Positions 1-64,000 of a stretch of DNA of 64,000 nt are shown piece by piece. The translations under genes were made by a program, and so were the position numbers. The notes below the pieces were generated by a model that was not told where the DNA came from, did no database searches, and was given only the letters and a program-made list of their open reading frames with translations. The stretch spans positions 336,365 through 400,364 of the forward strand of contig NZ_LN999835.1 in NCBI RefSeq assembly GCF_900044015.1, given 5' to 3'. The stretch is from Candidatus Hoaglandella endobia. GTDB lineage: Bacteria > Pseudomonadota > Gammaproteobacteria > Enterobacterales > Enterobacteriaceae. Numbering within the stretch: the first letter of the stretch is position 1; every line of letters starts with the position of its first letter.

Positions 1-1079
1 AGCCGAAATATCTTAACTCGCCGGAAACTGAGATTTTCCATAAGGGTCGCCAGCTCTACGGGCTATACGAAGCTCAACAGCAGCACTCAAAATTATCTAG
101 GCTGCTAGTAGTTGAAGGTTATATGGACGTTGTAGCCCTGGCACAATTTGGCATTGATTATGCGGTGGCATCGCTGGGCACCTCAACCACTGCTGATCAT
201 ATACAATTTATTTACCGCGTTACCGATCGTATAATTTGCTGCTATGATGGCGATCGTGCAGGGCGCGAAGCAGCTTGGCGAACTCTGGAAAACGCGCTGC
301 TTTACATGACAGACGGTCGGCAGTTGCATTTTATGTTTTTGCCAGAGGGGGAAGATCCCGATATATTAGTGCGTAAAATCGGTAAAAAAGAGTTTGAACA
401 GCGTATTGAACGAGCGCAGCCGCTGTCAACGTTTTTATTTGAAACGCTGATGCCGAAGGTCGATTTAAGCAGCCCAGATGGGCGCGCCAAGCTAAGTGCG
501 CTGGCGCTACCGCTGATAGATCGGGTGCCTGGAGAGACGTTACGCCTTTATCTACGTCAGCAATTAGGGATGAAACTTGGCATCCTCGACGACTCTCAAC
601 TGGAGAAACTGCTGCCAAAGGCGACGATGAAGGCAAATATTTCACCTTTACCACAGATCAAACGCACAACTATGCGTATCCTGATAGGATTACTGATTCA
701 ATACCCGTGGCTGTCCGCCTTTGTACCACCGATGTTGCAGGGTCTGGAGCAGGCAAACCTTCCTGGCGTACCGCTGTTTATTGAATTAGTGCAGGCCTGC
801 CAGGCCCAGCCCGGTTTAACTACCGGCCAACTACTGGAGTATTACCGTGAGAATAAATCTCACCTCCAGCTTGAAACTCTAGCAACCTGGAACCACATGA
901 TTGTTGATGAGATGATCAAACCAATGTTTATTGATGCCCTGGCAAGCCTTTACGACTCCTTACTTGAGCATCGCCAGGAAGGGCTTATTGCCCGCGATCG
1001 GACCCATGGATTGACGACTGCAGAGCGTCAAGAGCTTTGGTCGTTAAATCAAGCTTTAGCGAAAAAATCTACTAAATGA
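1..1079 (+). CDS. dnaG: DNA primase DnaG, C-terminal part (5' end outside window)
   Basis: DnaG makes the RNA primers for Okazaki fragments. The reading frame is open from base 3, before the first in-frame ATG at 123, and the upstream codons match DnaG (PKYLNSPETEIFHKG), so the gene enters from the left edge. About 358 codons are present, starting within the TOPRIM catalytic core: VVEGYMDVVAL carries the catalytic Glu and CYDGDRAGREAA the metal-binding Asp pair. The rest is the helicase-binding C-terminal domain ending ALAKKSTK. It is followed by rpoD as in the enterobacterial rpsU-dnaG-rpoD operon. No frameshift is seen. The identification is secure; only the 5' part is missing. Confidence 0.97.
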   Translation, partial: PKYLNSPETEIFHKGRQLYGLYEAQQQHSKLSRLLVVEGYMDVVALAQFGIDYAVASLGTSTTADHIQFIYRVTDRIICCYDGDRAGREAAWRTLENALLYMTDGRQLHFMFLPEGEDPDILVRKIGKKEFEQRIERAQPLSTFLFETLMPKVDLSSPDGRAKLSALALPLIDRVPGETLRLYLRQQLGMKLGILDDSQLEKLLPKATMKANISPLPQIKRTTMRILIGLLIQYPWLSAFVPPMLQGLEQANLPGVPLFIELVQACQAQPGLTTGQLLEYYRENKSHLQLETLATWNHMIVDEMIKPMFIDALASLYDSLLEHRQEGLIARDRTHGLTTAERQELWSLNQALAKKSTK

Positions 1080-1173
1080 CAAGGATTAAAGGCTCTGCGC
1101 AATGTGCAACAGTCCAATCTATTGGGTACTCTAACCAACACCGAATATTCTTCTGAAGTGTGGATACTGTCTT

Positions 1174-3021
1174 ATGGAGCAAAACTCGCAGTCACAGCTT
1201 AAGCTACTTATAACACGTGGTAAGGAGCAAGGCTATTTAACCTTTGCTGAGGTAAATGACCATCTGCCAGATGATATCGTCGACTCTGATCAGGTAGACG
1301 ATATAATCCAGATGATAAATGACATGGGTATCCAGGTGATGGAAGAAGCACCGGATGCCGATGATCTACTGCTAGCCGAAACCACTGCCGATGCAGACGA
1401 AGATGCTGCAGAAGCAGCCGTGCAGGTCCTGTCCAGTGTGGAAGCTGAAATTGGACGTACTACTGATCCAGTACGCATGTATATGCGAGAGATGGGCACT
1501 GTAGAGCTTCTTACCCGCGAAGGAGAAATTGATATTGCTAAACGTATCGAAGATGGTATCAACCAAGTGCAATGCTCGGTCGCTGAGTATCCTGAAGCTA
1601 TTACCTATTTATTGGAGCAGTACGACCGCGTCGAGTCTGGCGAGGCGCGTCTTTCCGACCTAATCACCGGATTTGTCGACCCTAATGCGGAAGAAGACAT
1701 TGTTTCTACTGTGCTCAACATTGGAGCAGAACTTGCCGCTGAAAAAATAGATGATAATAATGAAGATGATGAAGAGGATGGCGTTGAGGATAGTTCAGAT
1801 GACGATAACAGCATCGATCCTAAGCTAGCGCGCCAGAAATTCGTTGAATTACGTGAGCAGTACGAAATTACCCGCAACGTCATCAAAACTAACGGCCGTA
1901 GTCACGCTAAATCTGCTCACGAGATTAAGAATCTTTCTGATGTGTTCAAACAATTTCGCCTAGTGCCGAAACAGTTCGATTATTTAGTAAATAATATGCG
2001 TGCAATAATGAATCTTATACGTACTCAGGAACGTTTGATCATGAAGCTGTGTGTGGAAATCAGTAAAATGCCAAAAAAAAACTTTATCACGCTGTTTGCT
2101 GGTAATGAAACGAGTGAAAGCTGGTTTAATACCGCGCTGAATATGGCCAAGCCGTGGTCGGAAAAACTACACGAGGTAGATGAAGATGTGCATCGTAGCC
2201 TGCAAAATCTGTGTCAGATTGAAGAAGAAACCGGTCTAACCATAGAGCAGGTAAAAGATATCAATCGTCGTATGTCCATAGGAGAAGCCAAAGCTCGGCG
2301 CGCCAAAAAAGAGATGGTAGAAGCTAACTTACGTTTAGTTATCTCTATTGCTAAAAAATATACTAACCGTGGCCTACAGTTTCTCGATTTGATCCAAGAG
2401 GGCAATATTGGCCTGATGAAGGCAGTGGATAAATTTGAATATCGTCGTGGCTATAAGTTTTCCACCTATGCTACTTGGTGGATCCGCCAAGCCATTACCC
2501 GCTCTATCGCTGATCAGGCACGTACCATCCGAATTCCGGTACATATGATTGAGACAATTAACAAACTTAACCGTATTTCTCGTCAGATATTACAGGAAAT
2601 AGGGCGAGAGCCAACGCCGGAAGAATTAGCGGAACGCATGCTGATGCCAGAAGATAAAATCAGAAAAGTATTAAAAATAGCTAAAGAACCTATCTCAATG
2701 GAAAACCCCATCGGGGACGATGAAGATTCCCATCTAGGGGATTTTATCGAAGATACTACCCTCGAACTGCCGATAGATTCAGCCACCTCGGAAAGCCTGC
2801 GTTCAGCGACTCATGATGTCCTGGCCGGACTTACTGCGCGTGAAGCCAAGGTTCTGCGTATGCGGTTCGGTATCGATATGAATACTGACCATACTCTGGA
2901 AGAGGTTGGTAAGCAGTTCGATGTTACCCGCGAACGTATCCGTCAGATAGAAGCGAAAGCGCTGCGTAAGCTTCGCCATCCCAGTCGGGCGGAAGTTCTG
3001 CGTAGCTTTCTAGATGATTGA
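1174..3021 (+). CDS. rpoD: RNA polymerase sigma factor RpoD (sigma70)
   Basis: This is the primary sigma factor that directs core RNA polymerase to housekeeping promoters. It has 615 residues, against 613 in E. coli. Region 1.1 lies at the N terminus, followed by region 1.2 ([16 protein letters not shown]), an acidic non-conserved region near residues 190-215, region 2 ([13 protein letters not shown], -10 recognition), region 3, and region 4 with the helix-turn-helix [18 protein letters not shown] that reads the -35. All regions are intact, so normal -35/-10 promoters are expected in this genome. It lies 94 bp after dnaG on the same strand. A run of nine A's at 2073-2081 is a potential slippage site inside the gene. 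Confidence 0.98.
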
Positions 3022-3135
3022 TGATTAATGCACCATGCACATGGTTATCAGCTTGTTAATAGCAACCCAAACTCAGCTGCGAAAACTGTAACTAATTTCA
3101 AATTTATAAGCATATTTTTTTGAACAAAAAAATTA

Positions 3136-3164
3136 TTGCTGAAGTTATTAAAATATACTAATCT
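3136..3164 (+). promoter_or_regulatory. Candidate sigma70 promoter for ileX tRNA
   Basis: TTGCTG (3136-3141), a 17-bp spacer and TATCT-like TAATCT (3159-3164) lie 13 bp before the tRNA. The spacing is ideal and the hexamers are moderate. This is inferred from sequence alone; the surrounding DNA is AT-rich, so chance matches are possible. Confidence 0.4.
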
Positions 3165-3177
3165 AAGCTAGTATTTT

Positions 3178-3250
3178 GGCCCCTTAGCTCAGTGGTTAGA
3201 GCAGGCGACTCATAATCGCTTGGTCGCTGGTTCAAGTCCAGCAGGGGCCA
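3178..3250 (+). tRNA. ileX: tRNA-Ile(CAU), ileX type, without encoded CCA
   Basis: A full cloverleaf is visible with acceptor strands GGCCCCT/AGGGGCC and anticodon CAT. The body matches the E. coli ileX tRNA essentially base for base, so this is the minor isoleucine tRNA whose C34 is modified to lysidine by TilS to read AUA. It is not an elongator or initiator Met tRNA. The discriminator A at 3250 is followed by CTA rather than CCA, so the 3' terminus must be added by a nucleotidyltransferase. In E. coli ileX also lies downstream of rpoD. Confidence 0.93.
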
Positions 3251-3411
3251 CTATTTTTATTAACTCTCTTCTATCTCTCTAGAGTTAGAACTGGAAGCAT
3301 CGCTTGTTCAAAACTTTCACCAAGCAATCTAATAATAGATGATGATTTTTTGCTGCCGACTATTGCTTGGCCAGCAGCAGCCTTACATATAATTTTTTAT
3401 TTTAAGTTATT

Positions 3412-4632
<1,221 letters not shown>

Positions 4633-4696
4633 TCACACCACATCAACTAGGCAATATGCCTACTGACTTTATTTTCTGACAGACAAAGATAGTAAG

Positions 4697-4772
4697 TGGT
4701 GCTGATAGGCAGATTCGAACTGCCGACCTCACCCTTACCAAGGGTGTGCTCTACCAGCTGAGCTATACCAGC
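4697..4772 (-). tRNA. thrT: tRNA-Thr(GGU)
   Basis: This is a 76-nt cloverleaf including an encoded CCA (4697-4699), with anticodon GGT in CTTGGTAAG and acceptor GCTGGTA/TATCAGC. It is the last tRNA before tufB in the thrU-tyrU-glyT-thrT-tufB transcription unit. Confidence 0.96.
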
Positions 4773-4785
4773 ATAACCAGCATAT

Positions 4786-4860
4786 TGGAGCGGGCAGTGG
4801 GAATCGAACCCACATCATCAGCTTGGAAGGCTGAGGTAATAACCGTTATACAATGCCCGC
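4786..4860 (-). tRNA. glyT: tRNA-Gly(UCC)
   Basis: This is a 75-nt cloverleaf with anticodon TCC (CCTTCCAAG), acceptor GCGGGCA/TGCCCGC and an encoded terminal CCA. It is the third tRNA of the tufB operon and very close to E. coli glyT. Confidence 0.96.
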
Positions 4861-4965
4861 ATATTAGAACCCAGCTATCTAATGTTTCCGTAGCTTATAA
4901 AATAAAGCTTATCTTACTTATATTGATTATTGGTTAATGTTGCACATCATTATTTGATGTAAATT

Positions 4966-5050
4966 TGGTGGTGGGGGAAGGATTCGAACCTTCGAAGTCT
5001 ATGACGGCAGATTTACAGTCTGCTCCCTTTAGCCGCTCGGGAACCCCACC
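4966..5050 (-). tRNA. tyrU: tRNA-Tyr(GUA)
   Basis: This is an 85-nt class II tRNA with a long variable arm, anticodon GTA (CTGTAAATC), acceptor GGTGGGG/CCCCACC and an encoded CCA. It is the second tRNA of the tufB operon and almost identical to E. coli tyrU. Confidence 0.96.
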
Positions 5051-5058
5051 AATTTTTT

Positions 5059-5134
5059 TGGTGCCAGCAGAAGGAGTCGAACCCTCGACCTACTGATTAC
5101 AAATCAGTTGCTCTACCAACTAAGCTATGCTGGC
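5059..5134 (-). tRNA. thrU: tRNA-Thr(UGU)
   Basis: This is a 76-nt cloverleaf with anticodon TGT (ATTTGTAAT), acceptor GCCAGCA/TGCTGGC and an encoded CCA. It is the first gene of the tRNA-tufB operon and lies 14 bp from the promoter's -10 box. Confidence 0.96.
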
Positions 5135-5148
5135 AACAAGTTATGTAC

Positions 5149-5177
5149 ATTTTAGGTAGAGTGGAAGACCTATGCAA
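5149..5177 (-). promoter_or_regulatory. Promoter of the thrU-tyrU-glyT-thrT-tufB operon
   Basis: Read on the minus strand, TTGCAT (5172-5177), a 17-bp spacer and TAAAAT (5149-5154) end 14 bp upstream of the thrU 5' end. The hexamers, spacing and distance fit a sigma70 stable-RNA promoter. Confidence 0.7.
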
Positions 5178-5296
5178 CAAAAAATTTTATAAATTAAATT
5201 AAACTTAAATTAGCTTATTAAAAGCTAGCGTACCAGTTACCCCGGTAAAAGGCGCTTGAGCATGACGTCGCGCCTAGCAGGCCGGTAGCACAAAGC

Positions 5297-6256
5297 CTAT
5301 AAACTGCGCAATGTTATTTCCCCGCCTAAGTATGCGCTCATCTCGCCTTGTTGCTCCAGCAGCAAAGCGCCATGAGCATCGATGCCGCGTGCAATACCAT
5401 TGATCTCTTGGTTACCTATCAAGAGCTTCACAGGTTGGTTAAATAAATTATCCAGTGCCTGCCAGCGGGAGTCAAACGGGACTAAGCCGTTACACTCGAA
5501 TTGCTGCAACGTCTGACGCAGCTCATCGGTCAACTCGGTGACTAGAGCATTGCGATCGATAGCGATTCCTGCCTCTTGTAGATTAATCCAGCCTTGATTG
5601 ATACTAGTGGGCTCACGCATCATTAGGTTCATTCCTATTCCTATCACGACATGCGCGACATCACCATTCTTCCCGGAAACTTCCACTAAGATACCGGCTA
5701 GTTTGCGATCATCTAGATAAAGATCATTCGGCCATTTGATGCGTACACCCTCTGCTCCTAGACGCTGTAGAACTTCCGCCATCACGATACTTACCATTAG
5801 ACTCAGACCGATAGCCGCATGACCATGTTTAAACCGCCAATAAATGGATAAATATAAATTGTTACCAAATGACGATATCCACTGTCTGCCACGCCGTCCG
5901 CGTCCCTGTGTCTGATATTCGGCTACACAGGCATCGCCTGGTTGCAAGGAGCCGATACGCTCAATTAGATACTGATTAGTTGAATGAATTACCGGTAGAA
6001 CTGTTAGCCGTCCCCCCGGGAGCCGCGTACGGATTGTGGCCTCATCCAACAATTGCAGTGGCTCGTGCAGATAATAGCCCTTACCGGACACGGTAGAGAC
6101 ATCCACACCCCAGTCGCGTACCGTTTGGACATGTTGATGAATGGCGAAGTCGCTTATCCCCAGCGTCTCTTTAACCTGTTGGTTTGAATGAAATTTGCCG
6201 TCAGACAATAAGCTAATAAGCTTCAGGAGGATACTGATGTTTTTGATGTCTTTCAT
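5297..6256 (-). CDS. birA: Biotin-protein ligase / biotin operon repressor BirA
   Basis: BirA activates biotin to biotinyl-5'-AMP and transfers it to AccB; in E. coli it also represses the bio operon. The protein has 319 residues, full length for the bifunctional form. An N-terminal winged helix-turn-helix (residues about 15-60, SNQQVKETLGISDFAIHQHV) precedes the catalytic domain with the biotinyl-AMP motif GRGRRGR and the KWPND segment. Its start overlaps the murB stop by 4 bp (ATGA), so the two are translationally coupled. In E. coli the convergent coaA follows birA, but here only 162 bp separate it from thrU. Retention of the DNA-binding domain is notable because no bio operon is in view. 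Confidence 0.96.
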   Translation of the reverse strand: MKDIKNISILLKLISLLSDGKFHSNQQVKETLGISDFAIHQHVQTVRDWGVDVSTVSGKGYYLHEPLQLLDEATIRTRLPGGRLTVLPVIHSTNQYLIERIGSLQPGDACVAEYQTQGRGRRGRQWISSFGNNLYLSIYWRFKHGHAAIGLSLMVSIVMAEVLQRLGAEGVRIKWPNDLYLDDRKLAGILVEVSGKNGDVAHVVIGIGMNLMMREPTSINQGWINLQEAGIAIDRNALVTELTDELRQTLQQFECNGLVPFDSRWQALDNLFNQPVKLLIGNQEINGIARGIDAHGALLLEQQGEMSAYLGGEITLRSL

Positions 6257-7305
6257 GCTATAACTCTCAGCGCATCCACCTCTCCCTTGGCCCCAATAAA
6301 ACGCACCTCTGGTTCCAACCAGAGGTCAAAGCGCTGCGCGACCTGTTGGCGAACGTGGCGTGCCAGAGCGACGATATCCCAGCCAGTGGCATTATAGGCA
6401 TTAACCAAAACCAGTGCTTGTTTATCATGTACAGCCGTCCCACCAAGCCGATAGCCTTTTAGTTTACAGCGCTCGATTAGCCAGCCTGCTGCTAACTTTA
6501 CCCTACTGTTCGGCTGGAAATAATAGGGGGCGTCTGGATAACGTTGCAGCAGTTTTTCTGCTCCCTGTGCGTCAATTATAGGGTTTTTAAAAAAACTACC
6601 GGCATTACCGGCTAACGCTGGATCAGGCAGTTTACTGCAGCGCATCGCACATATTGCAGTGTAAATCTGACGGGGAGTAACATTACCGATATTAAGTAGG
6701 GTTAAGTCTCCATAATCTAGGACTGGTCTCCAGGCCTTGGCGAGCCGCAGACCAACTGCAACAATCACGTTGTGTTCACGTAAATCGTGTTTAAAAATAC
6801 TATCACGGTAGTTAAATTCACATTCGTTCGAGCTCAGGCGACGTTTAACTCCGGTTTTGAGCTGTATTATATCAACATATTCACATAACTGCGCCAACTC
6901 AACGCCATAGGCACCGATATTTTGAATCGGTGCAGAGCCTACACAACCAGGAATCATGGCCAGGTTTTCTAACCCGGTTATTTGATAATCCAGACAAGTA
7001 GTTACCAAATCATGCCATACCTCGCCGGCGCCAACATGCAAGTACCAAGCATCGGCGTTCTCGCGAATCATGATACCCGCTATTCGGTTAAGCAACACGG
7101 TACCGTCATAATCTTCTAAAAACAGCACATTGCTTCCGCTACCCAGAACTAACGCTGGCATATTATTCTCCGTAGCTCTACGCCATAGCGTTACTAGTTC
7201 CTTTTCTGTACGCACCGCTGCCACGCACTGTGCTCGTACATCTATGGCGAAGGTATTTAGAGGCTTTAGCGCTGCCTTATTTATCAACATATCTTCATTT
7301 TTCAT
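6253..7305 (-). CDS. murB: UDP-N-acetylenolpyruvoylglucosamine reductase MurB
   Basis: MurB is the cytoplasmic flavoprotein that reduces UDP-GlcNAc-enolpyruvate to UDP-MurNAc with NADPH, the second committed step of peptidoglycan synthesis. It has 350 residues against 342 in E. coli, and both FAD-binding lobes are present: VLGSGSNVLFLEDY, LAMIPGCVGSAPIQNIGAYG and GNAGSFFKNP with the catalytic Ser. The C terminus EPEVRFIGAKGEV is intact. The start at 7305 is used; an alternative ATG five codons in (7290) is possible because neither has a strong Shine-Dalgarno. It forms a pair with birA. Confidence 0.96.
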   Translation of the reverse strand: MKNEDMLINKAALKPLNTFAIDVRAQCVAAVRTEKELVTLWRRATENNMPALVLGSGSNVLFLEDYDGTVLLNRIAGIMIRENADAWYLHVGAGEVWHDLVTTCLDYQITGLENLAMIPGCVGSAPIQNIGAYGVELAQLCEYVDIIQLKTGVKRRLSSNECEFNYRDSIFKHDLREHNVIVAVGLRLAKAWRPVLDYGDLTLLNIGNVTPRQIYTAICAMRCSKLPDPALAGNAGSFFKNPIIDAQGAEKLLQRYPDAPYYFQPNSRVKLAAGWLIERCKLKGYRLGGTAVHDKQALVLVNAYNATGWDIVALARHVRQQVAQRFDLWLEPEVRFIGAKGEVDALRVIA

Positions 7306-7843
7306 TGAAGAACATTAGTTTGATTGGTCAACATTGCTTAACCTATTGCGGGGTAAAAACAGAGCTAAAATTACTGTCAGATAAACTCATTATTTTATAC
7401 CTAAATTTATTAGGCAATACCTAGCTATTTGGTGAGTATTGGTTTTTACGTTTACGATGAAGTTTACATTAGGAATATTATATCTTTTTTTAATTGCAGC
7501 ATTAAAATGGATCTATACCAAACAAAGCATATCACCAGGCAGTCTTAAGCATAAGACTTAAGATTTCTACTATGGTAAAATTAATTTTATTGTACTGTTA
7601 ACCTGAACCATATCGATAAAACAATTATTTTAACCTTTTTTAAAAAACTTAAAATTAAATTTTAAAGTTTAAAGTAAAAAATATTTTTATATGCTAAATA
7701 ACATTTATGAATTACGTTAGGTTAATAAATTAATCCTAATTGCTCATGATTAATTGAGTACTCTAAGTTAATTAGACTAAATTAGACTCAATGAGAACAT
7801 TGTTATAATTTTAAAAATTATCAGGACTAGGACTAAGTAAGCT
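7306..7843. other. Divergent murB/prlC spacer, AT-rich, no gene seen
   Basis: This is 538 bp between divergent genes, AT-rich, with short open frames but none resembling a known protein. It contains a small hairpin (GTCTTA/TAAGAC, 7542-7557) and, near the prlC end, a perfect AT inverted repeat close to 7805-7821. In E. coli a ribosomal RNA operon lies near murB; no rRNA sequence is seen here. Confidence 0.6.
7801..7809 (+). promoter_or_regulatory. Extended -10 candidate promoter for prlC
   Basis: TGTTATAAT (TG at 7801-7802, TATAAT at 7804-7809) is a consensus extended -10 located 34 bp before the prlC ATG. No good -35 is present (TTAGAC with 16-bp spacing at best), and I see no heat-shock type sequence. 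Confidence 0.45.
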
Positions 7844-9895
7844 ATGATTAATAATCCGTTACTGAACTCGTATACTTTACCCCCATTTTCCGCTATTTGT
7901 CCTGAACATATTGTGCCAGCGGTACAGGCTGCACTCCAAAATTGCTATAAAACTATCGAGCAGGTAGTAGCACAGCCTAGCCCTTTTACTTGGGACAATC
8001 TTTGCCAGCCGCTAGCTGAAGCTGATGACCGTTTAAACCAGATTTGTTCATTAGTAAGCCATTTGCATGCAGTAAAAAATAGCCAAGCGCTGCGCGAAGC
8101 TTATAAGAACAGCCTGCCGCTATTGTCTGAATATAGTACCTGGTCAGGACAACACAGCGGCCTCTACCAGGCTTATCGTAATTTACGCGATAACCAGAAT
8201 TACGCCGAATTAAGCTTGGCGCAAAAAAAATCGGTAGATAACATGCTGCGCGATTTTGAATTATCTGGCATCGGTTTGCCAGCAAAGCACCAGCAGCGTT
8301 ACGGGCAAATAGTTGCTCGATTGTCAGAGCTCAGTTCAGACTACAGCAATAACTTGCTGGATGCTTCCATGGGGTGGAATAAATTAGTTACTGATGAACA
8401 AGCACTCGCTGGTATGCCGGAGAGTGCACTTGCTACTGCCCGTGCTCAGGCGCAGGCGTGTGAACAAGAAGGATGGTTACTAACATTAGATATTCCCAGT
8501 TATCTGCCGGTGCTTACTTACTGTGATAACGCCGCACTACGCGAAGAGCTTTATCGTGCGTATAACACACGCGCCTCAGATCAAGGACCGAACGCAGGAA
8601 AATGGGATAACGGCCCTATAATAAGCGCAATTATGGAATTGCGCCATGAATTGGCGCAACTATTGGGTTTTAACAGTTATGCCGATAAGTCGTTAGCCAC
8701 TAAAATGGCGCAAGATCCGCAACAGGTTTTAGCTTTTCTCACCGATCTGACCAAGCGTGCGCGCATACAGGGACAGAAAGAGCTAGCCCAGCTGCGCGCT
8801 TTTGCCCAACGCCATTTCGGTCGGGATAATCTAGATCCCTGGGATCTACTTTACTATAGCGAAAAACAAAAACAGTATCTTTTTTCTATTAATGATGAGC
8901 AATTGCGTCCATATTTTCCTGAGCAACGAGTTTTAAGCGGCCTATTTGAAGTGGTAAAACGTCTCTACGAGATTACCATTCAAGAGTGCAAAGATGTCGA
9001 TACATGGCACCCAGATGTTCGCTTCTTTAACATTGTTAATACGCACAGCGAGCTATGCGGTAGCTTTTACTTAGACTTGTACGCCCGCGACAATAAAATC
9101 GGTGGTGCTTGGATGGATGACTGCGTTAAGATGATGCGCCAAGGCGATGGCAAGCTGCAAAAACCAGTGGCCTATATTACCTGTAACTTCAACCGACCGA
9201 TTAACGATAAACCAGTTCTATTGAACCACAATGAAGTTACTACATTATTTCACGAGTTTGGTCATGGCTTGCACCATATGTTGACTAGTATCGATACCCC
9301 AGGTGTATCTGGGATCAGCGGCGTTCCATGGGATGCGGTCGAACTTCCTAGTCAGTTAATGGAAAACTATTGTTGGCAGCATGAAGCTCTTACGTTTATC
9401 TCAGGCCATTATGAAACCGGAGAGCCACTGCCTGATAACTTATTGAATAAACTTATAAAAACAAAAAATTATCAGGCGGCGTTGTTTATATTGCGTCAGT
9501 TGGAGTACGGTCTGTTTGATTTCCTGATACATTATAAATCTTGTTCTGTTCATGGCACGCGAGTACTAGAAACCCTAGCGGAGGTGAAAGAACAGGTGGC
9601 ATTAGTTCCGATCGTGCCTTGGGAGCGCTTCCCTAATACCTTTAGCCATATTTTTTCTGGAGGGTATGCAGCAGGCTACTATAGCTATCTGTGGGCAGAC
9701 GTGCTTGCAGCAGATGCCTGGTCGCGCTTTGAGGAGGAGGGAATTTTTAATCGCAACACTGGCGAATCATTTTTTGAGCATATTCTTTCACGTGGTGGTT
9801 CAGAAGAACCAATGGTGTTGTTTAAACGTTTTCGCGGGCGTGAGCCGCAACTAGAAGCTATGTTGCGCCATTACGGCATTAATAAATCATGTTAA
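7844..9895 (+). CDS. prlC: Oligopeptidase A (M3 metallopeptidase)
   Basis: PrlC is a cytoplasmic zinc oligopeptidase that degrades short peptides, including cleaved signal peptides. It has 683 residues against 680 in E. coli. The zinc motif [13 protein letters not shown] (HExxH) is at about residues 467-479, with the downstream metal-ligand Glu region [11 protein letters not shown]. The rest is the all-helical M3 fold, full length. The stop overlaps the rsmJ start by 7 bp, the same prlC-rsmJ pairing as in E. coli. A run of eight A's at 8223-8230 is a possible slippage tract. The family assignment is secure. Confidence 0.96.
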
Positions 9896-10650
9896 GCGCC
9901 ATTTTTTTAAGTAGTGAAAGTGAAGTTGAGTTCGATAAAACCAAGCTACAAACGCTAGCAGCGCGTTGGGGATTAGTTAATGATTCCCAGGCTAAGATGG
10001 CGCTAGTGATAACGCCAGCTCGGCTGGAGCTACGAAAACTGGACGAGCCGAAGCTGGGCGCTATTTCCGTGGACTTCCTGAGCGGCGCTATGCTGCACCG
10101 CCGTCGCTATGGCGGTGGACGCGGAGAAGCTGTGGCCAAGGCGGTTGGTGTGAAAGGCCAATATTTACCGGATGTGGTCGACGCTACCGCCGGTCTTGGG
10201 CGGGATGCGTTTGTGCTCGCTTGTTTGGGCTGTCGGGTGCGGATGTTTGAACGACATCCGGTAGTGGCTGCACTGCTAGAGGATGGACTGCGGCGCGCCT
10301 ATGCCGATGCCGAGTTTGGCCCTTGGCTACGAAAGCGCCTGATATTACAATATTGCTCAAGTTTAACTGCGCTGGCGCGGCTGATGCCGCGGCCTGACGT
10401 AGTCTACCTGGATTCAATGTTTCCCCCCCGGCAAAAAAGCGCGCTAGTAAAAAAAGAAATGAGAATATTTCAGACGTTGGTAGGAGCAGATTATGACGCC
10501 GATGGTTTGCTGGCACCAGCACGGGCTATAGCGCGGTGCCGGGTAGTTGTAAAACGGCCAAATTGTACCCGCCCTATGGCGGGAGTAGAGGCGCATGCGT
10601 CTATCAATACTAAAAGTCATCGTTTCGATATTTATCAGCCACAAACGTGA
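9889..10650 (+). CDS. rsmJ: 16S rRNA (guanine1516-N2)-methyltransferase RsmJ
   Basis: RsmJ methylates G1516 of 16S rRNA using S-adenosylmethionine. The product has 253 residues, near the E. coli length of 250. The SAM-binding glycine motif [18 protein letters not shown] is intact and the [18 protein letters not shown] segment is highly conserved. The catalytic-region motif that reads LDPMFP in E. coli is LDSMFP here, a Pro-to-Ser change in motif IV. The coding sequence looks richer in G+C than its neighbours. It overlaps prlC by 7 bp and faces pitA convergently. Whether the motif IV change affects activity is unknown. Confidence 0.93.
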
Positions 10651-10682
10651 CCTTTATTGTAGTAGTACTACAGTGTAGGTTG

Positions 10683-12272
10683 TTATATTAATATGAGCTT
10701 CAATATTAGCAAATACAAGCTACCAGCCAGTATAATAGCCACAGGTAGCGTTAATACCCAAGCCATCAAAATATGTTTTATTGTCTTGCCTTGTACGCCG
10801 CTACCATCAACCAGCATAGTACCGGTTACCGCTGATGACAAAACATGGGTAGTTGACACCGGCATGCCGGTATAGCTGGCGATACAGATGGATACTGCCG
10901 CGGTCATCTGCGCCGACAGTCCCTGAGCATAGGTCAGGTCTTGTTTACCGATCTTCTCACCAATGGTGGTGGAGATCCGACGCCAGCCAATCATGGTTCC
11001 TAACGACAGCGCCAGAGCGACGGCAATAATAATCCATATTGGCGCATACTCAACCATATCCAATAAATCCTGGCGCAGCTTACTCAATAAGCGCTTATCC
11101 ATAGTGGACGTTTCCGGAAACTTAGCCACTTTATCAGCAGTGTCGGCAATACAAATCAGCAGGTAACGAACGTAAGAGCGCTCTTCCGGATTTAATTGCT
11201 CATAACTGTTAAGTTTGCCAAACAGTAATAAAGCTCTATTAATAGCTATTAGAGCGTTAGACAGATTACAGGAAAACTCCTTACTTCCTGCATGAGCCTG
11301 ACTATTCGCTAATTTGGCGCTACTATCGGCCGATAGTAACAGAGGCGAACCACTGTTGGCAGTAGCGGTATTTACTGCCCCTAGAGGAGGAGGTGTTATC
11401 TGCTCATTATAATCGATGACGTGAAATAAGGAGCTATGATGCTGGATGTAGTATTGCTGTAAATAATTTATGGCATCTCTGGTGCGGCTAATATCGTAAC
11501 TGCTGGCGTTCATATTAACCACAAAACCCGCTGGAGCAACCCCTATAAGCATCACCATAATAAGTCCGATACCTTTCTGACCGTCGTTAGCGCCATGAGA
11601 AAAGCTTACCCCGACGGCAGAAATGATTAGGGCGATGCGGGTCAAAAATGGTGGTTGACTCTTGCCATCTTGTTTTTCTCGTTCTACAGGCGTTAAATGA
11701 AGACGCTGGCGCTTTTGGGTGTTACTCAAGGAGTAGTGGCGCAGGATCAATACCATCGCCCCAGCTAGCACCAATCCTACTACCGGCGATATGATAAGCG
11801 ACAAAAAAATTTCAATTAATTTAGGAGTGTTCAGTGCCTGCATCACTGAGTTATCACTTACTAGTGCATTGGTCAGACCAATTCCTATGATAGCCCCAAT
11901 AAGGGTGTGCGAGCTAGAAGCTGGTAAACCGAAATACCAGGTACCAAAATTCCACAAGATTGCCGCTAGTAGCATAGCAAATATCATTGCCAGGCTATGA
12001 GCAGAGCTCACATTAAGCAATACATCGGTTGGCAAGAGATGAACGATGGTATAGGCCACGCTCAACCCTCCCATCCATACTCCAATAAAATTAAATACGC
12101 CAGACATGGCGCTCGCTAGTTGCGAGCGTAAGGCACGGGTGTATATGACGATTGCCACGGCATTTGCGGTATCGTGAAAACCATTTATCGCTTCATACAC
12201 CAAGACAAAAATTAATGCGAGCACCAACATTAAACCAGTCTTGAGTTCCAGGCCAGTAAATAAATGTAGCAT
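10683..12272 (-). CDS. pitA: Low-affinity inorganic phosphate transporter PitA
   Basis: PitA is an inner-membrane metal-phosphate/H+ symporter. The 529-residue protein is longer than E. coli PitA (499). It shows the duplicated PHO-4 signature regions: [16 protein letters not shown] near the N terminus and [13 protein letters not shown] in the middle, plus [16 protein letters not shown] near the C terminus, with about ten hydrophobic segments. The extra length is in the central hydrophilic loop around residues 290-345, which is poorly conserved. In E. coli pitA lies in the same neighbourhood as prlC-rsmJ; the uspA, uspB and dtpB genes between them are gone here. Confidence 0.94.
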
Positions 12273-12591
12273 AAAGCATTACGCCATTGTTTAGATATTA
12301 ATAGGCCGTATTCTCCGCAACAACATAAACAACATAGCCGTTGGAAAACATATAAATTAAAAATAGACATTGTACTGACAAATAGAAGATTTTATCTAAT
12401 CTAGCAATGTTATTGCTCACAATGTTATTTATCACAGCAATAGCAAGATAATTATGTTGCAGTTTTGTTATATTATACTGAGTCAGTACTCGGTCAGTAA
12501 TACTATTTACGGTCATAATTCAAGAATATATCCAAGAAAATAACTAGAGTAAATTAATAGGGGTGGGCCATCGATTGGCCGCCGTAGCTGA
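12273..12591. other. Spacer between accA and pitA, no gene seen
   Basis: This 319-bp AT-rich stretch contains an unconserved 72-codon open frame that I do not regard as a gene. Short direct repeats such as CAATGTTATT occur. It must hold the pitA promoter and the end of the accA transcript, but I cannot point to a convincing hexamer pair or a terminator. Confidence 0.5.
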
Positions 12592-13551
12592 TCAGCAATA
12601 ACCGTAATTCATCAGTCGATGATAGCGACGGTCGAGTAATTCTTCTTCGCTGAGACTATCCAGCTCAGACAAATCAGCTAGCAATTGTGCCTTCAGCGAG
12701 GCAGCAACAGCGGGAACATCGCGATGGGCACCTCCCAATGGCTCGGGCACGATACTATCTATCAGCTTCAGCTCTTTCAGCCTAGCAGCGATAATGCCCA
12801 TAGCTTCGGCTGCGATTGGCGCCTTATCTACGTTCTTCCACAAAATGGAGGCACAGCCTTCTGGAGAGATGACAGAATAGGTGCTGTACTCTAGCATGTT
12901 AACCTTATCGCCCACGCCAATTGCTAGTGCGCCGCCGGAGCCTCCCTCACCTATCACGGTGCAAATCACTGGGATGCGCAAGCCTGACATTTCACGCAAA
13001 TTTTTGGCAATAGCCTCAGATTGGCCGCGCTCTTCAGCTCCAACTCCGGGATATGCGCCCGGGGTATCAATAGAAGTTAGCAGCGGCATTTTAAAACGGT
13101 CGGCCATTTTCATTAGCCGCAGCGCTTTTCGATAGCCTTCCGGTGCTGGCATACCGAAGTTGCGGCGGATCTTATCTTTAGTTTCACGACCTTTCTGATG
13201 GCCGATGATCATGACGGGCCGTGTATCTAGGCGAGCGATGCCGCCGACGATGGCTTTATCATCAGCATAGGCGCGATCGCCAGCCAATTCGTCAAAATCG
13301 GTGAAGATATGCCGGATATAATCCAACGTATAGGGACGCATCGGGTGCCTCGCAAGCTGGGCAATTTGCCAGGCCCCTAGATCGGAGAAAATTTTATGGG
13401 TCAACTCAATACTTTTTTTGCGTAGGCGCTGTACCTCTTCGTCTAGATTAATATCTAATTTTTTATCTTGGCGACTGACTACAGTCAGCGAGTCAATTTT
13501 CGCTTCCAGATCTACAATAGGCTGCTCAAAATCAAGAAAATTCAGACTCAT
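12592..13551 (-). CDS. accA: Acetyl-CoA carboxylase carboxyltransferase subunit alpha
   Basis: AccA with AccD transfers CO2 from carboxybiotin to acetyl-CoA, giving malonyl-CoA for fatty acid synthesis. It has 319 residues, exactly the E. coli length. The crotonase-fold core is intact: [38 protein letters not shown] and [15 protein letters not shown], which forms the oxyanion region. It follows the dnaE locus as in E. coli. BirA in this window would biotinylate the AccB partner, which lies elsewhere. Shared context with fabA and fabZ indicates that fatty acid synthesis is kept. Confidence 0.97.
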
Positions 13552-13564
13552 ATTTTTCCTATAA

Positions 13565-13823
13565 TCAATATGCTAATTTAACCTGTTCAGTACCCACAAG
13601 CGTGCGCAAATCATTCAGCAAACGGTCAGTTGGTGTCACTAGCCAGGGGGAGGGGGCACCCCAAAGCATAACCGTGCGCGTGCATTCTGCCGTCGATAAT
13701 AAATATGTACTGGAATTGTTCCTGATCGATGGGGTTCCAACATCGATGGGTTCCAACGATAAACGGAGACGGTTTAACGGTTTAAAAGCTGGTCATCAAT
13801 ACTGCTAGTATTTTTTCACGTGC
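13565..13823 (-). pseudogene. dnaE: Relic of the dnaE 3' end (tau-binding domain)
   Basis: Downstream of the dnaE stop, the C-terminal codons of DnaE are still recognisable in mixed frames. AREK follows the stop immediately, then IDDQLLNR, then NRLRLSLEP, and finally TDRLLNDLRTLVGTEQVKL, which matches the E. coli C terminus SDRLLNDLRGLIGSEQVEL. Lesions visible are a GAG/GAA-to-TAG nonsense change, loss of several codons after AREK, an 8-bp tandem duplication (CGGTTTAA twice, 13770-13785 on the plus strand), a near-perfect 16-17 bp tandem duplication near 13726-13758, and an expanded C-rich run. This debris cannot encode the domain. Confidence 0.88.
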
Positions 13824-16800
13824 CTAGCTGATATCTATTAGTTTGCAGGCGGTCATCTTAAGGCCACCGTTAAAATCATCAAAGCTGATCTGTCCTTGAG
13901 CGATAAGAATACGGTATTTTTTTAGCAAATGCTGGTATTTTTTGAGTGCATTTTTAAATAGCATCACGTCCAACCGACCGGACTGATCATCAAGGGTACA
14001 AACTCCTATCCGGTTACCGTGCTTGGTGACTGTGACGCGTGCCGACAGTACTAATCCTCCCGCGGTAGCCATCTTCCCGCGTTCAGTTGGCTGCATATCT
14101 TTCAGACGCACACCGTCCGTATAGCGTTCTATCTCGTGTAAATACTGAGTGATAGGATGGCCAGTTAAATACTGGCCAAGCGTCTCGCACTCGCCGTCTA
14201 GTAATACCTGTTCCGGCCAGGGCGAGACAGTACTGTAAGAGGCTTCTACTGCTTCAGGCTTATCCGCCAATACGCCGAACATATCCCCTTGCCCGATTGC
14301 CTTGGCCTTGGTGTGCTGCTCAGCAGCTTTGAGCGCTTTGCTAAGTGAATTCATCATCGCCGCACGGTGTGGTCCTAAGCGGTCGAAGGCGCCGGACATA
14401 ATTAGCTTCTCCAGTACCCGGCGGTTAAGTTTTTTGATATTGGTACGCGCACATAAATTGAATAATTCAAGAAAAGGGCCATCGTTATTACGAGCTTCGA
14501 TCATGGCCTCAATAGGTCCCTTGCCAACCCCTTTAATAGCACCGATGCCATAAACTATCTCTCCCTCGTCGTTAACGTGAAAATGATATTGGCCAATGTT
14601 AATGTCTGGTGGTAGAACTTTGATCCCCATGCGCAGACATTCATCCACTAACCCAACCATCTTATCGGTATTGTCCATATCGGCGGTCATTACTGCAGCC
14701 ATAAATTCAGCAGGATAATGGGCTTTCAACCACAATGTCTGATAAGACACCAATGCATAGGCGGCAGAATGAGATTTATTAAAACCGTAACCAGCAAATT
14801 TCTCTAGTAAATCAAAGATTTTTATTGCTAGTTTGCCATCTATGCCGATACGCTGAGCGCCGGCTTTGAACACTGAACGCTGTTTAGCCATCTCCTCTGG
14901 TTTCTTTTTACCCATTGCGCGGCGTAATATATCCGCGCCCCCCAAAGTGTATCCTGCCAACACCTGGGCAATTTGCATTACCTGTTCTTGATATAAAATA
15001 ATGCCATAAGTTGACTCAAGCACCGGCTGCAATGATTCGTGTTGCCACTCTATATCGGGGTAAGAGATAGCTTCACGGCCGTGCTTACGGTCGATGAAAT
15101 TATTCACCATACTAGACTGTAGCGGTCCTGGTCTGAACAGTGCCACTAACGCTATCATGTCCTCGAAACAATCCGGTTGCAAACGCTTGATTAAATCCTT
15201 CATCCCCCGCGATTCTAACTGAAATACCGCTGTAGTTTCGGAGCGCTGTAGCATATCAAAACTTTTCTGATCATTTAACGGTATTGCGGCGATATCGATA
15301 GGCGCCAACCTATAGCGCTCGCGCCGGAGGTTAATCATTTCCAGCGCCCAGTTAATGATAGTTAAGGTGCGCAAACCAAGAAAGTCAAACTTGACCAGGC
15401 CCGCATATTCCACATCGTTTTTATCAAACTGGGTAACCGGATGATTTCCTTCAGAATCACAATAAATTGGAGAGAAATCAGTAATTTTGGTGGGCGCAAT
15501 TACTACGCCTCCAGCATGCTTGCCCACGTTACGTGTCACTCCTTCGAGTTTACGCGCCATATCAATTAGCGCTTTGATCTCCTCGTCGGAACTATAGAGT
15601 GCCTGCAGCTGCGGCTCAGCAGCGAAGGCTTTTTCTAGAGTCATGCCAGGATCAGGCGGTACCAGCTTGGAAATGCGATCGATAAAACTATAAGGATGGC
15701 CCAACACGCGGCCTACATCACGGATTACCGCTTTAGCTGCCATAGTACCAAACGTTATAATTTGCGAAACCGCGTCGCGGCCATAGGTCTCGGCCACATG
15801 ATCAATAACTAGATCGCGTTTCTCCATACAGAAGTCCACATCGAAATCTGGCATCGACAGGCGTTCCGGGTTTAGGAAACGTTCAAAAAGCAGATCGAAT
15901 GCTAGCGGATCGAGATCTGTGATTTTAAGTGCATAGGCTACTAGCGATCCAGCTCCTGATCCGCGTCCTGGTCCTACCGGAACTCCGTTGTCCTTAGACC
16001 ATTGGATAAACTCCATCACTATCAGGAAATAGCTAGGAAAGCCAATCTGATTGATGACTTGAAGTTCGTTTTCTAGGCGTTCATAATAAGGGAGACGTTT
16101 TTCCCGTCGCTCATCAGCATCGGAGAACAAGAAAGTAAGCCGTTCTTCCAAGCCGTCGCGGGCGCATTTGATAAGATAATCCGCGGTAGACATCTTTCCA
16201 GTCGGAAACTTCGGTAGAAAATACTCGCCGAGGCGGATGCTGACATTGCAGCGCCTGGCGATTTCTACGCTGTTTGCCAAGGCTTCAGGCAGGCCGGTAA
16301 ACAGCTCGACCATCTCCGTTTCGCTGCGCATATATTGCTGCGCACTGTAATGACGTGGCCTTTTATCGTCATACAGAGTAAATCCATTATGGATAGCCAC
16401 GCGAATTTCATGAGCATCAAAATCATCCGGTATCATGAATCGTACATCGTTTGTAGCTACCAATGGTAAATTATGCCGCGCTGCTAGTTCCACCGCAGCA
16501 TGTAAATAGCTCTCTTCATCCGTCCGTCCGGTGCGAATGAGCTCAAGATAATAGCAGTCGGAAAAATAGCTTTGATAAAACTCCAGGCACTGCTCTACCT
16601 GAAACATATTGCCACGCATTAAGTATTTGCCTACGTCTCCTTTGCGTGCGCCAGAGAGTAAAATTAAGCCTTCGCGATGGCTGATCAGCCAGTCACGATC
16701 AATAACTGGACCAACATCTCCATAACCACGCTTATAGGCCTGTGAAATGAGCATCGTTAAATTTTGGTAGCCAACGTTATTGGCAGCTAAAATAGTTAGT

Positions 16801-17048
16801 TCTGCTAGCTCTTCCCCCAGCATCTTGCTTTGTACTAGAAAATCGGCGCCAATAATAGGTTTGATGCCGGCGCTATGAGCAGCGCTATAAAATTTAACTA
16901 AACCGCAAAGATTTGTAAAATCTGTAATCGCTAGTGCCGGCATGTTCAGTGCCGTAGCTTTTTTTACTAGCGTCCATACTTTAGCCAGACCATCTCTCAT
17001 AGAGTAATCGCTGTGCACGCGCAAGTGAATAAAACGTGGTTCAGCCAT
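13824..17048 (-). CDS. dnaE: DNA polymerase III alpha subunit, C-terminally truncated
   Basis: DnaE is the replicative polymerase catalytic subunit. The reading frame gives 1074 residues against 1160 in E. coli. The PHP domain ([16 protein letters not shown]), palm with catalytic Asp residues ([14 protein letters not shown]), fingers, the internal beta-clamp motif QGDMF (E. coli QADMF) and the OB fold through [14 protein letters not shown] are all present. The protein then ends at a TAG where E. coli continues DEAREK. What is lost is the C-terminal domain that binds tau, the clamp-loader subunit that tethers polymerases at the fork. Its 3' debris is the preceding entry. The polymerase core should still be active; coupling at the fork is in doubt. 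Confidence 0.95.
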
Positions 17049-17283
17049 GTTCTCTACCCGAGATCATATCGGGGCGCGTCAGTCTTAAGCTTAAGATAAG
17101 ATGCACCGTTAAAATGTTCATGTTAGCTCCAAGTGACAGAAGAACTGGGCCAAAGCTGCGTCGATGAGTGGCACCATGCAGCCCCCAGTATTTATAGAGA
17201 TGCAAGTCTGCCGGATAAATGATATCATCCTTTGTCCCGCTATTAACTTTGTCCAAGCCGGCAATTAACGGTACTGCCGGATA
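17041..17283 (-). pseudogene. rnhB: rnhB relic (RNase HII) with internal deletion
   Basis: Between lpxB and dnaE, where E. coli has rnhB, an open frame joins two pieces of RNase HII. An N-terminal scrap, PLIAGLDK, corresponds to E. coli PIAGLNDSKK, and a C-terminal piece, LHGATHRRSFGPV, matches EHGATEHHRRSFGPV. The roughly 120 codons between them are gone, and the N-terminal GVDEVGRG motif is also missing, so all the acidic catalytic residues (DEDD) are absent. The frame runs into the dnaE start. It cannot be an active nuclease. The location and matching ends make the identification firm. Confidence 0.85.
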
Positions 17284-17321
17284 GAAAAAAGATTTTTAAT
17301 GCGTATTGCTACCTGAATTAA

Positions 17322-18479
17322 TTAAAGATTAATCAATGCTAGTACTGCGCGCGCTGCTTGTTCATCGGCATTACAGCGGATCTGCTTATGTAAATGGCGA
17401 AACGTAGCCAACAGAGCTGTGCGTTTCTTATCATCGTCTAGTAGGGGCATGATAGCCGCAGCAAGGGCATCTGGTCGGCACGCTTTCTGTAATAACTCTA
17501 TCACTAGTTCACGTCCGGCCAGCAAATTAGGTAGCGATACCCAAGACGTCTTCACCAACTGCCGCGCCAGAGCAAAAGTCAATGGTTTCATACGATAACC
17601 CACTACCATGGGACACTTTGCTAGCATACACTCCAGCGCCGCAGTACCAGAGGCCAATAGGGCAGCATCGGCAGCAATCATCGCCTGACATGCCTGCTGA
17701 TTATCCAGCAGCCGTACAGGTAGCGCCGGTGCTACTTGCTCTTTAATATGCTCGAATTGTGCGCGACGAGCTGCATTAACTAATGGTACGAGAATCTCTA
17801 GACCTGGAAAACGTTTGCGCAGCTGCAAGGCGGCGAGTAAAAAATCTGTGCTCAGCATTCCCACCTCGCTCTGGCGACTACCGGGCAGCAACACCAGACA
17901 TCGCGCGGCGGTAGGTATGCCCAAACAGCGACGCGCGGCGTCTTTATCCGGGTACAGCGGCATAGCATCAGCCAGCGTATGGCCGATGAACTGGCAGGGA
18001 ACGTTGAAGCGGTCGTAAAAATCTTTCTCGAACGGTAGAAAGGCTAGAACGTTATCCGTAGCGCGTCCTATTTTAAACACCCGTTTTTGGCGCCAGGCCC
18101 AAATAGAAGGGCATACATAATGGATGGTGCGAATACCACGCCGCTTCAGTCGTTCCTCCAGCGTAATCGTAAAATCAGGCGCATCAATACCAACAAAAAC
18201 ATCTGGACGCAGGGAGGCGAAGCGCCGAGTTAAGTCACGGCGAATGCGCAATAACCGCGGCAGACGCTCAAATACCTCTACGATCCCCATCACCGCTAGT
18301 TCCTCCATGTCATACCAAGCTTCCATGCCCTCAGCTTGCATGAGGGGACCGGCAATACCTACAAAGCAAGCTTCAGGTATGTGACCGCGTAATGCGCGTA
18401 TCAGTCCAGCACCTAGAATATCGCCGGAAGTTTCACCGGCTACCAGCCCGATTGTAATCGGCCGCTCCGACATAATCAT
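17322..18479 (-). CDS. lpxB: Lipid-A-disaccharide synthase LpxB
   Basis: LpxB is a peripheral inner-membrane GT-B glycosyltransferase that condenses UDP-2,3-diacylglucosamine with lipid X to form the lipid A disaccharide. It has 385 residues against 382 in E. coli. It starts with the conserved [20 protein letters not shown] and includes [20 protein letters not shown] and [20 protein letters not shown]. The ATG at 18479 overlaps the lpxA TGA (ATGA); a second ATG two codons in (18473) gives a start closer to E. coli MTEQRP. It is part of the lpxD-fabZ-lpxA-lpxB run. Confidence 0.97.
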
Positions 18480-19264
18480 CGAATAATACCCCGCTGCGAT
18501 CGGGATAGAAAATCCAAAAAGGTATTTACTAACTGATGCGCTTGCGCCAACCTCTCTAGTTCCGTTTTAGCTTCGTCAAGGGTTTTGCCGCTACGGTAAA
18601 TAATTTTATAGGCGACGCGGATAACATGAAGCGCAGCACGATCGAAACCATGGCGTTTGAGCCCTTCGATATTTAAGCCGAACGGCGTAGCGTGGTTACC
18701 CTGGGCGATAACAAACGGTGGCACATCCTGAGCGATGCCTGAGCAGCCGCCAACCATCACGTAGGAACCAATATGACAAAATTGATGCACAGCAGTCATA
18801 CCGCCGATAATAGCGTAGTCATCAATCGAGACGTGCCCGCCAAGAGTGGCATTATTGGCCAAAATACAGTGATTACCTATAGTGCAGTCATGAGCAATAT
18901 GGGCATTAACCATCAGCAAATTATCATTACCTACCTTGGTCACTTTTTCGCCTTGTAACGTGCCCCGATGGATAGTAACGCTTTCTCTGATCAGGTTACG
19001 GTGTCCAATTTCCACCCGCGTCGGCTCGCCCGCATATTTTAAATCCTGATTTACTTCTCCAATGGAGGCGAACTGATAAATATTATTATCTTCACCTATA
19101 CTTGTGATACCGTTTACTACCACATGGGATTTAAGCACCGTGCGCGCACCAATCTCTACCTGCGGCCCTATAAAGCAAAAAGGGCCGATATGCGCACTAG
19201 CATGGATGATTGCCCCGTTTTCCACAATGGCGTGAGGATGGATAAAGGCTAATTGATCAATCAT
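18476..19264 (-). CDS. lpxA: UDP-N-acetylglucosamine acyltransferase LpxA
   Basis: LpxA transfers a hydroxyacyl chain from ACP to UDP-GlcNAc, the first step of lipid A synthesis. The 262 residues equal the E. coli length when started at [15 protein letters not shown]; an upstream in-frame extension of nine codons is not conserved. The left-handed beta-helix hexapeptide repeats fill residues 1-190, and [15 protein letters not shown] contains the catalytic His. The C-terminal helical domain follows. The start is 4 bp downstream of the fabZ stop and the stop overlaps lpxB. Confidence 0.97.
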
Positions 19265-19268
19265 GTGC

Positions 19269-19724
19269 TCAGGCCTCCGGGCGACGGGCACACATCATAG
19301 ATGCTTCGCAAGCTACTTCGCTATCTATTTTGGCAATACCTTTAAAACGGGCAACGCCGCGACGTTCTTTAATAAATTCTACTTCGAGAATCATCTGATC
19401 GCCAGGTTGCACTGGACGTTTAAAACGGGCTTTATCAATAGCTGCGAAATAATAGAGTTCTCCTGGAGCTAGCTTGCCCGCGCTCTTAAATGCTAGAATA
19501 CCGGTTGCCTGAGCCAGAGCTTCCAAAATTAGCACACCAGGAAAAATTGGCTTTCCAGGGAAATGGCCCTGGAACAAGGGTTCATTAAAGGATACATTCT
19601 TCACAGCCCGCAGAAACTGTCCTTTCTCAAAATCTAGTACGCGGTCCACCAGTAAAAATGGAAAGCGATGAGGTAAAAGTTCTAATATCTCTTCAATATG
19701 CAGAGTATGAGTGTCAGTAGTCAA
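19269..19724 (-). CDS. fabZ: 3-hydroxyacyl-ACP dehydratase FabZ
   Basis: FabZ dehydrates beta-hydroxyacyl-ACP in fatty acid elongation and competes with LpxA/LpxD for hydroxyacyl-ACP. Started at a TTG (19724), giving [20 protein letters not shown], it has 151 residues, exactly the E. coli length. Upstream in-frame codons are not conserved, which decides the start. The hot-dog fold active site is visible as [20 protein letters not shown] with the catalytic His and Glu. It sits between lpxD and lpxA as in E. coli. Confidence 0.96.
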
Positions 19725-19852
19725 AATACTCTTCCTGTCTGAACATGTGGCATTAACAACGCGGCCTGCTTTAATCCCAGCGGGACAACAGAAGCAGGCC
19801 GCGAATATCAAATAGCTAGCAGGGCAATGCTAATTAATCTACCCTGCACGCC

Positions 19853-20899
19853 TTATCCTCTTAAAGGAAGTAAGCGATTAAATTTCCCTAATTTGCGCTC
19901 TATAGCTTTGATTTTTTTGTTCATATAGCTAATATTCAACACTAATGCAGCGGTTTTACGCCACACTTTATTCTGCTGCAGCGGAATACCAGAAGAATAA
20001 ACGCCTGGTTCGGTTATCGGGCGCATGACCATACCCATACCGGTTACCGTAACTTTATCACAGATTGCAATATGGCCATTAATGACGCTTGCTCCGCCAA
20101 TCATGCAATAGCTGCCAATAGTCAGGCTACCAGCCATAATAACGCCGCCTGCAACAGCGGTATTGTCCCCAATTACGACGTTATGTGCAATCTGGCACTG
20201 ATTATCAATCATTACGCCATTTCCGATGCGGGTATCATCTAGCGCACCGCGATCAATAGTAGTACAAGCACCGATTTCCACCTGGTCGCCGATGATGACC
20301 CGACCAAGCTGGGGGATTTTGATCCAGTTACCGCTATCGTTGGCGTATCCAAAGCCGTCTGAGCCGATTACCGCACCGGATTGGATCAAACACTGCGCTC
20401 CGATACTGATGTCGTGATAGACGGTAACGTTCGCCCATAAGCGTGTACGAGCGCCAATGTGTGTATTCTTACCGATGAAGCAGCCGGGGCCTATTATAAC
20501 ATCATCTTTTAACACTACGCCGGATTCAATAACGGCGTTAGCTCCAATAGCCACCCTCTGGCCAAGGCTCACGTCTGGTGCGAGAACTGCACACGCACTA
20601 ATATTTTCTGCTGGCTTCGGTGTAGTGTCCATCAATTGCGCCATCCGGGCATAAGTCAAATAAGGATTATCAACCACCAGTGCAGCGCAGGTACTAAACG
20701 GCAGGTTTTCTTCTGTAAGAACTACTGCCGACGCCTGACATGAAGAGAGTTTATCGCGAAAACGGCTGTCAGAAAAAAACGTAATATGGCCTGCTTGTGC
20801 GCTGCTTATAGAGGCAATACCGGTGATGATGAGCTCGCTATCACCGTGCAATTTTGCATCCAACTGCTGTGCTAAATCAGCCAGTCGAATTGAAGACAT
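19853..20899 (-). CDS. lpxD: UDP-3-O-acyl-glucosamine N-acyltransferase LpxD
   Basis: LpxD adds the second hydroxyacyl chain, to the amino group of UDP-3-O-acyl-GlcN, in lipid A synthesis. It has 348 residues against 341 in E. coli. The N-terminal uridine-binding domain ([18 protein letters not shown]) is followed by a long left-handed beta-helix with GSDGFGYA and the catalytic-His segment [15 protein letters not shown], and a C-terminal helix. It lies 3 bp after skp. A 128-bp gap separates it from fabZ. Confidence 0.97.
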
Positions 20900-20902
20900 G
20901 AT

Positions 20903-21412
20903 TTATTTCACCTGTTTCATAACTTCAGCGGTGATGTCTTTTGCATTACTAGCATACGCCACGGCATTAGCGTCGATCACCACGGCATAACCTTCTTTGG
21001 TGGCAATTTTTTTCACCGCGTCCTGAATATAACTAAGAATTTTATTGCGTTCTTCCGTCTGACGACAGCGGTTGTCTTGCTCGAAAGCCTGCGCTTTATT
21101 GGAAAAAGTTTTGCGCTGCGCCATTACTGCTTTTTCTAAAGCGCTACGCTCGCTGGCTTTCATTGTAGATCCTTCACGCTGCAGGCGCTGTATTTTAGTC
21201 TGCAGATCACGCTCCATAGATTGAAGCTCAGTAGCGCGGCCCTGAAATTCGTTTTCAAGCTGTTTCGCAACCACAGCACGCTGTGGAGACTGCTGAAAGA
21301 TGCTAGAGACGTTAACTACCGCAATTTTATCGGAACCATGCGCAGTACCTGCGGTAGTTACGAGTGCGAAACCTACTATGCCAGCGGCATATAACCACTT
21401 TTTAACTTTCAC
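20903..21412 (-). CDS. skp: Periplasmic chaperone Skp
   Basis: Skp is a trimeric periplasmic chaperone that holds unfolded outer-membrane proteins on their way to BamA. A GTG start at 21412 is chosen because AAGGAG lies six bases before it; a TTG two codons upstream lies too close to that site. The 169-residue product has a signal peptide ([23 protein letters not shown], cleavage near AHG-SD), a long charged coiled-coil tentacle region and the conserved end DANAVAY...[11 protein letters not shown]. It lies between bamA and lpxD as in E. coli. Confidence 0.94.
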
Positions 21413-21531
21413 TATCAACTCCTTAATAAAGGTTGGTATTTGACTTGATAAAAGTAAACTGATGTATCAATTAATATCTTAATCACAGGCTGCAATATCG
21501 TCCTGCTATTTACCTGCATATCAGCGTAAGA

Positions 21532-23961
21532 TTACCACGTTTTTCCGATATTAAACTGGAACTGCTCTGACTTATCGCCGTCGTATTTCTTGATAGGCTG
21601 CGCATATGAAAATACTAAAGGGCCCAAAGGGGATATCCACTGCAGAGCGATACCGCTGGAAACACGAATATTGCCAGGTTCGCTATAATCAGGAATACCT
21701 GCAGAGCGGGTAGCGCTCGTGTTTTGCCAGCTAGTGTCCCACACGGTGCCGCTATCGATAAATAGCGAAGTGCGTACTAAGTTTGCATACTTATCGCTCA
21801 ATAACGGTGTCGGCACGATAAGCTCGGTGCTAACTACTGCCATTGCGTTACCACCCACTGCATCGCTTGATTTGTATACCGAGCAATCGCTATAGCGGTT
21901 ATTACTGCTGCTACACTTATAGTAAGCAGCTTTTGGACCGATGGTATTGGAACGGAACCCGCGCACAGTATTGAATCCTCCGGCGTAAAAATTATCATAA
22001 AAAGGTACGTCCTTGTTGCCCAGACCATCAGCATAGCCGGCGCGTGCTCGGCCCATCAGTACCCAATTGCCGCTTTTGCTTAGCGGTATATAGTGACTGG
22101 CGTCGAAGATAATTTTATAGTAATCGTTATCGGAACCGGGCAACGTCAACTTTCCAGTTAGGTTAGCGCGAGTACCGGAGGTAGGAAAATAGCCGCGGTC
22201 AAAATTGTTGTAATTCCACCCCATAGAGAGAAAGAAAAAGTCATCGGAGCTGAAATCCTTGTTTTTTTCTGCCTTGTCCTTGGTGACCATTTTAGGATTT
22301 CTTCCGATGCTTTTCAGATAACGCCACATGGTGACCTGCGGTTCCATATTAGTCAAATCGTCATGCACATAGTCTAGACCGAAACTAAGCGAGTGGTTCT
22401 CTCTTATCGGGAAGCCTAGCGAGGTGCCAACGCCATAACTACGCAGATCATAGTCCGATAGATCGGCATCGTCGGCGCTAAAGTCGTTATAGAAAATCTT
22501 GCCACCTAAACTAACACCATTAACTGTAAAATATGGATCTATCATGGATAGTTCAGTATAGGTTTGATAATCGTTTTTGTTACCGCTCAAATTTACAGAA
22601 TTGCCAGTGCCCAGCCAGTTTTCCTGTTGAATTCCAAACTGGAAACTGACGCCGCCTTCGGTTCCGAAGCCTACGCCAACGTTGATGTTGCCGGTATTGC
22701 GCTCCTTAACTTTGTAGACTACATCTACTTGATCAGTTGAGCCGGGAACGCGCTGAGTGTTAGTATCAACAGTTTCAAAGTAGCCCAGACGACTCAGACG
22801 CTCTTTTCCCTGATCGACCAGATTGCTGCCTAGCCAGGCGCCTTCCATCTGTCGCATTTCCCGGCGCAGTACGGAATCTTTGGTGATATCGTTGCCTTGA
22901 AAGCGTACGTGGCGGACATAAAAACGGTTGCCTGCATCGACACTGATATGTAGCGTCACCGTTTTGTTCTCATCGTTGATGGTCGACTGCGTTGTCACGC
23001 GGGGATAGGCATAACCGTAACTACCCATCAATTGTTTAATATTATTTTCCATCTTTGTGGCTTTGGTACCGTTGTACAGTTCACCAGTTTGCACCTTGGC
23101 AATCTGTTTAATCTCAGCGGAATAACCGGCCATATTGCCCTTGACCACCACACCGGATAGCGTGTATTGCGCCCCTTCATTAATATTTATAGTAATATAA
23201 ATTCCTTTTTTATCAGGTGTCAGACTAACCTGAGTGGAATCAATATTAAAACGGGCATAGCCGCGATCTAAATAAAAACTGCACAAGGTTTCCAGGTCCC
23301 TAGCTAGTTTTTGTTGTTGGTATTTGCGATCGCCAATTACGTTCCACCATGGCACTTTATCGCGCAGCTGGAAGCGCGCGATTAATTCATCGGTAGTGAA
23401 TTTGTAGTTACCAAGAATGTTGATTTGCTGAATTTTAGCCGATATCCCTTCGGTGAACACCAGTTTTAAATCTACGCGGTTACGCGGTAACGAAGTTACC
23501 ACTGCCTTGACCATCGCGCTGTACTTACCTGCGCTGTAGTAGAAGTCTTCTAGGGCTTTTACGATATTAGAAATTGTAGCTCGGTCAAGAACTTCGCCGA
23601 CCCGGACGCTATGGGCATCTAGATTTTGCTTAAGCATGTCTTCTTTGATTGCCTTGTTGCCGGAAAAGGTAATATTAGCTATCGTAGGACGCTCTTTGAC
23701 CTGTAGGACCAGAGAATCTACATCGCGTAGAACACGAATATCCTCAAAGTTGCTGGTAGCAAATAAAGATCGGATAGTATTGCCGATATCATTATTGTTG
23801 ACTATGTCGCCAGCACGGATCGGAATACCGAGTAACGCCGCACCGCCGGTTACTCGCTGAAGTCCTTCAAAAGAAATATCCTTCACTACAAACCTGTCTG
23901 CACCGTAGATGGTGATACTGCTAAAAAAAAGCAGCAAAGCTATAAGCAACTTTTTCCTCAC
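21532..23961 (-). CDS. bamA: Outer-membrane protein assembly factor BamA
   Basis: BamA is the essential Omp85-family protein that folds beta-barrels into the outer membrane. It has 809 residues against 810 in E. coli. A signal peptide ([20 protein letters not shown]) precedes five POTRA domains (about residues 24-420) and a 16-stranded barrel. The loop 6 motif VRGF is present (NTVRGFRSN) and the last strand ends FQFNIGKTW with a terminal aromatic. Full conservation means the symbiont still builds an outer membrane with integral proteins. Neighbours are rseP upstream and skp downstream. Confidence 0.97.
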
Positions 23962-23981
23962 ACAATTCTCAGGCTAGCTAT

Positions 23982-25340
23982 CTATAATAGCCTAGATAAA
24001 TCATTGAAAAGAGCCAGACCCATTAGCAATGCTAGCAAAATCGAGCTTATACGGTAAATAAAATCTTGTACTTTTTCTGACAATGGCTCACCTTTTAGTT
24101 TTTCTATCGCTAGGAATAACAAGTGTCCACCATCTAACACAGGTAACGGAAATAAATTAATTATACCTAAATTGACACTTATTAAGGCTAAAAACATTAA
24201 GTAATAAATTAAACCGTATTTTGCCGACATACCAGCCCCCTGGGCGATAGATATCGGTCCGCTAAGATTATCTAGCTTTACATCTCCAGTGACCAACTTG
24301 ACTAACATACTGACTGTAAGTCGCATTAGCTGCCAGGTTTTCTCGCCAGCCTTAATTAAGGCTGGCAGTAGTTCATATTGTTGTACAGTTTTATAAGCCT
24401 CCGGCATTGGAATTATTTTCGGCACCACGCCCGCAAAGCCTTTAACTTTTCCTTGCGCCATAACCTTGCTATCTGGCAACAAAGTTATTTCCTGAGCGCT
24501 ACCATTACGTTCTATAACCACCTGCAACGACCGGCCTGGATTATCACGCACCTTAGTCACAAAGAACTGCCATGCCTCAACTGGATGAGCATCGACTTTA
24601 ATGATCCTATCGCCAGCTTTTAAACCAGCTCTCATCGCTGCTGATCCAGGCTGTACTTCTACCAGCAACGGCTCTACGTGTGGCCCTAAGGGAATGATGC
24701 CCAGCGCTATAATTGGATCTTGCTTGTCTGGCTCAACTTGCCAGCCGCGCAAGTTCAATATCTTCCACTCTAGATTGGCGGAACTAAAAGAAGTTACGCC
24801 CAACTTGATTTCTCCGTAGCCGATCTTATCGATAAGTTTTAAGCGTACTGAATCCCAATCAGGCGTCTCATTACCGTCAACCGACTTCAGTTCCATACCA
24901 GGAGATATTTTAGCATGCGCAGCAATAGAATTAGGCGCTATATTACCAATAATAGGCCGGTAGCTAGGCACCCCTATTAAAAATACTAGCCAGTAAGTAA
25001 AAAGGGCGAACAGGAAATTAAATATCGGACCGGATGCGATAATCGCGCTACGCTGCCAGACGGATTGATAATTAAAGGCTTTATGATGAAGAGCTGGTGC
25101 AACGGTATCTACCCGTTCATCAAGAATTTTGACATACCCCCCAAGAGGAATTGCAGCGATAATATATTCTGTGCCGTGCTTATCGCTCCGGCGCCACAGT
25201 GTTCGACCGAAGCCAATGGAAAAACGTTCCACCGCTACTCCGCAGCAGCGGGCTACCAAAAAATGGCCGAACTCATGCACAGTGATCAATATGCTTATTG
25301 CAATTGTAAAAGCAGCAATATTCCAGAAAAAGTGCAACAT
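23982..25340 (-). CDS. rseP: Site-2 zinc metalloprotease RseP
   Basis: RseP is an inner-membrane protease that cleaves the transmembrane segment of anti-sigma factor RseA and clears remnant signal peptides. It has 452 residues against 450 in E. coli. The HExxH motif is at the N terminus ([13 protein letters not shown]), two periplasmic PDZ domains lie in the middle, and the second catalytic motif with the Asp zinc ligand is [15 protein letters not shown]. Four transmembrane segments can be counted. No rpoE or rseA is in this window, so whether the stress-response role is kept cannot be judged. Confidence 0.96.
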
Positions 25341-25362
25341 AAACGCTCCTAGTAGGACTGAC

Positions 25363-26235
25363 TTAGATAGCGTTAAATACCAGTAGCATCAGACCAGCGA
25401 ACACCGGCACCGCAGCCATCAAACCGTCTATACGATCTAAAATACCCCCATGGCCGGGGATTAAATGACTACTATCTTTAATACCAGCCTCCCGTTTGAA
25501 CATACTCTCTGTTAAATCGCCTAATACTGATACGAAGAACGCAACCATTGAGCATATCAGCAGCGCCAGCGGCGCAGCCGCATCAATAATGGGGGTGTAT
25601 CTAACGAATATCCAGGCAATTATCGACGAAGTTATCAATCCTCCCACCAGCCCCTCCCAGGTTTTGGCGGGAGAAATTTTTGGTGCCAGCTTATGGCGTC
25701 CAATCATACGCCCTAAAATATATGCACCAGAATCTGCACCCCAGACTAGCACAATGACATACAGCAGCAACCAAGCGCCGATAAAATGGTTAATACCATA
25801 ATGGTATTGACGCAACGCTAGTATGCCCCAGAAAAACGGTAAAATGGTTAGGCTGCCAAAAACCAGCAGCAGTGTTTTTGAATTACGCCAAAATGTAGCA
25901 GAATTAGGATAATAGAGTACCAATAATAACGCCACCTGCCACCAAATAATGGCAGCGGCCCACAGGACGTATTGCGCCTGCAAAATTTGCATAAACGGCA
26001 GGTAATCTGGTAAATTAAAAATCATCAGCGCCAAAAGCAAGCTGCAGAAACTAATAGCTAGTAGCCATATCCGTTGACTACGCGAAGATAGGCCAGCCAA
26101 TTGGCCCCATTCCCAGGCGCTTAGCATACAGACTGCCAAGCTCACAAATACTAACTTTATTGGCGATAATAAGAATAATGCAGCGATGACTATGGGTATT
26201 AGAATAAAGGCAGTAACCAGGCGAGACTTAAGCAA
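25363..26235 (-). CDS. cdsA: Phosphatidate cytidylyltransferase CdsA
   Basis: CdsA makes CDP-diacylglycerol from CTP and phosphatidic acid, the branch point for phospholipids. The 290-residue polytopic membrane protein is close to the E. coli length of 285. The family signature is intact: [12 protein letters not shown] followed by [18 protein letters not shown] and [15 protein letters not shown], which carries the metal-binding acidic residues. It lies 8 bp downstream of uppS and 22 bp upstream of rseP, an operon arrangement shared with E. coli. Confidence 0.97.
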
Positions 26236-26243
26236 AAATCCCC

Positions 26244-27008
26244 CTATACTGCGTGAGTATCGTTAGTTCTCGTTCCACCAAAACGCCTTTCTCTTTGAGC
26301 AAAAGCATTAAGTGCACCTTCAAAAACAGCCTCGTCAAAATCTGGCCATAATACGTCGGTAAAAAATAGTTCCGCATAGGCAATTTGCCATAATAGAAAA
26401 TTACTGAGGCGGTGTTCTCCACCAGTGCGTATAACTAGATCAACAGGAGATAGCTCGTTCATGCAGACCACACGGCATAAAGCGTCTTCAGTTATCTGGT
26501 AGGGGAGTAATATACCATCTTGAACCTGGGAAGCAAGATGACGAACACCCTGAATAATATCCCACCGCCCGCCATAATTTGCGGCAATATTGAGAGCCAA
26601 CCCGTTATTATTGTAAGTCAGTGCCTCGGAGTGACGAATACATTCTTGCAGTCGCTCTCCGAAGCGGGAGATATCACCGATAATACGCAGTCGAACATTG
26701 TATTTGTTTAGACTTTTAACTTCATTATCCAGCGCCTGTATAAATAATTCCATCAGAGATGAAACTTCTTGTGTAGGTCGTTTCCAATTTTCACTGCTGA
26801 ATGCATAAAGCGTTAACGCGTCGAAGCGGTAACTAATAGCCAAACTTACCGCACGACGAACTGATCTAAAGCCAGCTTGGTGACCGAAGATACGTAATTT
26901 TCCTCGATTTTTAGCCCAGCGACCATTACCATCCATAATAATAGCCACATGTCGTGGTGAGGGTAATGGCAACGCTTTTTGCTTGTGCTGATTTTCTGAC
27001 GATATCAC
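26244..27008 (-). CDS. uppS: Undecaprenyl diphosphate synthase UppS
   Basis: UppS adds isopentenyl units in cis to farnesyl diphosphate to make the C55 lipid carrier precursor used by MraY and MurG. It has 254 residues. The catalytic Asp sits in IIMDGNGRWAKNRG, followed by GHQAGFRSVRRAV, TLYAFSSENWKRP and DLVIRTGGEHRLSNFLLWQ. In E. coli dxr precedes this gene; here a 446-bp non-coding stretch separates it from frr. The substrate isoprenoid precursors must come from elsewhere in the genome or from a partner. Confidence 0.97.
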   Translation of the reverse strand: MISSENQHKQKALPLPSPRHVAIIMDGNGRWAKNRGKLRIFGHQAGFRSVRRAVSLAISYRFDALTLYAFSSENWKRPTQEVSSLMELFIQALDNEVKSLNKYNVRLRIIGDISRFGERLQECIRHSEALTYNNNGLALNIAANYGGRWDIIQGVRHLASQVQDGILLPYQITEDALCRVVCMNELSPVDLVIRTGGEHRLSNFLLWQIAYAELFFTDVLWPDFDEAVFEGALNAFAQRERRFGGTRTNDTHAV

Positions 27009-27454
27009 GTTGACGTATTTCCTTAATCTTAATTACTTAAGATGCTACTGTCTTGCCCAAAAAGCTTCATTTAGCTAATCAGGACGCGCAAGAGCGCCTA
27101 TACACGGACGGCAAGATAACTAAATCCGGTCTCAGTTTACCGGTAATCTCACAAATTATACCCTATCGTGGTAGGGTCCGGCATGAAGCACTACTTTGTT
27201 CAAAAAAACCAGTGTCATGATCTTTTCTTTGCAAATGCTCGCTATATTCAGCATTCAGCTAGGGTGTATGCGATGGGTGCTGAGTGAAATAACTAATAAT
27301 AACCAGTGTGTTTAAAAATATTTAAATACACATTATTATGTTATTAGTTGAGTCTACTAAAATTTAGTATTCTCTCAACCAAGAGAGCCAGATATCGCCA
27401 ATAAAATTTATCCCTCTTTGCGCTGAAGAGGTAGAGGTACATAAAGACTGCAGG
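27009..27454. other. Non-coding gap where dxr lies in E. coli
   Basis: These 446 bp lie between frr and uppS, the place of dxr in E. coli. I translated the minus strand by eye and found no recognisable Dxr segment. Two adjacent inverted repeats are present: CCGGT/ACCGG (27126-27143) and ACCCTA/TAGGGT (27160-27177), the second next to a minus-strand TATAAT that could serve uppS. No terminator T-run follows either. Confidence 0.6.
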
Positions 27455-28012
27455 TTAGATTTCCATTAATTCTGCTTCTTTTTCTACCAATGCGCTATCA
27501 ATTTTTTTAATCCAGGCATCGGTTAATTTTTGAATATTCTCCTGAGAGCGACGATCTTCGTCTTCTCCGATGGTTTTTTCTTTTAATAGGGCTTTAACTT
27601 TATCATTAGCGTCGCGACGCGCGTTGCGCATTGAAACCCGTCCCTGCTCAGCTTCCGTGCGCACGATCTTGATAAGATCGCGACGCCGTTCTTCTGTTAA
27701 CGGCGGTAGCGGTACTCGAATGATCGTACCTGCAGAAGAAGGATTAAGCCCCAAATCTGAGGCTATAATGGCCTTTTCTACTGCTGGTGCCAGCGTGCGA
27801 TCAAATACGGTGATAGCCAGAGTACGGGAATCTTCTGCGACGACGTTCGCTAATTGGCGCAGCGGTGTGAGCGTGCCGTAATATTCTATTTGAATACCGT
27901 TAAGTAAGCTCGGAGCAGCTCGGCCAGTACGAACTTTATTGATATGGTTTTTGAACGCGTCGAAGCATTTTTTCATGCGTATTTCGGTGTCTTTGCGGAT
28001 TTCATTAATCAC
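27455..28012 (-). CDS. frr: Ribosome recycling factor
   Basis: RRF splits post-termination ribosomes together with EF-G. It has 185 residues, exactly the E. coli length. The three-helix bundle and the conserved [20 protein letters not shown] loop are intact, and [19 protein letters not shown] and the C-terminal helix ending [10 protein letters not shown] are clear. It lies 61 bp downstream of pyrH in the rpsB-tsf-pyrH-frr series. Confidence 0.97.
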
Positions 28013-28073
28013 GTTACGAACCCTTCTTAAGACTTAGTTATCCTTGCTGGCCATGACCAGGCCCAAGGCATTA

Positions 28074-28799
28074 TTATTTAATAATTAAAGTACCTTCTTT
28101 ATAACCCATTACTATTCGCCGTAGCACGCCAGGCTTGTTCATATTAAATACGCGTATCGGCAAATTGTAATCACGTGCTAAGGTAAAAGCAGCTAGATCC
28201 ATTATTTTTAACTCTTGTTCTAGCACATCCTGATAGCTTAATTGATCATAAAGTGTGGCATCCGGATGATCTACTGGATCAGCAGAAAAAACACCATCTA
28301 CTTTAGTAGCTTTAAGGACAGCCTCTGCTTCAATTTCTATACCGCGTAAGCAAGCAGCGGAATCAGTGGTAAAAAATGGGTTGCCGGTTCCGGCAGCGAA
28401 AATTACCACACGGTTATTACGCAGCAAACTGATAGCTTCAGCCCAGCTGTAATTATCGCAAACACCGTTTAAAGGAATCGCTGACATCAGATGGGCATTA
28501 ACGTAGGCACGGTGTAAAGCGTCACGCATCGCTAGACCGTTCATGACAGTAGCCAACATTCCCATATGATCACCAACCACACGGTTCATGCCGGCCTCAG
28601 CCAGACCGGCGCCGCGAAATAAATTGCCGCCGCCTATCACTAGACTTACCTGAATGCCAAGTTCTACTAACTCTTTTATTTCCTGGGCCATGCGATCCAA
28701 CACGCTGGCGTCGATACCGAAACCTTCTTTACCTTGCAGAGCGTCACCGCTCAATTTGAGCAGAATCCGCTGATATATGGGTTTTACGTTAGTTGCCAT
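28074..28799 (-). CDS. pyrH: Uridylate kinase PyrH
   Basis: PyrH phosphorylates UMP to UDP, needed for nucleic acids and for UDP-sugar precursors of the envelope. Started at [21 protein letters not shown] it has 241 residues, as in E. coli; a 36-codon in-frame upstream extension is not conserved. Amino acid kinase motifs are intact: [36 protein letters not shown] and [13 protein letters not shown]. It lies between tsf and frr, as in E. coli. Confidence 0.97.
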
Positions 28800-28930
28800 C
28801 TGAATAATAATCTGTTCCTTGAGTGCGATATCACGCACGGTATGGAATTGACTTGACGCTTTTAAAGAGCAACAACCTAGTTTACAGCTTGTTCCAAGCA
28901 ACTTCACTAAAACTACTGGCTCATGTCCAT

Positions 28931-29761
28931 TTAGGGCAGAAAATTAACTTCTGCATTTTTAATGCCCTCACCAACTTCGAAACGTATAAAACTGTTAATT
29001 TTTGTATTGTGTTCTCTCAGAAGCTGAGAGACATTTTTGCTTGGGTCTATTACGAATTGCTGGCCAGTCAAAGTAATCTCATTAGTGAACTTAAGCATAC
29101 GGCCTTCAACCATTTTCTCTGCAATGGCACGCGGTTTGCCAGACTGCATTGCGATGTCTAACTGTATTTGATGCTCGCGCTCAATAACTTCAGCCGGAAT
29201 ATCATCTGCATTCACATATTCTGGTTTACTGGCTGCAATATGCATTGCGATATGTTTTAGTAATACTTGATCTGCGCCTTCGGCGGATAACATAACGCCA
29301 ATGCGCGTGCCATGTAGGTAGGAACCCAATAGATTACCTTTTATAATACCTAGGCGACGGATATTAATATTTTCACCAATTTTAGTTACCAGTAAGATAC
29401 GCTGCTCTTCAAATTTTTCCTTTAGCAACTCGATATCCATAATACGTTCGTTCAGTGCAGCAGTAATTACTTCATTACCGAATTTTTGGAAATTGCTATC
29501 TTTAGTAACAAAATCGGTTTCACAGTTTAGCTCTATGATGACGCCGTATTTGCCCTCCTGCGTTATTTTGGTCTGAATGATACCTTCAGTAGCCAAGCAG
29601 ACGGATTTTTTGGCAGCTTTTGCATGGCCTGACTTACGCATATTATCGATAGCTAACTCAATATCACCATGTTCTTCAGCTAAGGCTTTCTTGCATTCCA
29701 TCATACCTGCGCCAGTACGTTCGCGCAGCTCTTTAACTAGAGCAGCTGTAATAGCAGTCAT
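28931..29761 (-). CDS. tsf: Elongation factor Ts
   Basis: EF-Ts exchanges GDP on EF-Tu. It has 276 residues against 283 in E. coli. The N-terminal UBA-like domain includes [20 protein letters not shown], and the core contains the EF-Tu-contacting TDFVTKD segment. The C terminus is slightly shorter and more divergent, as is usual in reduced genomes. It follows rpsB after 112 bp that include a possible attenuating hairpin. Confidence 0.97.
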
Positions 29762-29801
29762 TATCTTTGCCTCATTATTCTATGTTATAGAAAGGTTGCA
29801 A

Positions 29802-29833
29802 AGAGAGCCTAATAACAAGATAAGAGGCGCTCT
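29802..29833 (-). terminator. Possible attenuator hairpin between rpsB and tsf
   Basis: Read on the minus strand, AGAGCGCC and GGCTCTCT form a stem with one mismatch and a loop of about 16 nt, followed by TTT. E. coli has a partial terminator in the same spacer that lowers tsf relative to rpsB. The tail is short here, so this is only a candidate. Confidence 0.3.
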
Positions 29834-29873
29834 ATAGTCAATAAACTTCAACCAATGAAAAATATTGTCTAAT

Positions 29874-30599
29874 TTAGCTTTCAAAAAAAAATTTTTCAGC
29901 TGGTGCTACCAGATCTTGAAAATGACATTCAGGTACAGCGGCGGTTGCGACGGCATTAAGGTACAAATTAATAGCGCGGATAGCATCGTCGTTACCCGGA
30001 ATGATATAGTCGACGCCGTCTGGATCAGAGTTGGTATCAACGATAGCGAAAACTGGAATGCCCAGATTATTAGCTTCCTTAATAGCAATGTTTTCATGTT
30101 CTGCATCTATCACAAAAAGTGCGTCTGGTAGACTACCCATATCCTTAATACCGCCCAGACTAGTTTCTAACTTTTTTAGTTCACGAAAACGTATTAGTGC
30201 TTCTTTTTTAGTCAGTTTCTCGAACGTTCCGTCCTGAGACTGAGTTTCTAAATCTTTTAAACGCTTGATTGATTGACGAACCGTTTTCCAGTTAGTCAAC
30301 ATACCACCTAACCAGCGATTGTTGACGAAAAACTGATCGCAGCTTTTAGCCGCTTCTTTGACCGCTTCGTTAGCGGCACGCTTAGTGCCGACAAACAAAA
30401 TTTTACCTTTATGCGCAGCAATTTTTTTAAGCTCGGCCAGCGCCTTATTGAACATTGTTACAGTTTGTTCCAAATTTATAATATGAATCTTATTATGAGT
30501 ACCGAAAATAAACGGCTTCATCTTTGGATTCCAGTAACGGGTTTGGTGTCCAAAATGGACTCCGGCCTGGAGCATGTCATTTATAGAAACAGTTGACAT
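29874..30599 (-). CDS. rpsB: 30S ribosomal protein S2
   Basis: S2 binds the 30S head-body junction and is needed for S1 binding. Begun at [20 protein letters not shown] it has 241 residues; a 19-codon upstream extension in frame is not conserved. Conserved features include [33 protein letters not shown] and [23 protein letters not shown]. The last 30 residues diverge from E. coli, which is common. The stop region includes an A9 run followed by T5 (29883-29896). S2 autoregulates its own operon in E. coli through the leader. Confidence 0.97.
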
Positions 30600-30940
30600 A
30601 ATAAACCTTTTTATGAAAGACGGGTTATACCTATAAGAATCCCATAAAGCAGACACTGTTTAGCACGAGCACCCCGGCATATGTGTCGATACTTATGTGT
30701 AATAAAATAATTCAGTTTACTTATGGCGATTAGTAGCTTATATAACAACTATCATTATCACTGGCGCGCTTTATAACATAAAGCGCTCATGGACTCCATA
30801 AAATATTTTATCTAAGCAGGAAACAAAAAATGATAATTTGGTAGTATTCGGCAGTACTGACATCATGTAATACTGATATTATTTAATATAATTAGCTATT
30901 TTTTGATTAATTTCGAGCCTAGTTTGGATCTATAATAACC
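30600..30940. other. Divergent rpsB/map control region
   Basis: These 341 bp carry the promoters of both rpsB and map. On the rpsB side the region just upstream of the start resembles a structured leader, which in E. coli (t44/tff region) mediates S2 autoregulation; I could not verify the fold. A perfect inverted repeat GCGCTTTAT-AAC-ATAAAGCGC lies at 30766-30786. A TATAAT at 30931-30936 immediately before the map ATG would leave almost no leader. Confidence 0.45.
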
Positions 30941-31723
30941 ATGTTTATCAAAACATCTGATGATCTTGCTAAGATGCGTGTTGCCGGCCGGCTGGCAGCT
31001 GAGGTTCTGGAAATGATTGAACCTTATATCATACCCGGCATAAGCACTGGCGAGTTAGACCGTCTTTGCCATAATCACATTACAGAAACGCAGCATGCTG
31101 TTTCCGCTTCTCTTGGTTACCACGGATTTCCGAAATCGGTATGTATTTCGGTGAATGATGTAGTATGCCACGGCATACCAAGCGATGAAAAACTCCTCAA
31201 AGAAGGAGATATCCTGAATATTGATGTCACGGTAATAAAAAATAGTTTCCATGGCGATACCTCAAAAATGTATATTGTTGGTAAACCTACTATACTTGGC
31301 AAACGTTTATGTCAGGTAACCCAGGCTAGCCTTTATCTAGCTATCAGCATGGTTCAGCCGAACATTCGGCTACGCACACTAGGCAAAGCCATTCAACAGT
31401 TCGTCGAGGCGGAAAGTTTTTCAGTAGTACGTGAATACTGCGGCCATGGCATCGGCGAGGGCTTCCATGAAGAGCCGCAAGTTTTGCACTATGATGCCGA
31501 TGACAGAGGCGTAATTTTACAGCCAGGCATGGCTTTTACTCTAGAACCAATGGTCAACGCCGGGGATTACCGTATCCGCACTATGAAAGACGGCTGGACG
31601 GTAAAAACCAAGGATCACAGCCTGTCAGCACAGTACGAGCATACAATCGTCGTAACTGAAGACGGCTGTGAAGTGATAACACTGCGAGTCGATGAGACCT
31701 TACCAACCTTCCACCAGACCTGA
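30941..31723 (+). CDS. map: Methionine aminopeptidase Map
   Basis: Map removes the initiator methionine from nascent proteins; it is a type I enzyme with a dinuclear metal centre. It has 260 residues against 264 in E. coli. Metal ligands are visible in order: Asp in NIDVTV, Asp in FHGDTS, His in CGHGIGEGFHEEP, Glu in TLEPMV and Glu in QYEHTIVV. It is divergent from rpsB, as in E. coli. The ATG at 30941 lacks a clear Shine-Dalgarno, but conservation begins immediately (IKTSDDLAKMRVAGRLAA), which supports it. Confidence 0.97.
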   Translation: MFIKTSDDLAKMRVAGRLAAEVLEMIEPYIIPGISTGELDRLCHNHITETQHAVSASLGYHGFPKSVCISVNDVVCHGIPSDEKLLKEGDILNIDVTVIKNSFHGDTSKMYIVGKPTILGKRLCQVTQASLYLAISMVQPNIRLRTLGKAIQQFVEAESFSVVREYCGHGIGEGFHEEPQVLHYDADDRGVILQPGMAFTLEPMVNAGDYRIRTMKDGWTVKTKDHSLSAQYEHTIVVTEDGCEVITLRVDETLPTFHQT

Positions 31724-31876
31724 TAGAGTGCTAGCCTACGCCACTATCGAGGTCTGCTGTCAAAAAAATAATGACATTATATATTAGTTAATTGATTTAT
31801 ATAAACTAACTAGCGCCAGGAAAATTTATTAGTATCGTAAAAAACGATACAGCGATGAACGAGTAAGTAGAGTATA

Positions 31877-32395
31877 TCAGAATGCAGCGGTATCTTTAAA
31901 AAGTCCAACTTTTAAATTGCTTGCTGTATAGATGGTTTTATCATAGCATAAAACTTCACCATCGGCCATGCCCATTAATAATTTTCGGTTAATGACACGG
32001 CGAAAATGAATGCGATAGATTACTTTTTTTGCGTTCGGTAGCACTTGTCCGGTGAATTTAACTTCACCCACACCAAGCGCTCTACCTTTGCCTTTACCTC
32101 CTAGCCAGCCTAAGTAAAAGCCTACTAATTGCCACATAGCGTCTAAACCTAAGCAGCCTGGCATCACCGGATCACCGATAAAATGGCAGTGAAAAAACCA
32201 CATATTCGGTTTAATATCTAATTCTGCTTCAACGAAACCTTTATTGTAGTTACCACCATTTACCGTCATCTTAATTACTCTGTCTATCATTAACATCTGA
32301 GGCGCAGGTAACTGCGGGCCTTCTGTACCGAAGAGTTCGCTCCGGCTAGAAGCCAGCAGGTCTGTTTTTGTATATGATTCGCGTTTATCTACCAT
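31877..32395 (-). CDS. fabA: 3-hydroxydecanoyl-ACP dehydratase/isomerase FabA
   Basis: FabA dehydrates and isomerises the C10 intermediate, introducing the double bond for unsaturated fatty acids. It has 172 residues, exactly the E. coli length. The hot-dog active site is intact: [24 protein letters not shown] contains the catalytic His and Asp. With fabZ in the same window both dehydratases are retained, so unsaturated fatty acid synthesis is probably intact. It lies 69 bp downstream of lonH, the E. coli order. Confidence 0.97.
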
Positions 32396-32464
32396 ATCTC
32401 TCTAAACCTTAAGAAGTCACGCATATTATCTGCTCTGTATGGATAGCTAATAATTTAATTAATT

Positions 32465-34210
32465 CTAATTAAACCAATTTAGCCAACGTAACCCCCAGGG
32501 TTTACGCCGTTCATGTAAATTAATATTAGCGATGCGCTCCCGTATTTTTTTGACAATACTTGGCAGTTTATCACTATCAAACGGCATAGCGGTTAAGATT
32601 TCTAAAGCTTCATTGATAGTATGTACTGCCCAAAGAGAGAATTGCCCTTCTCGCACCGCCTTAATGACGTCATCGTGCAGACAGAGATGGCGCACGTTAG
32701 CAATTGGAAAAATTACGCCTTGAGTTCCGGTTAAGCCACGCGCTTGACATAGTGTATAAAAACCTTCGATTTTTTCGTTTATACTGCCAATAGGTTGCAC
32801 GTGGCCGAATTGGTCTACTGAGCCTGTGACAGCAATTTGCTGAGTTACTGGTTTATCTGCTAGGGCACTAATCAATGCTACCAATTCTGCCAAAGAAGCA
32901 CTGTCACCATCAACTTCACCATAGGACTGTTCAAATACTAATGAGGCGTTAAAAGGCAACTGTTGGTCTAGCTTTAGCACTGACATTAAAAACGCCTGCA
33001 TGATCATCATACCTTTAGCGTGCAAGTTACCACCTAGTTCTGCTTTACGCTCTACGTCGTTGATTTCTCCGTCTCCAATATGTACTACGCAGCTTATACG
33101 CGATGGCTCGCCAAATGAGAGAGGATGTCCTGGAAAATCAAGTACCGAAATCGCATTTACTTGACCTACTATCTGGCCTGCTGTTTCTACCATGATTTGT
33201 CTTTCTACAATATCATCTTGCATACGTTTGCTAAGGTAACTTTCTCGCCATACGCGGGTGTGTTCGCTGTCGATGACTGCCTGAGCGGTTAGCAACGACT
33301 GTGCACTACTATACAGTGCAGCTTCTTTCAGTCGACGGGTCAACCATTGTGGGCAAAGAGGTAATTTTTTCTGATCACCACTGTAGCGAATCGCTTGTTT
33401 TATTAGGACAGGCCAGGCGTCGGCTTCTAGCGCAGGCAGACTATGGTGTGCAGCGAGCATGTTAACCCAGGCACACCATTGCGCTATTGCAGAAGCACCA
33501 TTTATGCTTAATTCAGACTCAAATTCGCCATAGAAAGCTATACTATTAAGATTAGGTTCCAAATAGTTAAGATCAGCAATCGATTCACGCTCTCCTAGTA
33601 TGATTAGTCGTAAATTTAACGGCATCGACGGAACTGATACCGGCAGTGGGCAGCATTTATTTATCGGCAGCCAATCGAAACGTTGCTGTAAGATCATTTG
33701 TTTCAGCCGCAGCCATAGCAAAGGTTGATAGATCAGGGCGCGTGCGCCGACAATGAGCACACCGCCGTTGGCGCGATGCACTAAACCTGGCTGCAAATCT
33801 ATAAAATCACGGTAGCAGCGCAATGCGCCGAACAACTGCTCATGTTCCACCCAGCACTGCCAAGCGCATGTGTCACGAGCAGCGAAGTTATCTTCTGTTG
33901 TTACTGCTGGCTGCTCGCTTACGCCAATGCTGGTTACTATATAGCGACTGCCAATAGGTTTATTAGGTGTCGGAAGGATGTGGTTAACTGTTTGAGCAAT
34001 GAGGTTAAAATAGTCATTTTCCTCCTTTGCTGTCAGCAGCATAAAACGGCTAGAAAAATGTGAATGACAAAATTGCGTCAGTCCGTTCATTAACCGGGGC
34101 TGAAGCGATGCTAAAGGTTTTGGTAGAGGTAGGCATGGTTTATCAAAAACGGCCAAGAAATCTGTTAGATCTGGCAGTAAATATTTCCATTCCAATTTTT
34201 TATTGATCAA
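32465..34210 (-). CDS. lonH: Lon-like protease homologue LonH (YcbZ)
   Basis: This is a Lon-type (S16) protease homologue of unclear physiological role. It has 581 residues against 586 in E. coli YcbZ. The N-terminal part is the degenerate, poorly understood domain. The C-terminal protease domain has the catalytic Ser in GEVDGDSASLAELVAL and the Lys in GSINEKIEGFY. It sits next to fabA as in E. coli. The matP gene that should follow is missing. The nearby hspQ encodes a Lon specificity factor in E. coli, but lon itself is not in this window. Confidence 0.93.
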   Translation of the reverse strand: MINKKLEWKYLLPDLTDFLAVFDKPCLPLPKPLASLQPRLMNGLTQFCHSHFSSRFMLLTAKEENDYFNLIAQTVNHILPTPNKPIGSRYIVTSIGVSEQPAVTTEDNFAARDTCAWQCWVEHEQLFGALRCYRDFIDLQPGLVHRANGGVLIVGARALIYQPLLWLRLKQMILQQRFDWLPINKCCPLPVSVPSMPLNLRLIILGERESIADLNYLEPNLNSIAFYGEFESELSINGASAIAQWCAWVNMLAAHHSLPALEADAWPVLIKQAIRYSGDQKKLPLCPQWLTRRLKEAALYSSAQSLLTAQAVIDSEHTRVWRESYLSKRMQDDIVERQIMVETAGQIVGQVNAISVLDFPGHPLSFGEPSRISCVVHIGDGEINDVERKAELGGNLHAKGMMIMQAFLMSVLKLDQQLPFNASLVFEQSYGEVDGDSASLAELVALISALADKPVTQQIAVTGSVDQFGHVQPIGSINEKIEGFYTLCQARGLTGTQGVIFPIANVRHLCLHDDVIKAVREGQFSLWAVHTINEALEILTAMPFDSDKLPSIVKKIRERIANINLHERRKPWGLRWLNWFN

Positions 34211-34418
34211 ATTGATAATTAATTTTGATTAGACAATTATACAAAAAAAATAGATAGAGTTATATGTACCATATAACCAATTATAGAATATATATTATTA
34301 ATCGTTGTTATAGACTAATTAGGTCTTTTGGTAGAGTGGTAGAGAGCTTCTAAGGCACTACATAGTAGGATAGTTCAGGCTTTATGTTTACTATAACATA
34401 ACAAAAAAGTTTATTTAC

Positions 34419-34736
34419 TTAATTTCTTAAGCGTGGTGCTTGAAGTTGAATACGAATAGACTCTGCTAACTCGTCTAGCGTCGGTTGCTCTGGATGAAAA
34501 GAAAAAGATTCTCCCCCCAATTGCGCTTCTGCCAAATAAGTATGCACTGCTTTTCCCTCCTCATCTTCCATCACTACATAATACCAAGGTGCTGTGCGTA
34601 AGCTATTATCCGCTGCAATTTCATCTAGCAAAGGTTTTTCTAGAGAATATTCAGGATCTACGTCTATAATAACCCCTAGATACCCCAGCAGCTTATGCCT
34701 GACTTGTTGCCCTATCCCAAATTTGCTGGCAATCAT
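34419..34736 (-). CDS. hspQ: Heat shock protein HspQ
   Basis: HspQ is a small protein that in E. coli and relatives binds hemimethylated oriC DNA and acts as an allosteric activator of Lon. Started at [21 protein letters not shown] it has 105 residues, as in E. coli; a 12-codon in-frame extension upstream is not conserved. [20 protein letters not shown] and the C terminus [10 protein letters not shown] are nearly identical to E. coli. Neighbours in E. coli (rlmI, yccX) are gone, leaving it between lonH and tusE. Confidence 0.95.
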
Positions 34737-34946
34737 AATACCTCCAGTGTGAAAGCATGCCATCACCACCAAATAATGGTGAAAATTTAAGAAAAGTCAA
34801 GTATACACTAGAATAAATTAACTCTCTTGCTATACTACTAAGTAGTAGCTTATAATAAAGTAAGCACTTAAAAAAATAATAGATAGAAAGACTAATAGTC
34901 TCCTCTAATAATTTTCTATAAGAGGACAAAAATACGTAAACTTTAA

Positions 34947-35273
34947 CTATAAACATTTAACTGGTTTTGGTAAACCAGCTATTTTTGTAGCCTGTTTAGC
35001 AGGACCTTGAGGGAATAAACGGAATAAATAACGACTATTTACTTTAGTCTCACCGAATGACTTAGACATTGCTTGAATTAACATTCTAACTGTTGGCGAT
35101 GTATTATATTGTAAGTAAAAGTTTCTTACAAAACGAATAATCTCCCAGTGCGCTTCACTTAGCTTAATCTTTTCAAGACGTGCAATTTCTACCGCTAGTT
35201 CATCACACCAGTGTTGGTGATTAATTAAATACCCTTGCGCATCGGTAAGTATTTCAATACCATTAAATTGCAT
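34947..35273 (-). CDS. tusE: Sulfur-relay protein TusE
   Basis: TusE accepts persulfide from TusBCD and passes it to MnmA for 2-thiouridine at position 34 of Lys, Glu and Gln tRNAs. It has 108 residues against 109 in E. coli. Conserved [22 protein letters not shown] and [18 protein letters not shown] lead to the end LPKPVKCL, whose penultimate Cys is the persulfide carrier. It stands alone here; TusA-D and MnmA would have to be elsewhere for it to work. Confidence 0.95.
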
Positions 35274-35371
35274 GATTTAATGTAGTTTTCTTTTAAAGAA
35301 AGAGAAAATAAAAATTATTAAAATTTTAATATAATATAAACTAAAATTAGTTATTTAACTTAACTATTAGT

Positions 35372-36034
35372 TTAGTTATGATTACGATTAATAGTAAATA
35401 TATTTAATAAATTAACAAATATATTGTACAATGAAACATAGATACTTACTGTAGCTCTGATATAGTTTGTTTCCCCATTTTGAATAATATTGTTTGTTTC
35501 CCAAAGAAACGTTCCAGCAGAAAATAAAATAGACATTATACTAATAGTCAATGATAATGCTGCAATATGTAAAAATAAATTAGCAATAATCGCGATAGTT
35601 AATACCACAAAGCCTGTAATTAACATCCCAGAAAGGAAAGACATGTTCCTTTTTGTAGTTAGGACATAAGCTGAACAGCAAAAAAAGACTAAAGCGGTAC
35701 CTCCTAATGACAGCAGAATTACGTCTTTTGACCCGGAGTATAGCAGCATACTAAGTAACGGACCTAAGGTGTAGCCCATAAAACCAGTTAACGCAAAGGT
35801 GGCTAGAATACCTGCTGGCTGATTTGATAGCCGATGCGTCAGGAACAACAGAAAATAAAAACCAACCATGGTTAGAATTAACCCAGGTGCCGGTAAATGT
35901 AGCACGGTGCTTGTGGTGGCAGTAAAAGTAGAAAATGCCAATGTAAGAGACAGTAAAAAATAGGTGTTACGCAGCACTTTATGTGTACTTAATAACGATG
36001 GTCTGCGTGAGAATATCGTAATCAAACGATCCAT
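35372..36034 (-). CDS. yccA: Bax inhibitor-1 family membrane protein YccA
   Basis: YccA is a polytopic inner-membrane protein, an FtsH substrate and modulator that protects SecY from degradation in E. coli. It has 220 residues against 219. About seven transmembrane segments are visible and the family signature GGTALVFFCCSAYVLTTKRNM is intact, as is ETNYIRATVSIYVSLYNIFV. AGAGG precedes the ATG at a good distance (AGAGGTACATT). It lies next to serT as in E. coli. Confidence 0.95.
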   Translation of the reverse strand: MDRLITIFSRRPSLLSTHKVLRNTYFLLSLTLAFSTFTATTSTVLHLPAPGLILTMVGFYFLLFLTHRLSNQPAGILATFALTGFMGYTLGPLLSMLLYSGSKDVILLSLGGTALVFFCCSAYVLTTKRNMSFLSGMLITGFVVLTIAIIANLFLHIAALSLTISIMSILFSAGTFLWETNNIIQNGETNYIRATVSIYVSLYNIFVNLLNIFTINRNHN

Positions 36035-36361
36035 AATGTACCTCTTTCATTCATTTGAAATATGAAATATAATCAAAAAAATAAGTTTTTGATAATTTAC
36101 TTAAATAAGTATTAAGTTATTTAGTATAGTAGATAACTGCTATTTATTTCTATTTATTTTACCTATCTTTACGCATCAAAACTTTTAGTTTAAAGTAAAA
36201 AAATAAAAAAATCATAAAAATAACTAAAGAGTAGAGATAATAAATAAACAAATATAGTTAATATATTATAATTACAATTAATAGTATAATACTATTAATT
36301 TAATAAATAACCTTTACAATATAAAAATTATGATTATATTATAGTTATAGTTTACCGTTGT
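36035..36361. other. AT-rich yccA/serT spacer with a 25-bp palindrome
   Basis: This is 327 bp of very AT-rich DNA without a gene. It holds a perfect inverted repeat at 36276-36300 (12-bp arms AATTAATAGTAT/ATACTATTAATT around one base) and, on the other strand, a weak yccA promoter candidate (TTATCA, 18 bp, TATATT). The serT promoter is listed separately. Confidence 0.5.
36313..36342 (+). promoter_or_regulatory. Candidate sigma70 promoter of serT
   Basis: TTTACA (36313-36318), an 18-bp spacer and TATTAT (36337-36342) end 19 bp before the tRNA. Each hexamer matches consensus at five of six positions. The AT-rich background lowers confidence. Confidence 0.5.
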
Positions 36362-36449
36362 GGAGGAGTGGCCGAGTGGTTGAAGGCACCGGTCTTGAAA
36401 ACCGGAAAAGGGCAACCTTTCGTGAGTTCAAATCTCACCTCCTCCGCCA
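36362..36449 (+). tRNA. serT: tRNA-Ser(UGA)
   Basis: This is an 88-nt class II tRNA with acceptor GGAGGAG/CTCCTCC, anticodon TGA (TCTTGAAAA), a long variable arm, discriminator G and an encoded CCA (36447-36449). It lies next to yccA, the position of serT in E. coli. Confidence 0.96.
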
Positions 36450-36478
36450 TTGAAATTGATGATTATTGATGATTGAAG

Positions 36479-37054
36479 TTAACAACTAATATAAAAATTA
36501 GCATACACCCGTTGCCATAATAACTTAATTGTATCTATCACTACCAAATACTGAAATATGCAGATATTGTCTGGATACAACAGAGCAAATAACAGCGTAG
36601 CAGTGCATAGTCGCTTTAGCTGTTTACTTGTAGCTGATGAAAAAAGCAGAAGACGAAATCGACAACGGTATGGCCACAGTAAAGGTACTCCAGCGGGAGT
36701 TAGAATATCAGCCATGATGTGGCTTGAATAGCCTATTATCATAGCATAATATACATCAAGGGGGATAAATTCTTGCGGTAAACATAAAGTAAAAAATAAA
36801 ATACCGGCTATAATAGCCATAAAACTATGGGTAAAACCACGATGACCAAATATATAGGCAATAGGAACGGAAAGCCAGAATAAACGTTGGCCTAATAACG
36901 ATTTTGGATGATCAAGATCTGGTAGTAGACAGGTCAACACTGCACCAGAGATAATATGCCACCAGTCCCCCTGTGATAAAGGGGGGAAGCAAGATATTTT
37001 TTTTACTAAGATGGCACTAGCTAAAGCAAAAATAAAATGCCCTTCGGCGTTCAT
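36479..37054 (-). CDS. ydjM: YdjM-family inner-membrane protein (DUF457)
   Basis: The protein has 191 residues against 196 in E. coli YdjM. It belongs to the membrane-bound, predicted metal-dependent hydrolase family. Conserved features are the N terminus NAEGHFIFALASAI, QGDWWHI, LLPDLDHPKSLLGQRL, FGHRGFTHSFMA and SHIMADILTPAGVPLLWPYR, with His/Asp residues that could bind metal and four or more hydrophobic segments. The function is not established; in E. coli the gene is LexA-controlled. The C-terminal 40 residues are divergent. It lies between serT (opposite strand) and hpt, a junction not found in E. coli. Confidence 0.9.
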   Translation of the reverse strand: MNAEGHFIFALASAILVKKISCFPPLSQGDWWHIISGAVLTCLLPDLDHPKSLLGQRLFWLSVPIAYIFGHRGFTHSFMAIIAGILFFTLCLPQEFIPLDVYYAMIIGYSSHIMADILTPAGVPLLWPYRCRFRLLLFSSATSKQLKRLCTATLLFALLYPDNICIFQYLVVIDTIKLLWQRVYANFYISC

Positions 37055-37135
37055 AGAAAGAACGAAGTAAGAAATGAATTTTTGTGATTTGTCATCGATA
37101 AATTAATCCGAGATAGCCTAAAATGATTAACCCTA

Positions 37136-37666
37136 CTAGGCTACTGCTACCAACCTACCAACATAGGGTAGATGGCGGTACCTTTGAGAATAATCGATAC
37201 CGTAGCCTACAACAAACTCATCTGGGATAGTAAATCCAACCCATTCCACCACTACTTTAACCTCACGACGGTTTGGTTTATCCAATAACGTACAAATAGA
37301 GATAGATTGAGGATGGCGTAACGCCAGAATCTCGCATACCCGGCTAAGCGTCTTGCCAGAATCTATAATATCCTCAACTATGAGGACATCTTTGCCACTA
37401 ATATCATCATCAATATCTTTGATAATTGTAACGTCATAGCATGAATTTATACCCATTCCATAGCTTGAGGTGGTTATGAAATCTATTTCATGTGACACAC
37501 TCAAAGCTCTGCATAAATCTGCTATAAATATAAACGAACCACGCAGCAGAGCAATCAGTACAACGTTACTGCTGTAACGATAATGATCACTTATGGACAG
37601 CCCTAGCTCAGCAATGCGCTGAGCAATATCCTGTTTAGAAATCAACACTTCTACAGTATATTTCAT
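37136..37666 (-). CDS. hpt: Hypoxanthine phosphoribosyltransferase Hpt
   Basis: Hpt salvages hypoxanthine (and guanine) to IMP/GMP using PRPP. It has 176 residues, close to E. coli. The PRPP-binding loop [17 protein letters not shown], the flexible loop region ASSYG-like [11 protein letters not shown] and the C-terminal [17 protein letters not shown] are intact. Purine salvage suits a symbiont that takes bases from its host. Its E. coli neighbourhood (acnB-yacL-...-hpt) is partly kept: acnB follows upstream after 111 bp. Confidence 0.95.
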
Positions 37667-37777
37667 TGCGAATCTATCATTTTGTTAGATAGATGGTAAA
37701 AAGCTCATTTTAGCACAATTTACTTGACTAGAATTAATCATAATAATTGATTTTTAATCAATTATTTTGAATACCGG

Positions 37778-40375
37778 TTAAACCTTGGTTTGAAAAATAA
37801 CCTTATCAGCTTTTTCAGTATATTCACTCAGGCGAGCAAAATTTAAGTATGAGGTTTCAACAGCAGTCTTATCCATAAGACGCATTGCCTGAAGATATTC
37901 TTCTACAGTAGGCAAACGACCTAACATAGATGTTACGGCCGCTAGTTCGGCAGATGCTAAATAAACATTGGCGCCATTGCCCATACGGTTAGGGAAGTTA
38001 CGGGTAGAGGTAGAAACTACAGTAGCGCCGTCCATAACTCGAGCCTGATTACCCATACACAGAGAGCAGCCTGGAATTTCTATACGCGCGCCGCTTTTAC
38101 GAAAAACATTATAATACCCCTCAGCTGTTAGCTGAGCAGCATCCATTTTAGTCGGCGGTGCGATCCATAGCCTGGTAGGCAATTGACCTTTATGCTTGTA
38201 AAGCAGTTTACCTACAGATCGAAAATGACTAATATTTGTCATACAAGAACCAACAAAAATTTCATCAATCTTACTACCGGCAACATCTGATAATAGACGG
38301 GCGTCGTCAGGATCGTTCGGTGCGCATAATATAGGCTCGGTAATTTCATCTAGGTTAATATCAATAACTGCAACGTATTCAGCATCAGCATCCGCTGACA
38401 GCAACGTCGGATTAACGAGCCAGCTTTCCATTTTTTTTATACGTCGCTCTAGGGTGCGACGGTCACCATAGCCTTCCCATATCATCCATTTTAAAAGTAC
38501 AACATTAGAATTTAAGTACTCGGTAATGGGGTCTTGATCAAGCTTGATTGTACAGCCTGCAGTAGAACGTTCTGCAGAGGCGTCAGCCAGTTCAAAAGCC
38601 TGCTCTACTTTTAACTGCGGCAAACCCTCTATTTCCATGATTAGACCAGAGAAAATGTTTTTTTTAATCTTTTTTTTATCAACTGTCAGCAGTCCTTGCT
38701 TAATTGCATAATAAGGAATTGCATGCACCAAATCTCGAATGGTGATTCCAGTATGCATAGTGCCTTTAAAGCGAACGAGCACTGATTCTGGCATATCTAG
38801 CGGGATAATTCCCGTTGATGCTGCAAAGGCAACTAGCCCAGAGCCAGCAGGAAACGAAATCCCGATAGGAAACCGAGTATGAGAATCTCCGCCAGTACCT
38901 ACTGTATCGGGCAAAAGCATACGATTAAGCCAAGAGTGAATAATGCCATCTCCCGGACGTAGGGAAACACCGCCACGATTCATAATAAATTCCGGCAGGG
39001 TATGATGATTTTGCACATCTACAGGCTTAGGATAGGCAGCAGTATGACAAAAAGACTGTATTACCAGATCAGCAGAGAAGCCTAGACACGCCAGATCATT
39101 CAATTCATCACGGGTCATTGGGCCGGTTGTATCCTGAGATCCAACCGACGTCATTTTTGGCTCGCAATACTGACCTGGACGTACTCCAGAGATGCCACAG
39201 GCACGGCCAACTATTTTTTGCGCTAGCGTATATCCTTTATCGCTGGCAGCAACATCACGTGCATGGCGAAAAATATTGTTTGACGGTATCCCAAGAGATT
39301 CACACGCGCGTTTGGTCAGCCCTCTACCGATGAGAAGCGGTATACGGCCTCCGGCACGAAATTCATCTACTAGCATATCTTTTTTAAGGTTAAAACTAGT
39401 TAATAGTCTGCTATTATCGTGCTGACAAATTTTTCCTGCAACCGGGTATATGTCGATAACATCGCCCATATTCAAATCTGATACGTCTACCTCTATGGGT
39501 AGAGCGCCGGCGTCTTCCATAGTATTAAAGAAAATTGGCGCAATTTTGCTGCCTAATACTATCCCACCACTGCGTTTGTTCGGTATATAAGGAATATCAT
39601 ATCCCATAAACCATAGGACGGAATTGGTAGCAGATTTACGCGATGAACCGGTACCAACCACATCGCCGACATATGCCAGCGGATAACCTTTTTTGTTTAG
39701 AGCCTCAATTTGCTTGATAGGTCCAACGTTACCAGGTTCATCGGGAAATATTCCATCACGGGAGTTTTTTAGCATTGACAGCGCATGTAGCGGGATATCC
39801 GACCGTGACCATGCATCTTGAGCTGGTGAAAGATCGTCAGTGTTAGTTTCTCCAGTTACTTTAAAAACAGTCACGGTAATTTTTTCTGCAAGTTTTGGGC
39901 GAGATAAAAACCATTCTGCATTTGCCCAGGAGATTATTACTTCCTGCGCATAGTGATTGCCGTCTTTAGCTTTTTTTTCAACATCATAAAAGTTATCAAA
40001 CAACAATATTATAGTTTTAAGCACGCGTGCAGCGATAGGAGCCAATGCTTCGTTGTGCAGTGCTTCCAACAGCGGAGCAATATTATAACCGCCCTGCATC
40101 GTACCCAGTAATTCAATGGCTTTTTCCGCCGTTATTAGTGGCGATTGCTTTTTTCCCTTAGCGATAGAAGCAAGAAAGCTTGCTTTGATATAAGCTGCTT
40201 CATCCACACCAGGTGGCACCCGATGAGTCAACAATTCCAGTAAATAGACTTCTTCGCCTGCCGGCGGTTTTTTCAGTAGATCAACTAACGCTACCATTTG
40301 TAAGGCATCAAGAGGCTTAGGAACAATGCCCTGTGCAGCACGCTCGGCAACATGCTTACGATAAGCTTCTAGCAC
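37778..40375 (-). CDS. acnB: Aconitate hydratase B
   Basis: AcnB interconverts citrate and isocitrate in the TCA cycle. It has 865 residues, exactly the E. coli length. An N-terminal HEAT-like domain (residues 1-160) is followed by the swivel domain and the catalytic core. The [4Fe-4S] ligand cysteines are seen in FVGSCMTNISHF and IPGCSLCMGNQARV, and the substrate motif GSSRKSATNS is present. It lies near lpd as in E. coli (yacH lost). The gene looks fully functional. Confidence 0.97.
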   Translation of the reverse strand: MLEAYRKHVAERAAQGIVPKPLDALQMVALVDLLKKPPAGEEVYLLELLTHRVPPGVDEAAYIKASFLASIAKGKKQSPLITAEKAIELLGTMQGGYNIAPLLEALHNEALAPIAARVLKTIILLFDNFYDVEKKAKDGNHYAQEVIISWANAEWFLSRPKLAEKITVTVFKVTGETNTDDLSPAQDAWSRSDIPLHALSMLKNSRDGIFPDEPGNVGPIKQIEALNKKGYPLAYVGDVVGTGSSRKSATNSVLWFMGYDIPYIPNKRSGGIVLGSKIAPIFFNTMEDAGALPIEVDVSDLNMGDVIDIYPVAGKICQHDNSRLLTSFNLKKDMLVDEFRAGGRIPLLIGRGLTKRACESLGIPSNNIFRHARDVAASDKGYTLAQKIVGRACGISGVRPGQYCEPKMTSVGSQDTTGPMTRDELNDLACLGFSADLVIQSFCHTAAYPKPVDVQNHHTLPEFIMNRGGVSLRPGDGIIHSWLNRMLLPDTVGTGGDSHTRFPIGISFPAGSGLVAFAASTGIIPLDMPESVLVRFKGTMHTGITIRDLVHAIPYYAIKQGLLTVDKKKIKKNIFSGLIMEIEGLPQLKVEQAFELADASAERSTAGCTIKLDQDPITEYLNSNVVLLKWMIWEGYGDRRTLERRIKKMESWLVNPTLLSADADAEYVAVIDINLDEITEPILCAPNDPDDARLLSDVAGSKIDEIFVGSCMTNISHFRSVGKLLYKHKGQLPTRLWIAPPTKMDAAQLTAEGYYNVFRKSGARIEIPGCSLCMGNQARVMDGATVVSTSTRNFPNRMGNGANVYLASAELAAVTSMLGRLPTVEEYLQAMRLMDKTAVETSYLNFARLSEYTEKADKVIFQTKV

Positions 40376-40740
40376 AACGTTCTCCTAATGATTAAGTACT
40401 AGCTCTTACTATTGAGAAACATTCTATTAACTGAAAAAAAAGAAAGCACCACCATCTCTATAATTTACATGCAGCCTTGAACTGCAAAGCGCAGGGGAGG
40501 TTTATAATTTTTCTTCTTTATGATACTTCCATACTCTCCACTATCCTTATTAGGAACTAACAGTTAAAACAGTTAAAATAAGTGTGTTCTAAAACAGACT
40601 AGATTATTATTTTAGTCACCCTGCTACTAAGAGCAGTAGATCTAGGATAAAATTATATTATATAATATGGTTTATTTAAATCAGTCAATAGCGCATTCGT
40701 TATACCGATCCGCGAAGTTTTTGATCTTGGCTAGGAGCCT
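40376..40740. other. lpd/acnB spacer, no gene seen
   Basis: This 365-bp AT-rich stretch must hold the acnB promoter and the lpd 3' end. I see a small CTGCT/AGCAG hairpin near 40620-40637 and an ATATTATATAATAT palindrome near 40655-40668, but no recognisable gene remnant of yacH and no clear terminator. Confidence 0.5.
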
Positions 40741-42177
40741 TTATAAGTATTTATTTTTATTGATCTTAAAATTAGGCAAATCGGTAATGGTACCTTCGTA
40801 TATTTCTGCTGCCAGTCCCACTGATTCGTGCAGTGTGGGGTGTGCATGAATAGTCAGTGCGATATCTGCTGCATCGCAACCCATCTCAATAGCCAAGCCT
40901 ATCTCCCCTAGTAATTCACCACCATTTACGCCGACTACTGCACCGCCAATAACCCGGTGCGATTCTTTATCAAAAATTAGTTTTGTTATACCTTCCTGGC
41001 AATTAGATGCAATAGCACGACCAGAGGCAGACCAGGGGAAGATCACTATTTCATAGCTGATACCTTTTTCTTTAGCTTCTTTCTCAGTAAGACCAACCCA
41101 CGCCAATTCTGGTTCGGTATAAGCGATAGAAGGAATAACTTTAGGGTCAAAATAGTAATTTTTTCCAGCTATAATTTCTGCCGCAACGTGCCCCTCGTGG
41201 GTACCTTTGTGCGCTAGCATCGGTTGCCCGACAATATCGCCGATAGCGTAGATATGAGGCACATTAGTGCGCATTTGTTTATTAACGTGGATAAAACCTT
41301 GATTATCAACTGCAACTTCGGCCTGTTCTGCATCCAGTAATTTACCGTTTGGTACGCGGCCTACAGCAACTAATACAGCATCGTAGCGCTGGACTTCTTT
41401 CGGCGCTTTTCTCCCTGCCATTCTAACATATATGCCGTCATCTTCTGCTTCCATAGTCGTAATTTTAGTTTCCAGTATTAAGTTAAAATGTGAACTAATT
41501 CGCTTAGCAAAAAATTGTACTACGTCTTTATCGGCAGCTGGAAGAATATGATTGCACATTTCCACTACATCAATTTCTGAACCTAGAGCGTGATAAATGG
41601 TAGCCATTTCTAAACCGATAATGCCACCACCCATAACCAGCAGCCGCTTCGGTACAGTTGTTAACACAAGCGCATCAGTAGAATCCCATATACGAGGATC
41701 ACCATAGGGGATAAATGGAAGTTGAACTGGACGGGAACCAGCAGCGATAATGGCATTATCGAATGTAACAACGGTGGTGGTACCGTTGTTTTTCTGCACT
41801 TGTAGGGTATGGGAGCAGGTGAATTTGCCGTAGCCATTGACCATTTTCACTTTACGCTCTTTTGCCATTTTGTTTAAACTACTGGTCAACTGAGCAACTA
41901 CTTTTTCTTTCCAGGTTCGTACGTTGTTGAGATTAATTTGAGGTTCGCCGAAAATAATGCCATTTTTACTCAGTGCTTTAGCCTCTTTGATCACTTTAGC
42001 GACATGCAATAAAGCCTTAGATGGAATACAGCCTACATTTAGACAGACACCGCCGAGAGTAGCGTGACGTTCCACTAGAACAGTATCTAGACCTAAATCA
42101 GCACAACGGAAAGCCGCAGAATACCCACCTGGACCAGACCCAATTACTACTACTTGAGTTTTTATTTCGCTACTCAT
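40741..42177 (-). CDS. lpd: Dihydrolipoyl dehydrogenase (E3)
   Basis: Lpd reoxidises dihydrolipoamide on the 2-oxoacid dehydrogenase complexes with FAD and NAD+. It has 478 residues against 474 in E. coli. The FAD motif GSGPGGYSAAFRCADLG, the redox-active disulfide LGGVCLNVGCIPSKALL, the NAD motif VMGGGIIGLEMATIYHALG and the C-terminal catalytic HAHPTLHE are all intact. It follows aceF after 188 bp, so it may have its own promoter as in E. coli. Confidence 0.97.
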   Translation of the reverse strand: MSSEIKTQVVVIGSGPGGYSAAFRCADLGLDTVLVERHATLGGVCLNVGCIPSKALLHVAKVIKEAKALSKNGIIFGEPQINLNNVRTWKEKVVAQLTSSLNKMAKERKVKMVNGYGKFTCSHTLQVQKNNGTTTVVTFDNAIIAAGSRPVQLPFIPYGDPRIWDSTDALVLTTVPKRLLVMGGGIIGLEMATIYHALGSEIDVVEMCNHILPAADKDVVQFFAKRISSHFNLILETKITTMEAEDDGIYVRMAGRKAPKEVQRYDAVLVAVGRVPNGKLLDAEQAEVAVDNQGFIHVNKQMRTNVPHIYAIGDIVGQPMLAHKGTHEGHVAAEIIAGKNYYFDPKVIPSIAYTEPELAWVGLTEKEAKEKGISYEIVIFPWSASGRAIASNCQEGITKLIFDKESHRVIGGAVVGVNGGELLGEIGLAIEMGCDAADIALTIHAHPTLHESVGLAAEIYEGTITDLPNFKINKNKYL

Positions 42178-42365
42178 ATAGTTCTATGACCTCTTAGTTA
42201 TTTATCCGGCTGTTCAGGCAGAAATTGATTACATCAATTTATTGGAGCACAAAAATTGCTAATGTCTAACGGGAAATAAGCAATCATCTTTTACTAAAAG
42301 TAAAGACATGCCAATCCCATCAGATAAGGCAAAAATGAAAACTCTAATCTAAGTCTTACATTGTC

Positions 42366-44000
42366 TTACATTAATAAATGACGAACATCAGACATTACAT
42401 GATTGATAAAACTTATAAAACGTACGCCATCGGCACCATCAATCACCCTGTGATCATATGATAATGACAGCGGTAATATCAGCCTTGGTGCAAACTCTTT
42501 GCCATCCCATACCGGTTTAATAGAAGATTTAGATACACCAAGTATCGCTACTTCTGGCGCATTAACGATAGGCGTAAAAGATGTACCGCCGATACCGCCT
42601 AGACTAGATATACTAAAACATCCGCCTTGCATATCTGATAATATTAATTTACCTGCACGAGCTTTTTTAGAAAGCTCCATCAGTTCGCGTGACAGTTCCA
42701 TAATGCCTTTCTTATTAACATTTCGGAAGACTGGTACCACTAAACTGTTAGGAGTTTCTACCGCTACACCGATGTTAATATATTTTTTTAGCGTAAGTTT
42801 CTGGGAGTCTGCAGATAGCGAGCTATTAAAGCGCGGTAGCTCTTCTAGTGCTTTTGCTACCGCTTTCATAATAAATACCAGTGGCGTAATTTTTACATCC
42901 AGTTTCTTCTTTTCTGCTTCAGCGTTCTGCTGTTTGCGAAACTCCTCCATTTCTGTAATATCAGCTTCGTCGAACTGAGTAACGTGGGGAATCATCACCC
43001 AATTTCTGTGAAGATTAGAACCTGAAATTTTTTTAATCCTACTCAGTTCTATCTCTTCTATGTTACCAAATTGGCCGAAATTTATTTTCGGCCACACGAG
43101 TCTTCTCGAAAAAGAACTAAAAAAACTACCACTAGCGGTAGACTCAGACAAGGATTCTGCGTTTTTTACTGCCTCTTTGACATATGCTTGGATATCCTCG
43201 CATAGGATGCGGCCTTTACGTCCTGTGCCTTTAATATTCGTTAAATTAACACCAAACTTGCGTGCTAGTCTACGAATAACTGGAGTAGCATGGAAATAGG
43301 CATCATTTTCGGCAAATGCTTCTTTTTCGGCAAATTCTTCTTTTTTATTTTTGTTAGCCTGTACCGGTACATTTTTATTAGCGCTGGATACCCCCCAAGT
43401 AAATACCTCTGTAGTTTGCTGGCTATTAACCATGGTATTTTTAGTACCTATCGCGGCCGGTTGATCATCTTCCACTTCGAAGATCATGATTAGTGAACCG
43501 TTAGTTATTTTATCACCAACTTTGATATTAATCTCTTTAACTGTACCAGCAAACGGCGCTGGCACTTCCATCGAAGCCTTATTACCTTCCACGGTAATCA
43601 GTGACTGCTCGGCACTAACTTTATCACCAACTTGAACCATAATCTCAATAACTTCGACTTCTTCGTCACCAATGTCCGGTACTTTTACCTCTTTCCTGCT
43701 GCGAGACTGATCATTAGTGCTTTGCTGTGGTGACGCAGCAGGTGCTGCGTTGCTGTTTTGTTCTCCGCTTATAGTTTCGAACAACATAATTAGTGAACCG
43801 TTAGTTATTTTATCACCAACTTTGATATTAATCTCTTTAACTGTACCAGCAAACGGCGCTGGCACTTCCATCGAAGCTTTATCACCTTCTACGGTAATAA
43901 GCGACTGTTCTGCTTCTACTTTATCGCCTACGCTTACCAGAATTTCAGTAACTTCAACTTCATCTATACCAATATTAGGTACCTTAATTTCAAGAACCAT
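42366..44000 (-). CDS. aceF: Pyruvate dehydrogenase E2 (dihydrolipoyl acetyltransferase), two lipoyl domains
   Basis: AceF is the acetyltransferase core of the pyruvate dehydrogenase complex. It has 544 residues against 630 in E. coli, which has three lipoyl domains. Here two are found, at about residues 1-75 and 102-180. The first lipoyl motif is [10 protein letters not shown]; in the second it is [10 protein letters not shown], an Asp-to-Asn change beside the lipoyl lysine. A hinge, the E1/E3-binding domain ([17 protein letters not shown]) and the catalytic domain with [15 protein letters not shown] follow. It lies 10 bp after aceE, with its Shine-Dalgarno (AAGAGG) at the aceE stop. Confidence 0.96.
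43489..43577 (-). repeat. 89-bp exact repeat, copy in lipoyl domain 2 of aceF
   Basis: This 89-bp segment is identical to 43789-43877, exactly 300 bp away and in the same codon phase. It encodes the last half of the lipoyl domain. Flanking third-position differences resume outside the block, suggesting recent gene conversion or domain duplication. Confidence 0.93.
43789..43877 (-). repeat. 89-bp exact repeat, copy in lipoyl domain 1 of aceF
   Basis: This is the partner of 43489-43577, covering the equivalent half of lipoyl domain 1 ([18 protein letters not shown] and preceding codons). Confidence 0.93.
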
Positions 44001-44010
44001 AATTTACCTC

Positions 44011-46698
44011 TTATGCCAGACGCGGGTTAACTTTATCAGCATCGATACCTAATTTGATAATGGCTTGCGTTACTACATCAGTATCGATATCGCCGCATTT
44101 AGCTAACGCTCCTAATGCTGCTACCACTACATAACTGGCGTCAACTTCAAAGTGATGCCGCAGATTTTCGCGGCTGTCGGAACGGCCAAAACCGTCTGTG
44201 CCTAAAACACGGAATTCACTGGCCAGGATGAAATTACGGATCTGCTCTGCAAATAGTTTCATATAATCAGTAGAAACTACCACTGGAGCAGTGTTCATCA
44301 CACTAGCTACATAAGGCACGCGTGGTGTTTGCGTCGGGTGCAACATGTTCCAACGTTCACAATCTTGGCCGTCACGCGCTAGCTCGGTAAACGAGGTCAC
44401 ACTGTAGACATCTGATCCCACACCATACTCTTCTAACAGCATATTAGATGCTTCACGAACATGACGCAAAATAGCTCCTGATCCCATTAATTGTACCTTA
44501 CCTTTTTTGCCTTCTAGTGTTTCTAGTTTGTAGATCCCTTTACGTATCCCCTCCTGTGCCCCTTTTGGCATTGCCGGCATGTGATAGTTTTCATTTAGTG
44601 TGGTCAAGTAATAGTAAACATTTTCTGGATTTTCGCCGTACATACGAATCAGACCGTCGTGCATTATAACCGCGACTTCATAAGCGTAAGCTGGATCATA
44701 AGAGATACAATTCGGGATGGTCAGTGCTTGAATATGGCTATGGCCATCTCCATGTTGCAGCCCTTCACCGTTTAAAGTGGTACGCCCAGAAGTTCCACCA
44801 ATCAAGAAGCCGCGAGCTAACTGGTCTCCAGCTGCCCAACATAGATCACCAATACGCTGAAAACCAAAAATTGAATAATAGATGTAGAACGGAATCATCG
44901 GTAAATCGTTAGTACTATAGGAAGTGGCTGCAGCTAGCCATGATGAAGCTGCACCCAGTTCGTTAATACCTTCTTGTAAAATTTGACCATTCTCATCTTC
45001 GCGGTAGTAGGCTACCTGCTCGCGGTCCTGCGGGATGTACTGCTGTCCATGCGGACTATAGATTCCAATCTGACGGAACAAACCTTCCATACCGAAAGTA
45101 CGGGCTTCATCTGCAATAATAGGCACTATTCTATTTTTAATCGACTTATTTTTTAACATAATGTTGAGTGTGCGCACAAAAGCAATAGTAGTTGAGATTT
45201 CTTTTTTCTGCTCTACAAACAGCGAAGAGAAGTCTTCAAGCGTAGGTAATTCCAGCGGTTTGGTAAAGTTCTTCAGACGGCTAGGCAGGTAACCTTGTAG
45301 CGCTTTGCGGCGCTCGTGCAGATAAGTGTGCTCTGCTGAACCTTCTTCAAAAGTTATATAGGGTAACGATTCTATTTTATTATCGTTAATAATATTGTTT
45401 AGATTAAAACGATCACGGAAGTATCGTACCCCTTCCATATTCATTTTCTTTACTTGATGCGCAATATTCATACCTTCTGCGGTCATGCCCATACCGTAAC
45501 CTTTGATCGTATGAGCCAATATAACAACAGGTTTGCCTTTGGTGTTTTTTGTTTTTTGCAGTGCAGCGTAAATTTTCTTTGGATCGTGGCCACCACGATT
45601 CAGTGCCCAAATCTCTTCGTTACTCATATCTTTTACCAACGCTGCTGTTTCAGGATATTTACCGAAGAAATGCTCGCGTACGTATGCGCCGTTTTTCGAT
45701 TTGAAAGTTTGATAATCGCCATCAACAGTTTCATTCATCAATTGAATCAGCTTGCCAGTTGTATCCTTGCGCAGTAGTTCATCCCAGCGGCTACCCCAGA
45801 TTACCTTTATTACTTCCCAACCAGCTCCACTAAATACACCTTCAAGCTCTTCGATGATTTTACTGTTGCCGGTCACTGGGCCATCTAGACGCTGTAAATT
45901 ACAATTGATGATGAATACGAGATTGTCGAGCTTCTCACGAGTAGCTATAGTTATAGCACCCTTAGATTCAGGTTCGTCCATCTCACCATCTCCCAAGAAA
46001 GCGTACACTTTCTGGTTGGTGGTGTTTTTTAAGGCGCGATGGTTAAGATATTTAAGGAATTTAGCCTGGTAAATGGCGCTGATTGGTCCTATACCCATAG
46101 ACACCGTAGGAAACTGCCAAAATTCCGGCATCAGCTTAGGATGTGGGTATGATGATAGCCCTTTTCCATGTACTTCCTGGCGGAAGTTGTTCATCTGCTC
46201 TTCTGTCAGCCGGCCCTCAAGAAAGCTACGAGCATAAACACCAGGAGAAATATGCCCTTGAAAATAAACCAGATCACCACCATCTATATCATTACGCGCG
46301 TGGAAAAAATGGTTAAAGCATACTTCATAAATAGTAGCCGAAGACTGGAATGATGCCATATGACCACCTAGGTCTAAATCTTTTTTTGAAGCGCGCAAAA
46401 CAGTCATAATGGCATTCCAACGAATAGCTGAACGGATACGACGTTCAAGCTCCAAGTTCCCGGGATATTCCGGCTCTTCTTCGACAGAAATTGTATTTAT
46501 ATAATTACTGATAGTAACAGTTTTTGCTTTAGTAACATCTTGAACGATGTTTACTCCATTTTTTTTTGCTTCGTTTATGACCTGATTAATCAGAAATTTG
46601 GCACGTTCAATACCTTCTTCACAGATAACTGATTTGATCGACTGTAACCAGTCTAGTGTTTCTATTGGATCTACATCATTGTAAAAACATTCTGACAT
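44011..46698 (-). CDS. aceE: Pyruvate dehydrogenase E1 component
   Basis: AceE decarboxylates pyruvate with thiamine diphosphate and acetylates the lipoyl groups of AceF. It has 895 residues against 887 in E. coli. The thiamine-binding motif GDGEMDEPESKGAI...NCNLQRLDGPV, the active-site loop region and RTTLNGEGLQHGDGHSH are intact, and the C terminus AIIKLGIDADKVNPRLA is conserved. AGAGGAA lies 9 bases before the ATG. Unlike E. coli, no pdhR precedes it; the 701-bp upstream spacer is treated separately. Confidence 0.97.
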   Translation of the reverse strand: MSECFYNDVDPIETLDWLQSIKSVICEEGIERAKFLINQVINEAKKNGVNIVQDVTKAKTVTISNYINTISVEEEPEYPGNLELERRIRSAIRWNAIMTVLRASKKDLDLGGHMASFQSSATIYEVCFNHFFHARNDIDGGDLVYFQGHISPGVYARSFLEGRLTEEQMNNFRQEVHGKGLSSYPHPKLMPEFWQFPTVSMGIGPISAIYQAKFLKYLNHRALKNTTNQKVYAFLGDGEMDEPESKGAITIATREKLDNLVFIINCNLQRLDGPVTGNSKIIEELEGVFSGAGWEVIKVIWGSRWDELLRKDTTGKLIQLMNETVDGDYQTFKSKNGAYVREHFFGKYPETAALVKDMSNEEIWALNRGGHDPKKIYAALQKTKNTKGKPVVILAHTIKGYGMGMTAEGMNIAHQVKKMNMEGVRYFRDRFNLNNIINDNKIESLPYITFEEGSAEHTYLHERRKALQGYLPSRLKNFTKPLELPTLEDFSSLFVEQKKEISTTIAFVRTLNIMLKNKSIKNRIVPIIADEARTFGMEGLFRQIGIYSPHGQQYIPQDREQVAYYREDENGQILQEGINELGAASSWLAAATSYSTNDLPMIPFYIYYSIFGFQRIGDLCWAAGDQLARGFLIGGTSGRTTLNGEGLQHGDGHSHIQALTIPNCISYDPAYAYEVAVIMHDGLIRMYGENPENVYYYLTTLNENYHMPAMPKGAQEGIRKGIYKLETLEGKKGKVQLMGSGAILRHVREASNMLLEEYGVGSDVYSVTSFTELARDGQDCERWNMLHPTQTPRVPYVASVMNTAPVVVSTDYMKLFAEQIRNFILASEFRVLGTDGFGRSDSRENLRHHFEVDASYVVVAALGALAKCGDIDTDVVTQAIIKLGIDADKVNPRLA

Positions 46699-46925
46699 AC
46701 TACTATTCCTCTTATCTTAATTAGCATAATTCAAATTTATATATTAGACCCATACCCCATAAAGCGCAGAATAAGAACCAATATTATAGCTTATAGCCTA
46801 AGACTGTTTACCATTTAGGTAAAATAATTCTCCATCTATTACCATAATATACTTCATACTAAGTATCTCTTTCCCGATCGACTTAGTAGTTATTCTGCGT
46901 CTACTATCGTTAGTTTTAGCTAGAG

Positions 46926-46946
46926 CTCGCTGTATTATACAGCGAG
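46926..46946 (+). terminator. Perfect hairpin followed by TTTT
   Basis: CTCGCTGTAT and ATACAGCGAG form a perfect 10-bp inverted repeat around one base, in practice an 8-bp stem with a 5-nt loop, followed by TTTT on the plus strand. It has the form of a rho-independent terminator on plus, but no plus-strand gene lies upstream. It may be a leftover of a deleted gene or a structured element in a minus-strand leader. Confidence 0.4.
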
Positions 46947-47332
46947 TTTTGTGATACGCTTAACTGCTTATTTAATTATCCCCCTCTAGAAGATAATCTT
47001 TCATCTTGGTACAGCCATTCTTAACGAAATAGATTTTTTTTAAATTATTTAAAATAAATATAATATATTATAAATTGGATTAACAGATTTTAATAATATT
47101 AAAAGGAAGGTAGCTAAAAATTTACTTATCTTCTCAGCAAAGAGTGCAGACTAAATTAGTCATACGAATCATATTTTTACTGTTACAAATGTAACAAAGT
47201 ATTTATCTTTATGTAGATAACAATTTTTTATTTAAATCATCAAATTAAATACCTTTAAGCTTAATAAAAATTATTATTTTATAGTTAGTTATAACACCTC
47301 TTCTATACCATTCGTATAGAAATATCGCAGTA

Positions 47333-47357
47333 ATTATACAATACTGGTATCACCAGT
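47333..47357 (-). promoter_or_regulatory. GntR-type operator-like palindrome overlapping a -10 box
   Basis: ACTGGT-ATC-ACCAGT (47343-47357) is a perfect palindrome with the GGTnnnACC core of PdhR (TTGGTnnnACCAA) and FadR (CTGGTnnnACCAG) operators. On the minus strand a TATAAT (47333-47338) follows 4 bp later, reading toward aceE. No good -35 is seen. It sits about 645 bp from the aceE ATG, where the promoter of a now lost pdhR would be expected. The regulator identity is inference. Confidence 0.45.
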
Positions 47358-47399
47358 TTCTTTTAAAAACTAGTACTATGAATAATGACTAACTCTAGT

Positions 47400-50099
47400 T
47401 TAGTGCAATTTTCCGTGGCAATGTTTGAATTTACTCCCTGAATTGCAGGGGCAGGGGTCATTACGTCGAACTTTTTGCCTTTTTTTCTTTAGATTAGTAG
47501 TAGTATTATTAACCTCTGACTGAAGCAGCAGAGACTGCGGTTGTTTTTTATTTAGGCTTTTGATCTCCTTATCCAGTAATTTAACTTCTTTTGGCATACG
47601 CACCTGTACTTTGCTCAGCGTGCTGATTACTTCATATTTTAATGATTCGAGCATAGCAGCGAACATTTCGAAAGATTCTCGCTTGTACTCTTGCTTAGGA
47701 TCTTTCTGCGCATAACATCGTAAATGAATACCTTGACGCAGATAGTCCATCGCTGCTAAATGATCTTTCCATAGTGAATCTAGAGTTTGTAACATGACGT
47801 TTTTCTCAAAATTGCGCATTATATCGCTACCAAGAATCTTCTCTTTACTTTGGTACTGCGCGAGCATCTGTTCGAGCACACGCTCGCTTAGTATCTCTTG
47901 ATGCAGACTAGGTTCATCATCCAGCCATTGGTCGATAGGAATTTCCAGATCAAAATCATACTTCAGGCACTGCTCTAGACCTGATACATCCCATATTTCT
48001 TCCAGCGACTGCGGCGGAATATAGTTATCAATAATAGTCTTAAGCACATCTTCGCGAAGACTTTTAATAGAATCGCTAATATCTGCTACATCAAGTAACT
48101 CATTGCGCTGGGTGTAAATAGCTAGGCGCTGATCGTTGGTAACGTCATCATATTCTAACAACTGTTTCCGGATGTCAAAATTACGGCTTTCTACTTTACT
48201 CTGAGCGTTAGCTATAGCCTTATTAACCCACAGATGTTCGATAGCCTCACCCTTCTTCATACCCAATTTGCGCATCATACGAGAGACTCGATCCGATGCA
48301 AAAATGCGCATCAGGGGGTCTTCTATCGACAAATAAAAACGTGATGAGCCAGCGTCTCCCTGACGACCAGATCGACCACGCAGCTGGTTATCAATACGTC
48401 GAGATTCATGGCGCTCGGTCCCGATAATATGCAAACCGCCTGCAGCTAGTACAGCATCATGCCGCTGCTGCCAGGCATCTTTAATAGCAGAAATATTTTT
48501 ATTATTGGTTGGTGGAGTGTTCATCGCAGTAATCTCCTCCTGCCAGCTGCCGCCCAGTACAATATCGGTACCGCGGCCGGCCATGTTAGTGGCAATCGTC
48601 ACTGCATACGGTTGACCAGCCTGTGTGATGATATTTGCTTCCATAGCGTGAAACTTGGCGTTGAGCACTTTATGGGGAATACCTACTTTATTTAGCTCTC
48701 TTGAAATTAGTTCAGATTTTTCAATAGAAATTGTACCAACCAAAACCGGTTGCCCGCGCCCGTTACAGGTTTTGATATCCTCTATAATAGCTTTAATTTT
48801 TTCTTGTTCAGTCATATAGACTAAATCAGAGAGATCTTTGCGACGCATCGGCCGATTAGTGGGCACAACGACGGTATCCAATTGATAAATTGAACTGAAT
48901 TCAAACGCTTCGGTATCGGCAGTTCCGGTCATACCTGCCAGCTTTTCATATAAACGGAAATAGTTTTGAAAGGTAATAGACGCTAGCGTCTGATTTTCTT
49001 TTTGTATAGCCACGTTTTCCTTCGCTTCTACTGCCTGATGCAGCCCATCAGACCAACGACGACCTGGCATTGTGCGCCCAGTATGTTCGTCGACAATGAT
49101 TACCTTGCCATCTTTAACAAGATAGTCAACATTGCAAGAGAATAGTACATGGGCGCGTAGGGCAGCGTTAATATGGTGCATTAATATGAGATTAGCTGAC
49201 GAGTAAAGCGACTCACCCTGTTTCATGAGTCCGGCTTTTATTAAGAGCTCTTCAATCAATACTAATCCCCGTTCAGTTAGGTGCACTTGGCGAAACTTTT
49301 CATCCACAGAAAAGTGACCTTCACCCTGGAAACTATCAGAATCTTCCTTATCCTGTCTAATTAAATACGGTATTAATTTATTTATGCGTCGATACATATC
49401 AGAGTTGTCTTCTGCTGGACCGGAGATAATCAGCGGGGTGCGCGCTTCATCTATTAAGATAGAGTCCACCTCATCCACAAGCGCGTAATGCAACTTACGT
49501 TGTACCCTTTCTGCTGAGCAGAACGCCATGTTATCGCGTAGATAATCAAATCCATACTCATTATTGGTGCCATAAGTAATATCAGCCGCGTAGGCTATAC
49601 GTTTGGCCGGTACCGGAAGTCCTGGCTGGTTAATGCCAACGCTAACCCCCAAGAATTCAAACAGTGGGCGGTTATTTTCCGCATCGCGTAGCGCTAGGTA
49701 ATTGTTTACTGTAACTATATGCACACCTTTACCGCTTAGAGCGTTTAGATACGCTGGTAGCGTGGCGGTTAGGGTTTTTCCTTCACCAGTACGCATTTCA
49801 GCAATGCAGCGATCGTTAAGCACCATACCGCCAATCAACTGTACATCAAAATGGCGCATACCGAACACACGCTTACTAGCTTCACGCACTACTGCAAATG
49901 CTTCTGGTAGTAGGCTGTTAACCGAAGTTCCTTGTTTAATACGGTTTCGAAATTCGGTAGTTTTGGATGTTAGTTGTTCATTACTAAGCTTTTCCATTGC
50001 TGGTTCAATTTGGTTAATAGTGTCTACCACTCTGCTCATGCGACGTAGAATACGATCGTTACGGCTTCCAAAAATTTTGGTAAGTAGTCTTGCTAGCAT
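47400..50099 (-). CDS. secA: Protein translocase ATPase SecA
   Basis: SecA drives preproteins through SecYEG. It has 899 residues against 901 in E. coli. Walker A is [13 protein letters not shown], the DEAD-like Walker B is [23 protein letters not shown]2 has [14 protein letters not shown], and the C-terminal zinc finger [15 protein letters not shown] that binds SecB and lipid is complete. The ATG is at 50099. In E. coli SecA synthesis is controlled by translational arrest of SecM upstream; here secM is a relic, so that control is gone. Confidence 0.98.
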
Positions 50100-50235
50100 A
50101 TTTATTTATATCTCACTTATCACGACCCAGTTCATCGGGGTTCATAATTTATTGACAGAAATCTAAAAATACAAGTGTACTGCAACTGCGTTAAAAGAGT
50201 AAAAATAGTACTCTATGTACCCAAAAGCCCAGTCT

Positions 50236-50531
50236 TTAAGACCGAGCTATACGCTTATTAAGCCGCAGGCTAAGTGTGGGAGGAAACAGAACTTGGTACT
50301 GCGCATGTAGTAGCAATGTAGTTTGAGCTTCAGGCAACAGTGTTGGTATCAAAGCAAAAGAGAGATGACGAATGAAAGTACACGTATTATATTATTCCAG
50401 CGTGCTATCTGATAAAATTCGACCTGAAAAGAAGAATCCTGAAAAAAAGAATTTTGCTGACTGAGACTTCTACAGCAGCTACGACCTAACTGATACAGAA
50501 AATCTAGGCCGTTACCTAGCAATAACTGCAA
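50236..50531 (-). pseudogene. secM: secM relic (SecA translation monitor), frameshifted
   Basis: Just upstream of secA, as in E. coli, two frames together read like SecM. The first frame (50374-50531) has QLLLG near its start and SSFQVEFYQ, comparable to E. coli HLLLG and SNYSVDYWHQ. The second frame (50236-50373) opens with IRHLSFALIPTLLPEAQ, against E. coli IRHLSFAMAPQTLPVAE, and continues with AQYQVLFPPTLS, then stops. The C-terminal arrest sequence (WI...GIRAGP) is absent, and no frame between the stop and secA supplies it. SecM is a secreted nascent chain that stalls ribosomes to expose the secA start; this copy cannot do so. Confidence 0.8.
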
Positions 50532-50644
50532 AATAAAATTAACCTCAACCTTAATAGAAGAGATAACTGAAAATAAAGCCTGCTAAATTGTCGCAAGCAA
50601 TTTAAGATACCCCATTATTTATCATGATGTTTGCAGGAGTTTTT

Positions 50645-51166
50645 ATGCGAGCTAGCCGTCCATATCCCATCAACATGCTATTTATTGATGCTGCTGAAAC
50701 AAGCAGCGTATCTCTGGTATTGTTACAACAGCGGGCAATCATGCTGCTGAAACTTAACCGCACGGTAAGTGTACTACTACCGATAACCTTGCGACCATGG
50801 TGCCGCGTAGCTAACTTTCGCCAAAGCGTGCTAGTGCTAGAAACTGCTAACGCAAGCTGGAAAATGCGCTTAAGATATGAACAAACTAAATTATTATCCG
50901 CATTACGTGCACAAAGTTTACCATTATTGTCTGCTATCGACATCAGGATTAATCCTTCTCTAGCGAAAGGAGCAAATCTGAGTAAAAAAAATAACAGTAG
51001 TATCCAGCAAAGTTTCCGGCCGCATGAAGAAGAAATTATACGGTTAAGTATGAAAAGTGCAGTATCTATTATAAATGTGGCGGCACGCAGCAAAGGGACA
51101 TTAAAAAGCGCGCTAGAACGTTTAGCAAAATTGGTTAGAGAAAATTCTGACCACACCACATTTTAA
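50645..51166 (+). CDS. dciA: DciA-type (DUF721) helicase-loading protein
   Basis: The product has 173 residues from the ATG at 50645, chosen because AGGAG sits 5 bp before it; in-frame ATGs 18-21 bp upstream lack a site. The core LLKLNRTVSVLLPITLRPWC and SVLVLETANASWKMRLRYEQ has the DUF721 layout: a hydrophobic helix, then a KH-like beta-alpha fold with the ANASW element and a 'sLS/AIDIRINP' strand. DciA loads the replicative helicase DnaB in most bacteria, a role taken by DnaC in E. coli. The location, divergent between lpxC and secM-secA, matches that in other gammaproteobacteria. The C-terminal 60 residues are lysine-rich and less conserved. The opposite strand also has a long open frame, but it lacks any family match. 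Confidence 0.8.
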   Translation: MRASRPYPINMLFIDAAETSSVSLVLLQQRAIMLLKLNRTVSVLLPITLRPWCRVANFRQSVLVLETANASWKMRLRYEQTKLLSALRAQSLPLLSAIDIRINPSLAKGANLSKKNNSSIQQSFRPHEEEIIRLSMKSAVSIINVAARSKGTLKSALERLAKLVRENSDHTTF

Positions 51167-51225
51167 CCTTACATTTCACTGTTATACCGTGGCGTAGGAC
51201 CGCTTAGTAGAGAGCTATAAATAAA

Positions 51226-52155
51226 TTAAGTAATTAAAAAAGAAAGGGTCTTAAATGTCTTCAAAGCCAGAGGCATTTCGGCTTCATTTTCAAATGTTAC
51301 TAGCTCCCAAGCTTCTTTACGTGCTAGTACTTCCTGCAATAATTTATTATTCATAGTATGGCCTGATTTAAAAGCAGTAAAAGCTCCGATCATGTTGTGA
51401 CTGCACATAAATAGGTCGCCGATGGCATCAAGCAGTTTGTGGCGTACAAACTCATTTTGAAAGCGCAAACCGTCTTTATTTAGCACCCGGTAATCATCGA
51501 CTACGATAGCACAATCGTAACTACCGCCTAGAGCGAGACCTCGAGACTGCAAGTACTCGATATCACGCATAAAGCCGAAGGTGCGCGCACGACTTATTTG
51601 ATGCACAAACGACTCGGTAGATAAGTTCAGGCAATAACGTTGCAAGCTTTCATTAATAGCAGGATGTTTAAATTCAATAGTGAAATCAAGCCGAAAGCCG
51701 TCGTATGGAGCCAGCTCAGCCCATTTATTATTTTCACCTTCTAAGCGCACTACCTGTTTGATGCGCAGAAATTTTTTGGCTTTATTAAGCTCCTTAATGC
51801 CGGCATCTAGTAGTAAATGGACGAATGGACTGGCACTGCCGTCCATAATAGGAATTTCAGGTGCATCTACTTCAACGATGATGTTGTCGATGCCCAAACC
51901 AGCCAGTGAAGCATTCAGGTGCTCAACGGTGGAAATACGTACGTCCTGCTCGTTTACTAGACAGGTACATAGCATGGTATTACGTACCGAACATGCATTC
52001 GCAAGGAAATCTACAGGTGGTTTCAAATCAATTCGACGATAGATAACCCCGGTATTAGCCGGAGCAGGGCGTAGTGTCAGTGTTACTCTTTTGCCAGTAT
52101 GTAACCCTACACCTGTTGTCTGCACAATACGTTCCAATGTACGTTGTTTGAGCAT
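51226..52155 (-). CDS. lpxC: UDP-3-O-acyl-N-acetylglucosamine deacetylase LpxC
   Basis: LpxC is the zinc deacetylase that commits precursors to lipid A. Started at [21 protein letters not shown] it has 309 residues against 305 in E. coli; a TTG six codons upstream is possible but unconserved. Zinc ligands are in [12 protein letters not shown] and [13 protein letters not shown], and the catalytic base is in the [12 protein letters not shown] region. The last residues differ from E. coli; that tail governs FtsH degradation there (ending LA), so turnover signals may differ. It follows ftsZ. Confidence 0.96.
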
Positions 52156-52283
52156 ATCTATATTATCTCGCAATGTTTAACCATACCGCCTATTTTTTTG
52201 GCTATTTCGTAATGAGAAATAAGTAATTAAAAAAAAGGACTAGTTTAGCACAAAAAAATTAGTTTTCCTAAATATCAAAATTT

Positions 52284-53456
52284 TTAATCAGCCTGTTTAC
52301 GCAAGAAAGCTGGAATATCTAAGTAATCTGGTCCCTTATTTCCTTGTATATTTTGATCATTAACTACGTTAGCAGTAGTTTTATGTTGTTTCTGTTCAGA
52401 ACGAAGTGAAGCTATATTAGCAGCGTGCTCGCTATAGCGGTTATTATTTATGACTGGTTGGATGCTCTGCTGGCTGGTAACGAGGGTAATTTCAGAATTT
52501 TTATCCATACCAATACCGGTAGCTACCACTGTCACGCGTATTTCATCATTCATATCTGGATCCAATGATGTACCGATGACTACGGTGGCATTATCAGATG
52601 AGAAAGCGCGAATCGTATTTCCGACAGTTTCGAACTCGTCTAAACGTAGATCGAAACCAGCTGTGATATTAATCAAGACGCCACGTGCACCAGAAAGATC
52701 AATATCCTCAAGTAACGGGCTAGAAATAGCCATTTCTACGGCTTCTTCAGCACGATCCTCACCGCATGCGACACCAGAGCCCATCATAGCGTGGCCCATT
52801 TCTGACATTACGGTGCGCACATCAGCAAAATCAACATTCATTAGCCCAGGGCGGGTAATCAGTTCAGCTATACCCTGTACCGCGCCTTTAAGCACGTTAT
52901 TGGCAGCGCTAAAAGCGTCCAGTAGCGAGATGCCACGTCCTAAAACCTTAAGTAACTTATCATTGGGTATGGTGATCAATGAGTCAACGTGTTTAGATAG
53001 TTCAGAGATACCCTGTTCGGCAAATACCATACGTTTTTTACCTTCAAAATTAAAAGGCTTGGTTACCACAGCAACGGTCAGGATACTAAGATCCTTAGCA
53101 ACTTCTGCTACTACTGGCGCTGCACCTGTCCCAGTACCGCCGCCCATACCTGCAGCGATGAACACCATATCAGCCCCTTCTAGGGCCGAAACTAATACTT
53201 CACGGTCTTCTTCCGCGGAATTACGTCCTACTTCTGGATTAGCACCAGCACCAAGGCCTTTGGTAATCCCACTGCCTATTTGAATAGTTTGCCCAATAGA
53301 CGTTTTGCGCAATGCCTGAGCATCAGTATTCACCGCACAGAAATCAACTCCTTCGATGCGTTCACGCACCATATGCTCGACGGCGTTGCCACCACCTCCG
53401 CCGACGCCAATGACTTTAATCACAGCATCATTGGTTAATTCCATTGGTTCAAACAT
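52284..53456 (-). CDS. ftsZ: Cell division GTPase FtsZ
   Basis: FtsZ polymerises into the division ring. Started at [20 protein letters not shown] it has 390 residues; an 18-codon upstream extension in frame is not conserved. The tubulin signature [18 protein letters not shown], the T7 synergy loop [15 protein letters not shown] and the C-terminal tail [14 protein letters not shown] that binds FtsA and ZipA are intact. The variable linker is about residues 320-370. It is preceded by ftsA after 64 bp and followed by lpxC, as in E. coli. Confidence 0.97.
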
Positions 53457-53520
53457 AATTTTCTCCATTTTGGACCTATCACCTAGTAACCGCCTGCATA
53501 GAAAAATCATTTTAAAATCT

Positions 53521-54777
53521 TTAAAATTCTTTTTTTATCCAGCTACTGAACCGCTTAAAACAGGTACTGACCGAGCTACGTTTGCCTATATCTATCTCGC
53601 CGCTCAAATGTGACTCTTTACCGTAATGTAATAAACCTACGGCAGTAGAATAATAAGGCTCCTGCGCATAATCTGTTAGACCAGTGATCTTCAGTGGTTG
53701 GCCAATACGTACTTGGGTATGAAATACCCTCTGTGCGCAAGCAGCAAGACCATCTATCTGCGCCGCTCCTCCAGTCAAAACAATCCCGGCAGCCAGATGA
53801 TGTTTCACTCCCTGTGCCCTTAGTTGTTCCTGCAACTGCATAATTTCTTCGTTTACCAAAATCATTAGCTCTGTATAGCGCGGCTCAATTACCTCGGCCA
53901 ACGTCTGACGCTGGAGACTGCGCGGTGGTCGGCCACCAACACTAGGTACTTCGATGCTTTCGTCCTTACTAACCCCCGAGCCTAAAGCACATCCGTGACG
54001 CACTTTGATAGCCTCAGCGTCGGTATGCGGTGTGCCGAAGGCATAGGCAATATCGCTAGTAACTACATTGCCAGCATAAGGGATAACCTTGGTATGGCGC
54101 AGCGATCCAGCGGTATACACTGCCATGTCCATAGTTCCACCACCAATATCAACGACGCACACTCCTAGTTCGCGTTCATCTTCTGTAAGTACCGCATAAT
54201 TAGCTGCAAGACCTGCAAAAATTAATTGGTCAACTTTTAAATCGCAACGTTCAACCGCTTTAACAATATTTTTTGCCATATCGTTATGACAGGTAATTAG
54301 GTGCACCTTAGCTTGCATGCGAACGCCGGATAAGCCGACTGGGTTTTTTATTCCCTCCTGATAATCAATAGCATAATCCTGCGGAATTACATGCAGAATA
54401 CGGTGTTCGTCGCTTACCCGCACAGATTTTGCTGTATGCACAACATTTTCTACATCTTCATGAGTGACTTCTTCCGCAGAAATAGGTACCATACCAATTT
54501 CATTTTGGCAGCTTATATGTTTACCAGAAAGGGCAAGATATACCGATGATATTTGACAATCCGCCATCAACTCTGCTTGATCGATGGCGCGTTGTACACA
54601 TTTAACCACTGACTCTAAATCGTTAACTCCACCTTTATCCATCCCACGCGACGGGCAACTACCCATGCCAATGATATTTACCATACTGTCGGGTAACACT
54701 TCTCCTACCAGCGTGGCTACCTTAGTTGTACCAATCTCTAGTCCTACTACCAGTTTCCTGTCAGTCGCCTTAATCAT
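53521..54777 (-). CDS. ftsA: Cell division protein FtsA
   Basis: FtsA is an actin-like ATPase that tethers FtsZ to the membrane. It has 418 residues against 420 in E. coli. Phosphate 1 ([17 protein letters not shown]), phosphate 2 ([17 protein letters not shown]) and the adenosine motif ([13 protein letters not shown]) are present. The C terminus [13 protein letters not shown] is the amphipathic membrane-targeting helix. The start overlaps the ftsQ stop by one base (TAATG). Confidence 0.97.
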
Positions 54778-55607
54778 TATTGTGCCTGTAACTGAATCTG
54801 TTGCTGATTACTGTTTTCAATTGCGATAAAAGCAGTTGACCAACCGACGGCCAAGCCTACATCATAACGTAGATCCACATAACTAATACGCTTATTAGCG
54901 TTCTGTGCTTGATGAAGAATAACTGGATAAATACCAATAAATCGCTGCAAACGCTTTATCTTGTCATTGCGACCCAGCTCCAGTCTGAGACTGTCCCGTA
55001 AAACTAAATACCAAGAATGGCGAGTACTCATACTAACTGCATTAAGTTTTAATTTAGCAGATGTTAATACCTGATCTAGATTACGGTAGCCAACTAAAAC
55101 TTCTCTTTCGCTACCTTCAGGACCATAAAGCATAGGCATAACAGGATGGTTACCAATACGATCTGCAGGAGCTCTAAATACTTCTCCTCTGCTGTCTAGA
55201 AGGTAAAAATCGTTCCAGCGCGCTACCGGTACATATTCTATTAAGTGAATTTTAAGTTCGTCCGGCCACTGCTTACGTACACTTACATGCTTTATCCATG
55301 GCATCCTTTCAATATGCTGTTGTATAAAGTTAACATTCTGGGTTATAAATGTTTCGGGTGCTCTCAGTGCCCGAATAACCTGGCGAATATCGTTGTTAGT
55401 AGTGTAGTGACATTCACCTGTAACTACCAACTGAGAAAAAGAAAAATTATGAGCGTTTTTTATCCAACTAACTAACATCCAACTACCCCAGACGATACTA
55501 TCTAGCGCCATCAAAAAGAAGAGCAAACCTGCTAGTTGGGCGCTATTACTACGTCCTGTAACGACAGGTTTGATCTGGCATTTTACGTTTATCGCTATTT
55601 GCGACAT
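54777..55607 (-). CDS. ftsQ: Cell division protein FtsQ
   Basis: FtsQ is a bitopic inner-membrane protein that recruits FtsB/FtsL to the divisome. It has 276 residues, as in E. coli. A cytoplasmic N terminus is followed by one transmembrane helix (about residues 26-47), a POTRA domain (FSQLVVTGECHYTTNNDIRQ) and the beta domain with WPDELKIHLIEYVPVARWND. ddlB, which precedes ftsQ in E. coli, is absent, leaving only 44 bp to murC. Confidence 0.95.
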   Translation of the reverse strand: MSQIAINVKCQIKPVVTGRSNSAQLAGLLFFLMALDSIVWGSWMLVSWIKNAHNFSFSQLVVTGECHYTTNNDIRQVIRALRAPETFITQNVNFIQQHIERMPWIKHVSVRKQWPDELKIHLIEYVPVARWNDFYLLDSRGEVFRAPADRIGNHPVMPMLYGPEGSEREVLVGYRNLDQVLTSAKLKLNAVSMSTRHSWYLVLRDSLRLELGRNDKIKRLQRFIGIYPVILHQAQNANKRISYVDLRYDVGLAVGWSTAFIAIENSNQQQIQLQAQ

Positions 55608-55651
55608 ATCAGGCTATTCCGTCCATTACACACAGTTTAACCATATTTTCA

Positions 55652-57115
55652 CTATATATAATACGGGGGTAGTAGTAATTTACTATCTGCCAGTTTACGA
55701 GCAATTTTACCCACCGTGCCAGCACCCTGCATCAATACCAAGTCATTAGCTTGCAGTGCAAGTACCAGTGTAGCAGACAACGCATCCATGTCTGGCACAA
55801 AGATCGGGTTTACTCTGCCATTTTCGCGGATAGTGCGGCATAGCGAGCGACTATCTGCGCCAGGAATAGGCGCTTCGCCAGCAGGATAAACGTCAAGCAT
55901 TAGTAGCACATCCACGTCTGAAAGCACGTTAGCAAAATCTTCGTATAAATCCCTTGTTCGACTATAACGGTGTGGTTGAAATACCATGACTAAGCGCTTG
56001 TTTGGCCATCCAGCGCGCGCTGCTTTGATAGTAGCAGCCACCTCAGTTGGATGGTGACCGTAATCATCCACTAGTATCACTTCGCCCGTTTTACCATTTA
56101 TATGAGCTAGATCATAACGGCCAAGATCGTCAAAGCGGCGACCAGTACCCTGAAATTGTCGCATCGCTTGCAAAATAATCTTATTATCAATCCCCTCTTC
56201 TATTGCCACCGCAACCGCTGCAGTAGCGTTAAGAGCGTTATGGCGACCAGTAGCGTTTAATTCTACCTGTAAAGCAATTTTATCCTGACGGTATAGAGTA
56301 AAGCTTACGCGTGCACCTTCCTGATGATAATCATAAATACGTAGATCGGCATCGTCGCTAAAACCGTAGGTGATAATCTGCCGCTTAATTAGGGGTTGCA
56401 GTTCCCTAATTACCGGATCATCGATGCACATCACTGCACGTCCATAAAAAGGTAAATTGTGCAAGAAATTGATAAAAGTTTGTTTTAACTTTTCAAAGTT
56501 TCCCTGATAGGTATCCATATGGTCAGGTTCTATATTAGTAATAATCGTGACTATTGGCTGCAAATGCAGAAAAGAGGCATCACTTTCGTCGGCTTCAACT
56601 ATTAAGTAACGGCTACAGCCAAGCCTAGCGTATACACCAGCTGCTTTTACTAGTCCTCCATTAATAAAAGTAGGATCGAGACCAGCTTCTGCATAAATAC
56701 TTGTTACCATAGAAGTAGTTGTAGTTTTGCCATGTGTCCCAGCAATAGCGATACCATGTCGAAAACGCATCAGTTCAGCCAGCATCTCTGCTCGCTGTAT
56801 TACTGGGATTTGTGCTTCATTAGCAGCGATAACTTCTGGGTTATCAGGCGCTATCGCGCTCGAAATTACCACTACGCTAGCGTCACTAATATTCTCTGGG
56901 CAGTGATTGAAATAGATCTGCACTCCTAGTTTGGTCAATTGCTGTGTTACCGCGTTAGGCACTAGATCAGAGCCACTTATTTGATAACCTTCATTTGCCA
57001 GTACCTCTGCAATACCACCCATGCCAGCACCACCGATACCGATAAAATGAATTTGTCTGACGCGACGCATCTCGGGAATAAAGGTTCGCAGTTTAGCCAG
57101 TTTTTGTGGATTCAC
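55652..57115 (-). CDS. murC: UDP-N-acetylmuramate-L-alanine ligase MurC
   Basis: MurC adds L-Ala to UDP-MurNAc. It has 487 residues against 491 in E. coli. The N-terminal nucleotide-sugar domain has [17 protein letters not shown], the ATP-binding loop is [13 protein letters not shown], and central motifs [12 protein letters not shown] and [12 protein letters not shown] are intact, as is [11 protein letters not shown] in the C-terminal domain. It lies between murG and ftsQ; in E. coli ddlB intervenes after murC. Confidence 0.97.
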
Positions 57116-57177
57116 AATGTTATCGCTTAAATCAGTAACACTTGGTTCGGACGTTACACCCAGTATATGCGCATAGC

Positions 57178-58251
57178 TTACGCGAGCGTCGCTGCTACTA
57201 CTTCCTGCGCCACGCGTTCGGTAGCATCAGGTATAGACAATTTTCTAGCACGTGCAGACATAGCCAACAGCGCCGGCCGATCCCATCGAGCTAGCACATC
57301 AATGACCCGGTCTACAGTAAATTCTGGTTGTTCAATAATTTTCGCTGCTCCTATTTGCTCAAGTGGCAGCGCGTTCCAGTACTGCTGTCTATCTTTATGT
57401 TTAAACGGTACGAATAGTGCAGGTAGACCAACTGCAGCAATTTCACTTACCGTCAACGCTCCAGCACGGCATACAACTGCGTCTGCCCAGGCGTATGCGG
57501 CAGCTATATCGTCAATAAATTCCACCACGTTATGTGGCTTTTTACCGACTGCCGCATAGGCCCGGTTTACCTCGTCAAGCGCCCCTTTACCTACTTGATG
57601 CCACATGGTAAAAGAGCCTGCAAGCCTGGCTGCAACCGTCGGTAAAGTCTGGTTAAGTACCCGAGAACCCTGGCTGCCTCCGATCACTAAAATACGTATC
57701 GGCCCCGCACGATCTCGCAGGCGAACCTCAGGAGACGGCAGTGCCAGTACTGCATCACGCACTGGGTTACCTACAACCTTTGCATAGGCAAACGCGCCAG
57801 GAAATGCCTGTAGTACTTTGTGAGCAATTTTTGCTAGGACTCGGTTAGTAAGACCAGCGATGCTGTTCTGTTCGTGTAGAACCACTGGAATGCCGTAGCT
57901 CCAGGCGGCTAGACAACCGGGACCAGAAACATAACCACCCATACCTAATACTACGTCTGGAAGCCAGGTACGCATGATACGCCGCGCCTGATATAAGGCA
58001 AGCCATATGCGCAACGGTACCATCAACTGAGGTTTAAGCCCTTTACCGCGCAGACCACTAATACTTATGAAGTCGATGGCAATACCGTGCTTCGGTACAA
58101 GTATAGCTTCCATGCGATCGGCGGTACCAAGCCAGCGTACCTGCCAACCCTGCGACATAAGGTAATGCGCAACTGCCAATCCCGGGAATACATGTCCACC
58201 GGTACCACCAGCAATCACTATAAGCCGCCTGGTCTTTTTCATATTTGTCAT
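57178..58251 (-). CDS. murG: MurG, lipid II glycosyltransferase
   Basis: MurG transfers GlcNAc from UDP-GlcNAc to lipid I on the inner leaflet, making lipid II. It has 357 residues from the ATG at 58251, which overlaps the ftsW TGA by one base (TGATG); a GTG at 58254 and an ATG at 58242 are alternatives. Motifs: [15 protein letters not shown] (donor loop), [24 protein letters not shown], and the C-terminal [20 protein letters not shown]. It is full length and intact. Confidence 0.96.
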
Positions 58252-59369
58252 CACAGTTTCCTTCCAAACGCCTGTACTTTTGCAAGACGTGTTTCAAAAT
58301 CAATCCTCAGTAATAACACAATTGCCGTCGACATAATCAATAGACTTGAACCACCATAGCTTATAAATGGTAAGGTCAACCCCTTGGTTGGCAAGATACC
58401 GGCAGCGGCGCCCACGTTAATCAACGCTTGAAAACTAAACCAAATACCGATGGAACAAGCGAGAAAACCAGAAAAAAGCTGGTTAATTTTCAGCGCTTTA
58501 CGACCGATAAACATGGCGCGAAAAGCGACTAAAAATAAGATTAGGAGTACTAGTACTACGCCAAGATAACCTAATTCTTCACCAAGAATAGCGAAAATAA
58601 AGTCAGTATGGGGTTCTGGTAGATACTCGAGTTTCTGTACTGAGTTGCCTAGTCCTTGCCCCCATAATTTGCCGCGGCCGAACGCCATCAAAGAATGGGT
58701 TAACTGATAGCCGCTATCAAATGGAGCGTCCCATGGGTTCCAAAATGATATTAAGCGCCGCATACGATAAGGCGCAGCGATGATAAGCAATACAACCGCA
58801 AAAATGCCTAAACAGATGATCGATAAAAATTGCCACAGTTTAGCGCCAGCCAAAAATAATATTGCTAGGGTAGTTATAAATAGTACTACCACGGTACCTA
58901 GATCTGGTTGCGCTAGCAATAACACCGCTAGCAACATCATTACGACCATCGGTTTGCACAAACTCCAAAAATTAGTTCGTACCTCTTCTACTTTATTTAC
59001 TAAATAACTGGCTATATAACAAAATAAAGTTAATTTAGATAATTCAGCTGGCTGTATACTCAGAGGCCCGAAGGTAATCCAGCGTGATGCACCGTTGACC
59101 GAACTACCCAATACTAGGACTACTAATAACATCAACAACGTGATAAAAAGCATTATAGAGCTATAACGTTGCCAAATAACCATTGGAATGTGTAGTGTGG
59201 TTAGCGACAGTAAGAAAGCTAGACCGAGATAAAAAGCATCTCGTTTAGAGAAATAAAATGGATCGTTTAATAAGTGCGCACTGATCGGTATCGATGCAGA
59301 GGTCACCATCACAAAACCAATACCAGCTAGCCCAAGCGTCAGCCAGAGTAAATAGCGGTCGTAGAGCAT
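58251..59369 (-). CDS. ftsW: Lipid II polymerase FtsW (SEDS family), short N terminus
   Basis: FtsW is a septal peptidoglycan glycosyltransferase with ten transmembrane helices. The product has 372 residues against 414 in E. coli. The missing part is the cytoplasmic N-terminal extension; it begins at [19 protein letters not shown], equivalent to E. coli M43, an internal start also considered functional there. Conserved [36 protein letters not shown] (with the catalytic Asp region) and [13 protein letters not shown] are present. No in-frame upstream extension is available because murD ends 6 bp before. Confidence 0.96.
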
Positions 59370-59375
59370 TATGCA

Positions 59376-60678
59376 TCAACCTAATTCTCGCGCTAAGCTA
59401 GCAAAAGCCTCACCGCGAACTTCAAAATTAGTAAATTGGTCCAAGCTAGCGCAGGCCGGCGATAATAGTACTAGATCCCCTGCTCTAACTCGATTACCGA
59501 TAATTCGCATCGCCTGTTCAAGGGTCTTAGTAATCGTTGTGGCATCAGGACGAAGCTTAGCCAATTGCTCTCCATCCTGACCAAAAGCAGTAAAGCTGTA
59601 CCTGTTTTCCCTGTAGCCAGGGAGCCAGAGGTGAAAAATCAGCAGACTTACCATCTCCACCTAATAGTAAATGCAAGGTTCCAGAAACTTTTAACCCATT
59701 TAGTGCCGCCTTTGTACTGCCGACATTAGTGGCTTTAGAATCGTTAATCCAACGCACCCCTTTGCGTTCATGCACAAGCTCAAATCGGTGCGCTAATCCA
59801 CGGAATTTACGCAATGCCGCCAGACTAGCTGGACGAGGAATACCGACCGAGGTCGCTAACGCTAGAGCTGCCAGTGCGTTAGTATAATTATGATGGCCGA
59901 AGATAGACATTTCGGCACAGTCGAGCAGAGGTTCTCCACTCGCTACAAGCCAGGTATGTCCATCGCATTGTTTGAGGCAATAATTGCCGATTTCGGCCCC
60001 GAAGCTTATGCAGCGCTCGTCCTCTCCGCTTACCGGTAAGGTAAACGCATCTTGGGCATTCACAACACATACTGCAGCATGGCGGTATATTTTTAGCTTT
60101 TCAGCGCGATATTGCTGCAGACCAAGCGGGTAACGATTCACATGATCTTCGCTGATATTTAATACTGTCGCTGCTGCTGCCCGTAAGCTGTGGGTAGTTT
60201 CTAACTGAAAACTCGATAGCTCCAAAACATACAGCTGCGAAGAAGTATCAAGCAACTGCAGCGCTGGCAAACCAATATTACCGCCAACGCCCACCTTCCA
60301 ACCAGCGCAAGCGGCCATTTCACCTACCAGTCTGGTAACGGTGCTTTTACCGTTAGAGCCAGTTATAGCTACTATTGGTAGCATAGCTTCGCGTACAAAA
60401 AGTTCGATATCGCCTATAATTTTTAGACCTGCCAGCGCCGGGTGCGCTAACGGGATACCGGGGCTAGCAACAATTAGCGTAGCGTCGAGTAACCATTGTT
60501 TGTTCAAGGCACCTAGATGGCGAGGTACATCGCATGGCAACGTCGCTAGTCCCGGAGGATAAAAACGAGTATCCATTACTCTTGGCGTCACACCACGACG
60601 AAGAAAAAAATTAACGCAGGAAATGCCGGTAAGCCCTAATCCAATAATAACTACCTTTTCTTGCCGATAATTCTTCAT
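59376..60678 (-). pseudogene. murD: murD (UDP-MurNAc-L-Ala-D-Glu ligase), interrupted by a +1 frameshift
   Basis: MurD adds D-Glu to UDP-MurNAc-L-Ala. The frame from the ATG at 60678 ([18 protein letters not shown]) is fully conserved through [16 protein letters not shown] and [15 protein letters not shown] up to VQLYCF. A run TTTT (plus strand 59583-59586) where TTT is expected then shifts the frame, and translation ends at 59557. The next frame resumes exactly with [13 protein letters not shown] and continues to the normal end SLARELG at 59376, with the catalytic-domain [12 protein letters not shown] intact. The two parts together equal full length. The lesion removes roughly 75 C-terminal residues. 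It may be a real recent mutation, a sequencing error or a recoded site; the run is too short for usual slippage. Confidence 0.85.
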
Positions 60679-60680
60679 AG

Positions 60681-61766
60681 TCACCACCGTACCTTCAGTG
60701 TTACAAGGCCAAGAATGACTAGTATTAACGAAATAATCCAAAAACGCACAATGATCCGCGGCTCTGGCCAGCCTTTTAGTTCGTAATGATGGTGGATGGG
60801 TACCATAAGAAAAATGCGCTGACCGCGTAATTTAAACGATCCTACCTGTAAAATCACTGATAGGGTTTCCATCACAAATAATCCACCCATAATAAATAGT
60901 AAAAATTCTTGGCGGAGCAGAACTGCAATGGTTCCAATTGCTCCGCCAAGTGCTAAAGAACCAACATCACCCATAAACATCTGTGCTGGATAGGTATTAA
61001 ACCAAAGAAAACCTATACCTGCACCAATGATGGCAGTGCATACTACCACCAATTCGCCCGCAAAACGGATATAGGGTATATGCAGGTAGACAGCGCAATT
61101 CATGTTACCTGTTGCCCAAGCTACCAATGCCAAACCAGCAGCAACGAATACCATGGGGACAATCGCTAAACCATCTAAACCATCGGTAAGATTAACCGCA
61201 TTGCTTGTACCGACAATTACAAAATAAGCTAAGATCACATACCCTAGCTCTAGCTGAAGCATAATATCTTTGAAGAAAGGCACCACTAACTGAGTAGCTG
61301 GCGTATTTTTACCAGTCATAAATATGGTTAGCGCTACCGCCAGTGCTATCAAAGATTCCCAAAAATATTTCCATTGATTAATAAGCCCTTTAGTATCTTT
61401 GCGCACCACCTTGCGATAATCATCGATAAAACCCACAATACCATAATTTACAAGAACAAATAGCACGAACCATATGTATGGGTTTAATAGATAATTCCAA
61501 ATAAGCACCGATATTGTAATCGATATGAGGATCATTAGTCCGCCCATAGTCGGTGTCCCGCGCTTGATAAAATGTGATTTTGGTCCATCATTACGAACAA
61601 CTTGAATGATTTGTAGTTTTTTTAGCCAATCAATAAACAGTGGTCCCATCCAAAGTGATAAAAACAGGGCGGTCAGTAAACTACCGATTGCGCGAAAAGT
61701 TATATATGAAAAAATATTAAAGCCCGAATAAAATTTTACTAAATGATTAGATAACCAGACTAGCAT
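60681..61766 (-). CDS. mraY: Phospho-MurNAc-pentapeptide transferase MraY
   Basis: MraY transfers phospho-MurNAc-pentapeptide to undecaprenyl phosphate, making lipid I in the inner membrane. It has 361 residues against 360 in E. coli, with ten transmembrane helices. Catalytic motifs are [30 protein letters not shown] and [15 protein letters not shown]. The start overlaps murF by 20 bp, and murD follows after 2 bp as in E. coli. Confidence 0.97.
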
Positions 61767-63126
61767 GGTGTTTCTCCTGTAAAGCGAGCACTACCTGCTC
61801 CATTGCAGCACTACGTGACCCCTTCACTAATATAGTCATTAATGCATTCTCAGATAGTAACTGTGCTATACGGGAAATAAGTGAAAATTTATCCTGAAAA
61901 TGTTCGCCTCGACCACTAGCGTCACCGATAAATTGACTTAACTGTCCGATGCTGAGAACTTTTTCGATATCGGTCAGAGCAATAGCTTCACCAACCTGAC
62001 GATGGTACTTAACTGCTTGGTTAGATAATTCAGCCATATCTCCTAACACCATAACCCGATAACCAGGCATCTCCGAGAGCACCTGCGCAGCAACAGTCAT
62101 CGAGCTAACATTGGCGTTATAGCTGTCATCCAGCAGCAGCTGTCCAGCACCGAGCGGAATAGGAAATAGACGTCCTGGCACAGCGCGTAGCTGTATTAGT
62201 CCGTCATGTACCGCCGACAGCGGTGCCCCAACTGATAGTGCCAACGCACTAGCGGCCAATGCATTGGCAATATTATGCTGTCCATGCAGAGGTAACTGCA
62301 CTTGACATTCTCCCGCAGGACAGTGCAGCTTAAAATTTAATCCCTGCTGATTGCTTCTAATGTTAGTAGCATAAAAATCCACGCCGTAGGAGGGATTTAC
62401 GGCGAAGCGCCAGATTGCCTTATGCCCAATTACCTGCTTCCAATATGACCAAGCATTGCTGTCAGCATTGATAATTACGCGTCCGCTAGTAGGTAATCTA
62501 CCAAAAATTTCACCCTTAGCCTGTACTACGCCTGATAGAGAACCAAAACCAGCCAAGTGTGCTACGGACAGATTATTGACCAGCGCAGTTTCTGGCCGGA
62601 CTAAATCGGTAGTCCAGGCAATCTCACCATGATGGTTAGCACCAAGCTCGATTACTGCAAAATTATGCTCCAGTGTTAGGCGCAGTAGAGTTAGTGATAC
62701 GCCAATATCGTTATTAAAATTCTTTTCGGTTGCTAGTACCTGTCCACATTGCCGTAAAATAGCAGCAGTCATCTCTTTAACTGAAGTTTTACCAGAAGAT
62801 CCTGTCAGGGCTACCACTCTTGCCTTAGCTTTCTGGCGCATCCAGGCACCTAACAGCGCCAAAGCTCGGCGCGTATCGGAAACGATTAGCTGCGGCACTT
62901 TCAGAGGTAGACGGCGGTTAACCAATAGTGCTGCAGCGCCATAAGCAACCGCCTTTGCGGCAAAATCATGGGCATCAAAGTGTTTTCCCTTGAGAGCAAT
63001 GAATAAATGACCCTCGTCGACGTAAGAAAAACGAGAATCTGTAGTGACCGAGAGTACGGTATAGTCTTCGCCTATTCTTTCGGCATTCAGTACAGGTGCG
63101 ATGTCACTTAGGTTAAAAGGAATCAT
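61747..63126 (-). CDS. murF: UDP-MurNAc-tripeptide D-alanyl-D-alanine ligase MurF
   Basis: MurF adds D-Ala-D-Ala to complete the pentapeptide. Started at [20 protein letters not shown] it has 459 residues against 452 in E. coli; an 8-codon upstream extension overlaps murE and is not conserved. The ATP loop [51 protein letters not shown] and [14 protein letters not shown] are intact. It needs D-Ala-D-Ala, yet ddlB is missing from its usual place in this cluster. It lies 2 bp after murE and overlaps mraY. Confidence 0.96.
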
Positions 63127-63128
63127 TT

Positions 63129-64000
63129 TTACTTCTCTCCTAATAGACATGCGACAGTAGTGCGGTCGGAGTAATGCAGCCGCTGTTGGCCAATAATTTG
63201 ATAATTTTCATGGCCTTTGCCTGCTACAAGTATCAAATCTGTAGGGGCAGCTTGCATGATAGCACTGGTCACAGCTTCAGTACGACCAGAGATCGTCTGC
63301 GCGCCGTCCGCATCCAGTAGGCCGCTTAGAATATCGTTTATGATATCCTGCGACACTTCATTGCGGGGGTTATCGTCAGTAATGATTACCTGATCAGCAT
63401 ACTTTTCGGCAATAGCACCCATAAGTGGTCGTTTTACCTTATCACGATCGCCTCCGCAGCCGAATACGCACCATAGTTTACCGTGGCAATGTAACCTAGC
63501 CGCCTTAAGCGCTTTTTCCAGCGCATCAGGAGTATGAGCGTAATCTACCAATACTGTTGGTTGTCTATCAACATGAAATATTTCCATCCGACCGCATACT
63601 GACTGCAGATTGCTAGTAGTAGCCAGTAAAGCAGGTAGCGGATAATCTAGTGCCAGCAATGTTGCTAGCGCTAAAAGTAAATTGTTAACGTTGAATTCGC
63701 CTACTAATTGGCTATATAGTAATCCTGTACCCCAACTTGAACGGAATGAAATTTCCGTGCCGTGCGCGTGATAATGTACCTTATCGGCACAGAGCCAGTT
63801 TCCTTTCCATAAAGTAGGTAAATCGCCACTGATTGATACTGCTACCGCCTGTGGTAGTTGTTCTAACCAGCGCCTACCGGTTGCGTCGTCGGCATTTATA
63901 ATACGCTGGACAACATCCAACTCGTTAAATAAACGCCATTTTGCCGCTTCGTACTGCACCATATCACAATGGTAATCCAAATGATCGATACTTAGATTGG
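63129..64000 (-). CDS. murE: UDP-MurNAc-L-Ala-D-Glu:meso-DAP ligase MurE, C-terminal part (runs off the window)
   Basis: MurE adds meso-diaminopimelate to the growing peptide. The frame is open through the right edge, so the gene starts outside the window; about 290 C-terminal codons are visible. Conserved [58 protein letters not shown] and the meso-DAP specificity motif DDNPRNE are present. Near the edge, NLSRDHLDFHG of E. coli reads [11 protein letters not shown], changing an otherwise constant Arg and Gly. The rest looks functional. Confidence 0.95.

Follow-up and report, generated by a model that had tools for sequence, protein, structure and literature searches.

A fossil pdhR promoter with a broken operator, and a palindrome that may be a secA terminator relic, between secA and aceE of Candidatus Hoaglandella endobia

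The spacer between secA and aceE in the mealybug symbiont Candidatus Hoaglandella endobia is, as judged by colinear alignment to relatives, a pdhR pseudogene with a fossil promoter. A palindrome in this spacer had been read as the fossil pdhR operator, but that reading was not borne out: the orthologous operator lies at 47154-47170, 188 bp nearer aceE, and we are very confident that the palindrome is not its counterpart. The explanation that best accounts for both sites, and which we find somewhat more credible than not, is a broken pdhR operator at 47154-47170 together with a palindrome that is the stem of a hairpin at the 3′ end of secA. Spacer and palindrome would then most likely reflect ordinary decay within a reduced, symbiont-type genome.

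Results

The genome comprises 637 kb in three contigs, the main one of 628,221 bases, and is the only one of its genus among the genomes compared. Its AceE is 88-89% identical to the AceE of Sodalis-type genomes, and we therefore regard it as a reduced, Sodalis-allied genome of symbiont type. In the window, the 64,000-nucleotide stretch of contig NZ_LN999835.1 that we analysed and whose numbering we use, aceE (44011-46698, 895 aa) and secA (47400-50099, 899 aa) are both intact and on the minus strand. The spacer between them is 701 bp long with 27% G+C, against 44% for the window, and is enriched in inverted repeats, with 26 six-bp-arm placements against 5.5 expected from the shuffled spacer. 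An Rfam scan of 46000-48600 gave no matches up to an E-value of 1, and a tRNA search of 46000-48000 found none. The spacer would be a deletion junction left by genome reduction, in which the genes that stand between secA and pdhR in Sodalis-type genomes were apparently lost from the locus and pdhR itself decayed.

Other reduced genomes also have secA adjoining aceE or one or two genes away (L093, L146, L147, L148): the gap holds no genes in Gullanella (L093) and apparently none in L147, a coaE-like gene in L146, and coaE and guaC in L148 (gene names assigned by eye). The secA-aceE interval has undergone the same loss repeatedly across these genomes.

A remnant of the pdhR promoter region occupies approximately 47115-47250 on the minus strand, and includes an upstream TTTGATGATTT box, the core promoter, the operator, and the pdhR Shine-Dalgarno region. 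Local alignment of this block to four relatives gave z-scores of 24.5, 27.4, 9.4 and 12.4, with Sodalis-type relatives at about 24-27, and no shuffle matched the observed score; we therefore place the orthologous PdhR operator at 47154-47170 (minus strand), where GATTCGTATGACTAATT aligns to the relatives' AATTGGTATTACCAATT. Both half-site cores are broken, GGT having become CGT and ACC having become ACT. The published PdhR box is AATTGGTnnnACCAATT, of which GGTnnnACC is needed for tight binding (PMC7660256). Among the aceE loci examined, 98 have a PdhR-type operator about 900-1260 bp upstream of the gene, and their consensus has the operator AATTGGTAttACCAATT with TATgGACAgaAGGTGAATACTTTGTTACTTTA ahead of it, in the order TGGACA-17-TACTTT then operator; the spacer has TATCTACATAAAGATAAATACTTTGTTACATTT then GATTCGTATGACTAATT at nearly the same spacing.

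The alignment stays colinear from the promoter through the operator and Shine-Dalgarno region and on across the first half of pdhR. The original prediction that pdhR ancestrally stood here and is now noncoding is thus supported, both by the promoter (z 9-27) and by matches to first-half coding DNA. These first-half remains align over 46760-47114 (minus strand), firmly only for about 46920-47114, with z-scores of 3.3, 4.0 and 4.5 against three intact genes and 0.9 against the Doolittlea pseudogene, and their multiple alignment extends through the helix-turn-helix codons. For the second half of pdhR, alignment to relatives found no counterpart in the spacer; the next 180 bp gave a significant pdhR match in only one of four comparisons and an aceE-leader match in none of four. 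A perfect 10-bp inverted repeat of the type CTCGCTGTAT-A-ATACAGCGAG (arms 46926-46935 and 46937-46946), with TTTTGTG next on the plus strand, sits within the aligned helix-turn-helix remains.

The genome, rated 99.97% complete, was searched for the GntR family, as the original prediction had proposed: no GntR, FCD or PdhR relative exceeded the cut-off, and both family searches detected their E. coli positive control. Among the DNA-binding proteins kept in this small genome is a 144-aa SlyA/MarR-like helix-turn-helix protein (L002 1375-1809, near G000:C1:179800), labelled by reading its sequence.

The locus has the same downstream genes as the Enterobacterales pdhR-aceEF-lpd promoter, to which the remnant aligns, operator included, but here the pdhR gene is ruined and its operator is broken. 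At the same locus, Doolittlea and Sodalis sp. Ffu likewise keep relics of pdhR and a recognisable promoter ahead of an intact aceE; they represent an already-known pattern in reduced symbionts, in which a regulator is lost and its promoter retained. Their operator (L050, L058) is AATTTGTATTACCAATT, with one half-site broken; in contrast, both half-sites are broken here, and the locus no longer has the genes that stood between secA and pdhR.

The palindrome lies at 47343-47357 on the minus strand, 43 nt past the secA stop, and reads ACTGGT-GAT-ACCAGT on that strand. The plus-strand letters ACTGGTATCACCAGT are present as predicted and occur once genome-wide, but the description as a perfect 15-bp palindrome holds only for a 6+3+6 inverted repeat, as the central ATC is asymmetric. 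Its end is 645 bp from the start of aceE, in agreement with the distance of about 645 bp first given. It shares the GGTnnnACC core of the Enterobacterales PdhR operator, set within a palindrome of 15-17 bp, and has two mismatches to the PdhR consensus ATTGGTnnnACCAAT; its resemblance to an operator stems from this core, which was picked post hoc, and no GntR/FCD regulator is present to bind it. Sites within two mismatches of the consensus number 52 genome-wide, against 54 in the control. An exact consensus match, ATTGGTCAGACCAAT, at 11868-11882 falls within a 529-aa membrane-transporter-like reading frame and is probably due to chance.

As the orthologous pdhR operator the palindrome was rejected: it stands upstream of 47154-47170 and outside the aligned block, and the first 150 nt past secA, which contain it, gave z-scores of -0.8, -0.5, -1.0 and 1.3 against DNA upstream of pdhR in four relatives. 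The order of elements is also reversed, since the -10 of the pdhR promoter precedes the operator and here TATAAT is downstream of the palindrome, which puts the palindrome on the wrong side.

The position of the palindrome points instead to secA. Of 42 other secA loci, 24 (hand count) have as their best hairpin one of 8 or more pairs, including 4 or more G-C pairs, that starts 6-49 nt past the stop; these include four Sodalis-type genomes, with ACGCCCGG-TTCG-CCGGGCGT-TTTA at +32. The palindrome, starting at +43, is likewise a stem-loop soon after the stop codon, and folded alone reaches -6.5 kcal/mol. In Doolittlea a different stem occupies this position after secA (z -3.2), and Gullanella, in which secA and aceE are also adjacent, has no stable fold within the first 70 nt past secA. 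Compared with the Enterobacterales secA-mutT rho-independent terminator, a short stem soon past the secA stop (+32 in its Sodalis-type form), the stem here has six pairs rather than eight and three G-C pairs rather than seven, and lacks a clear T-run on the secA strand.

We put at about an even chance, from its position, that the palindrome is the stem of a secA terminator, either weak or eroded. The secA transcript would end in a 3′ hairpin derived from a terminator that has become poorer in G+C and no longer has its T-run. No proper T-run directly follows the stem on the secA strand (tail ATTGTATAATT), and we therefore class the palindrome as a likely relic or weak form and not as a proper terminator. 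A terminator scan called the stem only on the plus strand, where no gene precedes it. In longer RNA an alternative stem of ACUAGUUUUU with AGAAACUGGU beats the palindrome stem, and in the RNA piece 47290-47362 still another fold does; these competing folds and the absent T-run keep the terminator reading from being firm. We link palindrome and Sodalis terminator by position only, because the two regions show no base-by-base alignment. When the stretch with the palindrome was aligned to the entire secA-pdhR interval of a Sodalis-type genome, the best score was 25 on either strand, which we judge meaningless because both strands score alike. We infer for this stem either descent from the secA terminator or action as one; the GGTnnnACC core would then be coincidental.

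Discussion

The main rival to a terminator stem is that the palindrome arose by chance as decaying, AT-rich DNA drifted and has no function, a reading we hold to be plausible if rather doubtful. The shuffled spacer should hold, on average, 0.6 palindromes of 6-3-6 form whatever their core, and because the spacer exceeds its shuffles in inverted repeats, finding one is unremarkable in itself; PdhR-like sites stand at the control level genome-wide, and the palindrome has neither a T-run nor a -35. Against chance, a 6-bp-arm palindrome that bears the GGTnnnACC core is expected only 0.001 times per shuffled spacer, a figure that reflects the post hoc choice of core, and the palindrome is located where relatives carry a hairpin. 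Descent from an additional upstream PdhR operator is improbable: the palindrome has the core and only two mismatches to consensus, and relatives do carry further sites, a second 139-142 bp upstream of the main operator (21 loci) and a third at 312 bp (7 loci), but its distance of 188 bp from the eroded operator fits neither spacing, the nearest Sodalis-type loci lack such a site near the pdhR promoter, and the DNA flanking the palindrome fails to align. We accordingly rejected both the second and the third upstream site as its identity.

The remaining readings give the palindrome or its neighbourhood a present function, and each strikes us as very improbable. Adjacent to the palindrome are TATAAT (47333-47338, minus strand) and a hairpin with an 8-bp stem and 5-nt loop (47301-47321, minus strand, TTCTATAC-CATTC-GTATAGAA; -8.5 kcal/mol, z -3.6), both exactly where they had been predicted. 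From these a live sigma-70 promoter at 47333 was proposed that would give aceEF-lpd a long structured leader, and indeed the TATAAT is perfect and the 73-nt RNA 47290-47362 folds at -20.1 kcal/mol (z -3.9). A consensus scan does not support this promoter, however: it reported none using a -10 at 47333 and found no -35 partner at 16-18 nt spacing, and TATAAT occurs on the minus strand of the spacer at chance level (4 against 2.4 expected, P 0.22). The pdhR promoter can be recognised 110-150 bp farther downstream, the 73-nt piece that folds strongly takes in DNA upstream of the supposed start, and its fold is not singled out because spacer windows outside it attain similar z-scores. It is just as hard to credit that the palindrome is under selection as a site for another remaining DNA-binding protein, for example of the SlyA/MarR type, or as part of an aceEF-lpd leader; if it did belong to a structured leader, that leader would control aceEF-lpd in the absence of PdhR.

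Returning to the fossil pdhR promoter, we propose that its surviving core (about 47180-47222) would drive aceEF-lpd, freed from its repressor and reading constitutively across a leader about 480 nt long. Because the operator at 47154-47170 is broken, aceEF-lpd is probably read constitutively from this old promoter, which we infer to be still active. The core promoter is easily recognised and the pdhR coding DNA barely so, and this difference suggests that the promoter is still used, unrepressed; with one genome to go by, unequal rates of mutational decay may instead explain why it has outlasted the coding DNA.

The locus carries a caution for comparative work: a palindrome close to consensus, found near where an operator is expected, can mislead, and the orthologous site must come from alignment. 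For the symbiont, it offers a clear case in which the repressor has been lost, the promoter is still readable, and the operator is decaying, and this combination of repressor loss and operator decay is consistent with pyruvate dehydrogenase being expressed constitutively in a reduced genome.
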